Shown: piece after piece, positions 1-64,000 of the stretch
How the letters are laid out: the number at the start of each line of letters is the position of its first letter
Position numbering within the stretch: the first letter of the stretch is position 1
From: Sphaerotilus montanus
GTDB taxonomy: Bacteria > Pseudomonadota > Gammaproteobacteria > Burkholderiales > Burkholderiaceae_C
DNA length: 64,000 bases
Assembly (NCBI RefSeq): GCF_013410775.1
Contig: NZ_JACCFH010000001.1
Span: 1,178,001-1,242,000 of the forward strand
Reading direction: 5' to 3'
The notes under the pieces: generated by a model
What the model saw: only the letters and a program-made list of their open reading frames with translations
The model's database searches: none
Told to the model about the DNA's origin: nothing
Program-made: the position numbers and the translations under genes

Positions 1-1302
1 TTGCTGGCCGCACTGGCCGGCGAGCACGTCCTGCTGATCGGCCCGCCCGGCACCGCCAAGAGCGAGCTCGCCCGCCGCCTGCACCGCGTCTTCGAGGGTG
101 CACCGTATTTCGAGCGCCTGCTGACCCGCTTTTCCACGCCCGAGGAGCTGTTCGGCCCGCTCTCGCTCAAGGCGCTGGAGGACGACCGCTACGAGCGCCT
201 GACCGCCGGCTTCCTGCCCACCGCCGGCATCGCCTTCCTCGACGAGGTGTTCAAGGCGAACTCCGCGATCCTGAACGCGCTGCTGACGCTGCTCAACGAA
301 CGCGAGTTCGACAACGGCGTCGGCCGCACCCGCACGCCGCTCGTCAGCGTCATCGCCGCCAGCAACGAGGTGCCGGCCGATGAAGCGCTGCAGGCCTTCC
401 ACGACCGCTTCCTCGTGCGCCTGCCGATCGCGCCCGTCAGCGACGCCAGCTTCGAGGCCCTGCTGCGGCTCACCACCACCGACGACGACACCACGCCCAC
501 CGACGCGCTGACCGCCGCCGAACGGGCCGACATCACCCGCGCCAGCGCCCGGGTGCGGCTGAGCGTCGAGGCGGTCGAGGCGCTGCGGGCGCTGCGCCGC
601 TGGCTCGGGGAGCAGCAGATCACGCTGTCGGATCGCCGCTGGCGGCTGTGGGTCGGCCTGATGCGCACGGCGGCCGCCACCGAGGGCCGGGCACAGGTCG
701 ATGCGCTCGACCTGTGGCTGGCGCCGTTCATGGCCAGCCCGACGCCGGAGATGGTGCCCAGGCTGACCCAGTGGTTTGACACCGAGGTCGCCGGTGCCGT
801 GCCGCAGGATGCGCCGTGGCTGACCCGCGCCGTCGAAGCCTTCGAGCACCAGTGGGAAATCGAACGCAGCGCCGAGGCCGAAGACGACGATGGCACGGCG
901 GGCAAGCTGGCGCTGGCCCGCGCCATCAGCGGCAGCCAGGACGACGGCGGCATGGCCCGGCTGATGACCGAGTCGCTCGAAGCGCACACGCGCCGCCGCT
1001 ACAGCCCGGTCCACATCGCCGCCCGGCTGGCGCAGCTCGACGAGATCACCGGCCCGGCCGCCGCGCACTGGACCCGGGTCCACCAGGACGCCACGGCCTT
1101 GGCCGACCGGCTGCACGACCGCGTGTGGATGCCGGCCCCGGTGCTGGAGCGCCTGCTCGGCGCCCACACCCACACGCTGGCCACGCTCGACGGTCTGCTG
1201 GCCCGGCTGGAGGCCACCCGCGCCGGCTTCGCTGCGCTGCCGGTCGAAACCCCCGCGACCGACGCACCCCCCGCGCCGGCACCGGAACCCGTGGCGCTCT
1301 AG
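1..1302 (+). CDS. MoxR/RavA-like AAA+ ATPase (5' end cut by window edge)
   Basis: AAA+ ATPase of the MoxR class, most like RavA, which works with a VWA-domain partner as a chaperone-like complex. Walker A GPPGTAKS lies at residues 14-21 of the visible part, Walker B IAFLDE at 77-82, sensor 1 VIAASNE near 117-123, and a DRF arginine-finger-like motif at 135-137. The C-terminal part (about 240-433) is a lid and coiled extension ending in an Ala/Pro-rich tail. The first base of the window is a TTG, but RavA proteins carry a few dozen residues before the P-loop, so the real start is probably upstream of the window. The stop is followed after one base by the GTG of the VWA gene, so the two are co-translated. 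Seen: motifs and spacing. Inferred: RavA-type partnership. Confidence 0.88.
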   Translation: MLAALAGEHVLLIGPPGTAKSELARRLHRVFEGAPYFERLLTRFSTPEELFGPLSLKALEDDRYERLTAGFLPTAGIAFLDEVFKANSAILNALLTLLNEREFDNGVGRTRTPLVSVIAASNEVPADEALQAFHDRFLVRLPIAPVSDASFEALLRLTTTDDDTTPTDALTAAERADITRASARVRLSVEAVEALRALRRWLGEQQITLSDRRWRLWVGLMRTAAATEGRAQVDALDLWLAPFMASPTPEMVPRLTQWFDTEVAGAVPQDAPWLTRAVEAFEHQWEIERSAEAEDDDGTAGKLALARAISGSQDDGGMARLMTESLEAHTRRRYSPVHIAARLAQLDEITGPAAAHWTRVHQDATALADRLHDRVWMPAPVLERLLGAHTHTLATLDGLLARLEATRAGFAALPVETPATDAPPAPAPEPVAL

Positions 1303-1303
1303 C

Positions 1304-2806
1304 GTGACGCCGCAGCCATCGGCGGACCCGCCGTTCCACCACCTCGCCCCGCTGCCACGCACGCTGTGGCTGCCGGCACTGATCGCCAGCGTCGGCTCCG
1401 CGGAGGCCCGGCTGCTCGACACGCGCCGCTGGGAACAGGCGCTGCTGGCGGGCGACCTGCCGCCCGCCGACGCCGATTTTGGCGACGCGCAGGCGGCCGA
1501 GCCGCTGCGGGCGGTGGTCGGCGAACTCGGCCTGCCGGGCCTGAGTCGCAGCGCGCCAGCGCTGGCCGAACAGGTGCTGCGCACGCTGCTGTGGCACCTC
1601 GACCGCATCGCCGACCACCAGCCCCGCCTCGACCGCGCTGGCGCCATCGCGCAGGTGGTGGACGATTTCCGCGGCGCCTGGCAGATCGAGACGCAGGGCT
1701 GGGAGGAACACTTCGTGCTGCTGCAGGGCCTGGGCGACCTGAGCGCGCTGCGCTGGGACGACCTGCGCGGCCACCTGCATTCGCGCCCCTGGGCCGAAGC
1801 CCGCCGCGCCGCCGCCTGGCTGGAGAAACTGCCGCAGCTCGCCGAGCTGATCCGCCAGCTTGGCCGCGCCGAGCGCCACGACGCCAGCCCGCCCGCACCG
1901 GCCATCGCGCCGGAACCAGACCGCCGCCCGGTGCACGGCCTGCGCGCCGTCGAGACCCGGCTGCCGGACATGCCGGGCGAGCTGACCGGCATCCACCTCT
2001 CGGGCCGCATCGAGCGCATGCTGGCCAGCGAGGCGGTGATGCTGCGCCACCCGGTGCTGCAGCGGCTGTGGCGGGCGCGCCATGCCGAGTCGCGGCTGCT
2101 GAGCTGGGAGTCGCAGGCCGTGCTGACCGACTGGCGCCACGACCCCGCCGCCCCACCCCGCACCAGCGCCACGCCGCCGCAGCCCGAGCCGCGCGCCCGC
2201 GGGCCGTTCATCCTCTGTCTGGACACCTCCGGCTCGATGCGCGGCGCGCCGGAAAACATCGCCAAGGCCGTCGTCATCGCCGCCCTGCGTGCCGCGCACG
2301 CCGAGCGGCGCGGCTGCGTGCTGATCGCCTTCGGCGGGCCGGACGAGGTGATCGAGCGCGAGCTGGACCTGCGCCCCGCCGGCCTGCAGGCGCTGATGGA
2401 CCTGATGGGCCAGAGCTTCGACGGCGGCACCGACGTGCAGACGCCGATCGAGCACGCCATCGAGCGCGTCCACCAGGCGCGCTGGCAGCAGGCCGATCTG
2501 CTCATCGTCAGCGACGGCGAGTTCGGCTGCATGCCGGCGACGCTGGCGCGGCTGGACGACGCCCGGGCGCGCTTCGGGCTGCGGGTGCAGGGCGTGCTGG
2601 TCGGCGACCGGGAAACGATGGGCCTGCTCGACGTCTGTGACCACCTGCATTGGGTGCGCGACTGGCGCCGCTACGCCGAAACCGCCCAGGGCAGCGAGGG
2701 CCGCGGCTACTCGCCCGTGCACAGCAAGAGCCTGACTGCGCTGTATTTCCCCAATGCCCTGTCTCCCCGTGCAGCCAAGCACCGGGAACACCACAACATA
2801 CCCTGA
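1304..2806 (+). CDS. VWA-domain protein, ViaA-like partner of the MoxR ATPase
   Basis: 500-residue protein with an alpha-helical N-terminal two thirds and a C-terminal von Willebrand A domain. The MIDAS metal site begins at D307 (DTSGS, 307-311); a downstream GGTDVQTP segment supplies the conserved Thr, and IVSDGEF the later Asp. Length and architecture match ViaA (about 480 residues in E. coli), whose VWA domain binds RavA. The GTG start sits one base after the ATPase stop. No signal peptide is seen, so a cytoplasmic or membrane-peripheral role is expected. RavA-ViaA in enterobacteria acts on respiratory complexes and the lysine decarboxylase; whether that holds here is unknown. Confidence 0.86.
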   Translation: MTPQPSADPPFHHLAPLPRTLWLPALIASVGSAEARLLDTRRWEQALLAGDLPPADADFGDAQAAEPLRAVVGELGLPGLSRSAPALAEQVLRTLLWHLDRIADHQPRLDRAGAIAQVVDDFRGAWQIETQGWEEHFVLLQGLGDLSALRWDDLRGHLHSRPWAEARRAAAWLEKLPQLAELIRQLGRAERHDASPPAPAIAPEPDRRPVHGLRAVETRLPDMPGELTGIHLSGRIERMLASEAVMLRHPVLQRLWRARHAESRLLSWESQAVLTDWRHDPAAPPRTSATPPQPEPRARGPFILCLDTSGSMRGAPENIAKAVVIAALRAAHAERRGCVLIAFGGPDEVIERELDLRPAGLQALMDLMGQSFDGGTDVQTPIEHAIERVHQARWQQADLLIVSDGEFGCMPATLARLDDARARFGLRVQGVLVGDRETMGLLDVCDHLHWVRDWRRYAETAQGSEGRGYSPVHSKSLTALYFPNALSPRAAKHREHHNIP

Positions 2807-2820
2807 CAGGTATATAGAAT
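2797..2820 (+). promoter_or_regulatory. Candidate promoter/operator of the metallo-hydrolase gene
   Basis: The inverted repeat ATACC-N6-GGTAT (2798-2802 and 2809-2813) overlaps an AT-rich TATATAGAAT stretch (2811-2820) that could supply the -10, only a few bases before the ATG at 2827. It also overlaps the stop codon of the VWA gene. Genes for sulfide and persulfide oxidation are often repressed by ArsR-type SqrR/BigR regulators that bind AT-rich palindromes over the promoter; that parallel is inference. Confidence 0.35.
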
Positions 2821-2826
2821 CGCGGC

Positions 2827-3723
2827 ATGCACACCGCCACCGCCTCCCTCTCCCGCCTGCAGGTCGAGTCCTTCTTCGACGAGGCCTCGTCCACCTTCAG
2901 CCACCTGGTGCTCGACCGGGAGACCGGCCAGTGCGCGCTGGTCGACAGCGTGCTCGACTACGACCCCAAATCCGGCCGCACCCGCACCACCGGCGCCGAG
3001 CGGCTGGTCGCCCGTGTGCGCGAACTAGGCGCGCAGGTGCAGTGGCTGCTGGAGACCCACGTCCACGCCGACCACCTCTCGGCCGCCCCGTGGCTGCAGG
3101 CGCAGCTCGGCGGCCAGATCGCCATCGGTGCGCAGATCACCACGGTGCAGAAGACCTTCGGCACGCTGTTCAACGCCGAGCCCGGCTTCGCCCGCGACGG
3201 CAGCCAGTTCGACCACCTGTTCCGCGACGGCGACACCTTCGCCATCGGCGGCCTGCGCGCCACGGCCCTGCACACCCCCGGCCACACCCCCGCCTGCATG
3301 ACCTACCTGGTGGAGGACGGCGACACCCGCGCCGCCTTCGTCGGCGACACGCTGTTCATGCCCGACTACGGCACCGCGCGCTGCGACTTCCCCGGCGGCG
3401 ACGCAGCCACGCTGTTCCGCTCGGTGCGCCGCGTGCTGGCGCTGCCCGGCGACACGCAGCTCTACATGTGCCACGACTACCGCCCCGGCGGCCGCCCGCT
3501 GGCCCATGTCAGCACGGTCGCCGAGCAGCGCGCCGCCAACGTCCATGTGCACGACGGCATTGCCGAAGCGGACTTCGTCGCGATGCGCCAGGCGCGCGAC
3601 GCGACGCTGGACATGCCGGTGCTGATCCTGCCCTCGGTGCAGGTCAACATGCGCGCCGGCCACCTGCCGCCGCCCGAGGACAACGGCATCTCCTACCTGA
3701 AGATCCCGCTGAACGCGCTCTGA
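2827..3723 (+). CDS. MBL-fold metallo-hydrolase, persulfide dioxygenase (ETHE1/Blh)-like
   Basis: 298-residue metallo-beta-lactamase-fold enzyme. The metal motif HVHADH is at residues 78-83, followed by GHTPAC, then FVGDTLF with the bridging Asp, and a late MCHDY histidine. The segment GTARCDFPGGDA resembles the G-R-T-D-F-Q-G-G signature of ETHE1-type persulfide dioxygenases, which oxidise glutathione persulfide to sulfite. The 298-residue length suits this group better than glyoxalase II. It starts 20 bases after the VWA gene but appears to have its own promoter. A second, shorter MBL protein lies at 29032. The exact substrate is inferred. Confidence 0.8.
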   Translation: MHTATASLSRLQVESFFDEASSTFSHLVLDRETGQCALVDSVLDYDPKSGRTRTTGAERLVARVRELGAQVQWLLETHVHADHLSAAPWLQAQLGGQIAIGAQITTVQKTFGTLFNAEPGFARDGSQFDHLFRDGDTFAIGGLRATALHTPGHTPACMTYLVEDGDTRAAFVGDTLFMPDYGTARCDFPGGDAATLFRSVRRVLALPGDTQLYMCHDYRPGGRPLAHVSTVAEQRAANVHVHDGIAEADFVAMRQARDATLDMPVLILPSVQVNMRAGHLPPPEDNGISYLKIPLNAL

Positions 3724-3806
3724 GCCCGGCGGCGAAGGCTGTCATGGAATCTGGCATGGCGTCTGCTAGTCTGCGGACCAGACCACCTTCCAGCCAGAGA
3801 ACCACC

Positions 3807-4580
3807 ATGCAGTCACTCACCGCCGCCGGCCAGCAAGCCGTCCAGCAGATCGCCGCCCGCCACGGCTTCAGCCCCGAGGCCGTCACGCACATGCTGTGGG
3901 CCGTCTGGAACGGCAACGGCAGCATGGCGCAGTTCAGCCACTGGGAGTTCGGTGGCTCGGGCCAGTGGATGCGCGGCGGCATGATCATGCTGGGCGACAT
4001 GTTCAACAACCAGCTGAAGGGCCGCGTCGACAGCCTGTGCAGCGAGCTGAGCCAGTTGCTGGCCAGCCGCAGCGACCTGGTCCCGCCCGCACCGGCGGCG
4101 GTGACGTGGTGGCCCGCCTGGCTGGGCAGCCCCAATGCCACCGGCGCGCAGAACAACACCCGCTATGCCTACTTCGCCAACAGCCGCCGGCTGGCGGTGG
4201 ACACCGGCGGCGACGTCTGGGTCTACGACACGCTCGACCACCAGATCGGCGGCTTCTCGCAGCAGCAGGGCTCGGGCGGCGGCATGACCTTTTCCAGCCA
4301 GTACGGCACGGTGAACCTCGGCAGCCTGCCGGTGGTGCTGCGCAACGGGCAGGAAGTGCAGGCTGCGCCCGTCGCCGCACCAGCATCGGCACCGACACCG
4401 GCCCCCGCCTACGGTGCACCGGCGTTCAACGCGCCGTCCTCCCCGGTCGCGGCCCCCCCGGCCGGAGATGCCACCGCGATCTTCGCCGCCATCGAGCGCC
4501 TGGGCGATCTGCAGTCCAAGGGCCTGCTGACAGCGGAAGAATTCGCGGCCAAGAAATCGGAACTGCTCGGCAGGCTCTGA
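3807..4580 (+). CDS. SHOCT-domain protein
   Basis: 257-residue protein of unknown function. The N-terminal part is a helical domain followed by a beta-rich segment (about residues 100-185) with aromatic-rich strands. A Pro/Ala-rich linker (about 190-225) leads to a short C-terminal helical SHOCT motif (LGDLQSKGLLTAEEF followed by KKSELLGRL), a roughly 30-residue module common at protein ends. The open frame extends far upstream through the metallo-hydrolase gene in another frame. The ATG at 3807 was chosen because it follows the upstream stop by about 80 bases and opens the conserved part. No signal peptide or membrane segment is visible. Confidence 0.72.
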   Translation: MQSLTAAGQQAVQQIAARHGFSPEAVTHMLWAVWNGNGSMAQFSHWEFGGSGQWMRGGMIMLGDMFNNQLKGRVDSLCSELSQLLASRSDLVPPAPAAVTWWPAWLGSPNATGAQNNTRYAYFANSRRLAVDTGGDVWVYDTLDHQIGGFSQQQGSGGGMTFSSQYGTVNLGSLPVVLRNGQEVQAAPVAAPASAPTPAPAYGAPAFNAPSSPVAAPPAGDATAIFAAIERLGDLQSKGLLTAEEFAAKKSELLGRL

Positions 4581-4628
4581 CGCCGCGCGGGAACTGGAAC
4601 AATCGGCCCGCTGCGTGGACAATGGCCC

Positions 4629-6116
4629 ATGCCACGCACCGTCATCAACACCCAAAGCTTCACCGACGCCGACGCCGCGCTCGCGCACGCCAAGGCCATC
4701 TATGACTCGGGCATTGCCCACCTTCGGCAGTCGCTGAAGGACTTTGTCGGCGGACAGGAAGGCATGGCCCATGTGCGGGCCTGCTATCCGTTCGTGCGGG
4801 TCCGGGTCGACACCGTCGAGCGGGCCGACTCCCGGCTGTCCTACGGCTTCGTCGCCGGCCCGGGCGTCTACGAGACGACGCTGACGCGCCCGGACCTGTT
4901 CCGCCACTACCTGCGCGAGCAGTTCAAGCTGCTGCTGAAGAACCACGGCATCGCGCTGGAGGTCGGCCTGTCGAACCAGCCGATCCCCGTGCACTTCAGC
5001 TTCGCCGAGCACGACCACATCGAAGGCACGATGGCGCCCGAGCGCCGCTCGCGCCTGCGCGACCTGTTCGACCTGCCCGACCTCGCCGCGATGGACGACG
5101 GCATCGCCAATGGCAGCCACGAACCCCACCCGAGCGCCGACGGCCTCACCCGCCACCCGCTGGCGCTGTTCACCGCGCCGCGCATCGACTACTCGCTGCA
5201 CCGCCTGCGCCACTACACCGGCACCGCGCCCGAGCACTTCCAGAACTACGTGCTCTTCACGAACTACCAGTTCTACATCGACGAGTTCGTCCGCCTCGGC
5301 CACGAACTGATGGCCGACGAGACCGGCGAATACACCGCCTTCGTCGAACCCGGCAACGTGCTGACGCGCCGCACCGGCCTGCCCGCCGAGCCGGGCGACG
5401 ATCTGGGCGCCCCGCCGCCGCGCCTGCCGCAGATGCCGGCCTACCACCTCAAGCGCCACGGCCACAGCGGCATCACGATGGTCAACATCGGCGTCGGTCC
5501 CAGCAACGCCAAGACCATCACCGACCACATCGCCGTGCTGCGCCCGCACGCCTGGCTGATGCTCGGCCACTGCGCCGGCCTGCGCAACACGCAGCAGCTC
5601 GGCGACTACGTGCTCGCCCACGGCTATGTCCGCGAGGACCACGTGCTCGACGAGGAGCTGCCGCTGTGGGTGCCGATCCCGCCCCTGGCGGAGATCCAGG
5701 TCGCGCTCGAAGCCGCGGTGGCCGAAGTGACGCAGCTCTCCGGCTACGAGCTGAAGAAGATCATGCGCACCGGCACGGTGGCCTCCACCGACAACCGCAA
5801 CTGGGAGCTGCTGCCGCACCCGGGTCCGGAACGCCGCTTCAGCCAGAGCCGCGCCGTGGCACTCGACATGGAAAGCGCCACGATCGCCGCCAATGGCTTC
5901 CGCTTCCGGGTTCCCTACGGTACCCTGCTGTGTGTCTCCGACAAGCCACTCCACGGCGAAATCAAGCTCCCCGGCATGGCCAACCATTTCTACCGCGAGC
6001 GGGTCGATCAGCACCTGCGCATCGGCATCCGTGCCATCGAGATCCTGCGCCACCAGGGGCTGGACCACCTGCACAGCCGCAAGCTGCGCAGCTTCGCCGA
6101 AGTCGCGTTCCAGTAA
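4629..6116 (+). CDS. amn: AMP nucleosidase
   Basis: 495 residues, close to the 484 of E. coli Amn, and collinear with it. The N-terminal substrate-control domain covers about 1-170; the C-terminal nucleoside-phosphorylase-like domain contains the IGVGPSNAKTITDHIAVLRP and GHCAGLRNTQQLGDYVLAHG regions, and an ALDMESATIAANG segment that holds the catalytic/purine-binding acidic residues. It hydrolyses AMP to adenine and ribose 5-phosphate in the cytoplasm, controlling adenylate pools. The TAA stop is directly followed by the ATG of a diguanylate cyclase gene, so the two are probably translationally coupled. Confidence 0.95.
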   Translation: MPRTVINTQSFTDADAALAHAKAIYDSGIAHLRQSLKDFVGGQEGMAHVRACYPFVRVRVDTVERADSRLSYGFVAGPGVYETTLTRPDLFRHYLREQFKLLLKNHGIALEVGLSNQPIPVHFSFAEHDHIEGTMAPERRSRLRDLFDLPDLAAMDDGIANGSHEPHPSADGLTRHPLALFTAPRIDYSLHRLRHYTGTAPEHFQNYVLFTNYQFYIDEFVRLGHELMADETGEYTAFVEPGNVLTRRTGLPAEPGDDLGAPPPRLPQMPAYHLKRHGHSGITMVNIGVGPSNAKTITDHIAVLRPHAWLMLGHCAGLRNTQQLGDYVLAHGYVREDHVLDEELPLWVPIPPLAEIQVALEAAVAEVTQLSGYELKKIMRTGTVASTDNRNWELLPHPGPERRFSQSRAVALDMESATIAANGFRFRVPYGTLLCVSDKPLHGEIKLPGMANHFYRERVDQHLRIGIRAIEILRHQGLDHLHSRKLRSFAEVAFQ

Positions 6117-7307
6117 ATGGAGCTGGATGTCCGCACCCTGATGGTCGTGTTCACGGTGAACGTCTTCGCCGTGTCACTGGCGCTGCCCGCCATCATGGGC
6201 TGGCGCGTGGGACCGGCCGCGCGGCAAGCCGTGCTGTCGACCCTGCTGCAGGCGGGCGGATGGTTCTTCCTCGTGCTGTCGACCTTCTGGCGCCAGCAGT
6301 GGCAGGACCAGGTGTGCTCGGTGCTGGCGATGGCGGGAATGTCCGCCAGCCTCGTGCTGCTCTGGCGGTCGATCGGCCTGTGGACCGGACGTCCGCAGCG
6401 GGCCTGGCCGATGTGGACCCTGACAGTACTGATGACCCTCGGCTATGGCATCGGATTCGAGAACTACCCATGGCGTGTCGGACTGGCCAACGGCGTGCTG
6501 GGGACACAGATGCTGGCGATCGTGTTCGCTGTCAGCCGGCACAGCCCCGCGACGGGCTGGCGCTGGCGCGCGCTGATCGGACTGTGCATGGGCGCCACCG
6601 CGACCGTGACCTTCTGGCGCGGCATCCTGGGCGCCTTCTTCACCGCCTCCTACCCCTTCCTGACCGCGCCGCACCCGGTCAACAAGGTGGCCGCGCTGGT
6701 GAGCAACCTCTCGCTGGTGCTGACGACCGCCGCCATCCTGATGGCCTACCGCGAGGAAGCCGAGCGCGAACTGCACGCACAGGCCATCACCGACGACCTC
6801 ACCCGCCTGCTCAACCGCCGTGCCTGGACCGAGCGGGCCGAGGCCCAACTGGCCGACGCCCGCCGCTATGGGCATCCGCTGGTGGTGGTCATGCTCGACA
6901 TCGACCATTTCAAGCACGTCAACGATGCCCATGGCCACGCCAAGGGCGACCACGCGCTGCAGCTGCTCGCACGCCTGCTGCGCGAGGAACTGCGGGGCGG
7001 CGACCTGGCCGGGCGCTACGGCGGCGAGGAGTTCTGCGTCATCCTGACCCACACCCGCGAAGGCCAGGCACTCTCGTTCGACCAGCGGCTGCGCCACTGC
7101 CTGCGCCTGCAGTCGGAGCAGGAGCTGGGGTTCCTGCTCGAATACAGCGCCGGTCTGGCCGCGCAGGGCCCGAACGACCAGTCGCTCGACGACCTGCTGC
7201 GCCGCGCCGACGCCGCCCTCTACGAAGCCAAGCGCGCCGGGCGCGGGCAGGTCGTGCTGGCCCCGCGGAGCACGGTCGAGGCCAGCGCCACGGCCGTCCC
7301 GGCCTGA
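6117..7307 (+). CDS. Membrane diguanylate cyclase (GGDEF)
   Basis: 396 residues. The N-terminal half has about six hydrophobic segments (residues ~5-25, 40-57, 63-82, 97-115, 122-140, 150-172 and a further one near 190-210), followed by a short linker and a C-terminal GGDEF domain from about 220. The active site is intact: RYGGEEF near 299-305, with the inhibitory RxxD site (RGGD) five residues ahead, and the substrate/metal motif DIDHFKHVND. It should make c-di-GMP from two GTP and be product-inhibited. The ATG abuts the amn stop. The membrane part is not one I recognise as a named sensor module. Confidence 0.9.
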   Translation: MELDVRTLMVVFTVNVFAVSLALPAIMGWRVGPAARQAVLSTLLQAGGWFFLVLSTFWRQQWQDQVCSVLAMAGMSASLVLLWRSIGLWTGRPQRAWPMWTLTVLMTLGYGIGFENYPWRVGLANGVLGTQMLAIVFAVSRHSPATGWRWRALIGLCMGATATVTFWRGILGAFFTASYPFLTAPHPVNKVAALVSNLSLVLTTAAILMAYREEAERELHAQAITDDLTRLLNRRAWTERAEAQLADARRYGHPLVVVMLDIDHFKHVNDAHGHAKGDHALQLLARLLREELRGGDLAGRYGGEEFCVILTHTREGQALSFDQRLRHCLRLQSEQELGFLLEYSAGLAAQGPNDQSLDDLLRRADAALYEAKRAGRGQVVLAPRSTVEASATAVPA

Positions 7308-7317
7308 TCCAGATCAA
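7304..7317 (+). promoter_or_regulatory. FNR-like box upstream of the efflux operon
   Basis: CTGAT-CCAG-ATCAA differs from the FNR/ANR consensus TTGAT-N4-ATCAA at one position. It lies across the stop of the diguanylate cyclase gene and about 105 bases before the ATG of the outer-membrane factor gene. No convincing -10 is found at the spacing of a class II FNR promoter, so it may be chance. Confidence 0.22.
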
Positions 7318-7422
7318 GCCACGGACCCGCTCCCTGCGGTCATCCACCTAACTTTACGTACAGCGCACAGACACGCCACCCGGGCTTGGTACACCCTTGC
7401 TCCATGACATGGACTGTGCGCG

Positions 7423-8895
7423 ATGACCTCCGACGATCTGCCTGACGGGCGCCCTCGCGGCGCGTCCCGCCCTCTGCGGTGGCTGGCATGGCTGCCACTG
7501 TTGCCCATGCTGACCGCCTGTGCCACGCTGACGCCCCAAGGCGACCGCCCACCCACCGCAGCACCCGCAGCAGCAGCAGACGCAGACGCACCTTCGGCCG
7601 ACACCCTGCGCCTGCGGGCCCAGGCGCCCTGGTGGACCCGCTTCGACGACCCGCTGCTGGGGGCGCTGGTCACCGACGCGCTGCAGGCCAACCTGGACCT
7701 CGGCATCGCCCGCACGCGGCTGCTGCAGGCCCGCGCGCTGCGCGACCAGACCGCCGCCAGCCGCGCGCCGCAACTCGGCAGCAGCGCCAGCCTGTCACGC
7801 AACCGCAGCAGCGACCGGACCGCCTCGTCCTACAGCCTCGGACTCGACGCGAGCTGGGAAGCCGACCTGTTCGGCGAACTCGCCTCGGCCGAACGGGGCG
7901 CCCGCGCCGACCTCGCCACCGCCAGCGCCAACCTCGCAGCGGCGCGCCTCGCCGTAGCCGGCGAAGTCGGGCTGGCCTATGTGCAGTTGCGCGCCAACCG
8001 CGCCCGGCGGGCGCTGACCCAGTCCAGCCTCGCCGCCCAGGACGAGACGCTGCAGCTCACCGGCTGGCGCACCCAGGCGGGGCTGGCCAGTTCGCTGGAG
8101 GTCGAGCAAGCCCGCGCCAGCGCCGAGCAGACGCGCGCCCAGATCCCCGCCTACGACACCGCCATCGCGCAGGGCGAACACGCGCTGGCGATCCTGCTCG
8201 GCCAAGAGCCCGAGGCCCTGCGCACCCGCCTGGGCGACAGCACCCGCGTGCCGGTGCCCGCTGCCGCCACCGGCGTCGACGACCTCATGCGCCAGGGCCT
8301 GCCCGCCGACCTGCTGCGCCAGCGGCCGGACGTGCAGGCCGCCGAATCGGCCATCACCGCCGAACTCGCCCGGCTCGACCAGACACAGGCCGCCCGCCGC
8401 CCCGCCTTCCGCCTGAGCGGCGCGCTCGGCTGGCAGGCGCTGACGCTGGCAGCCCTCGGCAGTCCCGGTGCGCTGGCGGCGAGCCTGGCCGCCGCGGTCG
8501 ACTGGCCGATCCTCGACGGCGGCCGTGGTGCCGCGCAGGTGCAGGCGCAGCAGGCCGTGCTCGCCCGCGCCCGCCTCACCTACCAGGCCACGGCACTCGC
8601 CGCCGCCCAGGATGTCGCCGACGCGGTGAGCGCCCTGGAGGGCAGTCGCCGCCAGACCACCGCCCTCGACGCCGCCACCGACGCCGCCCGCAACGCCAAC
8701 CGCATGGCCCGCCAGCGCTACGAGGCCGGCCTGGTCGACTTCACCACCCTGCTCGACACCCAGCGCACCCTGCTGAGCATCGACAGCAGCCGCGCAGCCG
8801 CCGCCGCCGACACCAGCCTGAACCTGATCCGCCTGCACAAGGCGCTCGGAGGCGACTGGACTGCCCAGGACCCGGCCGGACACACCGCCCCATGA
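7423..8895 (+). CDS. NodT-family outer-membrane efflux lipoprotein
   Basis: 490 residues, TolC/OprM-like outer-membrane factor. A signal peptide with lipobox LTAC (Cys33) indicates a lipidated outer-membrane protein. Two repeats of the OEP domain follow, with long Ala-rich helices and the typical RPDVQAAE segment in the second half. It forms the outer exit duct of a tripartite pump. The last four bases overlap the start of the adaptor gene (ATGA), and the ATPase and permease follow, giving a four-gene operon for export of macrolide-like compounds, peptides or lipids. The substrate cannot be read from sequence. Confidence 0.9.
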   Translation: MTSDDLPDGRPRGASRPLRWLAWLPLLPMLTACATLTPQGDRPPTAAPAAAADADAPSADTLRLRAQAPWWTRFDDPLLGALVTDALQANLDLGIARTRLLQARALRDQTAASRAPQLGSSASLSRNRSSDRTASSYSLGLDASWEADLFGELASAERGARADLATASANLAAARLAVAGEVGLAYVQLRANRARRALTQSSLAAQDETLQLTGWRTQAGLASSLEVEQARASAEQTRAQIPAYDTAIAQGEHALAILLGQEPEALRTRLGDSTRVPVPAAATGVDDLMRQGLPADLLRQRPDVQAAESAITAELARLDQTQAARRPAFRLSGALGWQALTLAALGSPGALAASLAAAVDWPILDGGRGAAQVQAQQAVLARARLTYQATALAAAQDVADAVSALEGSRRQTTALDAATDAARNANRMARQRYEAGLVDFTTLLDTQRTLLSIDSSRAAAAADTSLNLIRLHKALGGDWTAQDPAGHTAP

Positions 8896-10225
8896 CGACA
8901 CCCACCTCTGCTTCCCCTGCCCCGCTGGTCCCGGCCTCCGGCAACACCCCGGCCGAGCTGACCGCCCTGCTCGGCGCCGACGCCGTGGCCGCGCCGTGGT
9001 GGCGCCGGCGCGCCGTCTGGATCGGCGTCGTGCTGCTCGCCGCCGCGGGCGCCGCCTTCGTCTGGTGGCAGGACCGGCAGGTCGCCCAGTCAGCCCCGCG
9101 CTACGTCACCGAGCCGGTCACCCGCGGCAACCTGACCATCACCGTCACCGCCAACGGCACGCTCCAGCCGACCCGCCAGGTCTCCCTCGGCAGCGAACTG
9201 TCCGGCACGATCAAGCGCGTGCACGTCGACGTGAACGACACCGTGCGCGCCGGGCAGGTGCTGATCGAGCTGGACACCAGCAAGCTCGACGACCAGCTCA
9301 CCCGCTCGCGCGCCGCGCTGGCCTCGGCGCAGTCGGGCGTGCAGCAGGCCGAGGCGACCGCGGCGGAACAGCGCAGCAACCTGGCCCGCCTTGAAGAAGT
9401 CGCGCGGCTGTCGGGCGGCAAGGTGCCGTCCAAGGCGGAACTCGACACGGGCCGCGCCGGTGTGGCCCGCGCCAATGCCGCGCTGGCGATGGCCCGCGCC
9501 AGCGTGACCGACGCGCGCGCAGCCGTCCGGGTCGACGAGACGAATCTCGGAAAAGCCTCCATCCGCTCGCCGATCAACGGCGTCGTGCTGACCCGCACGG
9601 CCGAGCCCGGCAACGCGGTCGCGGCCTCGCTGCAGGCCGTCACGCTGCTGACGCTGGCGGAGGATCTGCGCCAGCTCAAGCTGCAGGTCAAGGTCGACGA
9701 GGCAGACGTCGGCATGGTCCAGGCCGGGCAGACCGCCCAGTTCACCGTCAGTGCCTGGCCCGCGCGTAACTGGCCGGCCACCATCCGCCGCGTCGCCTTC
9801 GGCTCGACCATCACCGACAACGTCGTCACCTACCCGACCGACCTGCAGGTGACCAACGACGACCTGAGCCTGCGCCCCGGCATGACCGCCACCGCCACGA
9901 TCGCGGCCACCGAGCGCCAGAACGTGCTGCTGGTGCCGAACGCCGCGCTGCGCTTCACGCCGGCCACCGCCTCAGCCGCGGCGGCCAGCGGCGGCAGTCT
10001 GGTCTCGAAGCTCATGCCCCGCCCGCCCGGCAACACCACGACCAAACGCGCTGGCAACACCGCCATCCGCGAAGGCGGCCAGCGCCAGATCTGGATCCTG
10101 CAGGGCCAGCAGCCGACCCCGCTGACCGTCACCACCGGCCTGTCCAACGGCCGCCTGACCGAGGTGAGCGGCGCAGGCCTGAGCGCCGGCCAGGCCGTCA
10201 TCGTCAGCCAGGCCAGCGCCGCACC

Positions 10226-10229
<4 letters not shown>
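8892..10229 (+). CDS. MacA-like periplasmic adaptor (HlyD/RND-type membrane fusion)
   Basis: 445 residues. A short cytoplasmic N-terminus precedes one membrane helix at about 41-59, then the barrel-sandwich hybrid (lipoyl-like) halves around a coiled-coil hairpin (about 120-200), and beta-barrel and membrane-proximal domains. The ATG at 8892 is chosen because it forms the usual ATGA overlap with the preceding stop. The C-terminal region carries an unusual Ser/Ala/Gly-rich insert (about 355-400) before the final QIWILQGQ strand. It links the inner-membrane ABC unit to the NodT duct. Overlap with the ATPase start is again four bases. Confidence 0.9.
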
Positions 10230-10926
<697 letters not shown>

Positions 10927-10930
<4 letters not shown>

Positions 10931-12138
10931 TCTGGAACACCCTGCTGCTCGCGCTGCGCGAGATCCGCCGCAACCTGCTGCGCTCCTTCCTCACCATCCT
11001 GGGCATCGTGATCGGCGTGAGCGCCGTCATCACCATGGTCACGCTCGGCCGCGGCGCCACCAGCGCCGTGCAGGCGCAGATCGCCAGCCTCGGCACCAAC
11101 CTGCTGCAGGTGCGACCCGGCCAGCGCCTCGGCCCCGGCCGCGACAGCGCCGGTGCCCCCTCGTTCCGCGAGGCCGACCTGGACGCCATCGCCACCCAGG
11201 TGGCCGGCATCGCCGCCGTGGCCCCCGAGGCCCGCACCGGGGCCACGGTCGTCGCCGGTGCGCGCAACTGGTCGACCAGCGTGGTCGGCACGAACAACGG
11301 CTACTTCCAGACTGGCAACTGGACCCTGGCCGCCGGCCGCAACTTCGAGGACACCGAACTGCGCTCGGGCGCCGCCGTCTGCGTCATCGGCACGACCGTG
11401 CGGCGCGAGCTGTTCGGCGCCACGGTCGACCCGCTCGGCCAGAGCCTGCGCATCAAGCAGTTCTCGTGCACCGTCATCGGCCTGCTCGCCTCCAAGGGCC
11501 AGGCCGCGATGGGCAACGACCAGGACGACACCGTGCTCATCCCGCTGCACACGCTGCAGCGCCGCGTCACCGGCAGCCTGAACATCAACACCCTGCTCGT
11601 GTCGGTGCAGGACGGCGTCGACACCGCCAGCGTGCAGTCCGGCCTGCGCCAGCTGCTGCGCGAGCGCCGCAAGCTCGGCCCCGCCGACGACGACAACTTC
11701 AACGTCCTCGACACCCGGCAGCTGGCCGACACGCTGTCCGGCACGACCCAGCTGATGACCTCGCTGCTCGGTGCGGTCGCCGCGGTGAGCCTGCTGGTGG
11801 GCGGCATCGGCATCATGAACATCATGCTGGTCAGCGTCACCGAGCGCACCCGCGAGATCGGCGTCCGGCTGGCCATCGGTGCGCTGGAAAACGAGGTGCT
11901 GCTGCAGTTCCTGATCGAGGCCGTGGTGCTCTCCAGCTTCGGCGGACTGGTCGGCATCGTGCTGGCCACGGCGGCGTCCGTCGGGCTGTCGTCGCTGATG
12001 GAGCTGCCCTACACCTTCCAGTGGGGCATCAACGTGCTGTCGTTCGTGTTCTCGGCGGCGATCGGGGTGGTGTTCGGCTATGTGCCGGCGCGGCGGGCGG
12101 CGCGGCTGGATCCGATCGAGGCGCTGCGGCACGAGTGA
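10927..12138 (+). CDS. ABC transporter permease, MacB/FtsX-type
   Basis: 403 residues. One membrane helix near 20-40, a large periplasmic MacB-type domain (about 45-270), then three helices (about 278-300, 330-355, 365-390). The TERTREIGVRLAIGA coupling helix after the second helix contacts the ATPase. It is the last gene of the efflux operon; no terminator hairpin is obvious in the 60-base gap before the next gene. Confidence 0.93.
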
Positions 12139-12197
12139 GGCAAGGTGGGTATTCTGGAAGGCCTTGACGCCGCAACGCCCACTTTCCAGCCTCCACC

Positions 12198-13241
12198 ATG
12201 TCCCTCACCACCCTCCTCGGCACCGATCTCCCCATCCTGCAAGCCCCGATGGCCGGCGTGCAAGGCAGCGCGCTCACGGTGGCCGTGTCGAACGCGGGCG
12301 GGCTCGGCGCCCTGCCCTGCGCGATGCTCGAACCGGACGCGCTGCGGCAGGAACTCGCGGCCATCCGGGCACAGACCGACCGGCCGTTCAACGTCAACTT
12401 CTTCTGCCACACCCCGACCGCGCCGGACGCCGCCCGCGAGGCCGCCTGGCGCGCCACGCTGGCCCCCGCCTACGCCGAGTTCGGCATCGACCCGGCCGCC
12501 ATCCCCGCCGGACCGGGGCGGCGGCCGTTCGATGCGGAAACGGCCGAGTTGCTCGCGGCGTTCGCGCCCCCCGTGGTGAGCTTCCATTTCGGCCTGCCGT
12601 CGCCGGAGCTGCTGGCGCGGGTGCGGGGCTGGGGCGCCAAGGTGCTGTCGTCGGCGACCACGGTCGAGGAGGCGCGCTGGCTGGAAGCGCACGGCGTCGA
12701 TGCCGTCATCGCGCAGGGGCTGGAGGCGGGCGGGCACCGCGGCCACTTCCTATCGGACGACCTGACCCGGCAGATGGGCACCTTCGCGCTGCTGCCGCAG
12801 GTCGTGGCCGCCGTGCGCGTGCCGGTGATCGCCGCGGGCGGCATCGCGGACGCGGCGGGCGTGGCCGCGGCGATGGCGCTCGGCGCGGCGGGGGTGCAGG
12901 TCGGCACGGCCTATCTGCTGTGCCCGGAGGCGAGCACCAGCGCCGTGCACCGTGCCGCGCTGCAGAGCGACGCGGCGCGCCACACGGCGCTCACCAACCT
13001 GTTCACCGGCCGGCCGGCGCGCGGCATCGTCAACCGGTTCATGCGCAGCTTCGGTCCGATGAACGAGGCCGCCGTTCCCCGGTTTCCACTGGCGACTTCG
13101 GCGGTGGCCCCACTGCGCGCCCGGGCCGAGGCGCTGGGCATGGACGATTTTTCACCTCTGTGGGCGGGGCAGCACGCAGATGGATGCCGCGAGATGCCGG
13201 CAGCACAACTGACACGACAACTGGCGCACGGGCTGGCCTAG
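12198..13241 (+). CDS. Nitronate monooxygenase
   Basis: 347-residue FMN-dependent TIM-barrel enzyme of the 2-nitropropane dioxygenase family. The N-terminal PILQAPMAGV segment, the catalytic histidine in AGGHRG (177-182, H180) and the phosphate-binding AAGGIADAAG and GAAGVQVGTAYL loops are all present. It oxidises toxic alkyl nitronates such as propionate 3-nitronate to carbonyl products. Length is normal for the class I enzymes. It starts about 60 bases after the efflux operon. Confidence 0.9.
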   Translation: MSLTTLLGTDLPILQAPMAGVQGSALTVAVSNAGGLGALPCAMLEPDALRQELAAIRAQTDRPFNVNFFCHTPTAPDAAREAAWRATLAPAYAEFGIDPAAIPAGPGRRPFDAETAELLAAFAPPVVSFHFGLPSPELLARVRGWGAKVLSSATTVEEARWLEAHGVDAVIAQGLEAGGHRGHFLSDDLTRQMGTFALLPQVVAAVRVPVIAAGGIADAAGVAAAMALGAAGVQVGTAYLLCPEASTSAVHRAALQSDAARHTALTNLFTGRPARGIVNRFMRSFGPMNEAAVPRFPLATSAVAPLRARAEALGMDDFSPLWAGQHADGCREMPAAQLTRQLAHGLA

Positions 13242-13279
13242 ACTGCCGTTTCCACCCGCACCGAGCCCGAGATGCCCCG

Positions 13280-13900
13280 ATGAACCTGTGGTCCTATCCC
13301 CTGGCCATGCTGCGTCGACTGCGCACGCACTGGACGCTGTGGCGCGCCGGCCCGCAGGTGCATGCCGGGCAGGACCTGCACCTCGGTGCACGCTGCCGGC
13401 TGTGGGCACCGCAGCGGCTGGTCTTCGGGCAGGCGGTCTACGTCGGCAAGGACGTGCACATCGAGTGCAACGCCGAGATCGGGGACTTCGCGCTGATCGC
13501 CGACCGCGTGGCGCTGGTCGGGCGGCAGGACCATGATTTCCGCGTCTGCGGCGTGCCGATGCGCTTCACGCCGCAGATCTCGCCGACGATGGTGGCGATG
13601 CCGGCCAGCGTCGATCCGGACACCAATGTCGTGCGCATCGGCAGTGACGTCTGGCTGGGATTCGGCTGCCTCGTGCTGACGGGGGTGCGGATCGGCCGTG
13701 GCGCCATCGTCGCCGCCGGTGCGGTGGTGGCCGCGGATGTGGCACCCTACGACATCGTCGCCGGCAACCCGGCGCGGCAGATCGGCCGGCGTTTCGAAAG
13801 CGAGTCCGTCATCGCCGAACACGAGCGCCGCATCCGGCTGGGCGACTTCCGGCTGTCGGAGCGTGGCGACGCCCACTGGACCGTTCGACCTGGAGCCTGA
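13280..13900 (+). CDS. Hexapeptide-repeat acyltransferase (WbbJ/maltose O-acetyltransferase-like)
   Basis: 206 residues. The protein is a left-handed beta-helix with imperfect hexapeptide repeats, a loop carrying GRQDHDFR, and the typical C-terminal VRIGRGAIVAAGAVVAADVAPYDIVAGNPAR segment (read in parts) of CoA-dependent acetyltransferases. The acceptor is probably a sugar of a surface polysaccharide or a small molecule; no glycan cluster surrounds it. The ATG at 13280 lies 38 bases after the nitronate monooxygenase stop and is preceded by GAG-rich sequence. The open frame runs further upstream but in shadow of the previous gene. Confidence 0.82.
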   Translation: MNLWSYPLAMLRRLRTHWTLWRAGPQVHAGQDLHLGARCRLWAPQRLVFGQAVYVGKDVHIECNAEIGDFALIADRVALVGRQDHDFRVCGVPMRFTPQISPTMVAMPASVDPDTNVVRIGSDVWLGFGCLVLTGVRIGRGAIVAAGAVVAADVAPYDIVAGNPARQIGRRFESESVIAEHERRIRLGDFRLSERGDAHWTVRPGA

Positions 13901-13905
13901 ATCCG

Positions 13906-14208
13906 ATGCACATCATCATCTTCCGCAACCGCCTGAAGCCCGACGCCGTGGCCGACTACACCGGCTGGGCGGACCGCATGAGCGCCCTGGCGCGCACGAT
14001 GCCGGGCTACGTCTCGCACAAGGGCTTCACGGCGGCCGACGGCGAGCGGGTCACCATCGTCGAGTTCGAGTCCGAAGAAGCGATGCGCGGCTGGGCCACC
14101 CATCCGGAACACGTCGCGGCGAAGCAGAAGGGCCGCGCCGAGTTCTACACCGAGTACTCGCTGCAGATCTGCACCGAGCAGCGCGCCACGCGCTTCACGG
14201 CGGACTGA
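13906..14208 (+). CDS. ABM-family (antibiotic biosynthesis monooxygenase-like) small protein
   Basis: 100-residue dimeric alpha-beta barrel protein. It starts with the strand MHIIIFRN and contains the MPGYVSHKGF and VTIVEFES strands of the ABM fold, used by heme-degrading and quinone monooxygenases as well as by proteins without known activity. It starts five bases after the acyltransferase stop and so is in the same transcript. The catalytic Asn/Trp/His set of heme oxygenases is not evident, so the function is open. Confidence 0.8.
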   Translation: MHIIIFRNRLKPDAVADYTGWADRMSALARTMPGYVSHKGFTAADGERVTIVEFESEEAMRGWATHPEHVAAKQKGRAEFYTEYSLQICTEQRATRFTAD

Positions 14209-14220
14209 GTCAGGCGCGCT

Positions 14221-14622
14221 TCATGCGCGCTGCTGCCAGGCCGACCAGCCGTACCACGCCAGCGCGGTCCACAGCGCAATCACCAGCGCCGCGCCGAACA
14301 GGCTGCGCGGCTGGTCCTTGCGCGCATCGAGCCAGGCGACCGCCTGCGGGCGGCAGTCGGCCAGCACCGCCTCCGGCAGCAGCCGCACCGTCAGCCAGAT
14401 CAGGCCGGGCAGCAGCAGCAGGTCGTCCAGATAGCCGAGCACCGGGATGAAATCCGGGATCAGGTCGATCGGGCTCAGCGCATAGGCCACCACCAGCCAC
14501 GCCAGTGCACGGGCCAGCCAGGGCGTGCGCGGATCACGCAGGGCGAACCAGAGGGTGAGGCCGTCGCGCTTGATGCGGACAGCCCAGGTACGGGCGGTAG
14601 TGAGCAGGTGCATGGACGCCAT
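14221..14622 (-). CDS. DUF1232 (YkvA-like) membrane protein
   Basis: 133 residues. The DUF1232 signature PIDLIPDFIPVLGYLDD is complete and is followed by a hydrophobic LLLLPGLIWL segment; a second membrane helix lies near 107-127. Such proteins are small inner-membrane proteins of unknown role. Two in-frame ATG codons (14622 and 14613) are possible; neither has a strong ribosome site. It converges with the ABM gene and ends about 30 bases before the rhodanese gene region in the same orientation. Confidence 0.78.
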   Translation of the reverse strand: MASMHLLTTARTWAVRIKRDGLTLWFALRDPRTPWLARALAWLVVAYALSPIDLIPDFIPVLGYLDDLLLLPGLIWLTVRLLPEAVLADCRPQAVAWLDARKDQPRSLFGAALVIALWTALAWYGWSAWQQRA

Positions 14623-14649
14623 CTTCGCCCAGGTGCACCGGCCCGCGCA

Positions 14650-15225
14650 TCAGAAGTCGCCCGTGACGACGGGCAAGCCCAGCGCCGCCCAGTCCAGCAT
14701 GCCGCCGCGGTAGTAGTAGATCTTGTCGGCAGGGAAACCGTCGCGGGTCATCGCCAGGATGGCGGTCGGGCTTTGCGGGCAGACCGGGCCGTTGCAGAAG
14801 GCGTAGACCTTCTTCGCCGCCGTGCATTCCCAGCCCTTGCCGACCTTCTGGCAACCCAGCTCCTCCATCCGGCCGGCCACTTCGGTGTACGGAATGTGGT
14901 GCGTGTTCGGGATCGTGCCCTTCACGCGGTCCTCGGACTCGCGCATGTCGACCACGATCGCGCCCTTGTCGTTGAGCGCGTGCAGGATCTCGATCTCGCC
15001 CACCGGATGCACCCCGGCCACCGGCACCAGCGGCTGCAGCCAGCCCTTGTTCTTCGCGCACGGGGTCATCGTGCGGGTGATCGTCATCGGCCCCTTGGCC
15101 GTCTGGATGACAAAGGACTTGTCCTCGCCGAGGATGCGCAGCAGTTCGGGCTCGGCCGCCCGGGCTGGCGCCAGGGTGACAACGGCGACGCACAAGGCGA
15201 GGACCAGACGGGTGGATGGGGTCAT
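14650..15225 (-). CDS. Exported rhodanese-like protein
   Basis: 191 residues with a signal peptide (cleavage after ARA, about residue 23), then a rhodanese domain. The active loop is YAFCNGPVCPQSP, with two cysteines; the second (CPQSPT) occupies the catalytic position of the persulfide-carrying loop. It should act in the periplasm on sulfane sulfur. The ATG at 15225 has a GGAG ribosome site. The upstream region shared with the divergent EF-G-like gene holds a 28-base palindrome and a perfect FNR box, and a GATAAT -10-like hexamer (15288-15293 on the minus strand) sits inside the palindrome. Regulation by oxygen and by a second factor is therefore likely. Confidence 0.85.
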   Translation of the reverse strand: MTPSTRLVLALCVAVVTLAPARAAEPELLRILGEDKSFVIQTAKGPMTITRTMTPCAKNKGWLQPLVPVAGVHPVGEIEILHALNDKGAIVVDMRESEDRVKGTIPNTHHIPYTEVAGRMEELGCQKVGKGWECTAAKKVYAFCNGPVCPQSPTAILAMTRDGFPADKIYYYRGGMLDWAALGLPVVTGDF

Positions 15226-15284
15226 CGGAGTCTCCAGTGGTTGTCAGGGCCTGCGAGCGGTCCCGCCAGCAGGCGAATGCACGC

Positions 15285-15312
15285 TTGATTATCAGTAGGC
15301 ACTGATATTCAA
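15285..15312. promoter_or_regulatory. 28-base palindrome in the rhodanese/EF-G-like intergenic region
   Basis: TTGATTATCAGT (15285-15296), spacer AGGC, ACTGATATTCAA (15301-15312). The arms are complementary at 11 of 12 positions. It covers a GATAAT -10-like hexamer facing the rhodanese gene, so a repressor bound here would block that promoter. As RNA it could also form a hairpin. The pattern is not one I can assign to a named regulator. Confidence 0.6.
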
Positions 15313-15325
15313 ACCAGCCGATCAC

Positions 15326-15339
15326 TTGATGCAGATCAA
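15326..15339. promoter_or_regulatory. Perfect FNR/ANR box
   Basis: TTGAT-GCAG-ATCAA matches the FNR/ANR consensus TTGAT-N4-ATCAA at all ten defined positions. It lies 14 bases from the 28-base palindrome, 100 bases ahead of the rhodanese ATG and 110 ahead of the EF-G-like ATG. For the rhodanese promoter the box centre is about 40 bases from the -10-like GATAAT, which fits an upstream (class I) activator position. Confidence 0.65.
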
Positions 15340-15449
15340 TGCGCCTGCGTGCGCTTGTTCCGGTCGGTCAATCGGCGTACGCTGGCAGGCTCCACCCACC
15401 CAGACAGTGCTTGACCGCTGTCAGCGGCCCGGCGCTGAGGAGACAGACC

Positions 15450-17567
15450 ATGTCCAGCCCAGCCCTCGGCGGCTCCGTGTCCGGTGTCGCCGCTTCCTCC
15501 GCCGCAAGCGCCCCAGCCACCTCCCCTGTTTCGCACCTCCGCACGCTCGCCCTCGTCGGCCCCGCCGCGGCCGGCAAGACCACCCTCGCCGAAGCGCTGC
15601 TGGTGCAGGCCGGCATGGTCGGCGCCGCCGGCAGCGTCGAGCGCGGCAGCACCACCAGCGACTTCGACCCGATCGAGCGCCGGATGCAGCACTCGCTGCA
15701 CACCAGCGTGCTGCACCTCGACCACCAGGGCCTGCGCATCCACCTGCTCGACACGCCAGGCAGCGCCGATTGCCTCGGCCAGTCGCTGCCCGCGCTCGAA
15801 GCGGTGGAGACCGCCGCCATCGTCATCAACGCCACGTCGGGCATCGAGCCGATGGCCGTCCGGATGATGGCCTGGGCCGCCGAGCGGCAGCTCGACCGGA
15901 TGCTCATCGTCAACCGCATCGACGCCCCCGGCTTCAACGCCGCCGCGCTGCTGGCCCAGATCCAGGCCACCTTCGGCCGCGAATGCCTGCCGCTGAACCT
16001 GCCGGCCAACGGCGGCCGCGAGGTGGTGGACTGCTGGTTCGCGCCCGAGGCGACGCCGGGGCACGAGGCGGACGTGTCCTCGGTCGCCGCGGCGCACCGG
16101 GCGCTGGTCGAGCAGGTGGTCGAGGTCGACAGCGCCTTCGTCGAGCGTTACCTGGAAGAAGGCGATGTCGACGCCCGCGAGCTGCACGCGCCGCTGGAGC
16201 AGGCGCTGCGCGAGGGACACCTGATCCCCGTCGTGTTTGTCTCGGCCAAGGTGGGCACCGGCGTGTCGGCGCTGCTGGACGTGATCGCGCAGCTGCTGCC
16301 CGATCCGTCCGAGGGCAATCTGCCGGACTTCTTCAAGGGCGAGGGCTCGGCTGCCCGCCCGATGCACGCCCGGGTCGATCCGGACGCGCATGTGCTGGCG
16401 CAGGTCTTCAAGGTGACGATCGACCCCTATGTCGGCAAGCTCGGCATCTTCCGCATCCACCAGGGCACGGTGACACCCAACAGCCTGCTCTACGTGGGCG
16501 ACGGGCGCAAGCCGTTCAAGGTCGGCCACCTGTTCCGGCTGCAGGGCAAGACCCACACCGAGATCCCGAGCGCCGGACCGGGCGACATCGTGGCGGTCGC
16601 CAAGGTGGACGAGATCGCCTTCGACGCAGTGCTGCACGACGCCGCCGAGGACGACCACATCCACCTGAAGCCGCTGCCCTTCCCGGTGCCGGTGCACGGC
16701 CTGGCGCTGAAGCCCAGGCGCCACGGCGACGAGCAGCGGCTGTCGGAGGTACTGGCCAAGCTGGCGGCCGAGGATCCCTGCCTGCGCGTGGAGCACGTCG
16801 CCAGCACCCATGAGACCGTCGTCTACGGCCTGGGCGAGCTGCACCTGCGGGTGCTGCTGGAGCGGCTGCGCGAGGGCTACCGGGTCGAGGTGGAGACGGC
16901 ACCGCCGCGCATCGCCTACCGGGAAAGCATCACCACCACCGCGCAGGCCCAGTACCGCCACAAGAAGCAGAGCGGCGGCGCGGGCCAGTTCGGCGAGGTA
17001 CACCTGCAGGTGGAACCGCTGGCGCGGGGCGCGGGCTTCGAGTTCGTCGACGTGGTCAAGGGCGGCGCGATCCCGGGGCAGTTCATCCCCGCGGTGGAAA
17101 AGGGTGTGCGGCTGGCGATGGATGCCGGCGTGGTCTCCGGGCACCCGGTGGTGGATGTGCGCGTGACCGTGCTCGACGGCAAGCACCACAGCGTGGACAG
17201 CAAGGAGATCGCCTTCGTCACCGCGGGGAGAAAGGCCTTCATCCTCGCGGTGCGCGAGGCCCAGCCGGTGGTGCTGGAGCCGGTGGTCGACGTGGAGATC
17301 TCGGCGCCCGAGGCCATGATCGGCGACATCACCGGCGATCTGGCGGCGCGGCGCGGCGAGGTGCGCTCGACAACGCCGCAGCTGGGCGGGCGGGCGAGCG
17401 TGAAGGCCCGGGTGCCGCTGTCGGAGCTGTCGGGCTACCAGCTGCGGTTGAACGCGCTGACCCGGGGGGAAGGGAGCTACACGCTGGCCCTGTCCCACCA
17501 TGACGCGGTGCCGCCGGGCGTGCAGGCCGAGATGGTCAAGGGCTGGCAGCTGCGCGACGAGGACTGA
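15450..17567 (+). CDS. Elongation factor G-like GTPase (FusA paralogue)
   Basis: 705 residues with all five EF-G domains. The GTPase motifs deviate from housekeeping EF-G: the P-loop is GPAAAGKT rather than HIDAGKT, G3 is DTPGSADC with Ser in place of the catalytic His, G4 is NRID, and G5 is SAKVG. Domains IV and V are present (RHKKQSGGAGQFGEV; GDITGDLAARRGEV). Such EF-G2-type paralogues bind ribosomes but often hydrolyse GTP poorly; their roles are stress- or recycling-related and not settled. The ATG at 15450 follows a GGAGA ribosome site. The FNR box and palindrome lie upstream. Confidence 0.88.
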   Translation: MSSPALGGSVSGVAASSAASAPATSPVSHLRTLALVGPAAAGKTTLAEALLVQAGMVGAAGSVERGSTTSDFDPIERRMQHSLHTSVLHLDHQGLRIHLLDTPGSADCLGQSLPALEAVETAAIVINATSGIEPMAVRMMAWAAERQLDRMLIVNRIDAPGFNAAALLAQIQATFGRECLPLNLPANGGREVVDCWFAPEATPGHEADVSSVAAAHRALVEQVVEVDSAFVERYLEEGDVDARELHAPLEQALREGHLIPVVFVSAKVGTGVSALLDVIAQLLPDPSEGNLPDFFKGEGSAARPMHARVDPDAHVLAQVFKVTIDPYVGKLGIFRIHQGTVTPNSLLYVGDGRKPFKVGHLFRLQGKTHTEIPSAGPGDIVAVAKVDEIAFDAVLHDAAEDDHIHLKPLPFPVPVHGLALKPRRHGDEQRLSEVLAKLAAEDPCLRVEHVASTHETVVYGLGELHLRVLLERLREGYRVEVETAPPRIAYRESITTTAQAQYRHKKQSGGAGQFGEVHLQVEPLARGAGFEFVDVVKGGAIPGQFIPAVEKGVRLAMDAGVVSGHPVVDVRVTVLDGKHHSVDSKEIAFVTAGRKAFILAVREAQPVVLEPVVDVEISAPEAMIGDITGDLAARRGEVRSTTPQLGGRASVKARVPLSELSGYQLRLNALTRGEGSYTLALSHHDAVPPGVQAEMVKGWQLRDED

Positions 17568-17599
17568 TCGCCGCGCAGCCGCGCACCGGTCAACGGACG

Positions 17600-19267
17600 T
17601 CAGAAGTACCCGGGCTGGTGGTAGCCGCGCGACACGAGTTCGCCCTGCACCGAGACCGCGGGCGAGGCTGGGGCGTCCAACGTGTGCAGCGTGCCCTGCC
17701 CTTCGCCGCCGGCCAGCGTGCCGTCGGCGTTGGCGTCGAACACGGTGGTGGTGGACGCGCAGGCGTTGGTCGGCGCGTAGCCCAGGTGGCTGGCCGTCGC
17801 GACGAAGGTGGAGGCCAGGCCGGCGAGCGTGGCAGTCTGCGACTGGAAGCGGGCGGCGGGTGTGTGCACCGCGCCCGGCCCGGCCCAGTTGCAGACCATG
17901 CCGAGCAGGCTGCCGTCGGTGGTGGCCAGCGCGTCGGTGAAGGCGAAGTAGCCTTGCACGGTGCGGCTGTCGGCGGCGCTGTCGTAGGTGCTGCTGACGG
18001 CCAGCGCGCGGGCGTGGCGGTCGCCGGTGCCGGCCTGCCAGGCGTAGAGGAACTGGCCTGCGCCGGTCGTGCGGTCGTAGCGGCCGCCGAAGCGGTCGAA
18101 GTTGCCGCGCCAGCCGGTGGAGGTTCCCGCCACCACGGCGCTGCCGGGGGCACCGGCCGGGAGTTGTTCAGCCGGATCGAGTTCGTTGGTGGTGAAGCTG
18201 GCCACCTGGCGGGCGTAGTCGGTGTCGGCGAGGTCGGCCGGCGCGCCGCAGTACTGGCCGGAGCGGGCGCCGAAGTCGATCTGGTCGCCCTGGCGGCTGT
18301 AGCGCACGGTGGTGACGCGGGCGCGCTGGTAGCGGCCGCTGGTCATGCGGTCGCTGCAGCCGAAGGTGGCGTCGCTGGCCAGGTCGAACCCTGCCACGCG
18401 CAGCACGCCGCTGTAGGCCGCGGCCGTCGCGTCGGGCCGGTGCTGCAGCACGATCTCGCCGCTGCGCCCGGCCGAGGTGCCGGCGTTCCGGCTCACGGCG
18501 AGGCGGTAGGTGTAGGTCTTGCCGAAGGGGTCGAGCGACACCGTGGCGGCGTGCACGGTCACGCCCGTCAGCGCCGGCAGCGCGGTCAGCACGGTGGAGA
18601 ACGGCGTGGTCAGGTCGGTACGGAAGCCGGCCGCTGGCATGGACAGCGTACCGCCGGAGCTGGTGATCGTCGCGCGCATCACGGCCATCAGCAGCAGGCC
18701 CTGGCGGGTGGCGTGTTTCACGCCGGCCGTGCGCGCGTTGAGCTGTGCCACCACGCAAGGCTGGCCGCTGGCCGCGTCGGTCGGCAGCCACAGGCCGAGG
18801 TCCCCGCCCGGCAGCAGGCCGGATTCGGTGCCACTGCCGTCCTCGTGGTTCGCGTAGAGCAGCTGCGGGCCGTAGCATCCGGCGTTGCTGCCTTGCAGGA
18901 AGAGGTTGCCGAAACTCAGCAGCCCGCCCAGCGACACGCTGGTGTCGCCGGCCAGCACCGCCTCGATGCGGGCGCCCATGTCGGTCAGCTCGGCGCGTCC
19001 GGCACCGGCACCCAGCGGCACCGCGAGGGCGCGCGCCGTGGTCGAGGCCGCCGCCGATGCGCTGCCCAGCTCAGCCGGCGAGGCCACGACGAGGCCGGTC
19101 GGGAAGCTCTCGCTGGCGCTGACACTCGCCTGCGCGGTCGTCGGACTGGTCACCAGCGCCAGCGCCAGCTCGCCGCCGCTGCTGCCACCCCCGCCACAGG
19201 CGCTCAGCAGCAGGGGAAATGCCAGCGCCAGCACCGGGCGCGCGAAAGAAGGCAAGGACGACGACAT
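17600..19267 (-). CDS. Large secreted lipoprotein of unknown function
   Basis: 555 residues. The signal peptide ends in a lipobox LLSAC followed by GGGGSSGG, a flexible linker typical of outer-membrane lipoproteins. The rest is beta-rich, Ala/Ser/Thr/Gly-rich and has a few scattered cysteines (for example in NAGCYGPQLL, QPCVVAQ and YCGAPADLADTD) that could form disulfides. No enzyme motif is visible. The start at 19267 was chosen over an upstream in-frame ATG because it opens the signal peptide. The gene converges with the EF-G-like gene, 33 bases apart. Confidence 0.75.
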   Translation of the reverse strand: MSSSLPSFARPVLALAFPLLLSACGGGGSSGGELALALVTSPTTAQASVSASESFPTGLVVASPAELGSASAAASTTARALAVPLGAGAGRAELTDMGARIEAVLAGDTSVSLGGLLSFGNLFLQGSNAGCYGPQLLYANHEDGSGTESGLLPGGDLGLWLPTDAASGQPCVVAQLNARTAGVKHATRQGLLLMAVMRATITSSGGTLSMPAAGFRTDLTTPFSTVLTALPALTGVTVHAATVSLDPFGKTYTYRLAVSRNAGTSAGRSGEIVLQHRPDATAAAYSGVLRVAGFDLASDATFGCSDRMTSGRYQRARVTTVRYSRQGDQIDFGARSGQYCGAPADLADTDYARQVASFTTNELDPAEQLPAGAPGSAVVAGTSTGWRGNFDRFGGRYDRTTGAGQFLYAWQAGTGDRHARALAVSSTYDSAADSRTVQGYFAFTDALATTDGSLLGMVCNWAGPGAVHTPAARFQSQTATLAGLASTFVATASHLGYAPTNACASTTTVFDANADGTLAGGEGQGTLHTLDAPASPAVSVQGELVSRGYHQPGYF

Positions 19268-19369
19268 GCATGGACTCCGCAAGACTGAGCGGCCCATCTG
19301 AGCAGCCCGAGCCGCCACTGTCGTCCTTCATCTCAGGGGCTAAAGTTCGAAAACTGACCCCATCTGCGG

Positions 19370-21001
19370 TCAATTGCGCGAACGATGCGGATCCCGTGCA
19401 TCCTTCCACCAGGCACCGGCCTTCTGCCGCAGCGTCAGGCGCTCGTCGGAGAGCACGTCCAGGAAATCCGACAGCCGCTTGGACTTGACGATGGTGTAGC
19501 CCGTCACCACCAGCGAGGCCACCAGCGTGCCGACGAAGATCAGTCCACGCTGCCACAGCGGCGCGTCGGCCTCGGCGAGCAGGTTCATGCCGAGGAAGCC
19601 GGTGGAGAGCGTGCCGATCAGCCCGGCGATGGTCACCACCGTGAGCCGCACGACGGTGTTGGCCTGGCGGCGCAGGCTGTCGGTGTCGAGGTAGGTGTTC
19701 ATCTCGCCGACCCGCTCGCGCACCTCGGGATAGAGCGTGTTCAGCCCCAGGTGCGCGACGCAGAGGTGGTGCAGCGCGCGGGTCTGCACCTGCTCGGAGA
19801 TCTCGTGGAACCAGTAGCGGTGCGTGAAGCGCAGGAAGGTCTCGAAGTTGCTGCGCACCGCCCGCTTGAAGCGCTTGACCGAGCCGGCGTCGGCGATGCT
19901 GAGCGCATCCAGCGCCACCACCAGCCGGTCCGAGAACATCAGCAGCGCGGCCTTCTGGAAGTGCGCGATCAGGAAGAGCAGGAAATGCTGGTGGCGGAAC
20001 TGGGCGAGCACGCCACGCTCCCGGTCGGTGAAGAACGGCGCGCCAGCACACCCGACCACCACCAGCGCATGGCCGCAGCAGAGGTAGCGCGTGTGCGGCG
20101 CCGCACCGCCTGCGCACCAGAAGCGGTCGTAGCAGTAGCGCGACTCGAAATCCGCCAGATGCTGTTCGGCGAACGGCAGCAACTCGTCGCCGCCACCGCG
20201 CCCGGACACCAGCCCGAGCCGCACGAAATCGGCGCGGCTGAGCTGCGCCGGGTCGTCCACCGCGAGGTAGCCCATCACCGGCATGCGGTGGTACTCGATC
20301 TGGCGGAAGCGCAGCGGGCCGGTGGCGTCCTCCTGGTCCGGCACCAGCGGCTGCAGCAGCCAGCGCCAGTGCGCCGCCAGCCGGGGTGCGCGGTGGCGGG
20401 CGACGAAGGCGAGGAAGGCCTCCCGATCACCCGCATCCGAGGCGGCCAGCACCTGCGCGTCGGCGCCCAGCCATTCGACCGCGACCGCGCAGTGCAGACC
20501 GCGGCCCTCGCCGTCCCAGCCCGGCGGGTAGCCGCGGCCGAAGCGGTAGAGCACCTCCTGCGCCACCGCCAGCGGCAGGTCGTCGGCGCAGACCTCGACG
20601 TTGAGCATCACCACGTCGACGTCGTAGAAGAAGTACAGGTCGATGTGCGCCACCTGCAGCGTGACCGGCGCCTCTCCGGCCTGCAGCGTCACGCGCACCT
20701 GCCGCACGTCGTCCCGGCGCAGCACCTGCATCGACGAGGCGCCGCCCGTGCGGCCGCGGGCCGAGCCGTCGCCGTACAGGAAGCGCTGCACATAGGGCAG
20801 GAACGTGACGAACTCGTTGTAGTGGCGCTCGTGGAAGCCGCTGGCCTCGCCGGTGTATTCGTCCACCACCGCGTGCCAGGGCTGGGCGCCACCGGCCTCC
20901 AGCAGTTGTTCCCAGGGACGGCGATCGGAGCGATCCCCCTCGCGGGGCATGAGTTGCAGCGGCCACAACAGGCTCTGCCGGAAATGTCGGACAGTGGTCA
21001 T
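19370..21001 (-). CDS. CorA-like protein with long N-terminal domain
   Basis: 543 residues. The C-terminus has two membrane helices (about 455-478 and 488-508), the first ending in FLGMNLL. The GMN triplet is the signature of CorA-type Mg2+/divalent cation channels. The long helix ahead (EVRERVGEMNTYLDTDSLRRQANT region) matches the CorA stalk. The first 350 residues are much longer than in classical CorA (about 316 total) and include a Cys-rich stretch (RYCYDRFWC, YLCCGH). It is probably a homopentameric inner-membrane channel; ion specificity is unknown. The ATG at 21001 is preferred to an upstream start because the conserved part begins there. Confidence 0.78.
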   Translation of the reverse strand: MTTVRHFRQSLLWPLQLMPREGDRSDRRPWEQLLEAGGAQPWHAVVDEYTGEASGFHERHYNEFVTFLPYVQRFLYGDGSARGRTGGASSMQVLRRDDVRQVRVTLQAGEAPVTLQVAHIDLYFFYDVDVVMLNVEVCADDLPLAVAQEVLYRFGRGYPPGWDGEGRGLHCAVAVEWLGADAQVLAASDAGDREAFLAFVARHRAPRLAAHWRWLLQPLVPDQEDATGPLRFRQIEYHRMPVMGYLAVDDPAQLSRADFVRLGLVSGRGGGDELLPFAEQHLADFESRYCYDRFWCAGGAAPHTRYLCCGHALVVVGCAGAPFFTDRERGVLAQFRHQHFLLFLIAHFQKAALLMFSDRLVVALDALSIADAGSVKRFKRAVRSNFETFLRFTHRYWFHEISEQVQTRALHHLCVAHLGLNTLYPEVRERVGEMNTYLDTDSLRRQANTVVRLTVVTIAGLIGTLSTGFLGMNLLAEADAPLWQRGLIFVGTLVASLVVTGYTIVKSKRLSDFLDVLSDERLTLRQKAGAWWKDARDPHRSRN

Positions 21002-21132
21002 GGCGCCGATTGGAGCGTCCGACCTGCCGGCTGACCATGCGGATCGCCCCGATGGCCATCGCCGATCGCGCCGGAATTCCGGTGATCGTTCCTTTCTTGC
21101 ATCTGGGGCACCCCCTGATACTCGCAATCACC

Positions 21133-22383
21133 ATGCGTCTACTCTTCGTTCACCAGAATTTTCCGGGCCAGTACGTTCACCTCGCACCTGCCCTGGTGCA
21201 AGCCGGCCATGAAGTCCGTGCGCTGATGCTGGAGCCCACGGCACGCGATCTGCCCGGTGTGGCCGGCACGCGCTACAAGGTCCTGCGCGGCAGCACGCCG
21301 AACATCCACCCCTGGGCCGGCGAGTTCGAGACCAAGGTCCTGCGTGGGGAAGGGGCCGCGCGGGCGGCCCTGGCGATGCGCCAGCAGGGCTTCACGCCGG
21401 ACGTCATCTGTGCCCATCCCGGCTGGGGAGAAGCCCTGTTCCTGCGCGACATCTGGCCCGAGGCGCGACAGTTGCACTTCGTCGAGTGGTACTACGGCTG
21501 GGATGGCCACGACGTCACCTTCGACCCCGAGTTTCCGCCGCGCAGCATCGACGCGCGCCTGCGCATCCGCACCAAGAACACCCACCTGCTGCACGGCCTG
21601 ATGGACATGGATGCCGGCATCTCGCCGACCACGTGGCAACGCTCGACCGTGCCGGAGCTCTTCCGCCCGAAGGTCGAGGTCATCCACGACGGCGTGGACA
21701 CGCAGGTCATCCAGCCGAACGCGGACGCGGTGTTCGAGTGCGCCCTGCCCGGCTCGTCCGCACGGCTGCGTCTGACGCGCCAGGACCAGGTCATCAGCTT
21801 CATCAACCGCAACTTCGAGCCCAACCGCGGCTACCACGCCTTCCTGCGCGCACTGCCGGCGATGCTGGCGCGCTGCCCGCAGGCGCAGGTGGTGATGGTC
21901 GGTGCCGACGGGGTGTCCTACGGCGCGAAGTCCGAGGACGGCCGCTCCTGGCGCGACCGCTTCCTCGACGAGATCCGCCCGCAACTCACCCCCGCGCAGA
22001 TCGCCCGGCTGCACTTCGTCGGCCGCCTGCCCCATGCCCAGCTGATCCGGCTCTACCAGGTCACGCGGGCCCACGTCTACCTGACCTACCCGTTCGTGCT
22101 GTCCTGGTCGATGCTGGAGGCGATGTCGGCCGGGGCGCTGGTGATCGGCTCGCGCACCGCGCCGGTCGAGGAAGTGATCGAGCACGGCCGCAACGGCTGG
22201 CTGGTCGATTTCTTCGACCGCGACGGCCTGGCCCGCGCCATGTGCGAGGCGCTGGAGGCCCCGCCCGGCGCCCACGACGCGCTGCGCAGCAACGCCCGCG
22301 AAACCATCGTCAGCCGCTATGACCTGGAGCGCATCTGCCTGCCCAGGCAGATGGCGCTGGTGGAGCGGCTCGCGCTGGGCTGA
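21133..22383 (+). CDS. Glycosyltransferase, GT4-like
   Basis: 416 residues with two Rossmann-like domains. It begins with the strand MRLLFVHQNFPGQYVHLAPAL typical of GT-B enzymes, has VIHDGVDT in the middle linker, and a C-terminal nucleotide-sugar site (SWSMLEAMSAGALVIGSRTAPVEEVI region with the E-x7-E pattern). It probably adds a sugar to a glycan or lipid at the cytoplasmic face. No other glycan genes adjoin it. It diverges from the CorA-like gene and its 3' end overlaps the DUF2917 gene tail by about 74 bases. Confidence 0.86.
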   Translation: MRLLFVHQNFPGQYVHLAPALVQAGHEVRALMLEPTARDLPGVAGTRYKVLRGSTPNIHPWAGEFETKVLRGEGAARAALAMRQQGFTPDVICAHPGWGEALFLRDIWPEARQLHFVEWYYGWDGHDVTFDPEFPPRSIDARLRIRTKNTHLLHGLMDMDAGISPTTWQRSTVPELFRPKVEVIHDGVDTQVIQPNADAVFECALPGSSARLRLTRQDQVISFINRNFEPNRGYHAFLRALPAMLARCPQAQVVMVGADGVSYGAKSEDGRSWRDRFLDEIRPQLTPAQIARLHFVGRLPHAQLIRLYQVTRAHVYLTYPFVLSWSMLEAMSAGALVIGSRTAPVEEVIEHGRNGWLVDFFDRDGLARAMCEALEAPPGAHDALRSNARETIVSRYDLERICLPRQMALVERLALG

Positions 22384-22666
22384 CGCGGCTGTGTGCGGCG
22401 GCCGGGCGCACCCCGGCGTGCCAGACCTGCACGCGCGCCGTCTCCGCGCCGTCGCACTCGATCACCACCTCGCCCGCGCCGCACAGCAGCCAGTCCTCGC
22501 CCGCCGCGAGAAAATGGTCGCCAGCGTCGCCCGACTGGGTCAGCCAGATGCGGCCGGCATCGACCTGCACCCGGGTATAGCCGTCGTGCGGCCGGGCCAG
22601 CGTCAGCACCGCGCCGGGGCGCAGGCTGAGCGGGGACGAGGGGGTGAAGTGCAAGGTGGTGTCCAT
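22310..22666 (-). CDS. DUF2917 small protein
   Basis: 118 residues. Residues 10-90 form a single beta-barrel-like DUF2917 domain, with LRPGAVLTLARP, GRIWLTQSGDAGDHFLAAGEDW and a final VQVWHAG strand. The family is cupin-like and of unknown function, common in betaproteobacteria. The tail after about residue 90 is low-complexity Ala/Pro-rich and overlaps the convergent glycosyltransferase 3' end, so its exact length is less sure. It is divergent from the MocR regulator, whose operator-like repeats lie between them. Confidence 0.7.
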   Translation of the reverse strand: MDTTLHFTPSSPLSLRPGAVLTLARPHDGYTRVQVDAGRIWLTQSGDAGDHFLAAGEDWLLCGAGEVVIECDGAETARVQVWHAGVRPAAAHSRVSPARAAPPAPSAWAGRCAPGHSG

Positions 22667-22775
22667 GCCTTGCACCTTAGGTGGGCCGTGTCGATCGCGA
22701 CAGCCACACCGGACCCCCAACACGGCCACCACACCCCCCGCCGCAGCGCGCCTGTGCCGGTCGCATTGCAGTTCA

Positions 22776-22810
22776 TCTGTACTGGTCACCAGACCACCGA
22801 CCCATACAGA
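22776..22810. promoter_or_regulatory. Operator-like repeats upstream of the MocR gene
   Basis: An inverted repeat TCTGTA (22776-22781) and TACAGA (22805-22810) flanks the inner element CTGGT-CA-CCAG, ending nine bases before the MocR ATG at 22819. MocR regulators usually bind repeats in their own promoter, so autoregulation and control of the divergent DUF2917 gene are plausible. Confidence 0.35.
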
Positions 22811-22818
22811 ATGGGTCC

Positions 22819-24246
22819 ATGGACCACGCCAACGACACCCTGTACCTGCAGATCGCCGAACGCATCGCCCACCCGATCCGCTCGGGCACGCTGGCCCGCG
22901 GCGAGCGCATCCCTTCGGTGCGCGAACTGGCGCGGCAGCAGGGCGTGTCGCTGTCCACCGTCGTGCAGGCCTACCGCACGCTCGAAGACGCCCGGCTGAT
23001 CGAGGCCCGCCCGCGCTCGGGCTACTTCGTCGCCGCCCGTGCGCCCCGCCCGCCCGAGCCGGAACCGTCGCGCCCGCCGGCCGATTCGCAGCCGGTCGAC
23101 GTCAGCTCGCTCGGCGCCCAGGTGATGCAGCTCGCCACCGACCCGCGCTTCCTCTCCTTCGGCGCCGCCTGCCCGAGCGGCGAGCTGTTCGCGCAGGACC
23201 GCGTGCGCCGCGCCGTCAGCCGCGCCGCACAGCGCCACCGCGCGACGCTGTGCCAGTACCCGATCGGCCCCGGCAACGAGCAGTTGCGCCGCGCCATCGC
23301 CCGCTACGCGATGGGCCTGGGCTGCCAGCTCGATGCGCGCGAGCTGCTCGTCACCAACGGCTGCCTGGAGGCGATCAGCCTGTGCCTGCGCGCCGTGACG
23401 CAGCCGGGCGACGTGGTGGCGCTGGAGTCGCCGTCGTACTTCGGTTTCCTCGAAATCCTCGAAAGCATGCACCTGCGCGCGCTGGAGATCCCCACACATC
23501 CGCGCACCGGGCTGTCGCTGGACGCGCTGCAGCTCGCCTTCGACACGCAGCCGGTCAAGGCGGTGCTGGCGGTGCCGACGCTCTCCAACCCGATCGGCGC
23601 GTCGATGCCGCTGGCCGAGCGCAAGCGGCTGGCGCAGATGGTGGCCGAGCGCGGCATCCCGCTGATCGAGGACGTGCTCTACAACGACCTCGCCGAACAG
23701 GACGACCGCCGCCGCGCCGTCAAGTCCTTCGACACCACGGGCCACGTGATGGTCTGCGGCTCGTTCTCGAAGACGGTGGCGCCGGGCATCCGGCTGGGCT
23801 GGGTCGAGGCGGGGCGCTGGGGGGCGCAGGTCCGCCGCTTGAAAGCCGTGCATTCGGGCGGGCACACGGAGCTGCTGGAGCTGGCGATGGCCGATCTGCT
23901 GACCCAGGCGGGCAGCGAATCCGCCTACCGCCAGTTGCGCGCCACGATCGCCGCCCGGGTGGACGAGGCACGCGGCCTGATCGCCGAGAGCTTTCCGCGT
24001 GGCACGCGGGTGACCGACCCGGCGGGCGGCTACATCCTGTGGGTCGAGCTGCCGCCGGGGAGCGACTCGCTGGCGCTGTTCCACGCCTGCCTGGCCGAGC
24101 ACATCTGCTTCGCGCCGGGGACGATGTTCAGCGCGACCGACCGCTACCGGCGCTGCCTGCGGCTGGGGGTCGGCGGGCGCTGGGATGCCGAGCAGCGGGC
24201 CGGGCTGCGGCGCATCGGCGAGCTGGCGCGGGCTATGCTCGGTTGA
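22819..24246 (+). CDS. MocR-type regulator (GntR HTH fused to PLP aminotransferase fold)
   Basis: 475 residues. Residues 1-75 form a GntR winged helix (RIPSVRELARQQGVSLSTVVQAYRTLE region); residues 100-475 form a class I aminotransferase fold with the PLP lysine K318 in the SFSKTVAPGIRLGW motif. MocR proteins use PLP as effector to control vitamin B6 or amino-acid genes rather than catalyse transamination. Its stop overlaps the helicase start (TGATG), so the two are co-transcribed, an unusual partner for MocR. Confidence 0.9.
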   Translation: MDHANDTLYLQIAERIAHPIRSGTLARGERIPSVRELARQQGVSLSTVVQAYRTLEDARLIEARPRSGYFVAARAPRPPEPEPSRPPADSQPVDVSSLGAQVMQLATDPRFLSFGAACPSGELFAQDRVRRAVSRAAQRHRATLCQYPIGPGNEQLRRAIARYAMGLGCQLDARELLVTNGCLEAISLCLRAVTQPGDVVALESPSYFGFLEILESMHLRALEIPTHPRTGLSLDALQLAFDTQPVKAVLAVPTLSNPIGASMPLAERKRLAQMVAERGIPLIEDVLYNDLAEQDDRRRAVKSFDTTGHVMVCGSFSKTVAPGIRLGWVEAGRWGAQVRRLKAVHSGGHTELLELAMADLLTQAGSESAYRQLRATIAARVDEARGLIAESFPRGTRVTDPAGGYILWVELPPGSDSLALFHACLAEHICFAPGTMFSATDRYRRCLRLGVGGRWDAEQRAGLRRIGELARAMLG

Positions 24247-26570
24247 TGGATGTCACCACCGAGGATCTGCCGCCCCTGACCGTCGCCGTGCGCACGCTGT
24301 GCGAGTTCACCGCCAAGGCGGGCGACCTCGACGTGCGCTTCACCCCGGCGCCGACCGCGATCGAGGGCATCGAAGGCCACGCGGTGGTGGCATCTCGGCG
24401 CGGCGCGGGCTACCAGAAGGAGATCCCGCTGTCCGGCCGCCACGGCGAGCTGCTGGTGCGGGGCCGCGCGGACGGGTTCGACGCGGACAAGGGCCGGCTG
24501 GAGGAGGTGAAAACCCACCGCGGCGCCGGTGCCCTCGCCCGCCAGCCCGCCAACCACCGCGCGCTGCACTGGGCGCAGGCGATGGTCTACGGCTGGCTGC
24601 TGTGCGAACGCGACGGCCTCGAACGGCTCGAACTCGCGCTCGTCTACTACGACATCGGCAGCCGCCAGGAAACCGTGTTCACGCAGACGCTGGACGCCGA
24701 GGCGCTGCGCCAGCACTTCGTCCAGCGCTGCGAGGCCTACATCGCCTGGGCGCAGCTCGAACACGCGCACCGCCGCGCCCGCGACGCCGCGCTGGCCGTG
24801 CTGCGTTTCCCGCACAGCGATTTCCGCACCGGCCAGCGCCCGCTCGCCGAAGCCGTGTTCAAGGTCGCCCGCGCCGGCCGCCCGCTGATGGCCCAGGCGC
24901 CCACCGGCATCGGCAAGACCATCGGCACGGTGTTCCCGCTGCTGCGCGCCCTGCCCGGCCAGCAGATCGACCGCGTGTTCTTCCTCACCGCCAAGACCTC
25001 CGGCCGCGCGCTGGCGCTCGACGCGGTGGCGACGCTGCGCCGCGCCGAGCCGGACCTGCCGCTGCGGGCGCTGGAGCTGGTGGCGCGCGAGAAGGCTTGC
25101 GAGCATCCGGACAAGGCCTGCCACGGCGAGTCGTGCCCGCTGGCGGAGGGTTTCTACGACCGCCTGCCCGCGGCGCGCGAGGCGGCGCTGACGGTTCCGG
25201 TCTGGCACCGCGAGGGCGTGCGCGCAGTGGCGGCGGCGCACGGCGTCTGCCCCTACTACCTCGGGCAGGAGCTGGCGCGCTGGGCCGATCTGGTCATCGG
25301 CGACTACAACCATTTCTTCGATTTGTCCGCCATGCTGCACGCGCTCACGCAGATCAACGGCTGGCGCGTGGCGCTGCTGCTGGACGAGGCGCACAACCTC
25401 GTGGACCGCGCGCGGCTGATGCACACCGGCGAACTCGACCAGCTCAGCGTGCGCGGCCTGCGCCACACGGTGCCCAAGGCGCTGCAGAAGCCGCTCGACA
25501 AGCTCAACCGCGTCTGGAAGGCGCTGAACGCCAGCGAGTCGAATGACGGCGAGGACAACGCCTACCGCGTGCTGCCTGCGCTGCCCGACGAACTGATGAC
25601 CGCGATCCAGCAAGCCGCCACCGCCGTCATCGACCACCTCGTCGATCACCCGACCACCGTGGACGCGGCGCTGCAGGGCTTCCTGTTCGACGCGCTGCAC
25701 CTGACGAAGCTGGCGGAATCGTTCGGGCCGCATTCGCTGTGCGACCTGACGCCGTCGCGGGACGGGCGGACCTCGGTGCTGTGCCTGCGCAACGTCGTGC
25801 CGGCGCCGTTCCTCGGGCCGCGCTGGGCGGTGGCGCACACGGCGACGCTGTTCTCGGCCACGCTGCAGCCGCCAGCGTTTCACCGGGAGCTGCTCGGCCT
25901 GCCGGAGCAGACGGCGTGGATCGACGTGGACTCGCCGTTCGAGCGCGCGCAACTGGACATCCACATCGCCCGCGACATCTCGACCCGCTGGCAGCACCGC
26001 GACGCCTCGGTCGCACCGATCACCGCGCTGATCGCCGCGCAGTACGCCGAGCGGCCGGGCAACTACCTCGCCTTCTTCAGCAGCTTCGACTACCTCGACC
26101 GGGTGGCCGTGGCGTTCGAGGCGGCGCACCCGGACGTGCCGGTGTGGAAGCAGTCGCGGCGCATGAGCGAGCCGGAGCAGACCGCCTTCCTCGCCCGATT
26201 CGCGGCGGGCGGGCGCGGCGTGGGGTTTGCGGTGCTGGGCGGCGCGTTCGCGGAAGGCATCGACCTGCCCGGCGACCGGCTGATCGGCGCGTTCATCGCC
26301 ACCCTCGGCCTGCCGCAGGTCAACCCGGTCAACGAGCAGATCCGCCGCCGCCTCGATACGCTGGTCAGCCGCGACACGGGCAGCGGGTTCGACTGCGCGT
26401 ACCTGTTCCCTGGTGTGCAGAAGGTGGTGCAGGCGGCCGGCCGGGTGATCCGCACGCCGCAGGACCGCGGCGTCGTCCACCTGATCGACGACCGGTTCGC
26501 GGGGGCGCAGGTGCAGGGGCTGATGCCGCGGTGGTGGGGGCTGGGGCAGCGTTCAGCCGAGGGCGAATGA
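24246..26570 (+). CDS. RecB/Cas4-like nuclease fused to XPD/DinG-type FeS helicase
   Basis: 774 residues. The N-terminal domain carries the RecB-family nuclease motifs GRAD (D76), EVK (E87-x-K89) and QxxxY (Q111, Y115). The helicase part has Walker A PTGIGKT (K224), four cysteines C285, C292, C297 and C335 at the spacing of the XPD/DinG 4Fe-4S cluster, a DEAH box in LLLDEAHN (about 379-386), and C-terminal motifs including FFSSFDYL, GGAFAEGIDLPGD and QAAGRVIRTPQD. It should unwind DNA 5' to 3' and may cut it. The ATG overlaps the MocR stop by one base. Its 3' end overlaps the convergent SGNH gene by 18 bases. Confidence 0.88.
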   Translation: MDVTTEDLPPLTVAVRTLCEFTAKAGDLDVRFTPAPTAIEGIEGHAVVASRRGAGYQKEIPLSGRHGELLVRGRADGFDADKGRLEEVKTHRGAGALARQPANHRALHWAQAMVYGWLLCERDGLERLELALVYYDIGSRQETVFTQTLDAEALRQHFVQRCEAYIAWAQLEHAHRRARDAALAVLRFPHSDFRTGQRPLAEAVFKVARAGRPLMAQAPTGIGKTIGTVFPLLRALPGQQIDRVFFLTAKTSGRALALDAVATLRRAEPDLPLRALELVAREKACEHPDKACHGESCPLAEGFYDRLPAAREAALTVPVWHREGVRAVAAAHGVCPYYLGQELARWADLVIGDYNHFFDLSAMLHALTQINGWRVALLLDEAHNLVDRARLMHTGELDQLSVRGLRHTVPKALQKPLDKLNRVWKALNASESNDGEDNAYRVLPALPDELMTAIQQAATAVIDHLVDHPTTVDAALQGFLFDALHLTKLAESFGPHSLCDLTPSRDGRTSVLCLRNVVPAPFLGPRWAVAHTATLFSATLQPPAFHRELLGLPEQTAWIDVDSPFERAQLDIHIARDISTRWQHRDASVAPITALIAAQYAERPGNYLAFFSSFDYLDRVAVAFEAAHPDVPVWKQSRRMSEPEQTAFLARFAAGGRGVGFAVLGGAFAEGIDLPGDRLIGAFIATLGLPQVNPVNEQIRRRLDTLVSRDTGSGFDCAYLFPGVQKVVQAAGRVIRTPQDRGVVHLIDDRFAGAQVQGLMPRWWGLGQRSAEGE

Positions 26571-27203
26571 GCGCACTGTCTCGGCGATGACCCCACCGAG
26601 CCGCGCGTGGGCCGCCGCGTCGAGGTGGATGCCCTCCTCCGTGCTGACGGCGATGTGCTCGCCCGCGTCGAGGAAGGCCACCCCGCGCTGCGCCGCCACC
26701 GCCCGCATCGCCGCCGCCAGCCCGCGCGCCTTGGCCGCCCCGCCGCTGAACATGTCGGCCAGCACGCCGTGTTCCTCGATCGGCGGCGGGCAGACCAGCA
26801 GCACCTGCACCCGCGCCTCGCCCGGCCGGGTGTTTTCCAGCACGGTGTCGATCAGTGCGTGGGCGCCTTCGGCGATCTGCTCGGCACTGGCGCCGAAGCG
26901 GGCCTTGAGGTCGTTGGTGCCGAGCAGGAAGACCACCACGTCGAGCGGCCGGTGCGACTGCAGGCTGGCCGGCAGGGTGCGCAGCGCGTTGCGGTCGGCG
27001 CCCTCGACCGGGTCGTCACGGCCGATGGTGCGGCCGGGCAGGCCGTCCTCGATGACGTGCCAGTCCGGGCCGAGCGCGGCCTGCAGCACACCGGGCCAGC
27101 GCTCGCGGCGGCCGAGCCGGCGGGCGTCATCGCGGGAGCGCATGGGCTGGGTGCCGTGGGTGTTGGAGTCGCCGAAGCAGAGGAGCGTGCGGAGCGTGGT
27201 CAT
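26553..27203 (-). CDS. SGNH/GDSL-family esterase
   Basis: 216 residues, arylesterase-like. Block I is FGDSNTHG with nucleophile S13; the oxyanion Gly/Asn are in the middle GTND motif; block V is EGIHLD, where Glu replaces the usual Asp three residues before the catalytic His. No signal peptide is seen. The ATG at 27203 was chosen over an upstream in-frame start because the fold begins directly with the first strand LLCFGDS. The substrate is unknown. Confidence 0.85.
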   Translation of the reverse strand: MTTLRTLLCFGDSNTHGTQPMRSRDDARRLGRRERWPGVLQAALGPDWHVIEDGLPGRTIGRDDPVEGADRNALRTLPASLQSHRPLDVVVFLLGTNDLKARFGASAEQIAEGAHALIDTVLENTRPGEARVQVLLVCPPPIEEHGVLADMFSGGAAKARGLAAAMRAVAAQRGVAFLDAGEHIAVSTEEGIHLDAAAHARLGGVIAETVRSFALG

Positions 27204-27240
27204 CGGGAGGATCCCTTGGCGCAAGGCCGTGCAGGAGGTG

Positions 27241-28365
27241 TCATGGCAGCAGGCGCAAGACCTGCCCGTTGGCGCCATCGGTCAACACATACAGCCAGCC
27301 ATCCGGCCCCTGCCGCACGTCGCGGATGCGGGCTTGGCCTTCCAGCAGCCGCTGCTCCGCCGTGATGCGCCGACCGTCCACCGTCAGCCGCACCAGCGCC
27401 TGGCCACGCAGCGCGCCGACGAACAGGCTGCCTTTCCAGTCGGGGTAGCGGGCCTGGTAGCGGTCGCTGCTCAGGAAGGCCATGCCGCTCGGGGCAATCG
27501 AGGTCGGCACCCAGTGGTGCAGCGGCTGCTCGAAACCCGCCTTCGGCCCGGTCTCGCCGATGCGCGTGCCCACGACGTAGTTGCGCCCGAAGGTCACCAG
27601 CGGCCAGCCGTAGTTGCGCCCGGCCTCGACCACATTGATCTCGTCACCCCCTTGCGGCCCGTGTTCGCTGGCCCACAGCTCCCCCGTCACCGGGTGCAGC
27701 GCCGCGCCCTGGATGTTGCGGTGGCCCAGGCTGAACACCTCGGGCGCCGCGCCGGCACGGCCGACAAAGGGGTTGTCCGCCGGCACACGGCCCTCGGCGG
27801 TGAGGCGCACCACCTTGCCGATGTGGTTGCCCGGGTTCTGCGCCTCGTCCTTGCCGCTGAAGCGGTCGCCCAGCCCGACCAGCAGGTGCCCCTGGCGGTC
27901 GACCACGATGCGCGAGCCGCAGTGGCTGCCGCTGTCCCTCTTGGGCTTCTGGCTGAACAGGGTGCGCACCTCGCGCAACTGGTCGTCCACCAGACGCGCA
28001 CTGCCCACCGCAGTGCTGTTGCCACCCGCGCCTGGCTCGGCAAAGGTGAAGAACAGGCGGCGGTTCTCGCTGAACTGCGGGTCGAGCACGACGTCCAGCA
28101 GGCCGCACTGCCCGGTCGCCGCCACCGCGGGCAGGCCGGCCAGCGGTGCCGACAGGCGGCCGTCCGGGGTGGCGATGCGGAGCTGACCGGCCTTTTCGGT
28201 GATGAGCATCCGCCCGTCCGGCAGGAAGGCCATCGCCCACGGGTCCGTCAGGCCGCGCACCACCACGGCGGTCCCCGCCGGCGCGGCGGGGGCTTGCGCG
28301 AAGCCGGGGGTGCTGGCAACGCTGGCGGCCAGCAGGGCCACCGAGAGGAACAGGTTCAGGCGCAT
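27241..28365 (-). CDS. PQQ-dependent aldose sugar dehydrogenase (YliI/Asd-like), exported
   Basis: 374 residues with a signal peptide (about 1-23, ending GFAQA). The six-bladed propeller of the soluble glucose/sorbosone dehydrogenase family is recognisable from LTDPWAMAFLPDGRMLITEKAG, SGSHCGSRIVVD, HRNIQGAALHPVTGELWASEHGPQGGDE and GRNYGWP segments that line the PQQ site. It oxidises aldoses in the periplasm and needs PQQ supplied from elsewhere; no pqq genes are in the window. It lies 37 bases upstream of the SGNH gene in the same direction. Confidence 0.9.
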   Translation of the reverse strand: MRLNLFLSVALLAASVASTPGFAQAPAAPAGTAVVVRGLTDPWAMAFLPDGRMLITEKAGQLRIATPDGRLSAPLAGLPAVAATGQCGLLDVVLDPQFSENRRLFFTFAEPGAGGNSTAVGSARLVDDQLREVRTLFSQKPKRDSGSHCGSRIVVDRQGHLLVGLGDRFSGKDEAQNPGNHIGKVVRLTAEGRVPADNPFVGRAGAAPEVFSLGHRNIQGAALHPVTGELWASEHGPQGGDEINVVEAGRNYGWPLVTFGRNYVVGTRIGETGPKAGFEQPLHHWVPTSIAPSGMAFLSSDRYQARYPDWKGSLFVGALRGQALVRLTVDGRRITAEQRLLEGQARIRDVRQGPDGWLYVLTDGANGQVLRLLP

Positions 28366-28382
28366 GGTGGGGCTCCAGAAGT

Positions 28383-28952
28383 TCAGGCGTTCAACGGGAT
28401 CCCCCGCAGGGCCTTCGCCAGCTCGGCCGACTGCCACAAGGTGATGCCGTGCTCGCGGACAAAGGGACGGGTGTTGTCGGTGAACTCGCCCAGGGCGATG
28501 CACAGCGCGTCCTGCGCCTCGGCCGCCGCGCGCGCCGCCTGCAGTTCGCGCAGCGGCTCCAGCCCGATCCGTGCGGCTTTCCAGCGGCGTGCGCTCACCA
28601 GCGTGGTGCGGCCCTGGCGCTCCAGCACGAAGTCGACGCCCGGGGCCGTGCCGCGCTGCACCGCGTAGCCGTCGCGCTGGAACGCGGTTTCCAGCGCGCG
28701 GGCGAAGGCGGGCCACGCCATGGCGCTCACCGTCTGCAGGGTCTGCGCCACCTGGGCCGCGCTGGGCTGCCCCCATTGACGGCGCGCGGCCATGACGCCG
28801 ATGACGAAGAACGGAAAGCCCGACACGGCCCCCGCGACACGGAACTCCGGCGGCAGCGCCACGGCGGCCACCAGCCCGATGACCGCTCCGATCGCCAGGC
28901 TCATCCACCAGGGGGATCGCAGCAGGATCGCGAACAGCGACTTTTCGGCCAT
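28383..28952 (-). CDS. Membrane-anchored Mrr-like protein with degenerate nuclease site
   Basis: 189 residues. Two hydrophobic helices (about 14-34 and 37-57) are followed by a restriction-endonuclease-like (Mrr_cat) domain: GVDFVLERQGRTTLV aligns with the active-site strand, but the normal Q-x-K is replaced by SAR. The C-terminal EFTDNTRPFVREHGITLW region matches the rest of the Mrr fold. Loss of the catalytic Lys suggests no cleavage activity. It lies 17 bases upstream of the sugar dehydrogenase gene and diverges from the MBL gene at 29032. The start at 28952 was chosen because an earlier in-frame start adds only non-conserved residues. Confidence 0.72.
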   Translation of the reverse strand: MAEKSLFAILLRSPWWMSLAIGAVIGLVAAVALPPEFRVAGAVSGFPFFVIGVMAARRQWGQPSAAQVAQTLQTVSAMAWPAFARALETAFQRDGYAVQRGTAPGVDFVLERQGRTTLVSARRWKAARIGLEPLRELQAARAAAEAQDALCIALGEFTDNTRPFVREHGITLWQSAELAKALRGIPLNA

Positions 28953-29031
28953 TTTCAGTTTCAAGCGACATGCTCCCGACGGGACCAACCCGGTCACGCA
29001 GTCTACGGGGTCCCCGTGGACAATCTCGACC

Positions 29032-29670
29032 ATGCTGCGCTACCACACCCACCCCGTCACCGCCTTCGCCCAGAACTGCTCCATCGTCTGGGACGACGCA
29101 ACGAAACAGGCCGCCGTCATCGACCCGGGCGGCGACCTGCCCAAGCTGCTCGCCGAGATCGACCGCCGCGGCCTGAAGCTCGAACAGATCTGGCTCACCC
29201 ACGCCCACATCGACCACGCTGGCGGCACCGGCCAGCTCGCCCGCGAGCGCGGCCTGCCCATCATCGGCCCGCACCCCGGCGACCAGTTCTGGATCGACGG
29301 CCTCGCGCAGCAGAGCAAGATGTTCGGCTTCCCGCCCGCCGAACCGTTCACGCCGACACGCTGGCTGCAGGACGGCGACACGGTGACGCTCGGCGCGCAC
29401 ACGCTGAACGTGCGCCACTGCCCCGGCCACACGCCCGGCCACGTCGTCTTCCACAGCCCGGAGATCCAGCGCGCCTTCGTCGGCGATGTGCTGTTCGCCG
29501 GCAGCATCGGCCGCACCGACTTCCCCGGCGGCCACCACCAGACGCTGATCGACTCCATCACCCAGCGCCTGTGGCCCATGGGCGACGACACCGTCTTCAT
29601 CCCCGGCCACGGCCCGGAAAGCAGCTTCGGCGAGGAGCGGGTCACGAACCAGTACGTCGGCGGCACCTGA
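29032..29670 (+). CDS. MBL-fold hydrolase, YcbL/glyoxalase II-like
   Basis: 212 residues. Metal motif THAHIDHAGG, then CPGHTPGHVVF, FVGDVLFAGSIGRTDFPGG and the final FIPGHGPES histidine give a full two-metal site. The short length without a C-terminal helical domain fits YcbL-type (type II glyoxalase-like) enzymes, which hydrolyse thioesters such as S-lactoylglutathione. It starts 79 bases from the divergent Mrr-like gene. Confidence 0.9.
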   Translation: MLRYHTHPVTAFAQNCSIVWDDATKQAAVIDPGGDLPKLLAEIDRRGLKLEQIWLTHAHIDHAGGTGQLARERGLPIIGPHPGDQFWIDGLAQQSKMFGFPPAEPFTPTRWLQDGDTVTLGAHTLNVRHCPGHTPGHVVFHSPEIQRAFVGDVLFAGSIGRTDFPGGHHQTLIDSITQRLWPMGDDTVFIPGHGPESSFGEERVTNQYVGGT

Positions 29671-29729
29671 GCCGGCCACCGGCAGCATGGCGCGGTAACG
29701 TCTGTAACCGCAAAAATGGCAATAGATCA

Positions 29730-29772
29730 CGCTGTCAGAGTGCACGCGCTCAACTTCAGTCGCGTGACAGCG
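29730..29772. promoter_or_regulatory. Inverted repeat ahead of the LuxR-type regulator
   Basis: CGCTGTCA (29730-29737) and TGACAGCG (29765-29772) are perfect inverted 8-mers 27 bases apart. TAACGTC occurs twice nearby, with one copy on each side (GGTAACGTC before and GATAACGTC after). The region is more AT-rich than its surroundings and lies 70-110 bases before the ATG at 29840, so it may be an operator pair or loop-forming site. Confidence 0.3.
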
Positions 29773-29839
29773 CGATAACGTCACAGGGTCGATGCTGGCG
29801 AGTTCGGGGGGATTCGCAGGGTCGATCAGGAGTACCGCC

Positions 29840-30529
29840 ATGCTGCCCGTCGTTTCCATCCAGAACCGCGAACGCCCAGACCGACCTCGCGCCGACCCGG
29901 GCACAGCCCCTGCAGCCCACAGTGCGCAGTGGCTGCTGCACATGCTGACCGGGGCCCTGGACGAACTGGACTACGGCCTGCTGATTCTGGACACCACCGG
30001 GCATCTGATGCAGGCCAACCAGATGGGCCACCAGCACTGCACCGCACTGCACGGCTCCTGCCGCCTGCAGGATGGTCGGTTGCACACCCGGGCCGGCAGC
30101 GACGATCCGGTCCTGCAACGTGCGCTGACGCAGGCGGCTGCGGGCCGCCGCAGCCTGCTCAAGCTGGGTGAAGGACCGCACGTGGAAACGGTGGCCGTCG
30201 TGCCGCTGGGCAGCCCGCAGGGAGGCCGTGCCGACGGGGCGATCCTGCTGGTCTTCGGCAAGCTGCAGGTCTGCGAAGCGCTGAGCGTCGAGCACTTCGC
30301 CCGCGTGCACAGCCTCACCCATGCGGAAGGCATGGTGCTGACCGCGCTGTGCAGCGGCGACGAGCCGAGCGCCATCGCCCGCCGCTTCGGGGTGGCCGTC
30401 TCCACCGTGCGCACACAGATCGCCAGCGTGCGCCAGAAGACGCAGGCCGCCAGCATCCGCGATCTCGTGCGCCAGGTGGCGATGCTGCCCCCGATTGTGT
30501 CGGTGCTGGGACACGAAGCGGCGCACTGA
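29840..30529 (+). CDS. LuxR-type transcriptional regulator with PAS-like N-terminus
   Basis: 229 residues. The N-terminal half (about 35-140) looks PAS-like (LDYGLLILDTTGHLMQANQMG opens a typical PAS strand). The C-terminus is a LuxR/GerE helix-turn-helix: LTHAEGMVLTALCSGDEPSAIARRFGVAVSTVRTQIASVRQKT (read in parts, about 155-200). The ATG is preceded by AGGAG at a good distance. It reads in the same direction as the Crp/Fnr gene 72 bases downstream, so the two may be co-expressed. Ligand and targets are unknown. Confidence 0.85.
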   Translation: MLPVVSIQNRERPDRPRADPGTAPAAHSAQWLLHMLTGALDELDYGLLILDTTGHLMQANQMGHQHCTALHGSCRLQDGRLHTRAGSDDPVLQRALTQAAAGRRSLLKLGEGPHVETVAVVPLGSPQGGRADGAILLVFGKLQVCEALSVEHFARVHSLTHAEGMVLTALCSGDEPSAIARRFGVAVSTVRTQIASVRQKTQAASIRDLVRQVAMLPPIVSVLGHEAAH

Positions 30530-30601
30530 CGATGTGCTGGCGCAAAGAGGGACCCTGTTCGTGCTTGCAGTTGCTTACTGCATGTCCTATCGTGAAAGGC
30601 G

Positions 30602-31270
30602 ATGCCCAAAGCGCCCCGAACGGCCCCCTCCGCAGACACCACCTTGGATGATCTGCAACTCTCTCCTGCACTCCTTGCCCTGGCACGGCGGGCAGTGCCC
30701 CGCCGTTACCGCAAAGGCGTCATCCTGATCCAGGAAGGCGAATTCGGCGACACGCTCTACATCGTGCTGTCGGGCCGCATCAAGGTCTTCTCGATCGGTC
30801 CGAACGACCGCGAGATCACCTTCGGCCTCTACGGCAGCGGCGAGTTCGTCGGCGAGATGAGCCTGGATGGCGGACCGCGTGCAGCCAGTGTCATCACGGT
30901 CGAGCCGACCACCTGCGTCGTCATCACCCGCCCGACGCTGCTCGAACACATCACGCAGTACCCGGAGTTCGCGTTCGAGCTGCTCGCCAAGGTCATCGCC
31001 CGTGCCCGCACCGCCACCCGCGACGCCCGCAACATGGCGCTGATGGACAGCTACGGCCGCCTCGTCGCGCTGATCGAGGAACTGGCCGTGCAGCAGGAAG
31101 ACGGCACGCGCCGCCTGGTCAGCCGCATCACCCATGCCGAGATCGCCAGCCGCATCGGCTGCTCGCGCGAGATGGTCAGCCGGCTGCTCAAGGACCTGGA
31201 GCGCGGCGGCTACACGGCCACCATCGGCCGCGGCCTGCACATCCTCAAGCCGCTGCCCAACCGCTGGTGA
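30602..31270 (+). CDS. Crp/Fnr-family regulator without FeS cysteines
   Basis: 222 residues. The cyclic-nucleotide-binding-type beta-roll spans about 25-130, a dimer helix follows, and the winged helix-turn-helix is at about 170-215 with recognition helix SREMVSRLL. The E-x2-SR pattern is that of FNR (E-x2-SR contacts TTGAT), with an extra Arg before the Glu as in CRP. There is no N-terminal Cys cluster, so it cannot sense oxygen through a 4Fe-4S cluster like classical FNR; a DNR-like or nucleotide ligand is possible. The FNR-like boxes in this window (15326, 48425, 48879) could be its targets or those of a separate ANR. Confidence 0.9.
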   Translation: MPKAPRTAPSADTTLDDLQLSPALLALARRAVPRRYRKGVILIQEGEFGDTLYIVLSGRIKVFSIGPNDREITFGLYGSGEFVGEMSLDGGPRAASVITVEPTTCVVITRPTLLEHITQYPEFAFELLAKVIARARTATRDARNMALMDSYGRLVALIEELAVQQEDGTRRLVSRITHAEIASRIGCSREMVSRLLKDLERGGYTATIGRGLHILKPLPNRW

Positions 31271-31273
31271 ACC

Positions 31274-32236
31274 TCAGCCCGCAGCGCCGCGCAGCGACGG
31301 CGGGCCGAACACCCGCGGCGGCCGGGCAGCGCGGGCGTAGAGCGGCTCGACCTTCGGCAGGTTCGCCTCGATGTCCTGGATGCGGGTGCTGCTGGACGGG
31401 TGGGTCGAGAGGAACTGCGGCGGCGCGCCCTTGCTCGCCTCGGCCATCTTCTGCCACAGCGACACCCCGGCCCGCGGGTTGTACCCCGACCGCGCGGCCA
31501 GCTCCATGCCGACCAGATCGGCCTCGGACTCGTCGTCGCGGCCGTACTTGAGCGTCAGCAACTGCCCGCCGATGTCTGCGGCCGAACGGGCCAGTCCGCC
31601 CAGGCCGAAGATCGCTGCGCCCAGCTCGATCGCACCGCGGGTCGCCGTCTGCTTGCCCATGCGCTCGCGGGCGTGTTCACGCAGCGCGTGCGCCATCTCG
31701 TGGCCCATGATCATCGCGACCTCCTCGTCGCTGAGCTGCAGCGTCTGCAGGATGCCCAGGTAGAACGCGATCTTGCCGCCCGGCATGCAGAAGGCGTTCA
31801 GCTCCTTGCTGCCGATCAGGCTGACCTGCCAGGTCCAGTTGCGGGCACGCGGGTTCCATTCGTAGGTGTAGGGGATCAGCCGGTCCGCGATCGCCTGCAG
31901 GCGCTGCTGTTGCGGATGGTTCGCCGGGGCCAGCGCGCGCTTGCTGCTGGCCTCCTGGCGCATCTGCAGGTACTGCTCCTGTGCAGCAGACTCGACCTGC
32001 TCGGCCGACACCAGCTTGGTGAACTTGGAGTTGCCCCCCACCTCCACGCCATCGCGGGCCAGCGCCGGCAGCGCCGCGGTCGCGGCCGCGCCGGCCAGCA
32101 AGCCCGTGAACAGGCGCCGGCCATGCAGCGCGCAGCTGCAGCCCGACCGGTGCAGGTCGATGCGGGTGGTGATGGTGGCGTCTTCGACAAGGTCCTGGTG
32201 CAGGGTGGTAGACATCAGAGCATCCATGTTGAACAA
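31274..32236 (-). CDS. M48-family metallopeptidase with Tat-like signal
   Basis: 320 residues. The zinc motif HEMAH is at 179-183 and the third ligand Glu in the DDESEADLVGMEL motif, as in HtpX/YcaL/BepA-type M48 peptidases. Residues 40-60 (RRLFTGLLAG followed by an Ala-rich stretch and AxA) look like a twin-arginine export signal, but are preceded by an unusual 39-residue extension containing CSC. Alternative starts at 32227 and 32215 shorten this extension. It probably acts in the periplasm on misfolded outer-membrane proteins. It converges with the Crp/Fnr gene, three bases apart. Confidence 0.87.
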   Translation of the reverse strand: MFNMDALMSTTLHQDLVEDATITTRIDLHRSGCSCALHGRRLFTGLLAGAAATAALPALARDGVEVGGNSKFTKLVSAEQVESAAQEQYLQMRQEASSKRALAPANHPQQQRLQAIADRLIPYTYEWNPRARNWTWQVSLIGSKELNAFCMPGGKIAFYLGILQTLQLSDEEVAMIMGHEMAHALREHARERMGKQTATRGAIELGAAIFGLGGLARSAADIGGQLLTLKYGRDDESEADLVGMELAARSGYNPRAGVSLWQKMAEASKGAPPQFLSTHPSSSTRIQDIEANLPKVEPLYARAARPPRVFGPPSLRGAAG

Positions 32237-32263
32237 GAACTCGACGGGGTTCAGTCGCCAGCG

Positions 32264-33910
32264 TCAGTCGTCGAGAGCGACCGTGGCCGGATCGACCTCC
32301 AGCGCCTGCACCGTCGCGCGCAGGCCCCAGAGCATCCATAACGCCGGCAGCGCGGCGAACGTGGACACGATGAAGAAGCTCGGCCAGCCGATCGACTCGG
32401 CCAGCACCCCCGCCAGCGGCCCGACCCAGACCCGACCGACCGAGGCAAACGCCGAGAGCAGCGCGTACTGCGTGGCCGAGAAACGCTGGCTGGTCAGGCT
32501 CATCAGGAAGGCGACGAACGCCGCCGTGCCCATGCCGCCGGAGAGGTTCTCGAAGGCGATCACCATCAGCAGGCCGCCGTCGACCGGTGTCGCCTGCGCC
32601 AGGTGCAGGAAGCCCCAGTCGAAGGCCGGCACCGTGAGGCCCGGCAGCACGCCCTTGCCATGGACCGACAGCCACCAGAAGCCCAGGTTGCTCGCCATCT
32701 GCAGCACGCCGAACAGCAGCAGCGAGCGCCACAGGCCGAGCCGGACCATCAGCGCCCCGCCCAGCAGCGCGCCACCGATCGTCAGCCACAACCCGAGCAC
32801 CTTGTTGACCACGCCGACCTCGGCCGAGCCGTAGGCCATCGCCTTCAGCAGGAACGGCGTCATCAGCGAGCCGGCGAAGGCATCGCCCAGCTTGTAGAGC
32901 ACGATGAAGCCCAGGAAGGCCCACGCCCCCGGCTGGCTGAAATAGCTCTGCAGCCCGCCCAGCAGCGTGTCGAAACGCGCCTTGCGCGCCGCCCACGCCG
33001 CCAGCGGCAGCGTCACGCCGATGCCCAGCACGAGGCCCAGCAGATCCACCCAGCGCTGGCGCAGCGGCGCTGGCAGCGTGGTGTGCTCCAGCAGGGGCTG
33101 CAGCAGCGCGCTCGCCACCGAACCCAGCACCTTGTCCGTCAGCACATAGCCCGCCGCGACCGCCACCAGCACCGCCACGAAGCCGATCAGGTCGTTGCGC
33201 GCCACGCTCTCGGGCCGCACCATCCCCTTCAGCCGCGGCATCGCCAGCGCCGACACCACCGCCGCCCCCACCATCAGCGCGGCCATCAGCCGGTAGACCT
33301 CGGGCCAGGTCCAGCCGGTGCCGTCTCCGGCCGCAGCAGCGGCCGCCACGTTGGCCGGATCGGTCCAGATCAGCGCCACGCCGCCCGACAGGATCATCGC
33401 CAGCCGGTAGCCCAGCACCGCCACCGACGAACCCAGCCCGCGCTCGGCGGCCGGCAGCACGTCGGTGCGGTAGGCGTCGATCACGACATCCTGCGAGGCC
33501 GACAGAAAGGCCACGGCCACCGCCAGCAGCGCGAACAGCTGCATCGAGGTCTTCGGCGAGGTATCCGCCATCAGCACCAGCACGCCCGCCAGCGCGAGCT
33601 GCGTCAGCACCAGCCAGCCGCGCCGCCGCCCGAGGAAGGGCGGATCGAAGCGGTCCATCAGCGGCGCCCACAGGAACTTGAAGGTGTACGGCAGCCCGAC
33701 CAGGCTCAGGAAGCCGATCGTCGCCACATCCACGCCCTCCAGACTCAGCCAGGCCTGCATCGCCTGCCCCGTGAGCGCCAGCGGCAGCCCCGAGGCAAAG
33801 CCCAGCACCAGCACCGCCAGCAGGCGCCACCAGCGCAGCAGCCACTGGGTGGCAGAGGCCGTGCCGGACGGGCGGACGGGCGGCAAGGCGGTGGAAGTGG
33901 GGCGGGACAT
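32264..33910 (-). CDS. ampG: AmpG-like muropeptide permease (MFS)
   Basis: 548 residues with about 12-14 membrane helices. It starts near LLAVLVLGFASGLPLALTG, the AmpG signature, followed by GLPYTFKFLWAPLMDRFDPP and SASQDVVIDAYRTD motifs typical of AmpG. It imports GlcNAc-anhydroMurNAc peptides for cell-wall recycling. The start at 33910 is preferred to 33976 because the upstream one overlaps the divergent flavin reductase start. The M48 gene follows downstream about 30 bases away in the same direction. Confidence 0.9.
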   Translation of the reverse strand: MSRPTSTALPPVRPSGTASATQWLLRWWRLLAVLVLGFASGLPLALTGQAMQAWLSLEGVDVATIGFLSLVGLPYTFKFLWAPLMDRFDPPFLGRRRGWLVLTQLALAGVLVLMADTSPKTSMQLFALLAVAVAFLSASQDVVIDAYRTDVLPAAERGLGSSVAVLGYRLAMILSGGVALIWTDPANVAAAAAAGDGTGWTWPEVYRLMAALMVGAAVVSALAMPRLKGMVRPESVARNDLIGFVAVLVAVAAGYVLTDKVLGSVASALLQPLLEHTTLPAPLRQRWVDLLGLVLGIGVTLPLAAWAARKARFDTLLGGLQSYFSQPGAWAFLGFIVLYKLGDAFAGSLMTPFLLKAMAYGSAEVGVVNKVLGLWLTIGGALLGGALMVRLGLWRSLLLFGVLQMASNLGFWWLSVHGKGVLPGLTVPAFDWGFLHLAQATPVDGGLLMVIAFENLSGGMGTAAFVAFLMSLTSQRFSATQYALLSAFASVGRVWVGPLAGVLAESIGWPSFFIVSTFAALPALWMLWGLRATVQALEVDPATVALDD

Positions 33911-33975
33911 GGGGCCGGATTCTAGAAGGCGGGCATCCCTCCCTGCGGACGCAGGACTCGGGGTAATCGCTGACA

Positions 33976-34476
33976 ATGCCCGCCATGCAAGCCTCCCCCT
34001 TCACCCGGCAGGATTTCCGCGCAGCGCTCGGCCTGTTCGCCACCGGTGTCACCATCGTCACCGCCCGGGCCGCCGACGGCACCCCGGTGGGGCTCACGGC
34101 CAATTCCTTCAACTCCGTCTCGCTGACGCCGCCGCTGGTGCTGTGGAGCCTGTCGCTGCAGGCCGGGTCGATGGCGGCGTTTGCCACCGGATCGCACTAC
34201 GCCATCCACATCCTCGCCGCCGAGCAGCGGGAGCTGGCCGAACGCTTCGCCACCCGCGGCGCGGACCGTTTCGCGGGCCTGGACTGGCGCCCCGGTATCG
34301 GCGGCGTGCCGCTGCTGGACGGCGCCGCGGCGGTGCTCGAATGCCACAACCGCAGCCGCTACGAGGAAGGCGATCACGTCATCTTCGTCGGCGAGGTCGA
34401 GCAGTGCCGCTACCGGGCCGACGCCTCGCCGCTGATCTTCCACGGCGGGCGCTTCTACACCGAACTGCCGCTTTGA
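33976..34476 (+). CDS. Flavin reductase family protein (DIM6/NTAB)
   Basis: 166 residues. The split-barrel flavin-binding fold is shown by FATGVTIVTARAADGTPVGLTANSFNSVSLTPPLVLWSL (in parts), which contacts the FMN/FAD. Such proteins supply reduced flavin to monooxygenases or are flavin oxidoreductases. The stop overlaps the TTG start of the next gene by four bases (TTGA), so the two are translationally linked. Confidence 0.88.
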   Translation: MPAMQASPFTRQDFRAALGLFATGVTIVTARAADGTPVGLTANSFNSVSLTPPLVLWSLSLQAGSMAAFATGSHYAIHILAAEQRELAERFATRGADRFAGLDWRPGIGGVPLLDGAAAVLECHNRSRYEEGDHVIFVGEVEQCRYRADASPLIFHGGRFYTELPL

Positions 34477-35480
34477 CACGGCGGCGCGCCCTGCTGGCCG
34501 CCTCGGGTGCGGCGCTGCTGGCCGGCTGTGCGGGCCTGGCCGGTCCGGGCGCTGACGCCATGCCGACCCGCGACCCCGCGCTGTGGCCGTTCTCGCCGGA
34601 CAGCCCCTGGAACACCGCGCTGGGCGATGGTGCCCGCTTTGCTCCGATCCGCAGTCCGCACATGGACCCGACGCAGGGCGCCGGCATCAACACCCGGCAG
34701 TGGAGCCACCCGGTCCACATCGCCAGTGCCGATGACCCGACCGTGTCGATCTACCGCCGCGGCGAGCGCACGCCAGTGCGGGTCCAGCGCGTGCCTGTCG
34801 ATGCGCGACCGGACCCGATGTCCGATGGCGCGCTGCACCTGATCGATGCGGCGCGGCGCCACGTGGTCGAGTTGTGGCAGGCCGAGCGGGTCGGACCCGA
34901 CCGCATCGTGGCCGCCGCCGTGGTGCTCAACAACCTGACCGATGCCGGTGTCTACCCCGGCTGGCATGGCGCGCGGGCCTATGGCGGCTCGGCGCTGGCC
35001 GGCTTGATCCGCACCGGCGAGCTGGAGCGGGGCCGACTCCCGCACGTGCTCGCCGTGGCGGTGCGGCCGCAGGCGCTCAACCGGCTCGGGCCGGACGGAC
35101 GGGCCTGGGTCTGGCCGGCCTCGGCCGCCGACGGCGGCGATGGCCGGCGCTACGGCACCGAAGGCAATCTCCACATGGGCAGCCTGCTGGCACTGCCACC
35201 CTCGGTCGATCTGCGCACGCTCGACCTGCAGCCCGGCCCGGAAACCGCGCTGGCACACGCGCTGCAGGACTTCGGCGCCTGCATCACCGACAGCGCCGCC
35301 GGCAACCTGGTCTTCTACGGTGAACCGGCCGTGCACCCTGCCGCCCAGGCCATCCGCCCGGCCACCCTGCGGGCGCTGGTGGCGCAGCTGCAGGTGGTCA
35401 CCAACCACACGCCGCACAGCGTCGGCGGCGGCGGCGTCCGGCGTGCACCGACTGCGCCGGCGTTCCAGCGCAGTCTCTAG
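34473..35480 (+). CDS. Tat-exported lipoprotein of unknown function
   Basis: 335 residues if it starts at the TTG at 34473, which overlaps the flavin reductase stop in TTGA. This start gives the N-terminus TRRRALLAASGAALLAGC, a twin-arginine motif directly followed by a lipobox (LAGC). The mature part contains SPDSPWNTALG, a conserved HVASADDPTVSIYR-like strand pattern and GNLHMGSLLALPPSVDL; these suggest a beta-rich secreted protein of the kind found with cell-wall or carbohydrate functions, but no catalytic motif is certain. The next in-frame ATG (34560) would remove the signal. Pairing with a flavin reductase hints at a redox-linked role. Confidence 0.7.
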   Translation: MTRRRALLAASGAALLAGCAGLAGPGADAMPTRDPALWPFSPDSPWNTALGDGARFAPIRSPHMDPTQGAGINTRQWSHPVHIASADDPTVSIYRRGERTPVRVQRVPVDARPDPMSDGALHLIDAARRHVVELWQAERVGPDRIVAAAVVLNNLTDAGVYPGWHGARAYGGSALAGLIRTGELERGRLPHVLAVAVRPQALNRLGPDGRAWVWPASAADGGDGRRYGTEGNLHMGSLLALPPSVDLRTLDLQPGPETALAHALQDFGACITDSAAGNLVFYGEPAVHPAAQAIRPATLRALVAQLQVVTNHTPHSVGGGGVRRAPTAPAFQRSL

Positions 35481-35585
35481 CCGACACCATCGACACCACC
35501 GGTGCGGCCCGGGCCCGCCCTTGAAAGCCGGCGAGGCATCTCCACCTGCCCTTCATACCATCCACCGTATGCAAAAGGCCACACC

Positions 35586-36011
35586 ATGCACATCGCCTGC
35601 CCCCACTGCCTGGCCGTCAACCGCGTGCCCGACGAGCGCCTGCGCGACGACCCCACCTGCGGCCGCTGCGGCAAGCCCGTGCTGGACGGGCAACCGGTCG
35701 AGCTGAACGACCAGACGCTGGCCACGGTCGCGGCCAGGACCGAACTGCCGGTGGTGGTCGATTTCTGGGCGCCGTGGTGCGGGCCCTGCCGCCAGATGGC
35801 GCCGCAATTCCAGGCCGCCGCGGCACAGCTGAAGGGCCGCGTGCTCTTCGCCAAGGTCAACAGCGATGACAGCCCCGCCGCCTCCAGCCAGTACGGGATC
35901 CGCAGCATCCCGACGATGGTGCTGTTGCACGGAGGCCGGGAGGTGGCGCGCCAGAGTGGTGCGATGAGCGCGGGACAGATCGTGCAGTGGCTGGAATCTC
36001 GCACCGGCTGA
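35586..36011 (+). CDS. trxC: Thioredoxin 2 (zinc-binding TrxC)
   Basis: 141 residues. The N-terminal zinc module has C5-x2-C8 and C25-x2-C28; the thioredoxin domain has the WCGPC active site (C65, C68) and the cis-Pro segment SIPTMVLL. Length and arrangement match E. coli TrxC (139 residues), a cytoplasmic disulfide reductase induced by oxidative stress. It starts about 105 bases after the lipoprotein gene. Confidence 0.95.
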   Translation: MHIACPHCLAVNRVPDERLRDDPTCGRCGKPVLDGQPVELNDQTLATVAARTELPVVVDFWAPWCGPCRQMAPQFQAAAAQLKGRVLFAKVNSDDSPAASSQYGIRSIPTMVLLHGGREVARQSGAMSAGQIVQWLESRTG

Positions 36012-36068
36012 ATCCGCCACAGTACCGCTGGTTTGCCAACAGTTGCCGGATTTATCAGATTCACATTT

Positions 36069-36104
36069 TGGTACTATTCACGCCCTTCATTCGGGGGAGA
36101 TACG
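36069..36104 (+). promoter_or_regulatory. Extended -10 promoter and ribosome site of the accessory leader
   Basis: TGG-TACTAT (36069-36077) matches an extended -10 (TGn plus five of six bases of TATAAT). Transcription would start near 36084. GGGGGAGA (36093-36100) is a strong Shine-Dalgarno five bases ahead of an ATG at 36105. No good -35 is seen, as expected for extended -10 promoters. Confidence 0.35.
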
Positions 36105-36314
36105 ATGCGGGTCAGACAGCAGTATTGCCTTGACAGACGGCAATACCCAGCTTTGATTCACCCCGGGCATGCAAAACAATTCATGCCTACTACAACAATA
36201 AAATCATGTCACGCATCTCAGACCCCCTCAAATGCGGGGGATCCTTTCCCTCCGTGCCACCGACAAGCACACGCAGGAAACTTGGCAAGGTACCGCCAAT
36301 GGCCCCCGGCATGA
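36105..36314 (+). CDS. Possible 69-residue leader ORF
   Basis: A 69-residue frame with a strong ribosome site. Its TGA (36312-36314) overlaps an ATG (36311) of the zinc-finger frame in an ATGA arrangement, which would allow translational coupling. The product resembles no family I know and its codon use lacks the G/C-rich third positions of the neighbours, so it may be a leader rather than a functional protein, or the region may be an untranslated structured RNA. Confidence 0.25.
   Translation: MRVRQQYCLDRRQYPALIHPGHAKQFMPTTTIKSCHASQTPSNAGDPFPPCHRQAHAGNLARYRQWPPA
36122..36299 (+). promoter_or_regulatory. Structured leader with three hairpins
   Basis: Three inverted repeats lie in a row: GTATTGCC (36122-36129) with GGCAATAC (36139-36146); CCCCC (36223-36227) with GGGGG (36236-36240); TTGGC (36282-36286) with GCCAA (36295-36299). 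The last one places the AAGG ribosome site in its loop and the start codon at 36299 in its stem, so folding would hide the start. The first has a TTGACA in its loop that could be a -35 (TTTGAT sixteen bases on). This is either a cis-acting RNA or a repressor site. Confidence 0.35.
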
Positions 36315-36523
36315 TGGGCAGTCGCTCGATCACCTGCAGCCTGTGCCAGCGCAAGATCCTGTCGAGCCTGCTGCTGGCGCACAAGCAGGAAGCCCATGGT
36401 GATGCCGTGTACAGCCGCACCGCCACAGGCCGGCCCAAGAGCATCTGGTTCCGCCCGCCGCCGCCATCGCCGGCACCTGTGTGGCGTCGGCCTGCGGCCT
36501 TGCGGCCGGTATTCAGCCGCTGA
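36299..36523 (+). CDS. Small protein with a C2H2-like zinc finger
   Basis: 74 residues from the ATG at 36299 (AAGG ribosome site); an ATG at 36206 would give 105 residues, and one at 36311 would give 70. Codon use becomes typical of the genome only from about 36299. Residues 14-35 read CSLCQRKILSSLLLAHKQEAH, a C-x2-C-x11-H-x4-H pattern close to a C2H2 finger. The rest is basic and Pro-rich (FRPPPPSPAPVW). A strong terminator follows 20 bases after the stop, supporting a real transcription unit. No homologue is recognised; a nucleic-acid-binding role is inference. Confidence 0.5.
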   Translation: MAPGMMGSRSITCSLCQRKILSSLLLAHKQEAHGDAVYSRTATGRPKSIWFRPPPPSPAPVWRRPAALRPVFSR

Positions 36524-36542
36524 AGCATCTGATTTGGTGCAC

Positions 36543-36573
36543 AACAACCCCTCATTCAAGGGGTTGTTTTTTT
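36543..36573 (+). terminator. Rho-independent terminator
   Basis: AACAACCCC (36543-36551), an 8-base loop, GGGGTTGTT (36560-36568) and a run of seven T (36567-36573). It ends the small zinc-finger unit on the plus strand. Confidence 0.85.
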
Positions 36574-36591
36574 ATAGTATTTTGAAACTAC

Positions 36592-36625
36592 ATTCAGGTC
36601 GTCTGAATAAACTCAGATCCTGAAT
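36592..36625. repeat. Nested inverted repeat containing a DUS-like 12-mer
   Basis: ATTCAGG (36592-36598) pairs with CCTGAAT (36619-36625), and inside it TCTGA (36602-36606) pairs with TCAGA (36613-36617). The left arm and loop contain AGGTCGTCTGAA (36596-36607), identical to the 12-mer I recall as the AG-mucDUS dialect of the Neisseriaceae DNA uptake sequence. In that family such sequences often sit in terminator-like repeats. The element lies in the low-G+C strip between the terminator and the DUF6429 gene. Confidence 0.5.
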
Positions 36626-36687
36626 ATGCGGCCGGATTCAGCCCGGCTACGGCGAACGCTGGCAGCGTCGCCAGACGTGTGTCGGCG

Positions 36688-36933
36688 TCAGTGGGCGGGT
36701 GATGACGCCCCGAACCAGGCGTCGGCGAGCGCCTTGGCGCGCGTCAGCCCTTCGGGGGTCAGGTGCACCGAGGCGTTCCGGTTGTGGGGGTTGCTGATCA
36801 TGCCTTCGGCGTGGAGGCGGTCCATCACGTCGAAATCGTGGCGCTTCCACGCGCGGCCGTTGTCAAACTCGAAGGCGCCGAGCAGGGCCAGGGTGGCGTC
36901 GGCGAGTTTGTCGGGGTCGTAGGGGGTGGGCAT
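36688..36933 (-). CDS. DUF6429 small protein
   Basis: 81 residues. The pattern DKLADATLALLGAF, RAWKRHDFDVMDRLHAEGMISNP and a C-terminal LTPEGLTRAKALADAWF helix match the DUF6429 family, a small winged-helix-like protein often found in accessory regions. Function is unknown. It lies about 130 bases downstream of the IS-split ATPase gene in the same direction, at the edge of the low-G+C island, though its own codon use is G+C-rich. Confidence 0.75.
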   Translation of the reverse strand: MPTPYDPDKLADATLALLGAFEFDNGRAWKRHDFDVMDRLHAEGMISNPHNRNASVHLTPEGLTRAKALADAWFGASSPAH

Positions 36934-37061
36934 GGGGATCTCCGCGGGTGAGATGAGGGAGTTATTTCACTGCGGAGAATCTACTCTTGCAAGTGGCGGG
37001 AATTAACCGGGACGACGCGGCATGCAGCCTTGGCCGCTCCGGTTTTAATAATTATTAAGCG

Positions 37062-38246
37062 TCACTGCACTAACTTATCCGCCTCGGAAATCAATTCTTC
37101 CCAAGGCCAAGAGACAGTTAGATACTTACGATAGAAGAGCAACTGGCGATCCACATTCAGAACGCATTCTTTATCAGCGTCGTACGTAACAACGAGTCCT
37201 CGACCATCCTTGTCTACTTGTAGCGAGTCGATCTTGGAAAGGACTAGCTTTAGGTTCGACTTCTGAATGCGAGACTGACGCGAATGTGAAACCGTGAAGA
37301 TGTGTTCAACCGGAATGCCGTTCATGTGCATGCCGTCGTCAGCGGCGACTATGGCAGCCATTGCGTGAGCATAGATGCCCGTCGCATCAGCACGAGTACG
37401 AATCCCAGAAGCGACACGTTCACCGAACTTGAGGTAGACACCGTTGAGTTGATCTGCAACAGCCATCGCGGCGCCTTCATACCATGACATGTTGTTGACC
37501 TTGAACGTGGGCGGCTGCTCGGTGGTGATCTTCGCTTCGTCGAGAGTACGCAGAGCTAGCCTTTGGAGTAGTCCCGCATTGCCGAATGCGTCGATGATTG
37601 CCTTGTTCTGGATCTCGCGGGAAAAATCGATGCCAAGCGCTACTGAGCCACGCGCTAGGATCGTCCGGAGGTCGTCCGGACCCCACTCAATCGAGAGTTC
37701 CTCCACTCGACCGCTGAGTTCCCCGTTCAGTCTAACGAACATGTTGGCTTGGCCCCAAACGCCAACCATGGTGACGAAACAGCCAATGTCCCACAGCGCT
37801 TTAAGGTCGTAGGACAGTATTTCGCGTTGATCTATCGACAGGTAATGGACGTCTTCGATGATCAGGCGCTTGCCGGACTCGATAACTAGTTGTGCGATGA
37901 ACTGTAGGTCATTGATGTTCCGGCCGACTGGGACGCCTTTTGATCCCAGTTCGCCTGTTGCTTCGAGGCCGAGCTTCCCAGATACCTTACCTATGAGCTC
38001 CGAGCCCGCTGCTACTTGCCCTTCGACCGTGCCCTTGATACCGAACTTGGAAGTAGATTCGACCTGAAGTTGAACCCCTAACTGGGAAAGTGCAGATGTG
38101 TAGATGTCGATATTAGTAGTGCCAAGGCGACACTGAACGACGAGGGCGTTGGGTACAACACGCTGGCGCAACCAAGACTTGCCGCACTTGGATGGACCGC
38201 GTATCGCTACGTGAACCTTTCGCCCAAGAAGCTTCCTGATTAGCAA
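37062..38246 (-). CDS. AAA-family ATPase, 5' end cut off by an IS element
   Basis: Residual frame of 394 codons. The first four (from a TTG at 38246) lie in the IS terminal repeat; the true gene body starts at 38234. Rejoined with the piece at 39288-39377 it makes about 420 residues: Walker A GPSKCGKS at 43-50, Walker B RLIIEDVH at 153-160, sensor strand TMVGVWGQ near 185-192, and an SGRVEEL arginine motif near 204-210, as in TniB/Orc-like AAA proteins. An unusual Gly-rich amphipathic insert (about 93-130) sits between the Walker motifs, and a helical C-terminal domain follows. Codons are clearly less G+C-rich than in neighbours, which suggests transfer. The role is unknown; defence or mobile-element control is inference. 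Confidence 0.75.
   Translation of the reverse strand: MLIRKLLGRKVHVAIRGPSKCGKSWLRQRVVPNALVVQCRLGTTNIDIYTSALSQLGVQLQVESTSKFGIKGTVEGQVAAGSELIGKVSGKLGLEATGELGSKGVPVGRNINDLQFIAQLVIESGKRLIIEDVHYLSIDQREILSYDLKALWDIGCFVTMVGVWGQANMFVRLNGELSGRVEELSIEWGPDDLRTILARGSVALGIDFSREIQNKAIIDAFGNAGLLQRLALRTLDEAKITTEQPPTFKVNNMSWYEGAAMAVADQLNGVYLKFGERVASGIRTRADATGIYAHAMAAIVAADDGMHMNGIPVEHIFTVSHSRQSRIQKSNLKLVLSKIDSLQVDKDGRGLVVTYDADKECVLNVDRQLLFYRKYLTVSWPWEELISEADKLVQ
38227..38234. repeat. Left target-site duplication of the IS
   Basis: AGAAGCTT directly abuts the left terminal repeat and is repeated at 39280-39287. An 8-base duplication is normal for IS1595-family elements. Confidence 0.93.
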
Positions 38247-39279
38247 CGATCCTCAGCATTCCCCCGAACGACCCGCTGAGCCCGAGGCTTGCACCGCGCG
38301 ACATCGATGATGAGCCGAGCCACCAGCCCGCGCAGGTCGAACCGGCGGTTGAAGCGGTAGGCGAACGCTGCCAGATAGCTGCTGGCGTACTTGGGGTACT
38401 TGAACGCATGGAACGCACCCGACAACGTCGTCTTCAGGTTGCCCAGCACCGTGTTGACCCAGGTGAACTCGGGCAGCTCGCGCGGCTTGCGCTGGCCCAC
38501 CACGATCGGCGTGTGCAGGCAGCCCGCGCTGGTGACCGCGGCGAAGCACCCCAGCCCGTCGCTGACCACCCGCGTTCCCGGCATCAGCGCCGCCTGCGCC
38601 CACTGGCCCACCGCCTCCAGCGTGAAGCCGCTCACCGGCGCGAGCTTGACGTACTGCGGATGCCCCTGGTCATCGACCGAGACCGCCGCCACGAACGGCA
38701 CCTTGTTCTCCGAACCCCGGCCCGCCTTGCCGCCGCTGCGCTCTCCGCCAAGGTAGGCATCGTCGAGCTGCACCGTGCCGTCGAGTCGGTACTGGTCCAC
38801 CCGCTCGGCCATCGCGTGCATGATCTTCTGGTGCATCAGCCACGCCGTCGGGTAGCTCACGCCCACCTGCCGCTTGAGCGCCAGCGCCGACAGTCCCGTC
38901 TTGGCCTGGCTGAGCAGGTAGATCGCCAGGAACCACGTCTTCAGTGGCAGCTTGGTGCTGGCGAACAGGCTGCCCGCGGTCAGCGATGTCTGGTGGCGGC
39001 AGCCGTTGCACTGGAACAGCTTGCGCGCCCCGTGGCCCACCACGTAGTGCGCCGCACTGCCGCAGCGCGGGCACTCGAAGCCCTGCGGCCAGCGCGCCTG
39101 CTTGACCGCCTCGGCGCATTGCTCTTCCGTGCCGAAGCTGGCCATGAACTCTGGCAGCGACATCCCCTGCTGGAACTGGATTCGGTTCATCGGCATGTGC
39201 TCGCTCCTGCGCTTGGTCTGTCTTCTACGCTACGCCTGATCGTCAGTTGGCACCTTGCTGAGAATCATTGCTAATCAGG
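38235..39279 (-). mobile_element. IS1595-family insertion sequence
   Basis: A complete 1045-base element. The 24-base terminal inverted repeats (38235-38258 and 39256-39279) begin CCTGATTAGCAA and match at 22 of 24 positions. It is flanked by the 8-base direct repeat AGAAGCTT and carries one intact transposase gene on the minus strand. The element is G+C-rich while the interrupted gene is not, so it came from a different source. Near-identical ends and an undamaged transposase indicate a recent insertion. Confidence 0.95.
38240..39196 (-). CDS. IS1595-family transposase
   Basis: 318 residues. The N-terminal zinc ribbon has CPRC and CNGC pairs (about 42-45 and 63-66), followed by the SLTAGSLFASTKLPLKTWF motif typical of the family. 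The DDE-type core starts with VQLDDAYLGG, with later SDGLGCF and the NTVLGNLKTTLSGAFHAF segment; this order fits the IS1595 group that uses DDNK. AGGAG lies eight bases before the ATG at 39196. The TAA stop is inside the left terminal repeat and lies just past a TTG that opens the residual ATPase frame. Confidence 0.94.
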   Translation of the reverse strand: MPMNRIQFQQGMSLPEFMASFGTEEQCAEAVKQARWPQGFECPRCGSAAHYVVGHGARKLFQCNGCRHQTSLTAGSLFASTKLPLKTWFLAIYLLSQAKTGLSALALKRQVGVSYPTAWLMHQKIMHAMAERVDQYRLDGTVQLDDAYLGGERSGGKAGRGSENKVPFVAAVSVDDQGHPQYVKLAPVSGFTLEAVGQWAQAALMPGTRVVSDGLGCFAAVTSAGCLHTPIVVGQRKPRELPEFTWVNTVLGNLKTTLSGAFHAFKYPKYASSYLAAFAYRFNRRFDLRGLVARLIIDVARCKPRAQRVVRGNAEDRC

Positions 39280-39287
39280 AGAAGCTT
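39280..39287. repeat. Right target-site duplication of the IS
   Basis: AGAAGCTT, identical to 38227-38234. Removing the IS and one copy restores a continuous ATPase reading frame. Confidence 0.93.
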
Positions 39288-39377
39288 TGCCAGTTCCTCA
39301 TCGAGGGCACCTCGGTCGACGTAGGAGTCGGGAAGGATGTCATTGGACATGCCAAAGACTTCGTCTGTGCGCTTCAT
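39288..39377 (-). pseudogene. N-terminal 30 codons of the IS-split ATPase
   Basis: Read on the minus strand from the ATG at 39377, this piece codes MKRTDEVFGMSNDILPDS and on to ...DEELA, then would continue in frame into K-L-L-G-R-K and the Walker A of the large fragment at 38234. AGGA lies five bases before the ATG. A stop occurs in frame upstream at 39435-39437, so the start is 39377 or the internal ATG at 39350. The gene is broken by the IS at the codon just before the nucleotide-binding core. Confidence 0.75.
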
Positions 39378-39500
39378 AGAGTCCTGTGGATGGATGCGCT
39401 GCAACGCATGGGGTTGTCTGTGACGCCTAACGTGCTAGCTCAGCCGACGGCAAAAAGCCGAACTTTTTTACGATCGGCTAGATCGGAATGTTAGATTTTT

Positions 39501-39881
39501 TCAACGTTTTTTTGCTGGCGGCTTTTGGGACAGCGCAGAACCCGCCGCTGATTTCGAGGCTGCACCGGTTCTGCCATCGCGAAGCGTTTTGGATGCGGCC
39601 GAAGCTGCGACTGGAGATGTGACCTTTTTTGGTGCAACCTGAGAGAGAGCGCTACCGGCGGCAGTTTTTGATGCTTTGCCAGTGCTTGGGCTGGAAATGG
39701 TTTTTGAAGCCGCTTTCGCTGCTGGAGTTGAAGTGGTTTTTACCGCAGCTGATTGAGCACGGGCCGCGAAGGTGCTCTTTTCAACAACGCCATTATTTGA
39801 AAGAGCTGTTGCACCTTGAATTCTGGATGCAGCAGCGAGCGTCATAGGCGATTTAGGCTTCGCGGGTGGTTTTGTTGCCAT
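39501..39881 (-). CDS. Small basic, disordered protein of the island
   Basis: 126 residues. Residues 13-47 (MTLAAASRIQGATALSN, then FAARAQSAA) recall the short bacterial proteins with a seed-maturation/LEA-like SMP motif. The rest is Lys/Ala/Ser/Pro-rich with an internal repeat (ASKTAAGSALSQ at 70-81, ASKSAAGSALSQ at 108-119) and a PPAKKR end, similar in composition to histone H1-like tails. AAGGAG eight bases before the ATG at 39881 is a strong ribosome site. It lies 124 bases upstream of the ATPase start in the same direction. A DNA- or protein-binding disordered role is inference. Confidence 0.72.
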   Translation of the reverse strand: MATKPPAKPKSPMTLAAASRIQGATALSNNGVVEKSTFAARAQSAAVKTTSTPAAKAASKTISSPSTGKASKTAAGSALSQVAPKKVTSPVAASAASKTLRDGRTGAASKSAAGSALSQKPPAKKR

Positions 39882-39915
39882 TTGTGTCTCCTTGCGATTG
39901 AAGTGCGAAAATGAA

Positions 39916-39930
39916 AAACTAACGTAGTTT
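39916..39930. promoter_or_regulatory. Palindrome in the promoter region of the disordered-protein gene
   Basis: AAACTA-ACG-TAGTTT is a perfect 6-base inverted repeat 35 bases before the ATG at 39881. On the minus strand TTGAGG and TTTCAT, 17 bases apart, could be -35 and -10, with the palindrome between them. This is a good place for a repressor. Confidence 0.35.
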
Positions 39931-39950
39931 AGACCTCAAGGCGCTGCTGC

Positions 39951-40004
39951 CTAACTCAGCTCCAAATCCTTATCAGCGTTGATTTTTTGCTCTAGTTGAC
40001 GCAT
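39951..40004 (-). CDS. Possible 17-residue peptide ORF
   Basis: MRQLEQKINADKDLELS, with TAGGA about eight bases before the ATG. It precedes the disordered-protein gene in the same direction. It could be a leader peptide or chance; an in-frame stop just upstream shows it is not the tail of a longer gene. The rest of 39882-40101 shows no other gene. Confidence 0.2.
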   Translation of the reverse strand: MRQLEQKINADKDLELS

Positions 40005-40101
40005 AACTCATTCCTAAAATTACCACCAAACTCTGCATCAACCCAGTCTAGCGAGAGCACAGAAGCACCGCCCAGTACCGCACACGTCACGGCCACAAAT
40101 G

Positions 40102-40130
40102 AAAAAGCGGCGTGACTTCCGCCACGCCGC
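40102..40130 (-). terminator. Rho-independent terminator after nrdJ
   Basis: On the minus strand GCGGCGTG (40130-40123), an 8-base loop, CACGCCGC (40114-40107) and TTTTT. It lies 30 bases after the nrdJ stop. Confidence 0.85.
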
Positions 40131-40159
40131 CCAGGTGAATATTCACCAAATTCCGCCAG

Positions 40160-43105
40160 TTACCCGCAAGCCCCCACATACCCACAAGACGTGCAGAACT
40201 CGCACCCGTCCTTGTGGATCATCGTCGCGTTCCCGCACTCGGGGCACGGCTTGCCGGGCATCGTGGCACGGGCGGTGGAGGCGGCCACGGCGGAAGCCGC
40301 GGCCACCGGCGTGGCGAGCACGCCCATCTCGTTGACGGGATACCCCTCCTCGTCCAGCACGCCCAGCATCGCGTACCGGTGAATCACCAGCCGCGCCACA
40401 TACGCCACCGTGCTCGGCCAGACCTTCTGCCGCCGCTGCCCCGCCGGCAAGCCCGGCACCGGCGCCATGAAATGCCCCAGCGGCTCGCCCACATTCAACA
40501 ACTTGCGCAGTTTCATGCCGATCCACGCCGGGTCGATCACCCGCATGTCCAGCGACAGCAGCCGCGCCAGCCCGTCCAGCGCCCGCGGGTAATTGCCGGC
40601 AAACCCGATCGCGCACGGCCGGGTGACGTGGCCGCCCTCTGGCGTCGGCAGGGTGACTTCCTTCAGCGTCAGCGTGAATTGCTCGCCCGTGCCGGGATTC
40701 TCGATGTCGACCGCCCATGCCAGCGTGCCATCCACCCCGGTGCGCGGCTCCTCGCGGCTGAACATCGCGTCCAGCACCGGCGTCGCCCCGCCCTCCTGCA
40801 AGGCGCCGAGTTGCTCGCAGCGCCAGCGGATCACCGCCGCCGTCGCCGCCACCACGCCCGGGAACAAGCGTTTCTCCCCGGTCGGCGGGAAGGCCATGTC
40901 AAACGCCCGCTCTTCCGCCACCGTCGCCAGCGCGTCGAGTTTCAGGCGCAGCCAGCTCGGGTCATTCGCGCGCATGTCCATCGACAACGTTTTTGCCAGC
41001 GCGCCCAATCCCCGCGGCTGCTCCGCCCCATTCACCCAGACCTCGAACGGCAGCGTCTGCCCAAACAGCCCCGCATCCGGCCCCGCCTCGGCCGGCAATT
41101 CTCCGACGAAGAGCGAGAAACTGCCGTGCGGATGCTGGATCATGTAACTCCAGGCCGGATTCCCCGACGGCAATTCCGGCCGCCCCGGCCAGCGCAGACT
41201 CGCCAGCACCGGCTGCGGCAGCCGCTCGACACGCAGGCGGCGGTTGGCGCCGTCCTGGTCGATGGTCATGCCCGGTTGCGCCACGGTCAGCGGCTGGGGT
41301 TGCGGCACTTGTGCAGGCGCGGGCGCGGCAGCCGGCTCGACACTCAGCACCGCACCGAGCACGCTGTTCGGCCGATACGTCGCCAACCCCTTCAGCCCGG
41401 ATTTCCAGGCCGTGAAATACAGCCCCTGAAACTCGGCGTAGGGATAGTCCGCCGGCACATTCACCGTCTTGCTGATCGAGGTATCCACATACGGCGCCAC
41501 CGCCGCGACCATCGCCTCGTGCGCCTCGGCGCTCATGTCCAGCGCGGTGACAAAGGCGTCGGTCAGCGGCGCGTCGGGGCCGTGCAGGTGGCGGTAGAGG
41601 CGCCAGGCGTGGTCCTCGACGGCATATTCCTTGAAACTGCCGTCCGCCTCGCGCTTGCGGCGGGTATAGGTCCAGCTGAACGGCGGCTCGATGCCGTTGC
41701 TGGCGTTGTCGGCAAAGGCTAGGCTGATGGTGCCGGTCGGCGCGATCGACAACAGGTGCGAATTGCGCAGGCCGTAGGCGTAGATGCGGTCCTTCAATTC
41801 ATCCGGCAGCCGGGAGGCAAAACTCTCGCCGCCCAGATACCGGTCCGCATCGAACAGCGGAAAGGCCCCGCGCTCCTTGGCCAGTTCCACCGACGCGCCA
41901 TACGCCGCATCCCGCATCACCGCGGAAATCCGCCGCGCCATCTCGCGCGCCGGCTCGGTGTCATACCGGCGCCCCAGCATGATCAGCGCGTCGCCCAGCC
42001 CGGTGAAGCCCAGCCCGATGCGGCGCTTGTTCATCGCCTCGCGCTGCTGCGCCGGCAGCGGCCAGACGGTCGCGTCGAGCACGTTGTCCAGCATCCGCGT
42101 CGCCACGGCGCAGACCTCGGCAAACCCCGCCTCGTCAAACGCGGCATCCGCCGCGAAGGGGTTGCGGACGAAGCGGGTCAGGTCGACGGAGCCGAGGCAG
42201 CAACAACCATACGACGGAAGTGGTTGTTCGCCGCACGGATTTGTAGCGGTAATCGCCTCGCAATACCCCAGATTATTGTCCTCATTGATACGATCGATGA
42301 AGAGGATCCCCGGCTCGGCGTGGTCGTAGGTGGACCGCATGATCTGGTCCCACAGGTGGCGGGCGCGCACGCGGCGGTAGACCCACAGGCCGTCGGCGCG
42401 CTCGAAGGCGCCAGCCGTCTTGAGCTTGCGGCCGGGTTCGGCGCGGTGGGTCAGGTCGATCTCGCCGTCGGCTTCCACCGCGCGCATGAACTCGTTGGTG
42501 ACCCCCACCGAGACATTGAAGTTGCGCAGGTCGCCGCTGTCCTTGGCGTGGATGAAGGCTTCGATGTCGGGGTGGTCGCAGCGCAGCACGCCCATCTGCG
42601 CGCCGCGGCGGCTGCCGGCGGATTCGACCGTCTCGCAGCTGCGGTCGAACACGCGCATGTAGCTGACCGGGCCGCTGGCGTGGCTGTCGGTGGAGCCCAC
42701 CCAGGCGCCTTGCGGGCGGATGCGCGAGAAGTCGTAGCCGACGCCGCCGCCGCGGCGCATGGTCTCGGCCGCCTCGGTCAGCGCGGTGTAGATGCCGGGG
42801 AAGCCGTTCTCGGGCTCGGCGATCGAGTCGCCCACGGGCTGCACGAAGCAGTTGATGAGCGTGGCGCCGAGCGTGGTGCCCGCCGCCGAGGCGATGCGGC
42901 CGGCGGGCACGAAGCCCTGCGCCTGCGCCCAGGCGAAGCGCTCGGTCCAGTGGGCGCGCTGCGCTTCGGGTTCGACCGCGGCCAGGGCGTGGGCGACACG
43001 CAGGCGGACCTCGTCCGCAGTCGTCTCGGTGCCCTTGGCATATTTTTCCTGCAGCACTTCACGGCTGATGGGCTGGGGGGAAAGACTCGAAACAACGCGG
43101 GACAT
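40160..43105 (-). CDS. nrdJ: Ribonucleoside-diphosphate reductase, class II (adenosylcobalamin-dependent)
   Basis: 981 residues. The core (about 1-590) has the LINCFVQP cysteine, the NPCGEQPLPSYGCCCLGS loop with the N-x-C-x-E catalytic motif, and the SIAPTGTISLAF segment. Two related TSCPD-like segments follow: FEVWVNGAEQPRGLGALAKTLSMDMR near 683 and its repeat CAIGFAGNYPRALDGLARLLSLDMR near 828 (each read in parts). A C-terminal zinc ribbon (CPEC, CEFC, CGYVGACG) carries redox cysteines. It makes dNDPs with or without oxygen and requires B12. A GAGGAG site precedes the ATG. No cobalamin riboswitch is seen upstream. Confidence 0.95.
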   Translation of the reverse strand: MSRVVSSLSPQPISREVLQEKYAKGTETTADEVRLRVAHALAAVEPEAQRAHWTERFAWAQAQGFVPAGRIASAAGTTLGATLINCFVQPVGDSIAEPENGFPGIYTALTEAAETMRRGGGVGYDFSRIRPQGAWVGSTDSHASGPVSYMRVFDRSCETVESAGSRRGAQMGVLRCDHPDIEAFIHAKDSGDLRNFNVSVGVTNEFMRAVEADGEIDLTHRAEPGRKLKTAGAFERADGLWVYRRVRARHLWDQIMRSTYDHAEPGILFIDRINEDNNLGYCEAITATNPCGEQPLPSYGCCCLGSVDLTRFVRNPFAADAAFDEAGFAEVCAVATRMLDNVLDATVWPLPAQQREAMNKRRIGLGFTGLGDALIMLGRRYDTEPAREMARRISAVMRDAAYGASVELAKERGAFPLFDADRYLGGESFASRLPDELKDRIYAYGLRNSHLLSIAPTGTISLAFADNASNGIEPPFSWTYTRRKREADGSFKEYAVEDHAWRLYRHLHGPDAPLTDAFVTALDMSAEAHEAMVAAVAPYVDTSISKTVNVPADYPYAEFQGLYFTAWKSGLKGLATYRPNSVLGAVLSVEPAAAPAPAQVPQPQPLTVAQPGMTIDQDGANRRLRVERLPQPVLASLRWPGRPELPSGNPAWSYMIQHPHGSFSLFVGELPAEAGPDAGLFGQTLPFEVWVNGAEQPRGLGALAKTLSMDMRANDPSWLRLKLDALATVAEERAFDMAFPPTGEKRLFPGVVAATAAVIRWRCEQLGALQEGGATPVLDAMFSREEPRTGVDGTLAWAVDIENPGTGEQFTLTLKEVTLPTPEGGHVTRPCAIGFAGNYPRALDGLARLLSLDMRVIDPAWIGMKLRKLLNVGEPLGHFMAPVPGLPAGQRRQKVWPSTVAYVARLVIHRYAMLGVLDEEGYPVNEMGVLATPVAAASAVAASTARATMPGKPCPECGNATMIHKDGCEFCTSCGYVGACG

Positions 43106-43270
43106 GCAGCACTCCTCGGGGCATCAAGCGTGTCACTTTAGCGGCAGCCACACGATTTCCTTGTCGAAAGTGTCTTGCCAGGCAGGAGACAACGGAAGGT
43201 ACGCCGGACCTCCCGTATCCTGCTGGACTGGTTTTTCTGTTACTTCGCTTAATTCGATTTCAAGATCAAG

Positions 43271-46557
<3,287 letters not shown>

Positions 46558-46561
<4 letters not shown>

Positions 46562-48399
46562 GCCAGCCGACTCCCCGCATCCTCATCGTCGACGACACGC
46601 CGCAGAACATCGATGTCCTGCAGGCCACGCTGATCGAGATCGACGCCGACCTGCTCATCGCCACCAACGGTGCCCGTGCCCTCGATCTGGCGCAGCGGCT
46701 GCAACCGGACCTGGTCCTGCTCGACGTGATGATGCCGGGGCTGGACGGCTTCGAGGTCTGCACCCGGCTCAAGGCCGATCCGCGCACGGCGGACATCCCC
46801 GTCATCTTCTGCACCGCCCGGGTCGACGACGTGGCGCACGGCTTCGCCGTCGGCGGCACCGACTACATCACCAAGCCGATCCAGCCCGACGAGGTGCGCG
46901 CCCGGGTGTCGCACCAGCTGGAGCGGCGCCGGCTGCTGCGCGAGCTGCGCGAACTCAACCGCGCGCTCGAAGACAAGGTGCGCGAGCGCACGGCCGACCT
47001 CACGCTGGTCAACCAGCAGCTGCGCCACGAGATCAACGAGCGCCGCTACATGCAGGACCGCCTCGGCTACCTCGCCAGCCACGACTTCGTCACCCGGCTG
47101 CACAACCGCGGTGCGCTCGACGCCCACGTCACGCAGCTGCTGGCCAAGCTGCAGCGGCAGGCCACGCCGGCCGGCCCGGCGGTGATGCTGCTGATCGACA
47201 TCGACCAGTTCCGCCTCGTCAACGAGAGCTGCGGCTGCATCGCCGGCGACGAGCTGCTGCGCCAGTTCGCCGACCTGCTGGGCGGGCTGCTGCGCCGGGG
47301 CGACTTCCTGGCCCGCCTCGGCGGTGACCAGTTCGCCGTCGTCAGCGAGGCGCCGGATCTGGGTGCCGGTCTGGCGCGGCAGCTGCTGGCGGCGTTGCAG
47401 GACTGGTCCTTCGCCTGGCAGGACCGGCGTTTCACGCTGACCGCCACCATCGCCATCGTGCCGCTGGACCGCGACCTGGTCTCCTTCGACCAGCTGATGC
47501 AGATGGCCGACGAGACGGTGTTCCTGGCCAAGCGCGACGGCCGTGGCCAGATCCGCCCCTACACGCCGACCCGTGTCGGCGAAGCCTCGCAGCGCGAGAC
47601 CACCAACTGGGCCCTGGTGCTGATGGACGCGCTGCGCCATGGCCGCTTCCGGATCTTCTTCCAGCGCATGCAGTCGCTGGACGCGGGCGGCCCGCTGCGG
47701 GTCGAGGTGCTGGTGCGGCTGTGGGACCCGGTGCGCGGCGAGCTGATCGCGCCGGGGCAGTTCATCGCGCTGGCCGAGCGTTTCCACCTGATCGGCGAGA
47801 TCGACCGCTGGATGCTCGGCGAGGTGCTGTCGCTGATCGGCCGCCACCCCGAACTGCAGCTCCAGCTCGGCCAGGTGACGCTGAACCTGTCGGCCGTGTC
47901 GCTGCGGGAGCCCGGCCTGGCGCAGCAGGTGCTGGCGTCGATCGCGCAGCACGGCGTGCGCCCGGACCTGCTGTGCTTCGAGATCACCGAGACCCAGGCC
48001 ATCGGCAACCTCGCCCAGGCACGCGAATTCATGCAGACGCTGCACGACGCGGGCTGCCGCTTCTCGCTGGACGACTTCGGCTCGGGCTATGCGTCGTTCG
48101 CCTACCTGCGCGAGCTGCCCTTCGACACGCTGAAGATCGACGGCCTGTTCGTGCGCGACATGCAGACCGAGCCGACCCACCAGGCGATGGTGCGCTCGAT
48201 GGTCGACATGGCGCGGCTGCTGGACAAGCCGGTGGTGGCGGAGTTCGTCGAGACCGCATCGGTGGCGCAGCTGCTGCGCGAGCTGGGCGTGCAGTGGGGC
48301 CAGGGCTATTACTTCCACCAGCCCGAGCCACTGACCTTCGACGCCCTGCAGCAGCAGGCGCGGCTGGCGCAGCAGGCTACTACGGCCGCTTTGCACTGA
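46558..48399 (+). CDS. Response regulator with GGDEF and EAL domains
   Basis: 613 residues. Receiver 1-125 with ILIVDD and phospho-acceptor D56 (LLDVMMPG); GGDEF domain about 165-340 with ARLGGDQF, where Gln replaces the second acidic residue; EAL domain about 350-610 with EVL in place of EAL, but with NLS, FEITET, DDFGSGYAS, KIDG and EFVET residues for metal binding and catalysis retained. The likely net activity is c-di-GMP breakdown, with the GGDEF part as a GTP-sensing or inactive module. The GTG start overlaps the kinase stop. Confidence 0.92.
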
Positions 48400-48424
48400 C
48401 GGCGGCGGTGCCCGCGCCCTCCGC

Positions 48425-48466
48425 TTGATGCGGCGCAAGTCCATGGGGCCGTGCACTGCCGATAGT
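48425..48466 (+). promoter_or_regulatory. FNR-like promoter of the first DUF59 gene
   Basis: TTGAT-GCGG-CGCAA (48425-48438) matches eight of ten FNR positions. GATAGT (48461-48466) is a -10-like hexamer whose first base lies 29.5 bases from the box centre, exactly the class II FNR geometry. The ATG at 48511 follows about 38 bases after the predicted start site. Confidence 0.5.
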
Positions 48467-48510
48467 CGCAAAGATCGCACCCGCTTGAACCCGCCGTGGA
48501 GGACTGCACC

Positions 48511-48882
48511 ATGACCCCCGCCGCACCGCCGCTTTCTGACACCCCCGTGCCGGAGCTGACGCTGGAAGGCCCGGCCGACGCCCTGCTGCGCAGCCTGGAT
48601 GCCCTGCGCCAGGTGCGTGACCCGGACGTGCCGGCCAGCATCCTCGAACTCGGCCTGATCGAGTCCCTGCGCCTGACCGAAGGCGAAGCCTGGCTGCGCT
48701 TCGTCAGCCTCGGCATGAGTTGCCCGCTCAGCGACCTGACCGCCGACGCCGCATTCCGTGCCATCCAGGCCGCCTTGCCGGACACCGACATCTACCTGAC
48801 CCACGACCATGCCGTCGAGTGGTCGCCGCGGCGGGCCAGCGTTGCGCTGCGGCGACGCCTCGGCTGGGTGGTCGAGGATTGA
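48511..48882 (+). CDS. DUF59/MIP18-type iron-sulfur assembly protein
   Basis: 123 residues. The DUF59 core is clear: LRQVRDPDVPASILELGLIESLRL, then LRFVSLGMSCPLSDLTAD with the conserved Cys, and ALPDTDIYLTHDH. Such proteins (SufT, PaaD, MIP18) help insert Fe-S clusters. The start at 48511 is supported by GGAGGA just upstream; an in-frame ATG five codons earlier would sit on that ribosome site. A shorter paralogue follows 45 bases on, and both have FNR-like sites, which links them to low-oxygen or NO conditions. Confidence 0.85.
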   Translation: MTPAAPPLSDTPVPELTLEGPADALLRSLDALRQVRDPDVPASILELGLIESLRLTEGEAWLRFVSLGMSCPLSDLTADAAFRAIQAALPDTDIYLTHDHAVEWSPRRASVALRRRLGWVVED

Positions 48883-48921
48883 CAGGCATCAATCCCGACA
48901 TGCGCGAAGGCGGTGCATCAT
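48879..48921 (+). promoter_or_regulatory. FNR-like promoter of the second DUF59 gene
   Basis: TTGAC-AGGC-ATCAA (48879-48892) matches nine of ten FNR positions and covers the stop of the first gene. CATCAT (48916-48921) is a -10-like hexamer about 30.5 bases from its centre, nearly the same geometry as the site at 48425. The predicted start site falls at about 48928. Confidence 0.5.
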
Positions 48922-48927
48922 CAGGGT

Positions 48928-49278
48928 ATGCCCTTAGTTCACCGCCCCATCTGGATGCACGTGGCCCCGAACGGCCCCGCCAAGACCGCTCCTGCCGAAC
49001 CCGTCTGGGTCGGTGAACCGGCGCTGCTGGACAAGGTGGTGCAGGCGCTGCGCAGCGTGCGCGAGGCCCAGGGCGGCCCGGACATCGTCAGCAGCGGCCG
49101 GGTCCGTTCGCTGGAGATCACGCCGGACGAGGCGGTGCTGACCATGCACCTCGGCGGCGGGCACTGCGGCAGTGCGCAGGTGCTGGCGGAACTCGCCTTC
49201 GACGTGCTGCGCGAGCAACTGCCCGACACCGACCTCTACCTGCGCCACGAGCAGTCGGGCGGCTGCCCGACCACCTGA
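48928..49278 (+). CDS. Second DUF59-like small protein
   Basis: 116 residues from the ATG at 48928 (MPLVHRP); other starts are 48913 and 48955. It keeps the outline of the neighbour: KVVQALRSVREAQGGPDIVSSGRVRSLEITPDEAVLTMHLG (in parts), then GHCGSAQVLAELAFDVLREQLPDTDLYLRHEQSGGCP. The central Cys (GGHCGSAQ) aligns with the catalytic Cys of DUF59, but the DPE/DPD helix is replaced by GGPDIV. The predicted FNR-dependent start site at about 48928 would favour either leaderless translation from that ATG or the ATG at 48955. Confidence 0.72.
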   Translation: MPLVHRPIWMHVAPNGPAKTAPAEPVWVGEPALLDKVVQALRSVREAQGGPDIVSSGRVRSLEITPDEAVLTMHLGGGHCGSAQVLAELAFDVLREQLPDTDLYLRHEQSGGCPTT

Positions 49279-49297
49279 GCGCGCCCGTGCCGCCGCC

Positions 49298-50092
49298 TCA
49301 GCCGCGGCCGACGTAGGGCATCGTCGTCGCCATCACCGTCATGGTGAGCACATTGGCCGACAGCGGCAGGTTCGCCATGTGCAGCACGGCATCCGCCGCG
49401 TGCTGCACGTCCATCACCGGCTCGGTGCGCAGTTCGCCATCGGCCTGCAGCGTGCCGGCGCGCATCTTCACGGTCATGTCGGATGCGGCGTTGCCGATGT
49501 CGATCTGCCCGACGGCGATGTTCCAGCGGCGGCCGTCGAGCGACGCCGCCTTGGTCAGCCCGGTGATCGCGTGCTTGGTCGCCGTGTAGCCGATCGCCCA
49601 GGGGCGCGGGACATGGGCCGAGATCGAGCCGTTGTTGATGATCCGCCCGCCCTGCGGCGACTGCGCCTTCATCAGGCGGAAGGCTTCGCGGGTGCAGAGG
49701 AACACGCCTGTCAGGTTGGTGTCCACCGACAGCTTCCAGTTCTCCAGCGACACGTCCTCGACCGGCGCGGCGGGCGTGAACAGGCCGGCGTTGTTGAACA
49801 GCATGTCCAGCCGGCCGAAGCGGACGCGGATGGCGTCGAACAGCGCGAGCACCGAGGCCTCGTCCGTCACGTCAGCGGCGACGGCCAGCGTGCGGGCAGC
49901 CAGGTCGTCGTCGGGCTGCGCGGCCTGGGCCTCGGCGATCACGCCGTGCAGACGCTCGACGCGGCGGCCGGTGAGCACGACGGTCCAGCCGGCGCGCAGC
50001 AGGGTCAGGGTGGTGGCGCGGCCGATGCCGCTGCCGGCGCCAGTGACCAGCGCGATGCGGGGGGAAGCGTCAGAAATCAGTGTCTCGCTCAT
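49298..50092 (-). CDS. Short-chain dehydrogenase/reductase
   Basis: 264 residues. NAD(P) motif TGAGSGIG at 17-24, LFNNAG with the structural Asn-Ala-Gly, catalytic Ser in NNGSIS and Y-x3-K in [15 protein letters not shown] after the second strand, with two Arg after Gly, suggests NADP(H) preference. The substrate is unknown. It converges with the second DUF59 gene. Confidence 0.9.
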
Positions 50093-50254
50093 GTCCAGTC
50101 TCCATTGGGATGCATGTCGGCATCTAGGATACGCGGGACATGCCGCATGCGTTCAACTGACCAACAACAGCCCATCAAAAGACACTTTCAACAAAAATTT
50201 GCCCGATACATGATTCAATAACCATTCTGCTCTTTGCCGACATACCATCAGACC

Positions 50255-51442
50255 ATGCTGCGCCGCTACTCGTTCACCAACTTCCAGAGCTTCTCCGACA
50301 CCACCGAAGTGTCTCTGCTGCTCAACCAGAAGGTGCAGCCGCTGACCTGGGAACACACACCTGCCTCCAGCCAGCGCGTCAGCACTGTCATGGGTGTCGT
50401 CGGTCCCAATGGTTCCGGCAAGACCGCCTTGCTCAAGCCACTGGTGTTCCTGAACTGGTTCATGACGCGGTCGTTCCACTTGGCACCCGGCACCCCCATC
50501 CCGGTCACGCCACACTTGGCGACGCCCGACCGACCGATCGCTTTCGAACTGGAAGGCGAAGATGACCAAGGCATCTGGCGCTACCAACTGACACTCACCG
50601 CCGAACGGGTGCTTCATGAATCGCTGCACGAGAAACGTGAGCGATTCGGCTATGTGTTCACGCGGGACTGGAGCGCCGAACAGCAGACATACGCGATCCG
50701 CCAGCAAAACTTCGGTCTGCGGCCTAGCGAAGCCCGCAAGGTCCGCCCGAATGCATCACTCCTGTCCACCGCGGCCCAGTACGGAGTCAAAGAGGTGGAA
50801 CGCTGGACAACCCGAGTGCTTGGCACGAACGTGAACATCGAAGGTCGGGTGCCCTACCACGACAATGATCTGCTGGATGCCTCGGAGTTCTTTGCAGCGC
50901 ATCCTGCCTTGCGACAGCAGATGACTCGACTGCTGCGGGGCTGGGATCTAGGCTTGGAAGACATCGAACTGCGCGAGCAGGAATTTCTCCCTGCAGGCCG
51001 CGAAGGCGTGGTGAAGGTATGGATTCCCCACGGAATTCACCGCTGGCGCAATGGTGCGACCCACGCCTTGCCCTTCTGGGAAGAGTCCAGCGGCACCCGC
51101 AGTGCCTTCATCCTGCTGTCACGGCTGCTGCCCGCATTGGCCAGCGGCGGTCTAGTCGTGATCGACGAATTCGAGAACGACCTGCACCCGCACATGCTGG
51201 AGCCAATCCTGAACCTGTTCGCCAGCCCACGCACCAACCCGCACCACGCGCAGATCCTCTTCACCTGCCACGCAGCAGAGGTGTTGAACCTGCTGCACAA
51301 ATCGCAAGTGATGCTGGTCGAGAAAGACGCCACTGGCGAAAGCACGGCATGGCGCCTCGACAGCGTCGTCGGTCTGCGCAACGACGACAACTTCTATGCC
51401 AAGTACATGGCCGGCGCCTACGGTGCAGTGCCGCAGGTGTGA
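50255..51442 (+). CDS. AAA15/RloA-like ATPase of a probable defence pair
   Basis: 395 residues from the ATG at 50255 (an upstream in-frame TTG at 50234 is less likely). The SMC/OLD-like N-terminus LRRYSFTNFQSFSD leads to Walker A GPNGSGKT (50-57); the C-terminal half has an ABC-type signature region ESSGTRSAF, Walker B LVVIDEFEN with D304-E305, and the D-loop-like LHPHML. A switch-like histidine is in FTCHAAEV. Codon use is less G+C-rich than in neighbours, and the 160 bases upstream are AT-rich. A Toprim gene follows after five bases. Such pairs (RloA/RloB-like) are linked to restriction and phage defence; activity here is inferred. Confidence 0.85.
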   Translation: MLRRYSFTNFQSFSDTTEVSLLLNQKVQPLTWEHTPASSQRVSTVMGVVGPNGSGKTALLKPLVFLNWFMTRSFHLAPGTPIPVTPHLATPDRPIAFELEGEDDQGIWRYQLTLTAERVLHESLHEKRERFGYVFTRDWSAEQQTYAIRQQNFGLRPSEARKVRPNASLLSTAAQYGVKEVERWTTRVLGTNVNIEGRVPYHDNDLLDASEFFAAHPALRQQMTRLLRGWDLGLEDIELREQEFLPAGREGVVKVWIPHGIHRWRNGATHALPFWEESSGTRSAFILLSRLLPALASGGLVVIDEFENDLHPHMLEPILNLFASPRTNPHHAQILFTCHAAEVLNLLHKSQVMLVEKDATGESTAWRLDSVVGLRNDDNFYAKYMAGAYGAVPQV

Positions 51443-51447
51443 ACGCC

Positions 51448-51975
51448 ATGGGGAAAAACCGACCTGCCCGCCATGTCAAGCGCACCCTGCTCATCGTCTG
51501 TGAGGGCGACGCCGAGGAAGCACTGCTGCGGCACCTGCGCCAGTCGTATCTGCGCGACCAGCCAGGCACCGGGATCGCGTTAACGATCAAGAATCACCAT
51601 GGCAAAGGGGGTGACGGTGTCCTGCAGACCACGATCCGGATTGCCCAGCGTGATCGCCATGCCTGGGACCAGATCGCGGTGATGATCGACACGGACAAGG
51701 ACTGGGGTGATGCTCAGCGCAAGCAGGCCCGCGCCAAAGGCATCCAGGCCATCGAGTCATCTCCCTGTCTGGAAGCGTGGCTGCTGGAGGTCGCGGGCAA
51801 ACGACGCCCGACGGTCACCGCCGAATGCAAACGACTTTTTCTGCGCGAATTCGGTGCCGAGGCGCATGGCGACTCGATCCACGCCATCCACTTCGAGCGC
51901 CACGTGCTGGACGCCATGCGCACCCAGGTCAGCGAGCTGGACGACTTGCTGACGCTGCTGGGCGTGCCGAGTTGA
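51448..51975 (+). CDS. RloB-like Toprim protein
   Basis: 175 residues. The Toprim signature is visible: LLIVCEGDAEE (E19) and VMIDTDKDW (D81-T-D83), spaced as in OLD/RloB nucleases. SSPCLEAWLLE is the conserved second half of the RloB family. It probably binds the preceding ATPase and acts as a nuclease effector on nucleic acid. Its last 47 bases overlap the 3' end of pbpC on the other strand. Confidence 0.85.
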   Translation: MGKNRPARHVKRTLLIVCEGDAEEALLRHLRQSYLRDQPGTGIALTIKNHHGKGGDGVLQTTIRIAQRDRHAWDQIAVMIDTDKDWGDAQRKQARAKGIQAIESSPCLEAWLLEVAGKRRPTVTAECKRLFLREFGAEAHGDSIHAIHFERHVLDAMRTQVSELDDLLTLLGVPS

Positions 51976-54079
51976 TCGAGGCCCCGCGCACCTCGAACCG
52001 CACCGTCTCCACCCGCCCCCCACCCAGCCGCAGCTCCAGCACATGCCGCCCCGGCCACGGCGCCCAGCTCACGCGCGCGCCCTGCCCGATGCGTTTGCCG
52101 TCGAGCCACCACTGCCCCGGCTCGCCTTCGAAGACGAGGCGCTGGACCTTGGGCGGGATGTCCGGGTCGATCGCGTACAGCGCGCCCTGCTGCGGGCTGG
52201 CGATGCCGTGGTACTGGGCGGCCGCTTGCGTGTGGCCGCCGCGGCGGATCTCGGCCTGCTCGGTGCCAGTGAGGAAATGCTCGATGCGCGCCGGCTGGGC
52301 ATCGCCCGCGACGAGCTGGCGCACGACACCCGCAGGCATCGGTAGCGGACGTGACGGCTGGCCGTCGTGCAGCGCCTGCACCAGCGTGCGCCAGACGGGT
52401 GCGGCGCCGACCGTGCCGCTGACCGCCTGCATCGGCGCGCCGCTGGCGTTGCCGACCCAGACGCCGACCGTGTAGCGGTCCGTCCAGCCGACGCACCAGT
52501 TGTCGCGCAAGTCCTTGCTGGTGCCGGTCTTCACCACCGCGAAGCCGCGCGTGACGAGCGGGCTGTCGAGGCCGAAGGTGATCGCGCGGGCGGCGTTGTC
52601 CGAGAGGATGTCGCCGACCAGCCAGGCGGCGGCGGACGTGCCGACCTGCCGGCCGTTCGCGGTGCGGCCCCCGTTGGCGAGCGCGCGGTAGGCGTTGGTC
52701 AGCGCGAACAGCGTCACCTCGGCGCTGCCGAGCGCGAGCGCGGCGCCGTGGAAACCGCCGCTCTGGCGGATCGCCAGCCCGTAGGCGTTCAGGCGGTCGA
52801 ACAGCGCGTCCGGCGTCAGCATCACGCCCAGGCGCACGGCGGGGATGTTCAGGCTGGCGGCCAGCGCATTGCGGGCGCTGACCCAGCCGTGGTAGGCGTG
52901 GTCGTAGTTCTGCGGGGCGTAGACGCCGCTGCCGGCCATGAGCTGCGCGGGCGCGTCTTCGAGCAGGCTGGCGGGCGTGATCAGCCGGCGCTCGAACGCC
53001 ATCGCGTAGACAAACGGCTTGAGCGTCGAGCCGGGCTGGCGGCGGGTGAGCACCATGTCCACGGCCGCTGCGTCCGACAGCGCCGCGCCCGACGAGCCAA
53101 CCCAGGCGCGCACCTCGCCGGTCGCGTTGTCGAGCACGAGCACGGCGCCGTCCTCGATGTGGCGCAGGCTGAGTTCGGCGAGCTGCTGGCGCAGCGCCTG
53201 GACGGCGAGGCGCTGCAGGCCAGCGTCGAGCGTCGTCGTCAGCGTGGCGGGGAACGGCGGTTTCAGCGAGCGAAGAAGGTGGCGGGCGTAGTGCGGCGCG
53301 TCGCTCGGCGGAGCGGGCTGCACGGCGCGGGCCGACGCACCCGGCACCAGCGCCCGCGACGCGACCGGCTCCAGCGCGGCGCAGTCCAGCCGCTGCTGCT
53401 GCATCAGCGCACAGGCGCGGCGCACCACCACGTCCCGCGCCGCGTTCGGCCCCCGCACCAGCGCGGCCAGCAGCGCCGACTCGGCCGCGTCCAGCCCGCT
53501 CGGGTGCTTGCCGAGCAGCACGCGCGACGCCGCCGGAATCCCGACCAGCTCGCCGCGCATCGGCACGCGGTTCAGATAAGCCTCCAGCAGTTGCGCCTTG
53601 CTCCAGCGGGCTTCCAGCTCGCGGGCTGCCGCGATCTGGCCGAGCTTGCCGACGACGCTGCGGCCCTGCGCCGGGCGGGCGTGGTCGGTGTCGATCAGGC
53701 CGGCGAGCTGCATCGTGATGGTGGACGCGCCCTGCTTCGCGCCGTCGCCCGCGAGGTTGGCCCAGGTGCTGCGGGCGAGGCCGGACCAGTCCACGCCGGT
53801 GTGGGCGTGGAAGCGGTGGTCCTCGGCGAGCACGACCGACGTACGCAGCGCGGGGGAGAAATCGGTGAGCGCGACCCAGGGCAGGCGGCGGGCGGTGGGG
53901 TCGGTGCGGATCGACTGGAGGGGGGTGCCCTGGCGGTCGAGGAGGGTGAGGGCGGAGGGGCGGTGGGCGGCGCGGACTTCCGGATACGCCGGCAGCGCTG
54001 AGGCCAGCGCCACCGGACTCGTGCCCATGCACACCAGCGCGGACATGACGGGAGCGAGAACGTGGCGAAGGAGACTCAT
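51929..54079 (-). CDS. pbpC: Penicillin-binding protein 1C
   Basis: 716 residues. N-terminal signal/anchor (about 8-27), glycosyltransferase 51 domain with EDHRFHAHTG (E86) and QGASTITMQLAG, transpeptidase domain with S351-T-L-K354, SLN and KTGTS motifs, and the C-terminal PBP1C beta-domain (YAIDPDIPPKVQRLVFEGEP in parts). PBP1C is usually paired with alpha-2-macroglobulin as a periplasmic repair and defence couple; here the A2M gene lies 3.6 kb upstream on the same strand, with four genes between. The last 47 bases overlap the RloB-like gene. Confidence 0.93.
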   Translation of the reverse strand: MSLLRHVLAPVMSALVCMGTSPVALASALPAYPEVRAAHRPSALTLLDRQGTPLQSIRTDPTARRLPWVALTDFSPALRTSVVLAEDHRFHAHTGVDWSGLARSTWANLAGDGAKQGASTITMQLAGLIDTDHARPAQGRSVVGKLGQIAAARELEARWSKAQLLEAYLNRVPMRGELVGIPAASRVLLGKHPSGLDAAESALLAALVRGPNAARDVVVRRACALMQQQRLDCAALEPVASRALVPGASARAVQPAPPSDAPHYARHLLRSLKPPFPATLTTTLDAGLQRLAVQALRQQLAELSLRHIEDGAVLVLDNATGEVRAWVGSSGAALSDAAAVDMVLTRRQPGSTLKPFVYAMAFERRLITPASLLEDAPAQLMAGSGVYAPQNYDHAYHGWVSARNALAASLNIPAVRLGVMLTPDALFDRLNAYGLAIRQSGGFHGAALALGSAEVTLFALTNAYRALANGGRTANGRQVGTSAAAWLVGDILSDNAARAITFGLDSPLVTRGFAVVKTGTSKDLRDNWCVGWTDRYTVGVWVGNASGAPMQAVSGTVGAAPVWRTLVQALHDGQPSRPLPMPAGVVRQLVAGDAQPARIEHFLTGTEQAEIRRGGHTQAAAQYHGIASPQQGALYAIDPDIPPKVQRLVFEGEPGQWWLDGKRIGQGARVSWAPWPGRHVLELRLGGGRVETVRFEVRGASINSARPAASASRPAR

Positions 54080-54121
54080 GTGGCGGGGTGGTCAGTCCAC
54101 GGACTGTATCGCCCCGACGGT

Positions 54122-54817
54122 TCAGCGTTTCACCGCTTCCAGCAACTTCACCATCTCCCCGAACCCCCGCGCCCGCGCCAGTTCAAGCGGCGTGCGCCCT
54201 TCCCGATCCGCCAGCCGCGCATTCGCCCCAGCGTCCAGCAGCGCCTTCAGCGTCGCCTGGTGCCGCGCCCCGCCATCCCCGAGCACGACTGCCTCGATCG
54301 CCGCCGTCCAGTGCAGGTTGTTCACATGGTCCAGCGGCGCCCCCGCGGCGATGAGCTGCCGCACCACGCCGTCATGGCCGAGATGCGCGGCGGCGATCAG
54401 CGCGGTGCCGTCATAGCGGCTGGTCACCAGCTTCGCGCTCGCGCCCAGCGACAGCAGCAGGCGCAGCGTGTCCTCGTCGTCCGCGACCGCGGCAATGGTC
54501 ACGGCGTCGTAGCGGTCGTGTTCCAGCAGGCCGAGCGTGGCGCCCGCCGCGGCCAGCGCGCGGATCGCGTCGCGCTGGCGGGCGAAGGTGGCGACGTGCA
54601 GAGGCGTGCGGCCAGCGGCGTCGCGGGCATCGACTGGCGCGCCCGCGGCGAGCTGCGCCTTCAGCCGCGCCACATCGCCACGGTGCGCCGCCGCGTGCAG
54701 CCCGGTGTAGGCAGCAACCTCGGCAGCGCTAGGCGCGACCTGGGCCGACGCGGTCAGCGCCGCCCCCAGCCACGCCGCACCCGCGATCACCACGGCGCGC
54801 AGCAGAGCGGTATTCAC
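54122..54817 (-). CDS. Exported ankyrin-repeat protein
   Basis: 231 residues from the GTG at 54817, which overlaps the stop of the preceding HbpS-like gene (GTGA). A signal peptide (about 1-26, ending ASA) is followed by about five ankyrin repeats: GLHAAAHRGDVARLKAQLAAGA, GRTPLHVATFARQRDAIRALAAAGA, DAVTIAAVADDEDTLRLLLSLGA and so on. No enzyme domain. Secreted ankyrin proteins serve as periplasmic binding scaffolds; AnkB-type partners of catalases are one example. The start was chosen by the coupling and by the signal peptide. Confidence 0.85.
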   Translation of the reverse strand: MNTALLRAVVIAGAAWLGAALTASAQVAPSAAEVAAYTGLHAAAHRGDVARLKAQLAAGAPVDARDAAGRTPLHVATFARQRDAIRALAAAGATLGLLEHDRYDAVTIAAVADDEDTLRLLLSLGASAKLVTSRYDGTALIAAAHLGHDGVVRQLIAAGAPLDHVNNLHWTAAIEAVVLGDGGARHQATLKALLDAGANARLADREGRTPLELARARGFGEMVKLLEAVKR

Positions 54818-55311
54818 TTCAGCAGCTCCTTGACCTTGTCGATCGCGGCCATCGCGCACTGCTCGTCAAGGTGACCACCGGGCGCACCGCCGACGCCCAC
54901 CGCGCCGATCACGTCGTTGCCCGCCTTGATCGGCACGCCGCCACCAAGCAGCAGGAAGCCGGGGATGTGGACGAGGTTCGCCGCAGCCGGGTTCTTCTGC
55001 GCGCCTTCCATCATCGCCAGCGTCGTGTTGCGGGCCGAGGCGGAGGTGAAGGCCTTGTCGTGGCTGGCGGCCAGCGTGTGCGGCCCGGCGTTGTCGGCGC
55101 GCTGGACGGCGCGCACACCCCCCGAGCGGTCCACGACGGTCGCGGTGACCGCGTAGCCGCCGGCCTGGCAGGCGGCGACGGCGCCCGCGGCGATCTGGGT
55201 GGCGAGGTCGAGCGAGATCGTGCGCTCGGTGCGGACAGCTTGTGCCTGCGCGGGCAGCGTGCCGAAGGCGGCAACAGCGGTCAGGGCGAGGGCGGCGGCG
55301 AGTCGGTTCAT
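54814..55311 (-). CDS. Exported HbpS/GlcG-family protein
   Basis: 165 residues with a signal peptide (about 1-24, ending AQAQA). The HbpS/GlcG domain is clear: AVAACQAGGYAVTATVVDRSGG, DNAGPHTLAASHDKAFTSASAR, PGFLLLGGGVPIK and VGVGGAPGGHLDEQCAMAAI (in parts). In Streptomyces the secreted heme-binding HbpS controls the neighbouring SenS/SenR two-component system. Here a two-component pair lies directly upstream on the same strand, which makes a similar sensory role a reasonable hypothesis. Confidence 0.88.
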   Translation of the reverse strand: MNRLAAALALTAVAAFGTLPAQAQAVRTERTISLDLATQIAAGAVAACQAGGYAVTATVVDRSGGVRAVQRADNAGPHTLAASHDKAFTSASARNTTLAMMEGAQKNPAAANLVHIPGFLLLGGGVPIKAGNDVIGAVGVGGAPGGHLDEQCAMAAIDKVKELLK

Positions 55312-55413
55312 GGGGTGTCCTGTCGGGTTCGGGTGGTGTGGGAACAGGACTTCACTGTAGGAATTCGCCCCCGCCGCCGCCATGCGCACGCCTACGCGCC
55401 GCCCTCCGTAGCG

Positions 55414-56049
55414 CTACGGATGCCCGGCCGGCGGCGCCTCGTCCACCAGCGCCGCGTAACGCCGGATGAGCTGCGCCAGCGACTCGGCGCCGAGCTTGGC
55501 GAACAGGTTGGCGCGGTGCGTCTCGACCGTGCGCGGCGACAGCCCGCCCAGCGCCCGGGCAATCTCCTTGTTCGTCAGCCCCGCGACGATCAGCCCGAGC
55601 ACCTCCCGCTCGCGCTCCGAAAGCTGCGCGTGGCGCTCGCGGGCCTCGCGGTCGGCCTGGTGGCGTTCGCGTGAACGCACATGCTGGCGCACGGCGGTCT
55701 GCAGCGTCTCGATCAACAGCTCGTCGTCCACCGGCTTTTCGAGGAACTCGGCCGCGCCGGACTTGAACGCGCGCCGGCACAGCTCCACCGTGCCATGCCC
55801 CGTCAGCATCACCACCGGCTGGTCGACGCCCTCGGCGCGCAGCCGCTCCAGCACCGTCAGCCCGCTCAGCCCCGGCATCCGCACATCCAGCACGATGGCG
55901 CCGATCGCCTGCCGATCGAATCCGGCAAGGAAGGCCAGCGGCTCGGCCCAGGTCGTCACGCGCAGGCCGACGGTGCCGATCAGCAGCGCGAGGCTGTCGC
56001 GCACGGCGGCGTCGTCGTCGATGAGGTGGATCAGGGGTGCAGTGGTCAT
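55414..56049 (-). CDS. FixJ-type response regulator
   Basis: 211 residues. Receiver with acidic pocket D11-D13, phospho-acceptor D55 (VLDVRMPG), T83 in MLTGHG and K105; Q-linker; LuxR-type helix-turn-helix LSEREREVLGLIVAGLTNKEIARALGGLSPRTVETHRANLFAKLGA (in parts, about 145-190). The start at 56049 overlaps the kinase stop by four bases, so the pair is co-translated. It activates unknown targets, possibly the envelope genes around it. Confidence 0.92.
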   Translation of the reverse strand: MTTAPLIHLIDDDAAVRDSLALLIGTVGLRVTTWAEPLAFLAGFDRQAIGAIVLDVRMPGLSGLTVLERLRAEGVDQPVVMLTGHGTVELCRRAFKSGAAEFLEKPVDDELLIETLQTAVRQHVRSRERHQADREARERHAQLSEREREVLGLIVAGLTNKEIARALGGLSPRTVETHRANLFAKLGAESLAQLIRRYAALVDEAPPAGHP

Positions 56050-57530
56050 GGGCGTTCGGCCACCCGGGGCAGCCGCAGAGTGAAACAGGCGCCACGCGGC
56101 GGGTTCACCTCGGCCGCCAGCGCGCCACCCATGCCCTGCGCGAGGCTTTCGCACAGGCTCAGGCCGAGGCCGAGCCCGCCGGGGCGTGTGGTGTAGAAGG
56201 GCTCGAACAGCCGCGGCAGCGCGTCGTCCGGAATGCCGGGACCAGTGTCGGCCACGCGCAGCCGGCCGGCATCACCGTCGGTGTCGAGCGTGAGCACGAG
56301 GCGGCGCTCGGCGGCGTCCACCTGCTCCAGCGCCTGCAGCGCGTTCATCACGAGGTTGTGGACGATCTGCTGCACGGCCACCGCGTCGCCCTGCACCACC
56401 ACCGGCGCCGCCGCGGCCACCACCTGCGGCACCACCGCCCGCCGCGCCGACTCGGGCTCCAGCAGGTGCAGCGTGTCGGCGACCAGCACGTCCAGCGCGA
56501 CCGGTTGCAGCACCCGCCCCGCGTCCGGCCGCTCGACGCTGCGCCGCAGCCGCAGCAACACATCGCTGGCGCGGCGGGCCTGCGCGGCGGCCTGTTCCAG
56601 CGCCTGGCGCAGCAGCGGCGTGTCGGCCGGGTCGTGCTCCTCGTCGGCGAGCAGGCGGCGCGCGGCCTGCGTGCTGGCGAGCACGGCGGTGAGCGGCTGG
56701 TTCAGCTCGTGGGCGATGCCGGCGGCGAGTTCGCCCAGCGTGTTGAGCCGGGCGACCTGGCCCAGCCGCAGCAGTTCTTCCGCCCGGCGACGCGCCACGC
56801 GCTGCCGCCACCACGCCGCCGCCGCCGCCAGCAGCGCCGCGATCAGCGCCGAAGCCCCCGCCATCTGCCCCCACGGCAGGTCCGCCCAGCCAAAGCCGCG
56901 CTCCACGACCACCTCGAACGGCTGGCTCGGCGACGCCAGCACCTTGCGGAAGGCGTAGGGCCACGGCGCGGCGTCGGGTGCGCCGTGGCCCGCTTGCAGC
57001 ACCAAGGACTGCCCGCCGAACTGCAGCGACACACGCTGCGGGTCATCGACGCGGATCGGCCACTCGCTCCACGGCACCATCGCGCGCAGGTCGAGGCGCA
57101 GCGCGTGGCTGGCCGGCTCGCCGTGCTGCACCAGCAGGTAGCGGCCTTGCGCCAGATCGATGTGCACCGACACGGCCCGGTCGAGCACCCGGGACTGCGC
57201 GTCCGCAGCTTGCAGCGCGGCGTCCCGCCAGTCGTGGCCACGGTCGCGCTGCAGCACCAAGAGTACCTGCGGATAGACCGCCGGCAGGTGCTGCTGCGGC
57301 TGGTCGTCTTCCGCACCGGATCGGGTCGGCTGCAGCAGGTTGAGCGTGGCGAGGATGGCGTCGTGCTGCGCAGCGCGCTGGCTGAGCAGGCGGTGGGCGA
57401 TGCGGGCGTCGGTGTCGAAGGCCTCGCGCAGGCGGGTCAGCTCGGACTGCGCCAGGCCCACCGCCGCCAGCGTGGACAGCAGGGTCCAGGCGAGTCCGCC
57501 AAGGAGGAGGGAGCGGCGACGCGACAACAT
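56046..57530 (-). CDS. Sensor histidine kinase with periplasmic domain
   Basis: 494 residues. Two membrane helices (about 8-28 and 222-241) bracket a 190-residue periplasmic domain without recognised motifs. HisKA has GELAAGIAHELNQPL (H274), and the ATPase has HNLVMNAL and DTGPGIPDD, with a GLGLGLS lid. The architecture resembles DctB/FixL-type kinases. The ATG at 57530 was chosen because the first membrane helix begins directly after it; an upstream in-frame TTG would extend into the terminator region. Confidence 0.9.
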   Translation of the reverse strand: MLSRRRSLLLGGLAWTLLSTLAAVGLAQSELTRLREAFDTDARIAHRLLSQRAAQHDAILATLNLLQPTRSGAEDDQPQQHLPAVYPQVLLVLQRDRGHDWRDAALQAADAQSRVLDRAVSVHIDLAQGRYLLVQHGEPASHALRLDLRAMVPWSEWPIRVDDPQRVSLQFGGQSLVLQAGHGAPDAAPWPYAFRKVLASPSQPFEVVVERGFGWADLPWGQMAGASALIAALLAAAAAWWRQRVARRRAEELLRLGQVARLNTLGELAAGIAHELNQPLTAVLASTQAARRLLADEEHDPADTPLLRQALEQAAAQARRASDVLLRLRRSVERPDAGRVLQPVALDVLVADTLHLLEPESARRAVVPQVVAAAAPVVVQGDAVAVQQIVHNLVMNALQALEQVDAAERRLVLTLDTDGDAGRLRVADTGPGIPDDALPRLFEPFYTTRPGGLGLGLSLCESLAQGMGGALAAEVNPPRGACFTLRLPRVAERP

Positions 57531-57545
57531 GCCGCGATGATCGCC

Positions 57546-57579
57546 CAAAAATAAAAGGGTCTGCCGCTCTGGCAGACCC
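57546..57579 (-). terminator. Rho-independent terminator between A2M and kinase genes
   Basis: On the minus strand GGGTCTGCC (57579-57571), loop AGAGC, GGCAGACCC (57565-57557), then TTTTATTTTTG. It lies 140 bases after the A2M stop and just before the kinase ATG. It should end most A2M transcripts, so the downstream genes are probably expressed partly by read-through or from a promoter inside this region. Confidence 0.82.
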
Positions 57580-57719
57580 CCCCTGATTTCATGAATCGCT
57601 CGATGAATCGATAAAAAGGTACAGATACCACGCCAAGGCCTTGACTTGCCATGCCGCGTTGGAATGAAAGATACGTCCAAGTACCTGTGAACTACACCCC
57701 CGATTCCAGGGTGATTTGT

Positions 57720-60700
57720 TCAAAACGAGACATCCATCACGCCAACTGGTGCCTCGCCGAAGTTCTCTGGCGCATACATCGCCTCGACGCGGCTCGGCGG
57801 CAACAGGTAGCGGCCGGCGGTGTTCAGCCGCATCGTGTACTCGACCGTGTGCGTGCCGCGCGGCAGCCAGGCGTAGTAGGCGCGCCAGGCCTCCGGCAGG
57901 CGCTCCTCGTACACGCGCCAGGCGGCTCCGCTCGACTGCTCGCCGCGGGTCGCGATCTGTGCATCCCGCCCCAGCCCGTTGCCCAGCAGCGCCCCACCCG
58001 GCGGCACCGGGTCGCTGATCACCACCCAGCCGAGGTCGGCCATCGCCGTCACCTTCAGCTGCACGCGCAGCACGTCGCCGCGGGTCCACCGGCCGGCCGT
58101 CTTCTGCTCGACCCCGGTGACGCTGCGCTCGATGCGGTAGCCGGCGCTGAACGGCGCCTTCAGCGGCACGGCGGCCAGGCTCTGCAGCGCCACCCACGGC
58201 TTGCCGGTGCCCTGCTGCGTGACCGTCAGCGTGGCCGGCGTGCTGGACGGCGCCGCCCACGGCAGGCGCATCGCCCCGCCGTCGGCCTGCTTCGCCCAGT
58301 CGAGTTCGCGCGTGGTCGTTCCGAGCGCGGCGCGGCTGCGGCCCGTGACGGGCATCGACTCGTGCACCGCCGAGAAGCGGTCCAGCGCCAGCGTGGTCCA
58401 GGCGTTGGCCGTCGTCGTCGAGAACGCGCCGCTGCGCTGGGCGTCCAGACGCGCCATCAGGCCGGTGACGAGCCGCGGCAGGTCTTCGCGCCAGCCCGCA
58501 CCATCGTCCACCGCCGTCAGCAGCAGCCGCGCCGCGTTGGCGTCCGCGCCCGTCATCAGCCACCACCACGCATCGCCCGCCTCATCGGCGAACTTCATCG
58601 TCGTGCCACCCGCGACCAGCCGGGCGCGCAGCAGGTTGCGCGCCTCGTCCACGCGCTGCGCCTGCTGCGGGATGCCGTCGACGCGGCGCAGGATCGCCAG
58701 CCAGTCGATCAGCGCGCCGGTCGGCCACTGTTGCGGCGTGATCTCCAGCGAGCCGAGCAGCCGCGCCGACGCCCGGCCGTGCCGTGACAGCGCCTCGATC
58801 GCGGCGAGCTTGCGCACGTCGCGCTCCAGTGCATCCGCCCGCGGCGACGGCAGGCGGCGCTCCAACCGGCCTTCGACAAACGCGGTCAGCCCGGCCAGCA
58901 TCGCCTCGCGCGGCGCGTCCGGGATCTTCCAGCCGGCCGCCTGCGACGCCGCCAGCACATAGGCCGTCAGCGCGTCGCTGCCCCCGCCCGCGCTGTCGGA
59001 TGACGGCGGGAAGTAGTGCGCGAGGCCGTCGCGGTCGAGGTAGGTCGGCAGTTCGCCCACCAGCCGGGTCCACGCCGCCGTGTCGTGCAGGCCGATGGCG
59101 CGCGAGGTCTGCTGTTCCAGGCAGCGGTACGGGTACAGCTCGAAGAAGCGCCGGATGCCGGGCAGCGCGCCCGCCAGCGTCGGCTTGAGCGTCACCTGCA
59201 CACCGCCCAGCCCCGGCAGCGCGTCCGCGGGCAGCGCCACCGGCCAGCTCACCGTACCGTCGAGCTGGCGGATCGTCGCCTGCTGCGCGCGCACCGGGAC
59301 GGCCGGCTGCACCAGCTGCACGACCTTGATGCGGTCGCGCGCCGGCTGGTCTCCCGCGGCGACGCCCACCTCCTCGGCGCCGCCCTCCCAGGTCAGCGTC
59401 GTCACGTCCTGCGGCACCGTGACCTTCCAGCGCACTTCCGTCGCCGCGCCGGCCGCGATCGACACCTGCTGCTCCGGCTGCCCGGTGAGCGTCGCCTGGA
59501 CCTTCATTGCCCGCGCCGTCGTGTTGCGCAGCGTGTAGAGCGCCTCGAACTGGTCGCCGCCGCGCACCAGCGTCGGCAGGCCGGCGAGCATCTGCAAGTC
59601 CTGGCTGACGCGGATCGACGCGCTGCCGGTGCCGAACTGGTCCACGCCGCTGTCCGCGATCGCCACGAGACGGAAGCTGGTCAGCGAATCGTTCAGCGGC
59701 ACGTCGATCGTCGCCCGGCCCTGCGCGTCGAGCTTCACCGCCGGTTGCCACAGCAGCAGCGTGTCGAACAGCTCCCGCGTCGGGTTGCGACCGCCGCTGC
59801 CGCCGGGGGCGATGGCTTTGCGGCCGTAGTGGCGGCGGCCGATGATCTCGTTCTGCGCGGTGGACGTCTCCACCCCCCACGCACGCGGCTGGAACATCGC
59901 CTCCAGCAGCTCCCACGAGGTGTTCGGCATCAGCGCCAGCAGCCCCTCATCCACCGCCGCGAACGCCACCTCGCCGCCCGCCAGCGGCTGCCCGCCGCGC
60001 AGCACCTGCACCGTCGCCTTCGCCGTCTGGCGCACGCCGTACTGCGGCTGCGCGGGCGTGACCTTGACCTCCAGCCGGTGCTCGTCCAGCCCGACCCGCA
60101 GCGCCGCCACGCCCAGCTTGAACGCCGGCTTGGCCAGATCGACCATCGCGGTCGGCGCCTGGTACTCCGGCGCTTCGTGGCGCCAGGCGTTCCACCACAG
60201 CGTCGGCGCGCGCCAGCCCCAGTCGAAGAACGAATACCACGGCACATGCCGGATCCGCCCACGCAGCACCAGCGCGCTGACGTACACGTTCGGCGCCCAG
60301 GAGCCCGCGCCGGCTGCGGACGCCTTCGGGATCGGCACCTCGATCACCGGATCACTGCCGCGCAGCGTCACCACCTTCGCCTCCAGCACGCCCTCGCGCT
60401 CGACCGTCACCAGCACCGTCGCCTCGCGGAACGGCATGCGCACCTGCAGCCGCGCCGTCTCGCCCGGCTTCAGGTCGCGCTGTTCGGGGAGCAGGTCGAT
60501 GCGGTCGTCGTTGTCCTGGTCGAACCAGAGTTCACCGCCCAGGCTGACCCAGACCGAGGCGGTCGACTCCGTCCGCTTGCCGGCGCTGTCGGTCGCCTGC
60601 GCGATCAGGTGGATCTCGCCCGCGCTCGTCACGTCGAGGTCGCACACCAGCAGCCCGCGCGCGTCGGTCTTGCCGCTGCAGAGCTTGCCAAGATCCTTCA

Positions 60701-63596
60701 CCTGCTCTTTAGAGTCGTAGGCGTAGAAACCACCGACCACCTTCTGGCGCGTCGTCAGCGACGTGCGCTGCTCGCCGCGCAGCGCGACCGCCTGCCCGGC
60801 CTGCGGCTTGCCCTGCGTGTCGAGCACGACCATCTGCACCGGCACGCGCCCCTTCTGCGCCAGCCAACTGCGCGCGCGGACGCCGACCACCAGGCTCGAT
60901 GGCCACAGCGTCGTCGTGCGGCCCACGGTCTGGCGCTCGCCGTTCGGGTCGTCGAAGCTTACCTCGGTGACGAGTTCGGCCGGCACCTTGAGCGCTTGCA
61001 CGCTCGCGGGCAGCGCGACCTTGGCGGTGGCGGCGCCCTGCGCGTCGGTCTTCACGGGTTGGCGGTCGGCGAGCACCTGTTCGCGCACGCTGCTGACCGA
61101 CTCGCCGGTCTCGGCGTTGCGGGTGTCCGGCGGCGAGAAGCTGTAGTCGCCGTAGTCGGGGAAGTGGATGTACGCCGGCCGCAGCAGCGCGTTCAGCGAC
61201 GCCGCCGTCGACAGCCCGCCGCCCGACAGGTGCGTGAGCTGCACGCCGAGGCTCAGCTCGCGCGGCGCGATCTGCGGGCCAGCCGGTGCCGACAGCCGCG
61301 CATCGACCAGCGGCACCTTGAACGCCTCGACACGGAACTGCCCGGAGGACCACTGCGCCCCGCCCTTGCGCTTGAGCGTCACGTCGTAGAAGCCCTGCTT
61401 GGCCGCTTTCGGAGTCGCCCAGCGCATCGCCCGCGCAAAGGGAAGCGTCACCACCTCGCCCGTGGCCACGTGGGTGATGTCCACCTCGTCGGGCTGCTGA
61501 TCGGCCTTGAACGCCGCCAGGCCGCGCTCGGTCTCGTGGCGCAGCCAGTGTTTCATCGACACCGTCTCGCCGACGCGCAGCAGCGTGCGGTCGAACACCG
61601 TGTGGGCGCGCACCGCGTTGCGGTCGTCGAGCGGGCCGCTGGCGGTCGGGTGGTTGAAGCGCCAGGACTCGATGCCCTGGCTCCAGCCGCTGAACACGAA
61701 CGACAGGTCGCGCCCGCCGTCCGCTCGCGCCGGGCTGCGGGCCGTCACGAACAGGCCGTTGTCGGTGAGGCACTGGTCGTAGGTCACCTCGAACCCACGC
61801 GGAATCCGCGCCACCCCCTGCGCATCGGTGCGACCGGACCAGAGCACGTCGCCGCGGCAGTCATTCACCGCCACGTCCGCGTTCGCCACCGGCTGCGCGC
61901 GGTCGAGCGTCGTCACCCAGACGAGGCTGGACGTGCGCCCGCGCTTGAAATGCACCCCCATCGGCGTCACCAGCACACCGGCGCGGACGTACATCGGCGC
62001 CTCCCGGTCCAGCAACTGCCGGCCGAGCACGCGCGAAGAGATCTCGACGACGTGGTAGCCCGAGCGCGTCAGCGGCAGGCCGAGCACCTCGGTCGCGCCG
62101 GGCGTCTTGGCGGTGTCCGCACCGGGGCCGGGCAGGTCGCTGCGCTGCACCTCGGTTTCCTTGGCCAGCAGCGACAGCTCGCGGGTGCCGACGATGCGGT
62201 CCCGCGTCACCTTGCGCGGCTTGCCGTCGTCGCCGGTCACGGTCTCGGTGACCTTCCAGTCCTTCTGGGGCAGACCGGCTTCCCGGGCGGTGAAGCTGCT
62301 CTCGTGGTGGCGCTGCACCTTGGCGAACCACTGCAGCAAGTCCTTGTCGGACACGCCCGCGTCGAGCGTCTTGATGTTCAGCCGCGCCTTCGGTGGCGGG
62401 CCGCTGCCTTCGTGGACATGGCGCACCGTGATCGGCAGCATCCCCGGCTCGGCGGCGGTGCCCAGTTCGACCACGCCGAACGGCGCCGCGGCGAACTTGG
62501 CCAGCGGCGGCATCCCGCCGGTCGCCGTCTGCAGCGGAAAGGCCGACGCGTTCGCCAGCGCGCGGCCGGAGGCGTCGCGGAAGTCCTTGGGCAGCGTGAG
62601 CTGGTAGCGCATGCGCTCGTCCAGCGGCGAGGGGAAATCGATGGCCTCGACCGTCGCCTCGGTCGCGTCGCGGGCGAGCTTCGGCGCGATCCCGCTGCCC
62701 TGCCCGTCCGCGCGCGCCAGGCGGATCTGCGCCGCCACCTCGCGCGCGACCGGCGCAGAGAAACGCACCTGCATCGGCCGCAGCGGGATGCACGGCGCCT
62801 CGGCCCGCTCGCGCTCGCAGGTGAACTCGGCGGTGAAGCGCTCGCGCACCTCCCACTCGAAGCGGCGCGGCGCGCGGGTGACGACCTTCGGGTTGTTGGC
62901 CGCGGCGATGCCCGGCCCCCACACCAGCTTCACCCCCGCAGCGGGCGGCAGCGGGCGCTGACAGGTCAGCACGGCCACGCGCTCGGCGTCCCGGTCCTTG
63001 ATCTGCTGGCTCTTCAGCAGCGCGGCGCGCGGTGCCCCGTCGACCCAGACCACGGGCACCCGCTCGCCGACGCCCTGCACTTCGCACCAGGCGTTGCGGC
63101 GCACCGTGTCGGCGACGACCTGGCCGTTCAGGCGCAGCAGCCAGTGCTGGTCCTCCTCGACCTGCGCGCCTTCGTACGGCTCGACCGACAGCACCGCCGG
63201 CCCGCCCGACGAGAAGCGGAACTCGCGCGGCCCGTGGAGCGTGCCGTTCAGCGGCTTCCAGGTCGGCGCGATCGTCAGCTGGCACGCGACGCCGGGGGGC
63301 AGCGCGTCGTTCAGGTCGTAGGCCCACTCGCGGTCGCTGGTCCAGCGGCGGCTGCCGGCGGGTGCCGCCGTGGCACCCAGGCCTTCGCAGCGCAGCGTGG
63401 CCGGATCGGGCAAGGCGGGCGAACCGAACGGCACGACCGCCGTGTCGAAGCGCAGGCGGATCTGCACCGCCTCGGACACCTCGCCGCTGGGCGTCGCCGT
63501 GACCACCCGGGCCGCCTGTGCTGCACCGGCCAGCGTCCAGCCTGCCAGCATTGCCGCCATCCACCTTGCCACCGTCCTGCTGCGCGTCGAGCCCAT
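57720..63596 (-). CDS. Bacterial alpha-2-macroglobulin (YfhM-like)
   Basis: 1958 residues. The signal peptide ends in AQA (about residue 29) without a lipobox Cys, unlike the lipoprotein YfhM of E. coli, so this is probably a soluble periplasmic protein. The MG-domain series is followed by the thioester site CLEQ (C1492 to Q1495) in YPYRCLEQQTSRAIG and a C-terminal receptor-like domain. A2M traps proteases that enter through breached envelope and usually works with PBP1C. The ATG at 63596 has AGGAGG at five bases; a GTG one codon earlier is less well placed. It is longer than YfhM (1653 residues). Confidence 0.93.
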   Translation of the reverse strand: MGSTRSRTVARWMAAMLAGWTLAGAAQAARVVTATPSGEVSEAVQIRLRFDTAVVPFGSPALPDPATLRCEGLGATAAPAGSRRWTSDREWAYDLNDALPPGVACQLTIAPTWKPLNGTLHGPREFRFSSGGPAVLSVEPYEGAQVEEDQHWLLRLNGQVVADTVRRNAWCEVQGVGERVPVVWVDGAPRAALLKSQQIKDRDAERVAVLTCQRPLPPAAGVKLVWGPGIAAANNPKVVTRAPRRFEWEVRERFTAEFTCERERAEAPCIPLRPMQVRFSAPVAREVAAQIRLARADGQGSGIAPKLARDATEATVEAIDFPSPLDERMRYQLTLPKDFRDASGRALANASAFPLQTATGGMPPLAKFAAAPFGVVELGTAAEPGMLPITVRHVHEGSGPPPKARLNIKTLDAGVSDKDLLQWFAKVQRHHESSFTAREAGLPQKDWKVTETVTGDDGKPRKVTRDRIVGTRELSLLAKETEVQRSDLPGPGADTAKTPGATEVLGLPLTRSGYHVVEISSRVLGRQLLDREAPMYVRAGVLVTPMGVHFKRGRTSSLVWVTTLDRAQPVANADVAVNDCRGDVLWSGRTDAQGVARIPRGFEVTYDQCLTDNGLFVTARSPARADGGRDLSFVFSGWSQGIESWRFNHPTASGPLDDRNAVRAHTVFDRTLLRVGETVSMKHWLRHETERGLAAFKADQQPDEVDITHVATGEVVTLPFARAMRWATPKAAKQGFYDVTLKRKGGAQWSSGQFRVEAFKVPLVDARLSAPAGPQIAPRELSLGVQLTHLSGGGLSTAASLNALLRPAYIHFPDYGDYSFSPPDTRNAETGESVSSVREQVLADRQPVKTDAQGAATAKVALPASVQALKVPAELVTEVSFDDPNGERQTVGRTTTLWPSSLVVGVRARSWLAQKGRVPVQMVVLDTQGKPQAGQAVALRGEQRTSLTTRQKVVGGFYAYDSKEQVKDLGKLCSGKTDARGLLVCDLDVTSAGEIHLIAQATDSAGKRTESTASVWVSLGGELWFDQDNDDRIDLLPEQRDLKPGETARLQVRMPFREATVLVTVEREGVLEAKVVTLRGSDPVIEVPIPKASAAGAGSWAPNVYVSALVLRGRIRHVPWYSFFDWGWRAPTLWWNAWRHEAPEYQAPTAMVDLAKPAFKLGVAALRVGLDEHRLEVKVTPAQPQYGVRQTAKATVQVLRGGQPLAGGEVAFAAVDEGLLALMPNTSWELLEAMFQPRAWGVETSTAQNEIIGRRHYGRKAIAPGGSGGRNPTRELFDTLLLWQPAVKLDAQGRATIDVPLNDSLTSFRLVAIADSGVDQFGTGSASIRVSQDLQMLAGLPTLVRGGDQFEALYTLRNTTARAMKVQATLTGQPEQQVSIAAGAATEVRWKVTVPQDVTTLTWEGGAEEVGVAAGDQPARDRIKVVQLVQPAVPVRAQQATIRQLDGTVSWPVALPADALPGLGGVQVTLKPTLAGALPGIRRFFELYPYRCLEQQTSRAIGLHDTAAWTRLVGELPTYLDRDGLAHYFPPSSDSAGGGSDALTAYVLAASQAAGWKIPDAPREAMLAGLTAFVEGRLERRLPSPRADALERDVRKLAAIEALSRHGRASARLLGSLEITPQQWPTGALIDWLAILRRVDGIPQQAQRVDEARNLLRARLVAGGTTMKFADEAGDAWWWLMTGADANAARLLLTAVDDGAGWREDLPRLVTGLMARLDAQRSGAFSTTTANAWTTLALDRFSAVHESMPVTGRSRAALGTTTRELDWAKQADGGAMRLPWAAPSSTPATLTVTQQGTGKPWVALQSLAAVPLKAPFSAGYRIERSVTGVEQKTAGRWTRGDVLRVQLKVTAMADLGWVVISDPVPPGGALLGNGLGRDAQIATRGEQSSGAAWRVYEERLPEAWRAYYAWLPRGTHTVEYTMRLNTAGRYLLPPSRVEAMYAPENFGEAPVGVMDVSF

Positions 63597-63622
63597 CACG
63601 CCCTCCTGTTCGAGCGCACAGT

Positions 63623-64000
63623 CTATGTCCGGCGTTCCCAGTGCCAGTCCCGGATTTCCGGCAGATCCTCGCCGTGCTCGGCGATGTGCTGCTGGTGGCG
63701 CTCCACCCGGGCCCCGTAGCGCGCCGTGGCCTGCGCGAGCTGCCCGGCCAGGCGCGGCACGTGGCGGACCACATCCAGCGCGAGCTGGTAGCGGTCGAGG
63801 TGGTTGCGCACCACCATGTCGAAGGGCGTCGTGGTCGAGCCGGACTCCTGGAAGCCCCGGACGTGGAAATTGCCGTGGTTGCGGCGCCGGTAGGTGAGCT
63901 TGTGGACCATCGCCGGGTAGCCGTGGAAGGCGAAGACCACGGGCCGGTCGGTGGTGAACAGGTCGTCGAAGTCGCGGTCGGGCAGTCCGTGCGGGTGCTG
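63623..64000 (-). CDS. Phosphoketolase, C-terminal part (cut by window edge)
   Basis: The visible 125 codons are the end of xylulose-5-phosphate/fructose-6-phosphate phosphoketolase: [19 protein letters not shown], then [20 protein letters not shown], and the terminal [13 protein letters not shown] signature. The enzyme splits the sugar phosphate with phosphate to acetyl phosphate and uses thiamine diphosphate bound by the missing N-terminal part. The gene enters from beyond 64000 and ends 27 bases before the A2M start in the same direction, so the two may share a transcript. Confidence 0.92.

Follow-up and report, generated by a model that had tools for sequence, protein, structure and literature searches.

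Within the window, a stretch of 64,000 nucleotides from the 5.07-Mb genome of Sphaerotilus montanus (hereafter G000), a predicted exported rhodanese and a paralogue of elongation factor G (EF-G) are encoded by divergent genes that, as read directly from the sequence, stand 224 bp apart. Between them lie an imperfect palindrome and, with 13 bases in between, a perfect FNR-type box (Table 1). An earlier sequence-only reading had reported an exact TTGAT-N4-ATCAA and two 12-base arms with 11 of 12 positions paired, and both were read directly at the positions listed. The -10-like hexamer that the palindrome was said to cover was likewise located (GATAAT, minus strand, 15293-15288). No good -35 element accompanies this putative promoter; the same hexamer occurs at the equivalent position, in the downstream half of the palindrome, in G009, a separate genome of a congener. 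The palindrome does not stand out by its shape. Nine palindromes with 12-bp arms, one mismatch and loops of 0-10 were counted in the window against 11 expected, about one would be expected with a loop of four, and for a 224-bp stretch of such base composition the probability of holding one is about 0.001. The weight given to the palindrome comes from the recurrence of its sequence and not from its shape. An Rfam scan of positions 14000-18500 returned no known RNA element.

Table 1 Features of the intergenic region and its flanking genes (window coordinates)
Feature	Position	Strand	Remarks
Exported single-domain rhodanese, probable target gene	14650-15225	minus	Pfam Rhodanese PF00581, E 1.9e-8
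Imperfect palindrome TTGATTATCAGT-AGGC-ACTGATATTCAA	15285-15312		12-4-12, arms 11/12 paired
GATAAT, -10-like hexamer of putative rhodanese promoter	15288-15293	minus	inside the palindrome
Conserved palindrome core	15289-15308	minus-strand letters ATATCAGTGCCTACTGATAA	proposed operator of a sulfur-oxidation regulator
Perfect FNR-type box TTGATGCAGATCAA	15326-15339		exact TTGAT-N4-ATCAA
EF-G promoter, TTGTTC (15355-15360), 17 bp, TACGCT (15378-15383)	15355-15383	plus	counterpart of TTGTG-N15-19-TAnnCT in relatives
EF-G paralogue	15450-17567	plus	NCBIfam NF009891 elongation factor G

The rhodanese gene begins with a signal-peptide-like segment, from which export is predicted, and the active-site cysteine is present in the loop FCNGPVCPQS. 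Close orthologues (66-82 percent) are rare: two of the 13 genus members carry the gene, G009 being the only one besides G000, as do six other genomes among the 399 of the order. A PDB sequence search with the rhodanese gave no match, and a plasmid search returned distant homologues only, below 60 percent identity. After the gene in G111 come genes of the yeeE type, one for a mercaptopyruvate-type sulfurtransferase, one for a BigR-like ArsR protein, and a sox cluster in which SoxC, SoxY and SoxZ were confirmed by curated models; in G052 its surroundings include, about 3 kb away, a SoxH-like gene and another exported rhodanese. These two neighbourhoods tie the rhodanese to sulfur oxidation independently of the palindrome. 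Many members of the Sphaerotilus-Leptothrix group carry sox genes (PMC13386937). By description, not by sequence, the protein can be likened to SoxL, a periplasmic sulfurtransferase of Allochromatium and Thiocapsa that is also exported and tied to thiosulfate oxidation, but SoxL reportedly stands in for SoxCD (PMC10892978), whereas G000 has soxC.

The pattern ATATCA-N8-TGATAT with at most one mismatch, drawn up after the first copies had been seen, was run genome-wide on G000, G009, G011 and G012. It was matched five times in G000, four times in G009, once in G011 and nowhere in the whole of G012, even though the last carries fisR; the motif is carried by two to three genomes only. A control pattern gave one genome-wide match in G000 and none in G009. 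Sites stood at sulfur genes in four of five cases in G000, three of four in G009 and the single case in G011. In G000 one site is that of the window rhodanese, one lies elsewhere (1791509), and three fall within one 52-kb sulfur stretch, where they precede a SoxH-like metallohydrolase gene with a PspE-like rhodanese gene, a SoxW-like thioredoxin gene adjoining a flavin sulfide dehydrogenase gene, and an operon whose ArsR gene adjoins an SQR-like (sulfide:quinone reductase) gene. For three of the four other G000 sites to share one such stretch has a chance of about 4e-6, an indicative figure, as the stretch was picked after its sulfur genes were known.

The sequence upstream of the rhodanese in G009 reads ATATCAGTGATGGCTGATAA, compared with ATATCAGTGCCTACTGATAA in the window. 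Conservation of both intergenic elements among relatives had been proposed as a check. The palindrome core is kept before the rhodanese in the sole congener found with that gene. G009 has another perfect copy within the promoter of a gene for a FisR-like sigma-54 regulator, and a near copy precedes yeeE in a region that also holds soxB (so named from a start that agrees with the curated-confirmed SoxB of G000). This yeeE site is matched by a weaker yeeE site in G000, and the lone G011 site precedes the orthologue of the G000 SoxH-like gene. A weight matrix built from three sites and applied at chosen loci scored 15-26 bits at further sulfur-locus sites and 10 bits or less in 60 kb of G000 around other FNR boxes. 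From site centre to the start codon of the nearest sulfur gene the distance is 20-75 bp, and -10-like hexamers overlap with several of the sites. The rhodanese is preceded by AT-rich palindromes in G370 and G111/G259 too, but their letters differ and they were not counted as support. Because the palindrome sits almost only before reduced-sulfur genes in the genus, the exported rhodanese probably belongs to the sulfur-oxidation gene set. The exceptions, two of ten sites, are G000 1791509 and G009 1984470; the latter (G009:C1:1984470-1984489) reads ATATCAGTATCGCCGGATAT, a variant of the palindrome, at a distance of about 110 bp from the heavy-metal P-type ATPase gene that it precedes.

The core, ATATCAG-N6-CTGATAA, is predicted to be the operator of a sulfur-oxidation regulon that would include the exported rhodanese, and its regulator is most likely an ArsR repressor of the SoxR/SqrR/BigR type. 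The sequence-only reading had likened the palindrome to the site of a second regulator, possibly of ArsR type, and the recurrence at sulfur genes speaks for that suggestion. ArsR proteins of this group leave DNA upon sulfane sulfur (PMC10451225, PMC7315123). Such a repressor would sit over the GATAAT hexamer; sulfane sulfur would load its cysteines and release it from the DNA, and the rhodanese would be made while thiosulfate or sulfide is oxidised. Two suitable ArsR-type proteins are encoded in G000, one of them at about C1 2347467-2347868. The best candidate for the regulator is a 121-aa ArsR protein (G000:C1 2383385-2383750) with an orthologue in G009; BigR was its best match among solved structures, and its NCBIfam BigR match was below the cut-off. 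The second cysteine of the candidate lines up with its counterpart in the BigR-like G111 protein, and the first is placed three residues later than in BigR, a shift also seen in the ArsR protein adjoining soxC in G111. In G000 the core lies at the ArsR-containing operon (L232:5934); in the surroundings of the G009 ArsR gene (L235) the palindrome was not found. Elsewhere in G000 an ArsR-type helix-turn-helix and a rhodanese domain were observed on one strand with about 170 bp between them (C1:1825095-1825682; L229 about 7096-7683), and these may form one fused ArsR-rhodanese protein.

The arrangement resembles that of Hyphomicrobium SoxR (PMC10451225) and Acinetobacter BigR (PMC7315123) in having an inverted repeat near the starts of sulfur-oxidation genes, with targets that include a SoxH-like gene, yeeE and an operon with an ArsR gene, and with ArsR proteins of the group encoded in the genome. 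It differs from them in that ATATCAG-N6-CTGATAT was not found in the texts of those two papers and in that the window target is a stand-alone exported rhodanese away from a sox cluster. In the texts of the literature on SoxR, sHdrR, YgaV, A. baumannii BigR/FisR and HlyU, no matching operator letters were found. HlyU (PMC4330345), of the ArsR family, shares the related winged-helix family and an AT-rich imperfect palindrome, TAATTCAGACTAAATTA, but its operator letters are different and it is an activator in Vibrio.

Another sulfur-gene regulator, such as a sigma-54 activator of the FisR type or a TetR/MarR-type protein, might bind the palindrome instead, a possible though doubtful alternative to which the G009 site inside the fisR promoter lends some colour, as does the response of both FisR and ArsR-type regulators to sulfane sulfur (PMC7315123). 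However, both fisR copies in G000 lack the palindrome, no correctly spaced -24/-12 promoter was seen by eye downstream of the rhodanese palindrome, and the overlap of sites with -10-like hexamers suits a repressor. The palindrome as a FisR site was rejected, since fisR promoters have TGGCA/TGCCA repeats in common instead. The two G000 genes for FisR-like sigma-54 regulators are at C1 1686061-1687383 and 2360821-2362140; G009 has a single copy, the one with the palindrome.

No other perfect FNR box occurs in the window (three with at most one mismatch; 0.14 expected), and the whole genome holds seven. Measured back from the rhodanese start codon, the box begins at 114 bp and is centred at about 108 bp. 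An FNR-like protein with an N-terminal cysteine cluster, CSACNLRELC, is encoded beside hemN in G000, and a perfect box precedes ccoN (the hemN-side FNR gene and ccoN were named from starts and layout); by these two features the box is meaningful in this genome. The 14-mer TTGATGCAGATCAA also occurs at G000:C1:2197780-2197793, just upstream of a terminator-like hairpin between cytochrome c and ResB-like genes. The box has the exact consensus of anaerobic FNR/ANR regulons, but its spacing to the likely promoters is non-canonical and it is not kept in the nearest relative. Activating FNR sites usually lie at -41.5 or -61.5; the box is at about -51.5 to the rhodanese start predicted, and unmapped, from the GATAAT promoter.

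FNR control of the rhodanese, which would add low-oxygen control to that by the repressor, is likely on this evidence, although its case is weaker than that for the operator. The box recurs before the rhodanese in two species of a different family, with one mismatch in G052 and perfectly in G249; there it starts 116 bp ahead of the gene's probable TTG start codon, nearly the distance found here. It is absent before the rhodanese in G009, G370 and the G111/G259/G403 group. It is rather unlikely that the box at the rhodanese is a mere coincidence of letters or a functionless relic. Its absence in G009, the unusual spacing to the -10-like hexamer and the identical 14-mer before the hairpin all fit such an origin; set against these are the perfect match in a 224-bp gap, which occurred in none of 20000 random gaps, the recurrence at -116 in G052 and G249 versus -114 here, and the FNR-like gene and ccoN box in G000.

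Most, but not all, of the genus members searched carry the EF-G-like gene, which is a second EF-G paralogue. Upstream regions in the genus have a common promoter, CTTGTG...GTAGGCTG, and its counterpart in the window lies downstream of both the palindrome and the FNR box as seen from the EF-G side. Among 98 EF-G upstream regions, which take in a copy of the window's own genome, TTGTG-N15-19-TAnnCT was found in 38 and on the opposite strand in none, the palindrome in one, and a TTGAY-N4-RTCAA box in one. In the stretches covered in about 100 relatives, neither element was kept at EF-G and the rhodanese was never its neighbour. In G009 an efflux operon (named solely from ORF layout and starts) separates the rhodanese and EF-G genes, which share a chromosomal neighbourhood at a distance of 8.4 kb from each other. 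Compared with window positions 15226-15449, the corresponding stretch of G009 (L137 3673-12015) has about 8 kb extra, either inserted there or lost here.

The sequence-only reading had placed the rhodanese and the EF-G-like gene under one switch responding to oxygen and a second signal. Such a switch, in which FNR and a second regulator drive both genes, is very improbable. Both elements do lie between the divergent starts, and FNR is able to act on both flanks of a divergent region. However, no other genome found has the divergent pair, each element is found in just one of the 98 EF-G upstream regions with the window's genome included, the EF-G promoter is its own and conserved, and the centre of the FNR box, 117 bp upstream of the EF-G start codon, would lie at an unusual distance of about 57.5 bp (-57.5) from the predicted EF-G start. 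Common control of EF-G was rejected on these upstream regions. Since its relatives lack both elements, never adjoin the rhodanese and have a conserved promoter of their own, the EF-G-like gene is probably a bystander, an accidental neighbour transcribed from that promoter. An ordinary hairpin or chance repeat is scarcely credible as the origin of the palindrome, for although the window holds about as many palindromes of such size as expected, copies of this one stand at sulfur genes in three genomes.

The combined reading, in which the palindrome is the operator of a sulfur regulon, the rhodanese a member, an ArsR protein the repressor, FNR an additional input and EF-G an accidental neighbour, is considered likely. 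The locus is ordinary in kind and useful in detail, with a predicted operator and regulon for sulfur oxidation; an oxygen input at one promoter is probable, and there is no good case for co-control of EF-G. More tentatively, the Sphaerotilus-Leptothrix group may possess a dedicated ATATCA-N8-TGATAT operator, read by a SoxR-type ArsR repressor with a displaced cysteine pair, that serves a scattered regulon (including fisR in one species) and is combined with FNR at the rhodanese; if so, the rhodanese gene would sense sulfane sulfur and oxygen together. For sheathed, metal-oxidising Betaproteobacteria the analysis offers a concrete candidate operator sequence and target list for the control of sulfur oxidation; it also connects an uncharacterised exported rhodanese with the sulfur-oxidation pathway and suggests a way for oxygen and sulfur signals to meet on one promoter. 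The surprising link to a translation factor is removed.

Close to the EF-G-like gene, an ORF of 572 aa on the minus strand (17600-19318 in the window) has a lipoprotein-like start (LSACGGGGSS) and no Pfam or NCBIfam match.
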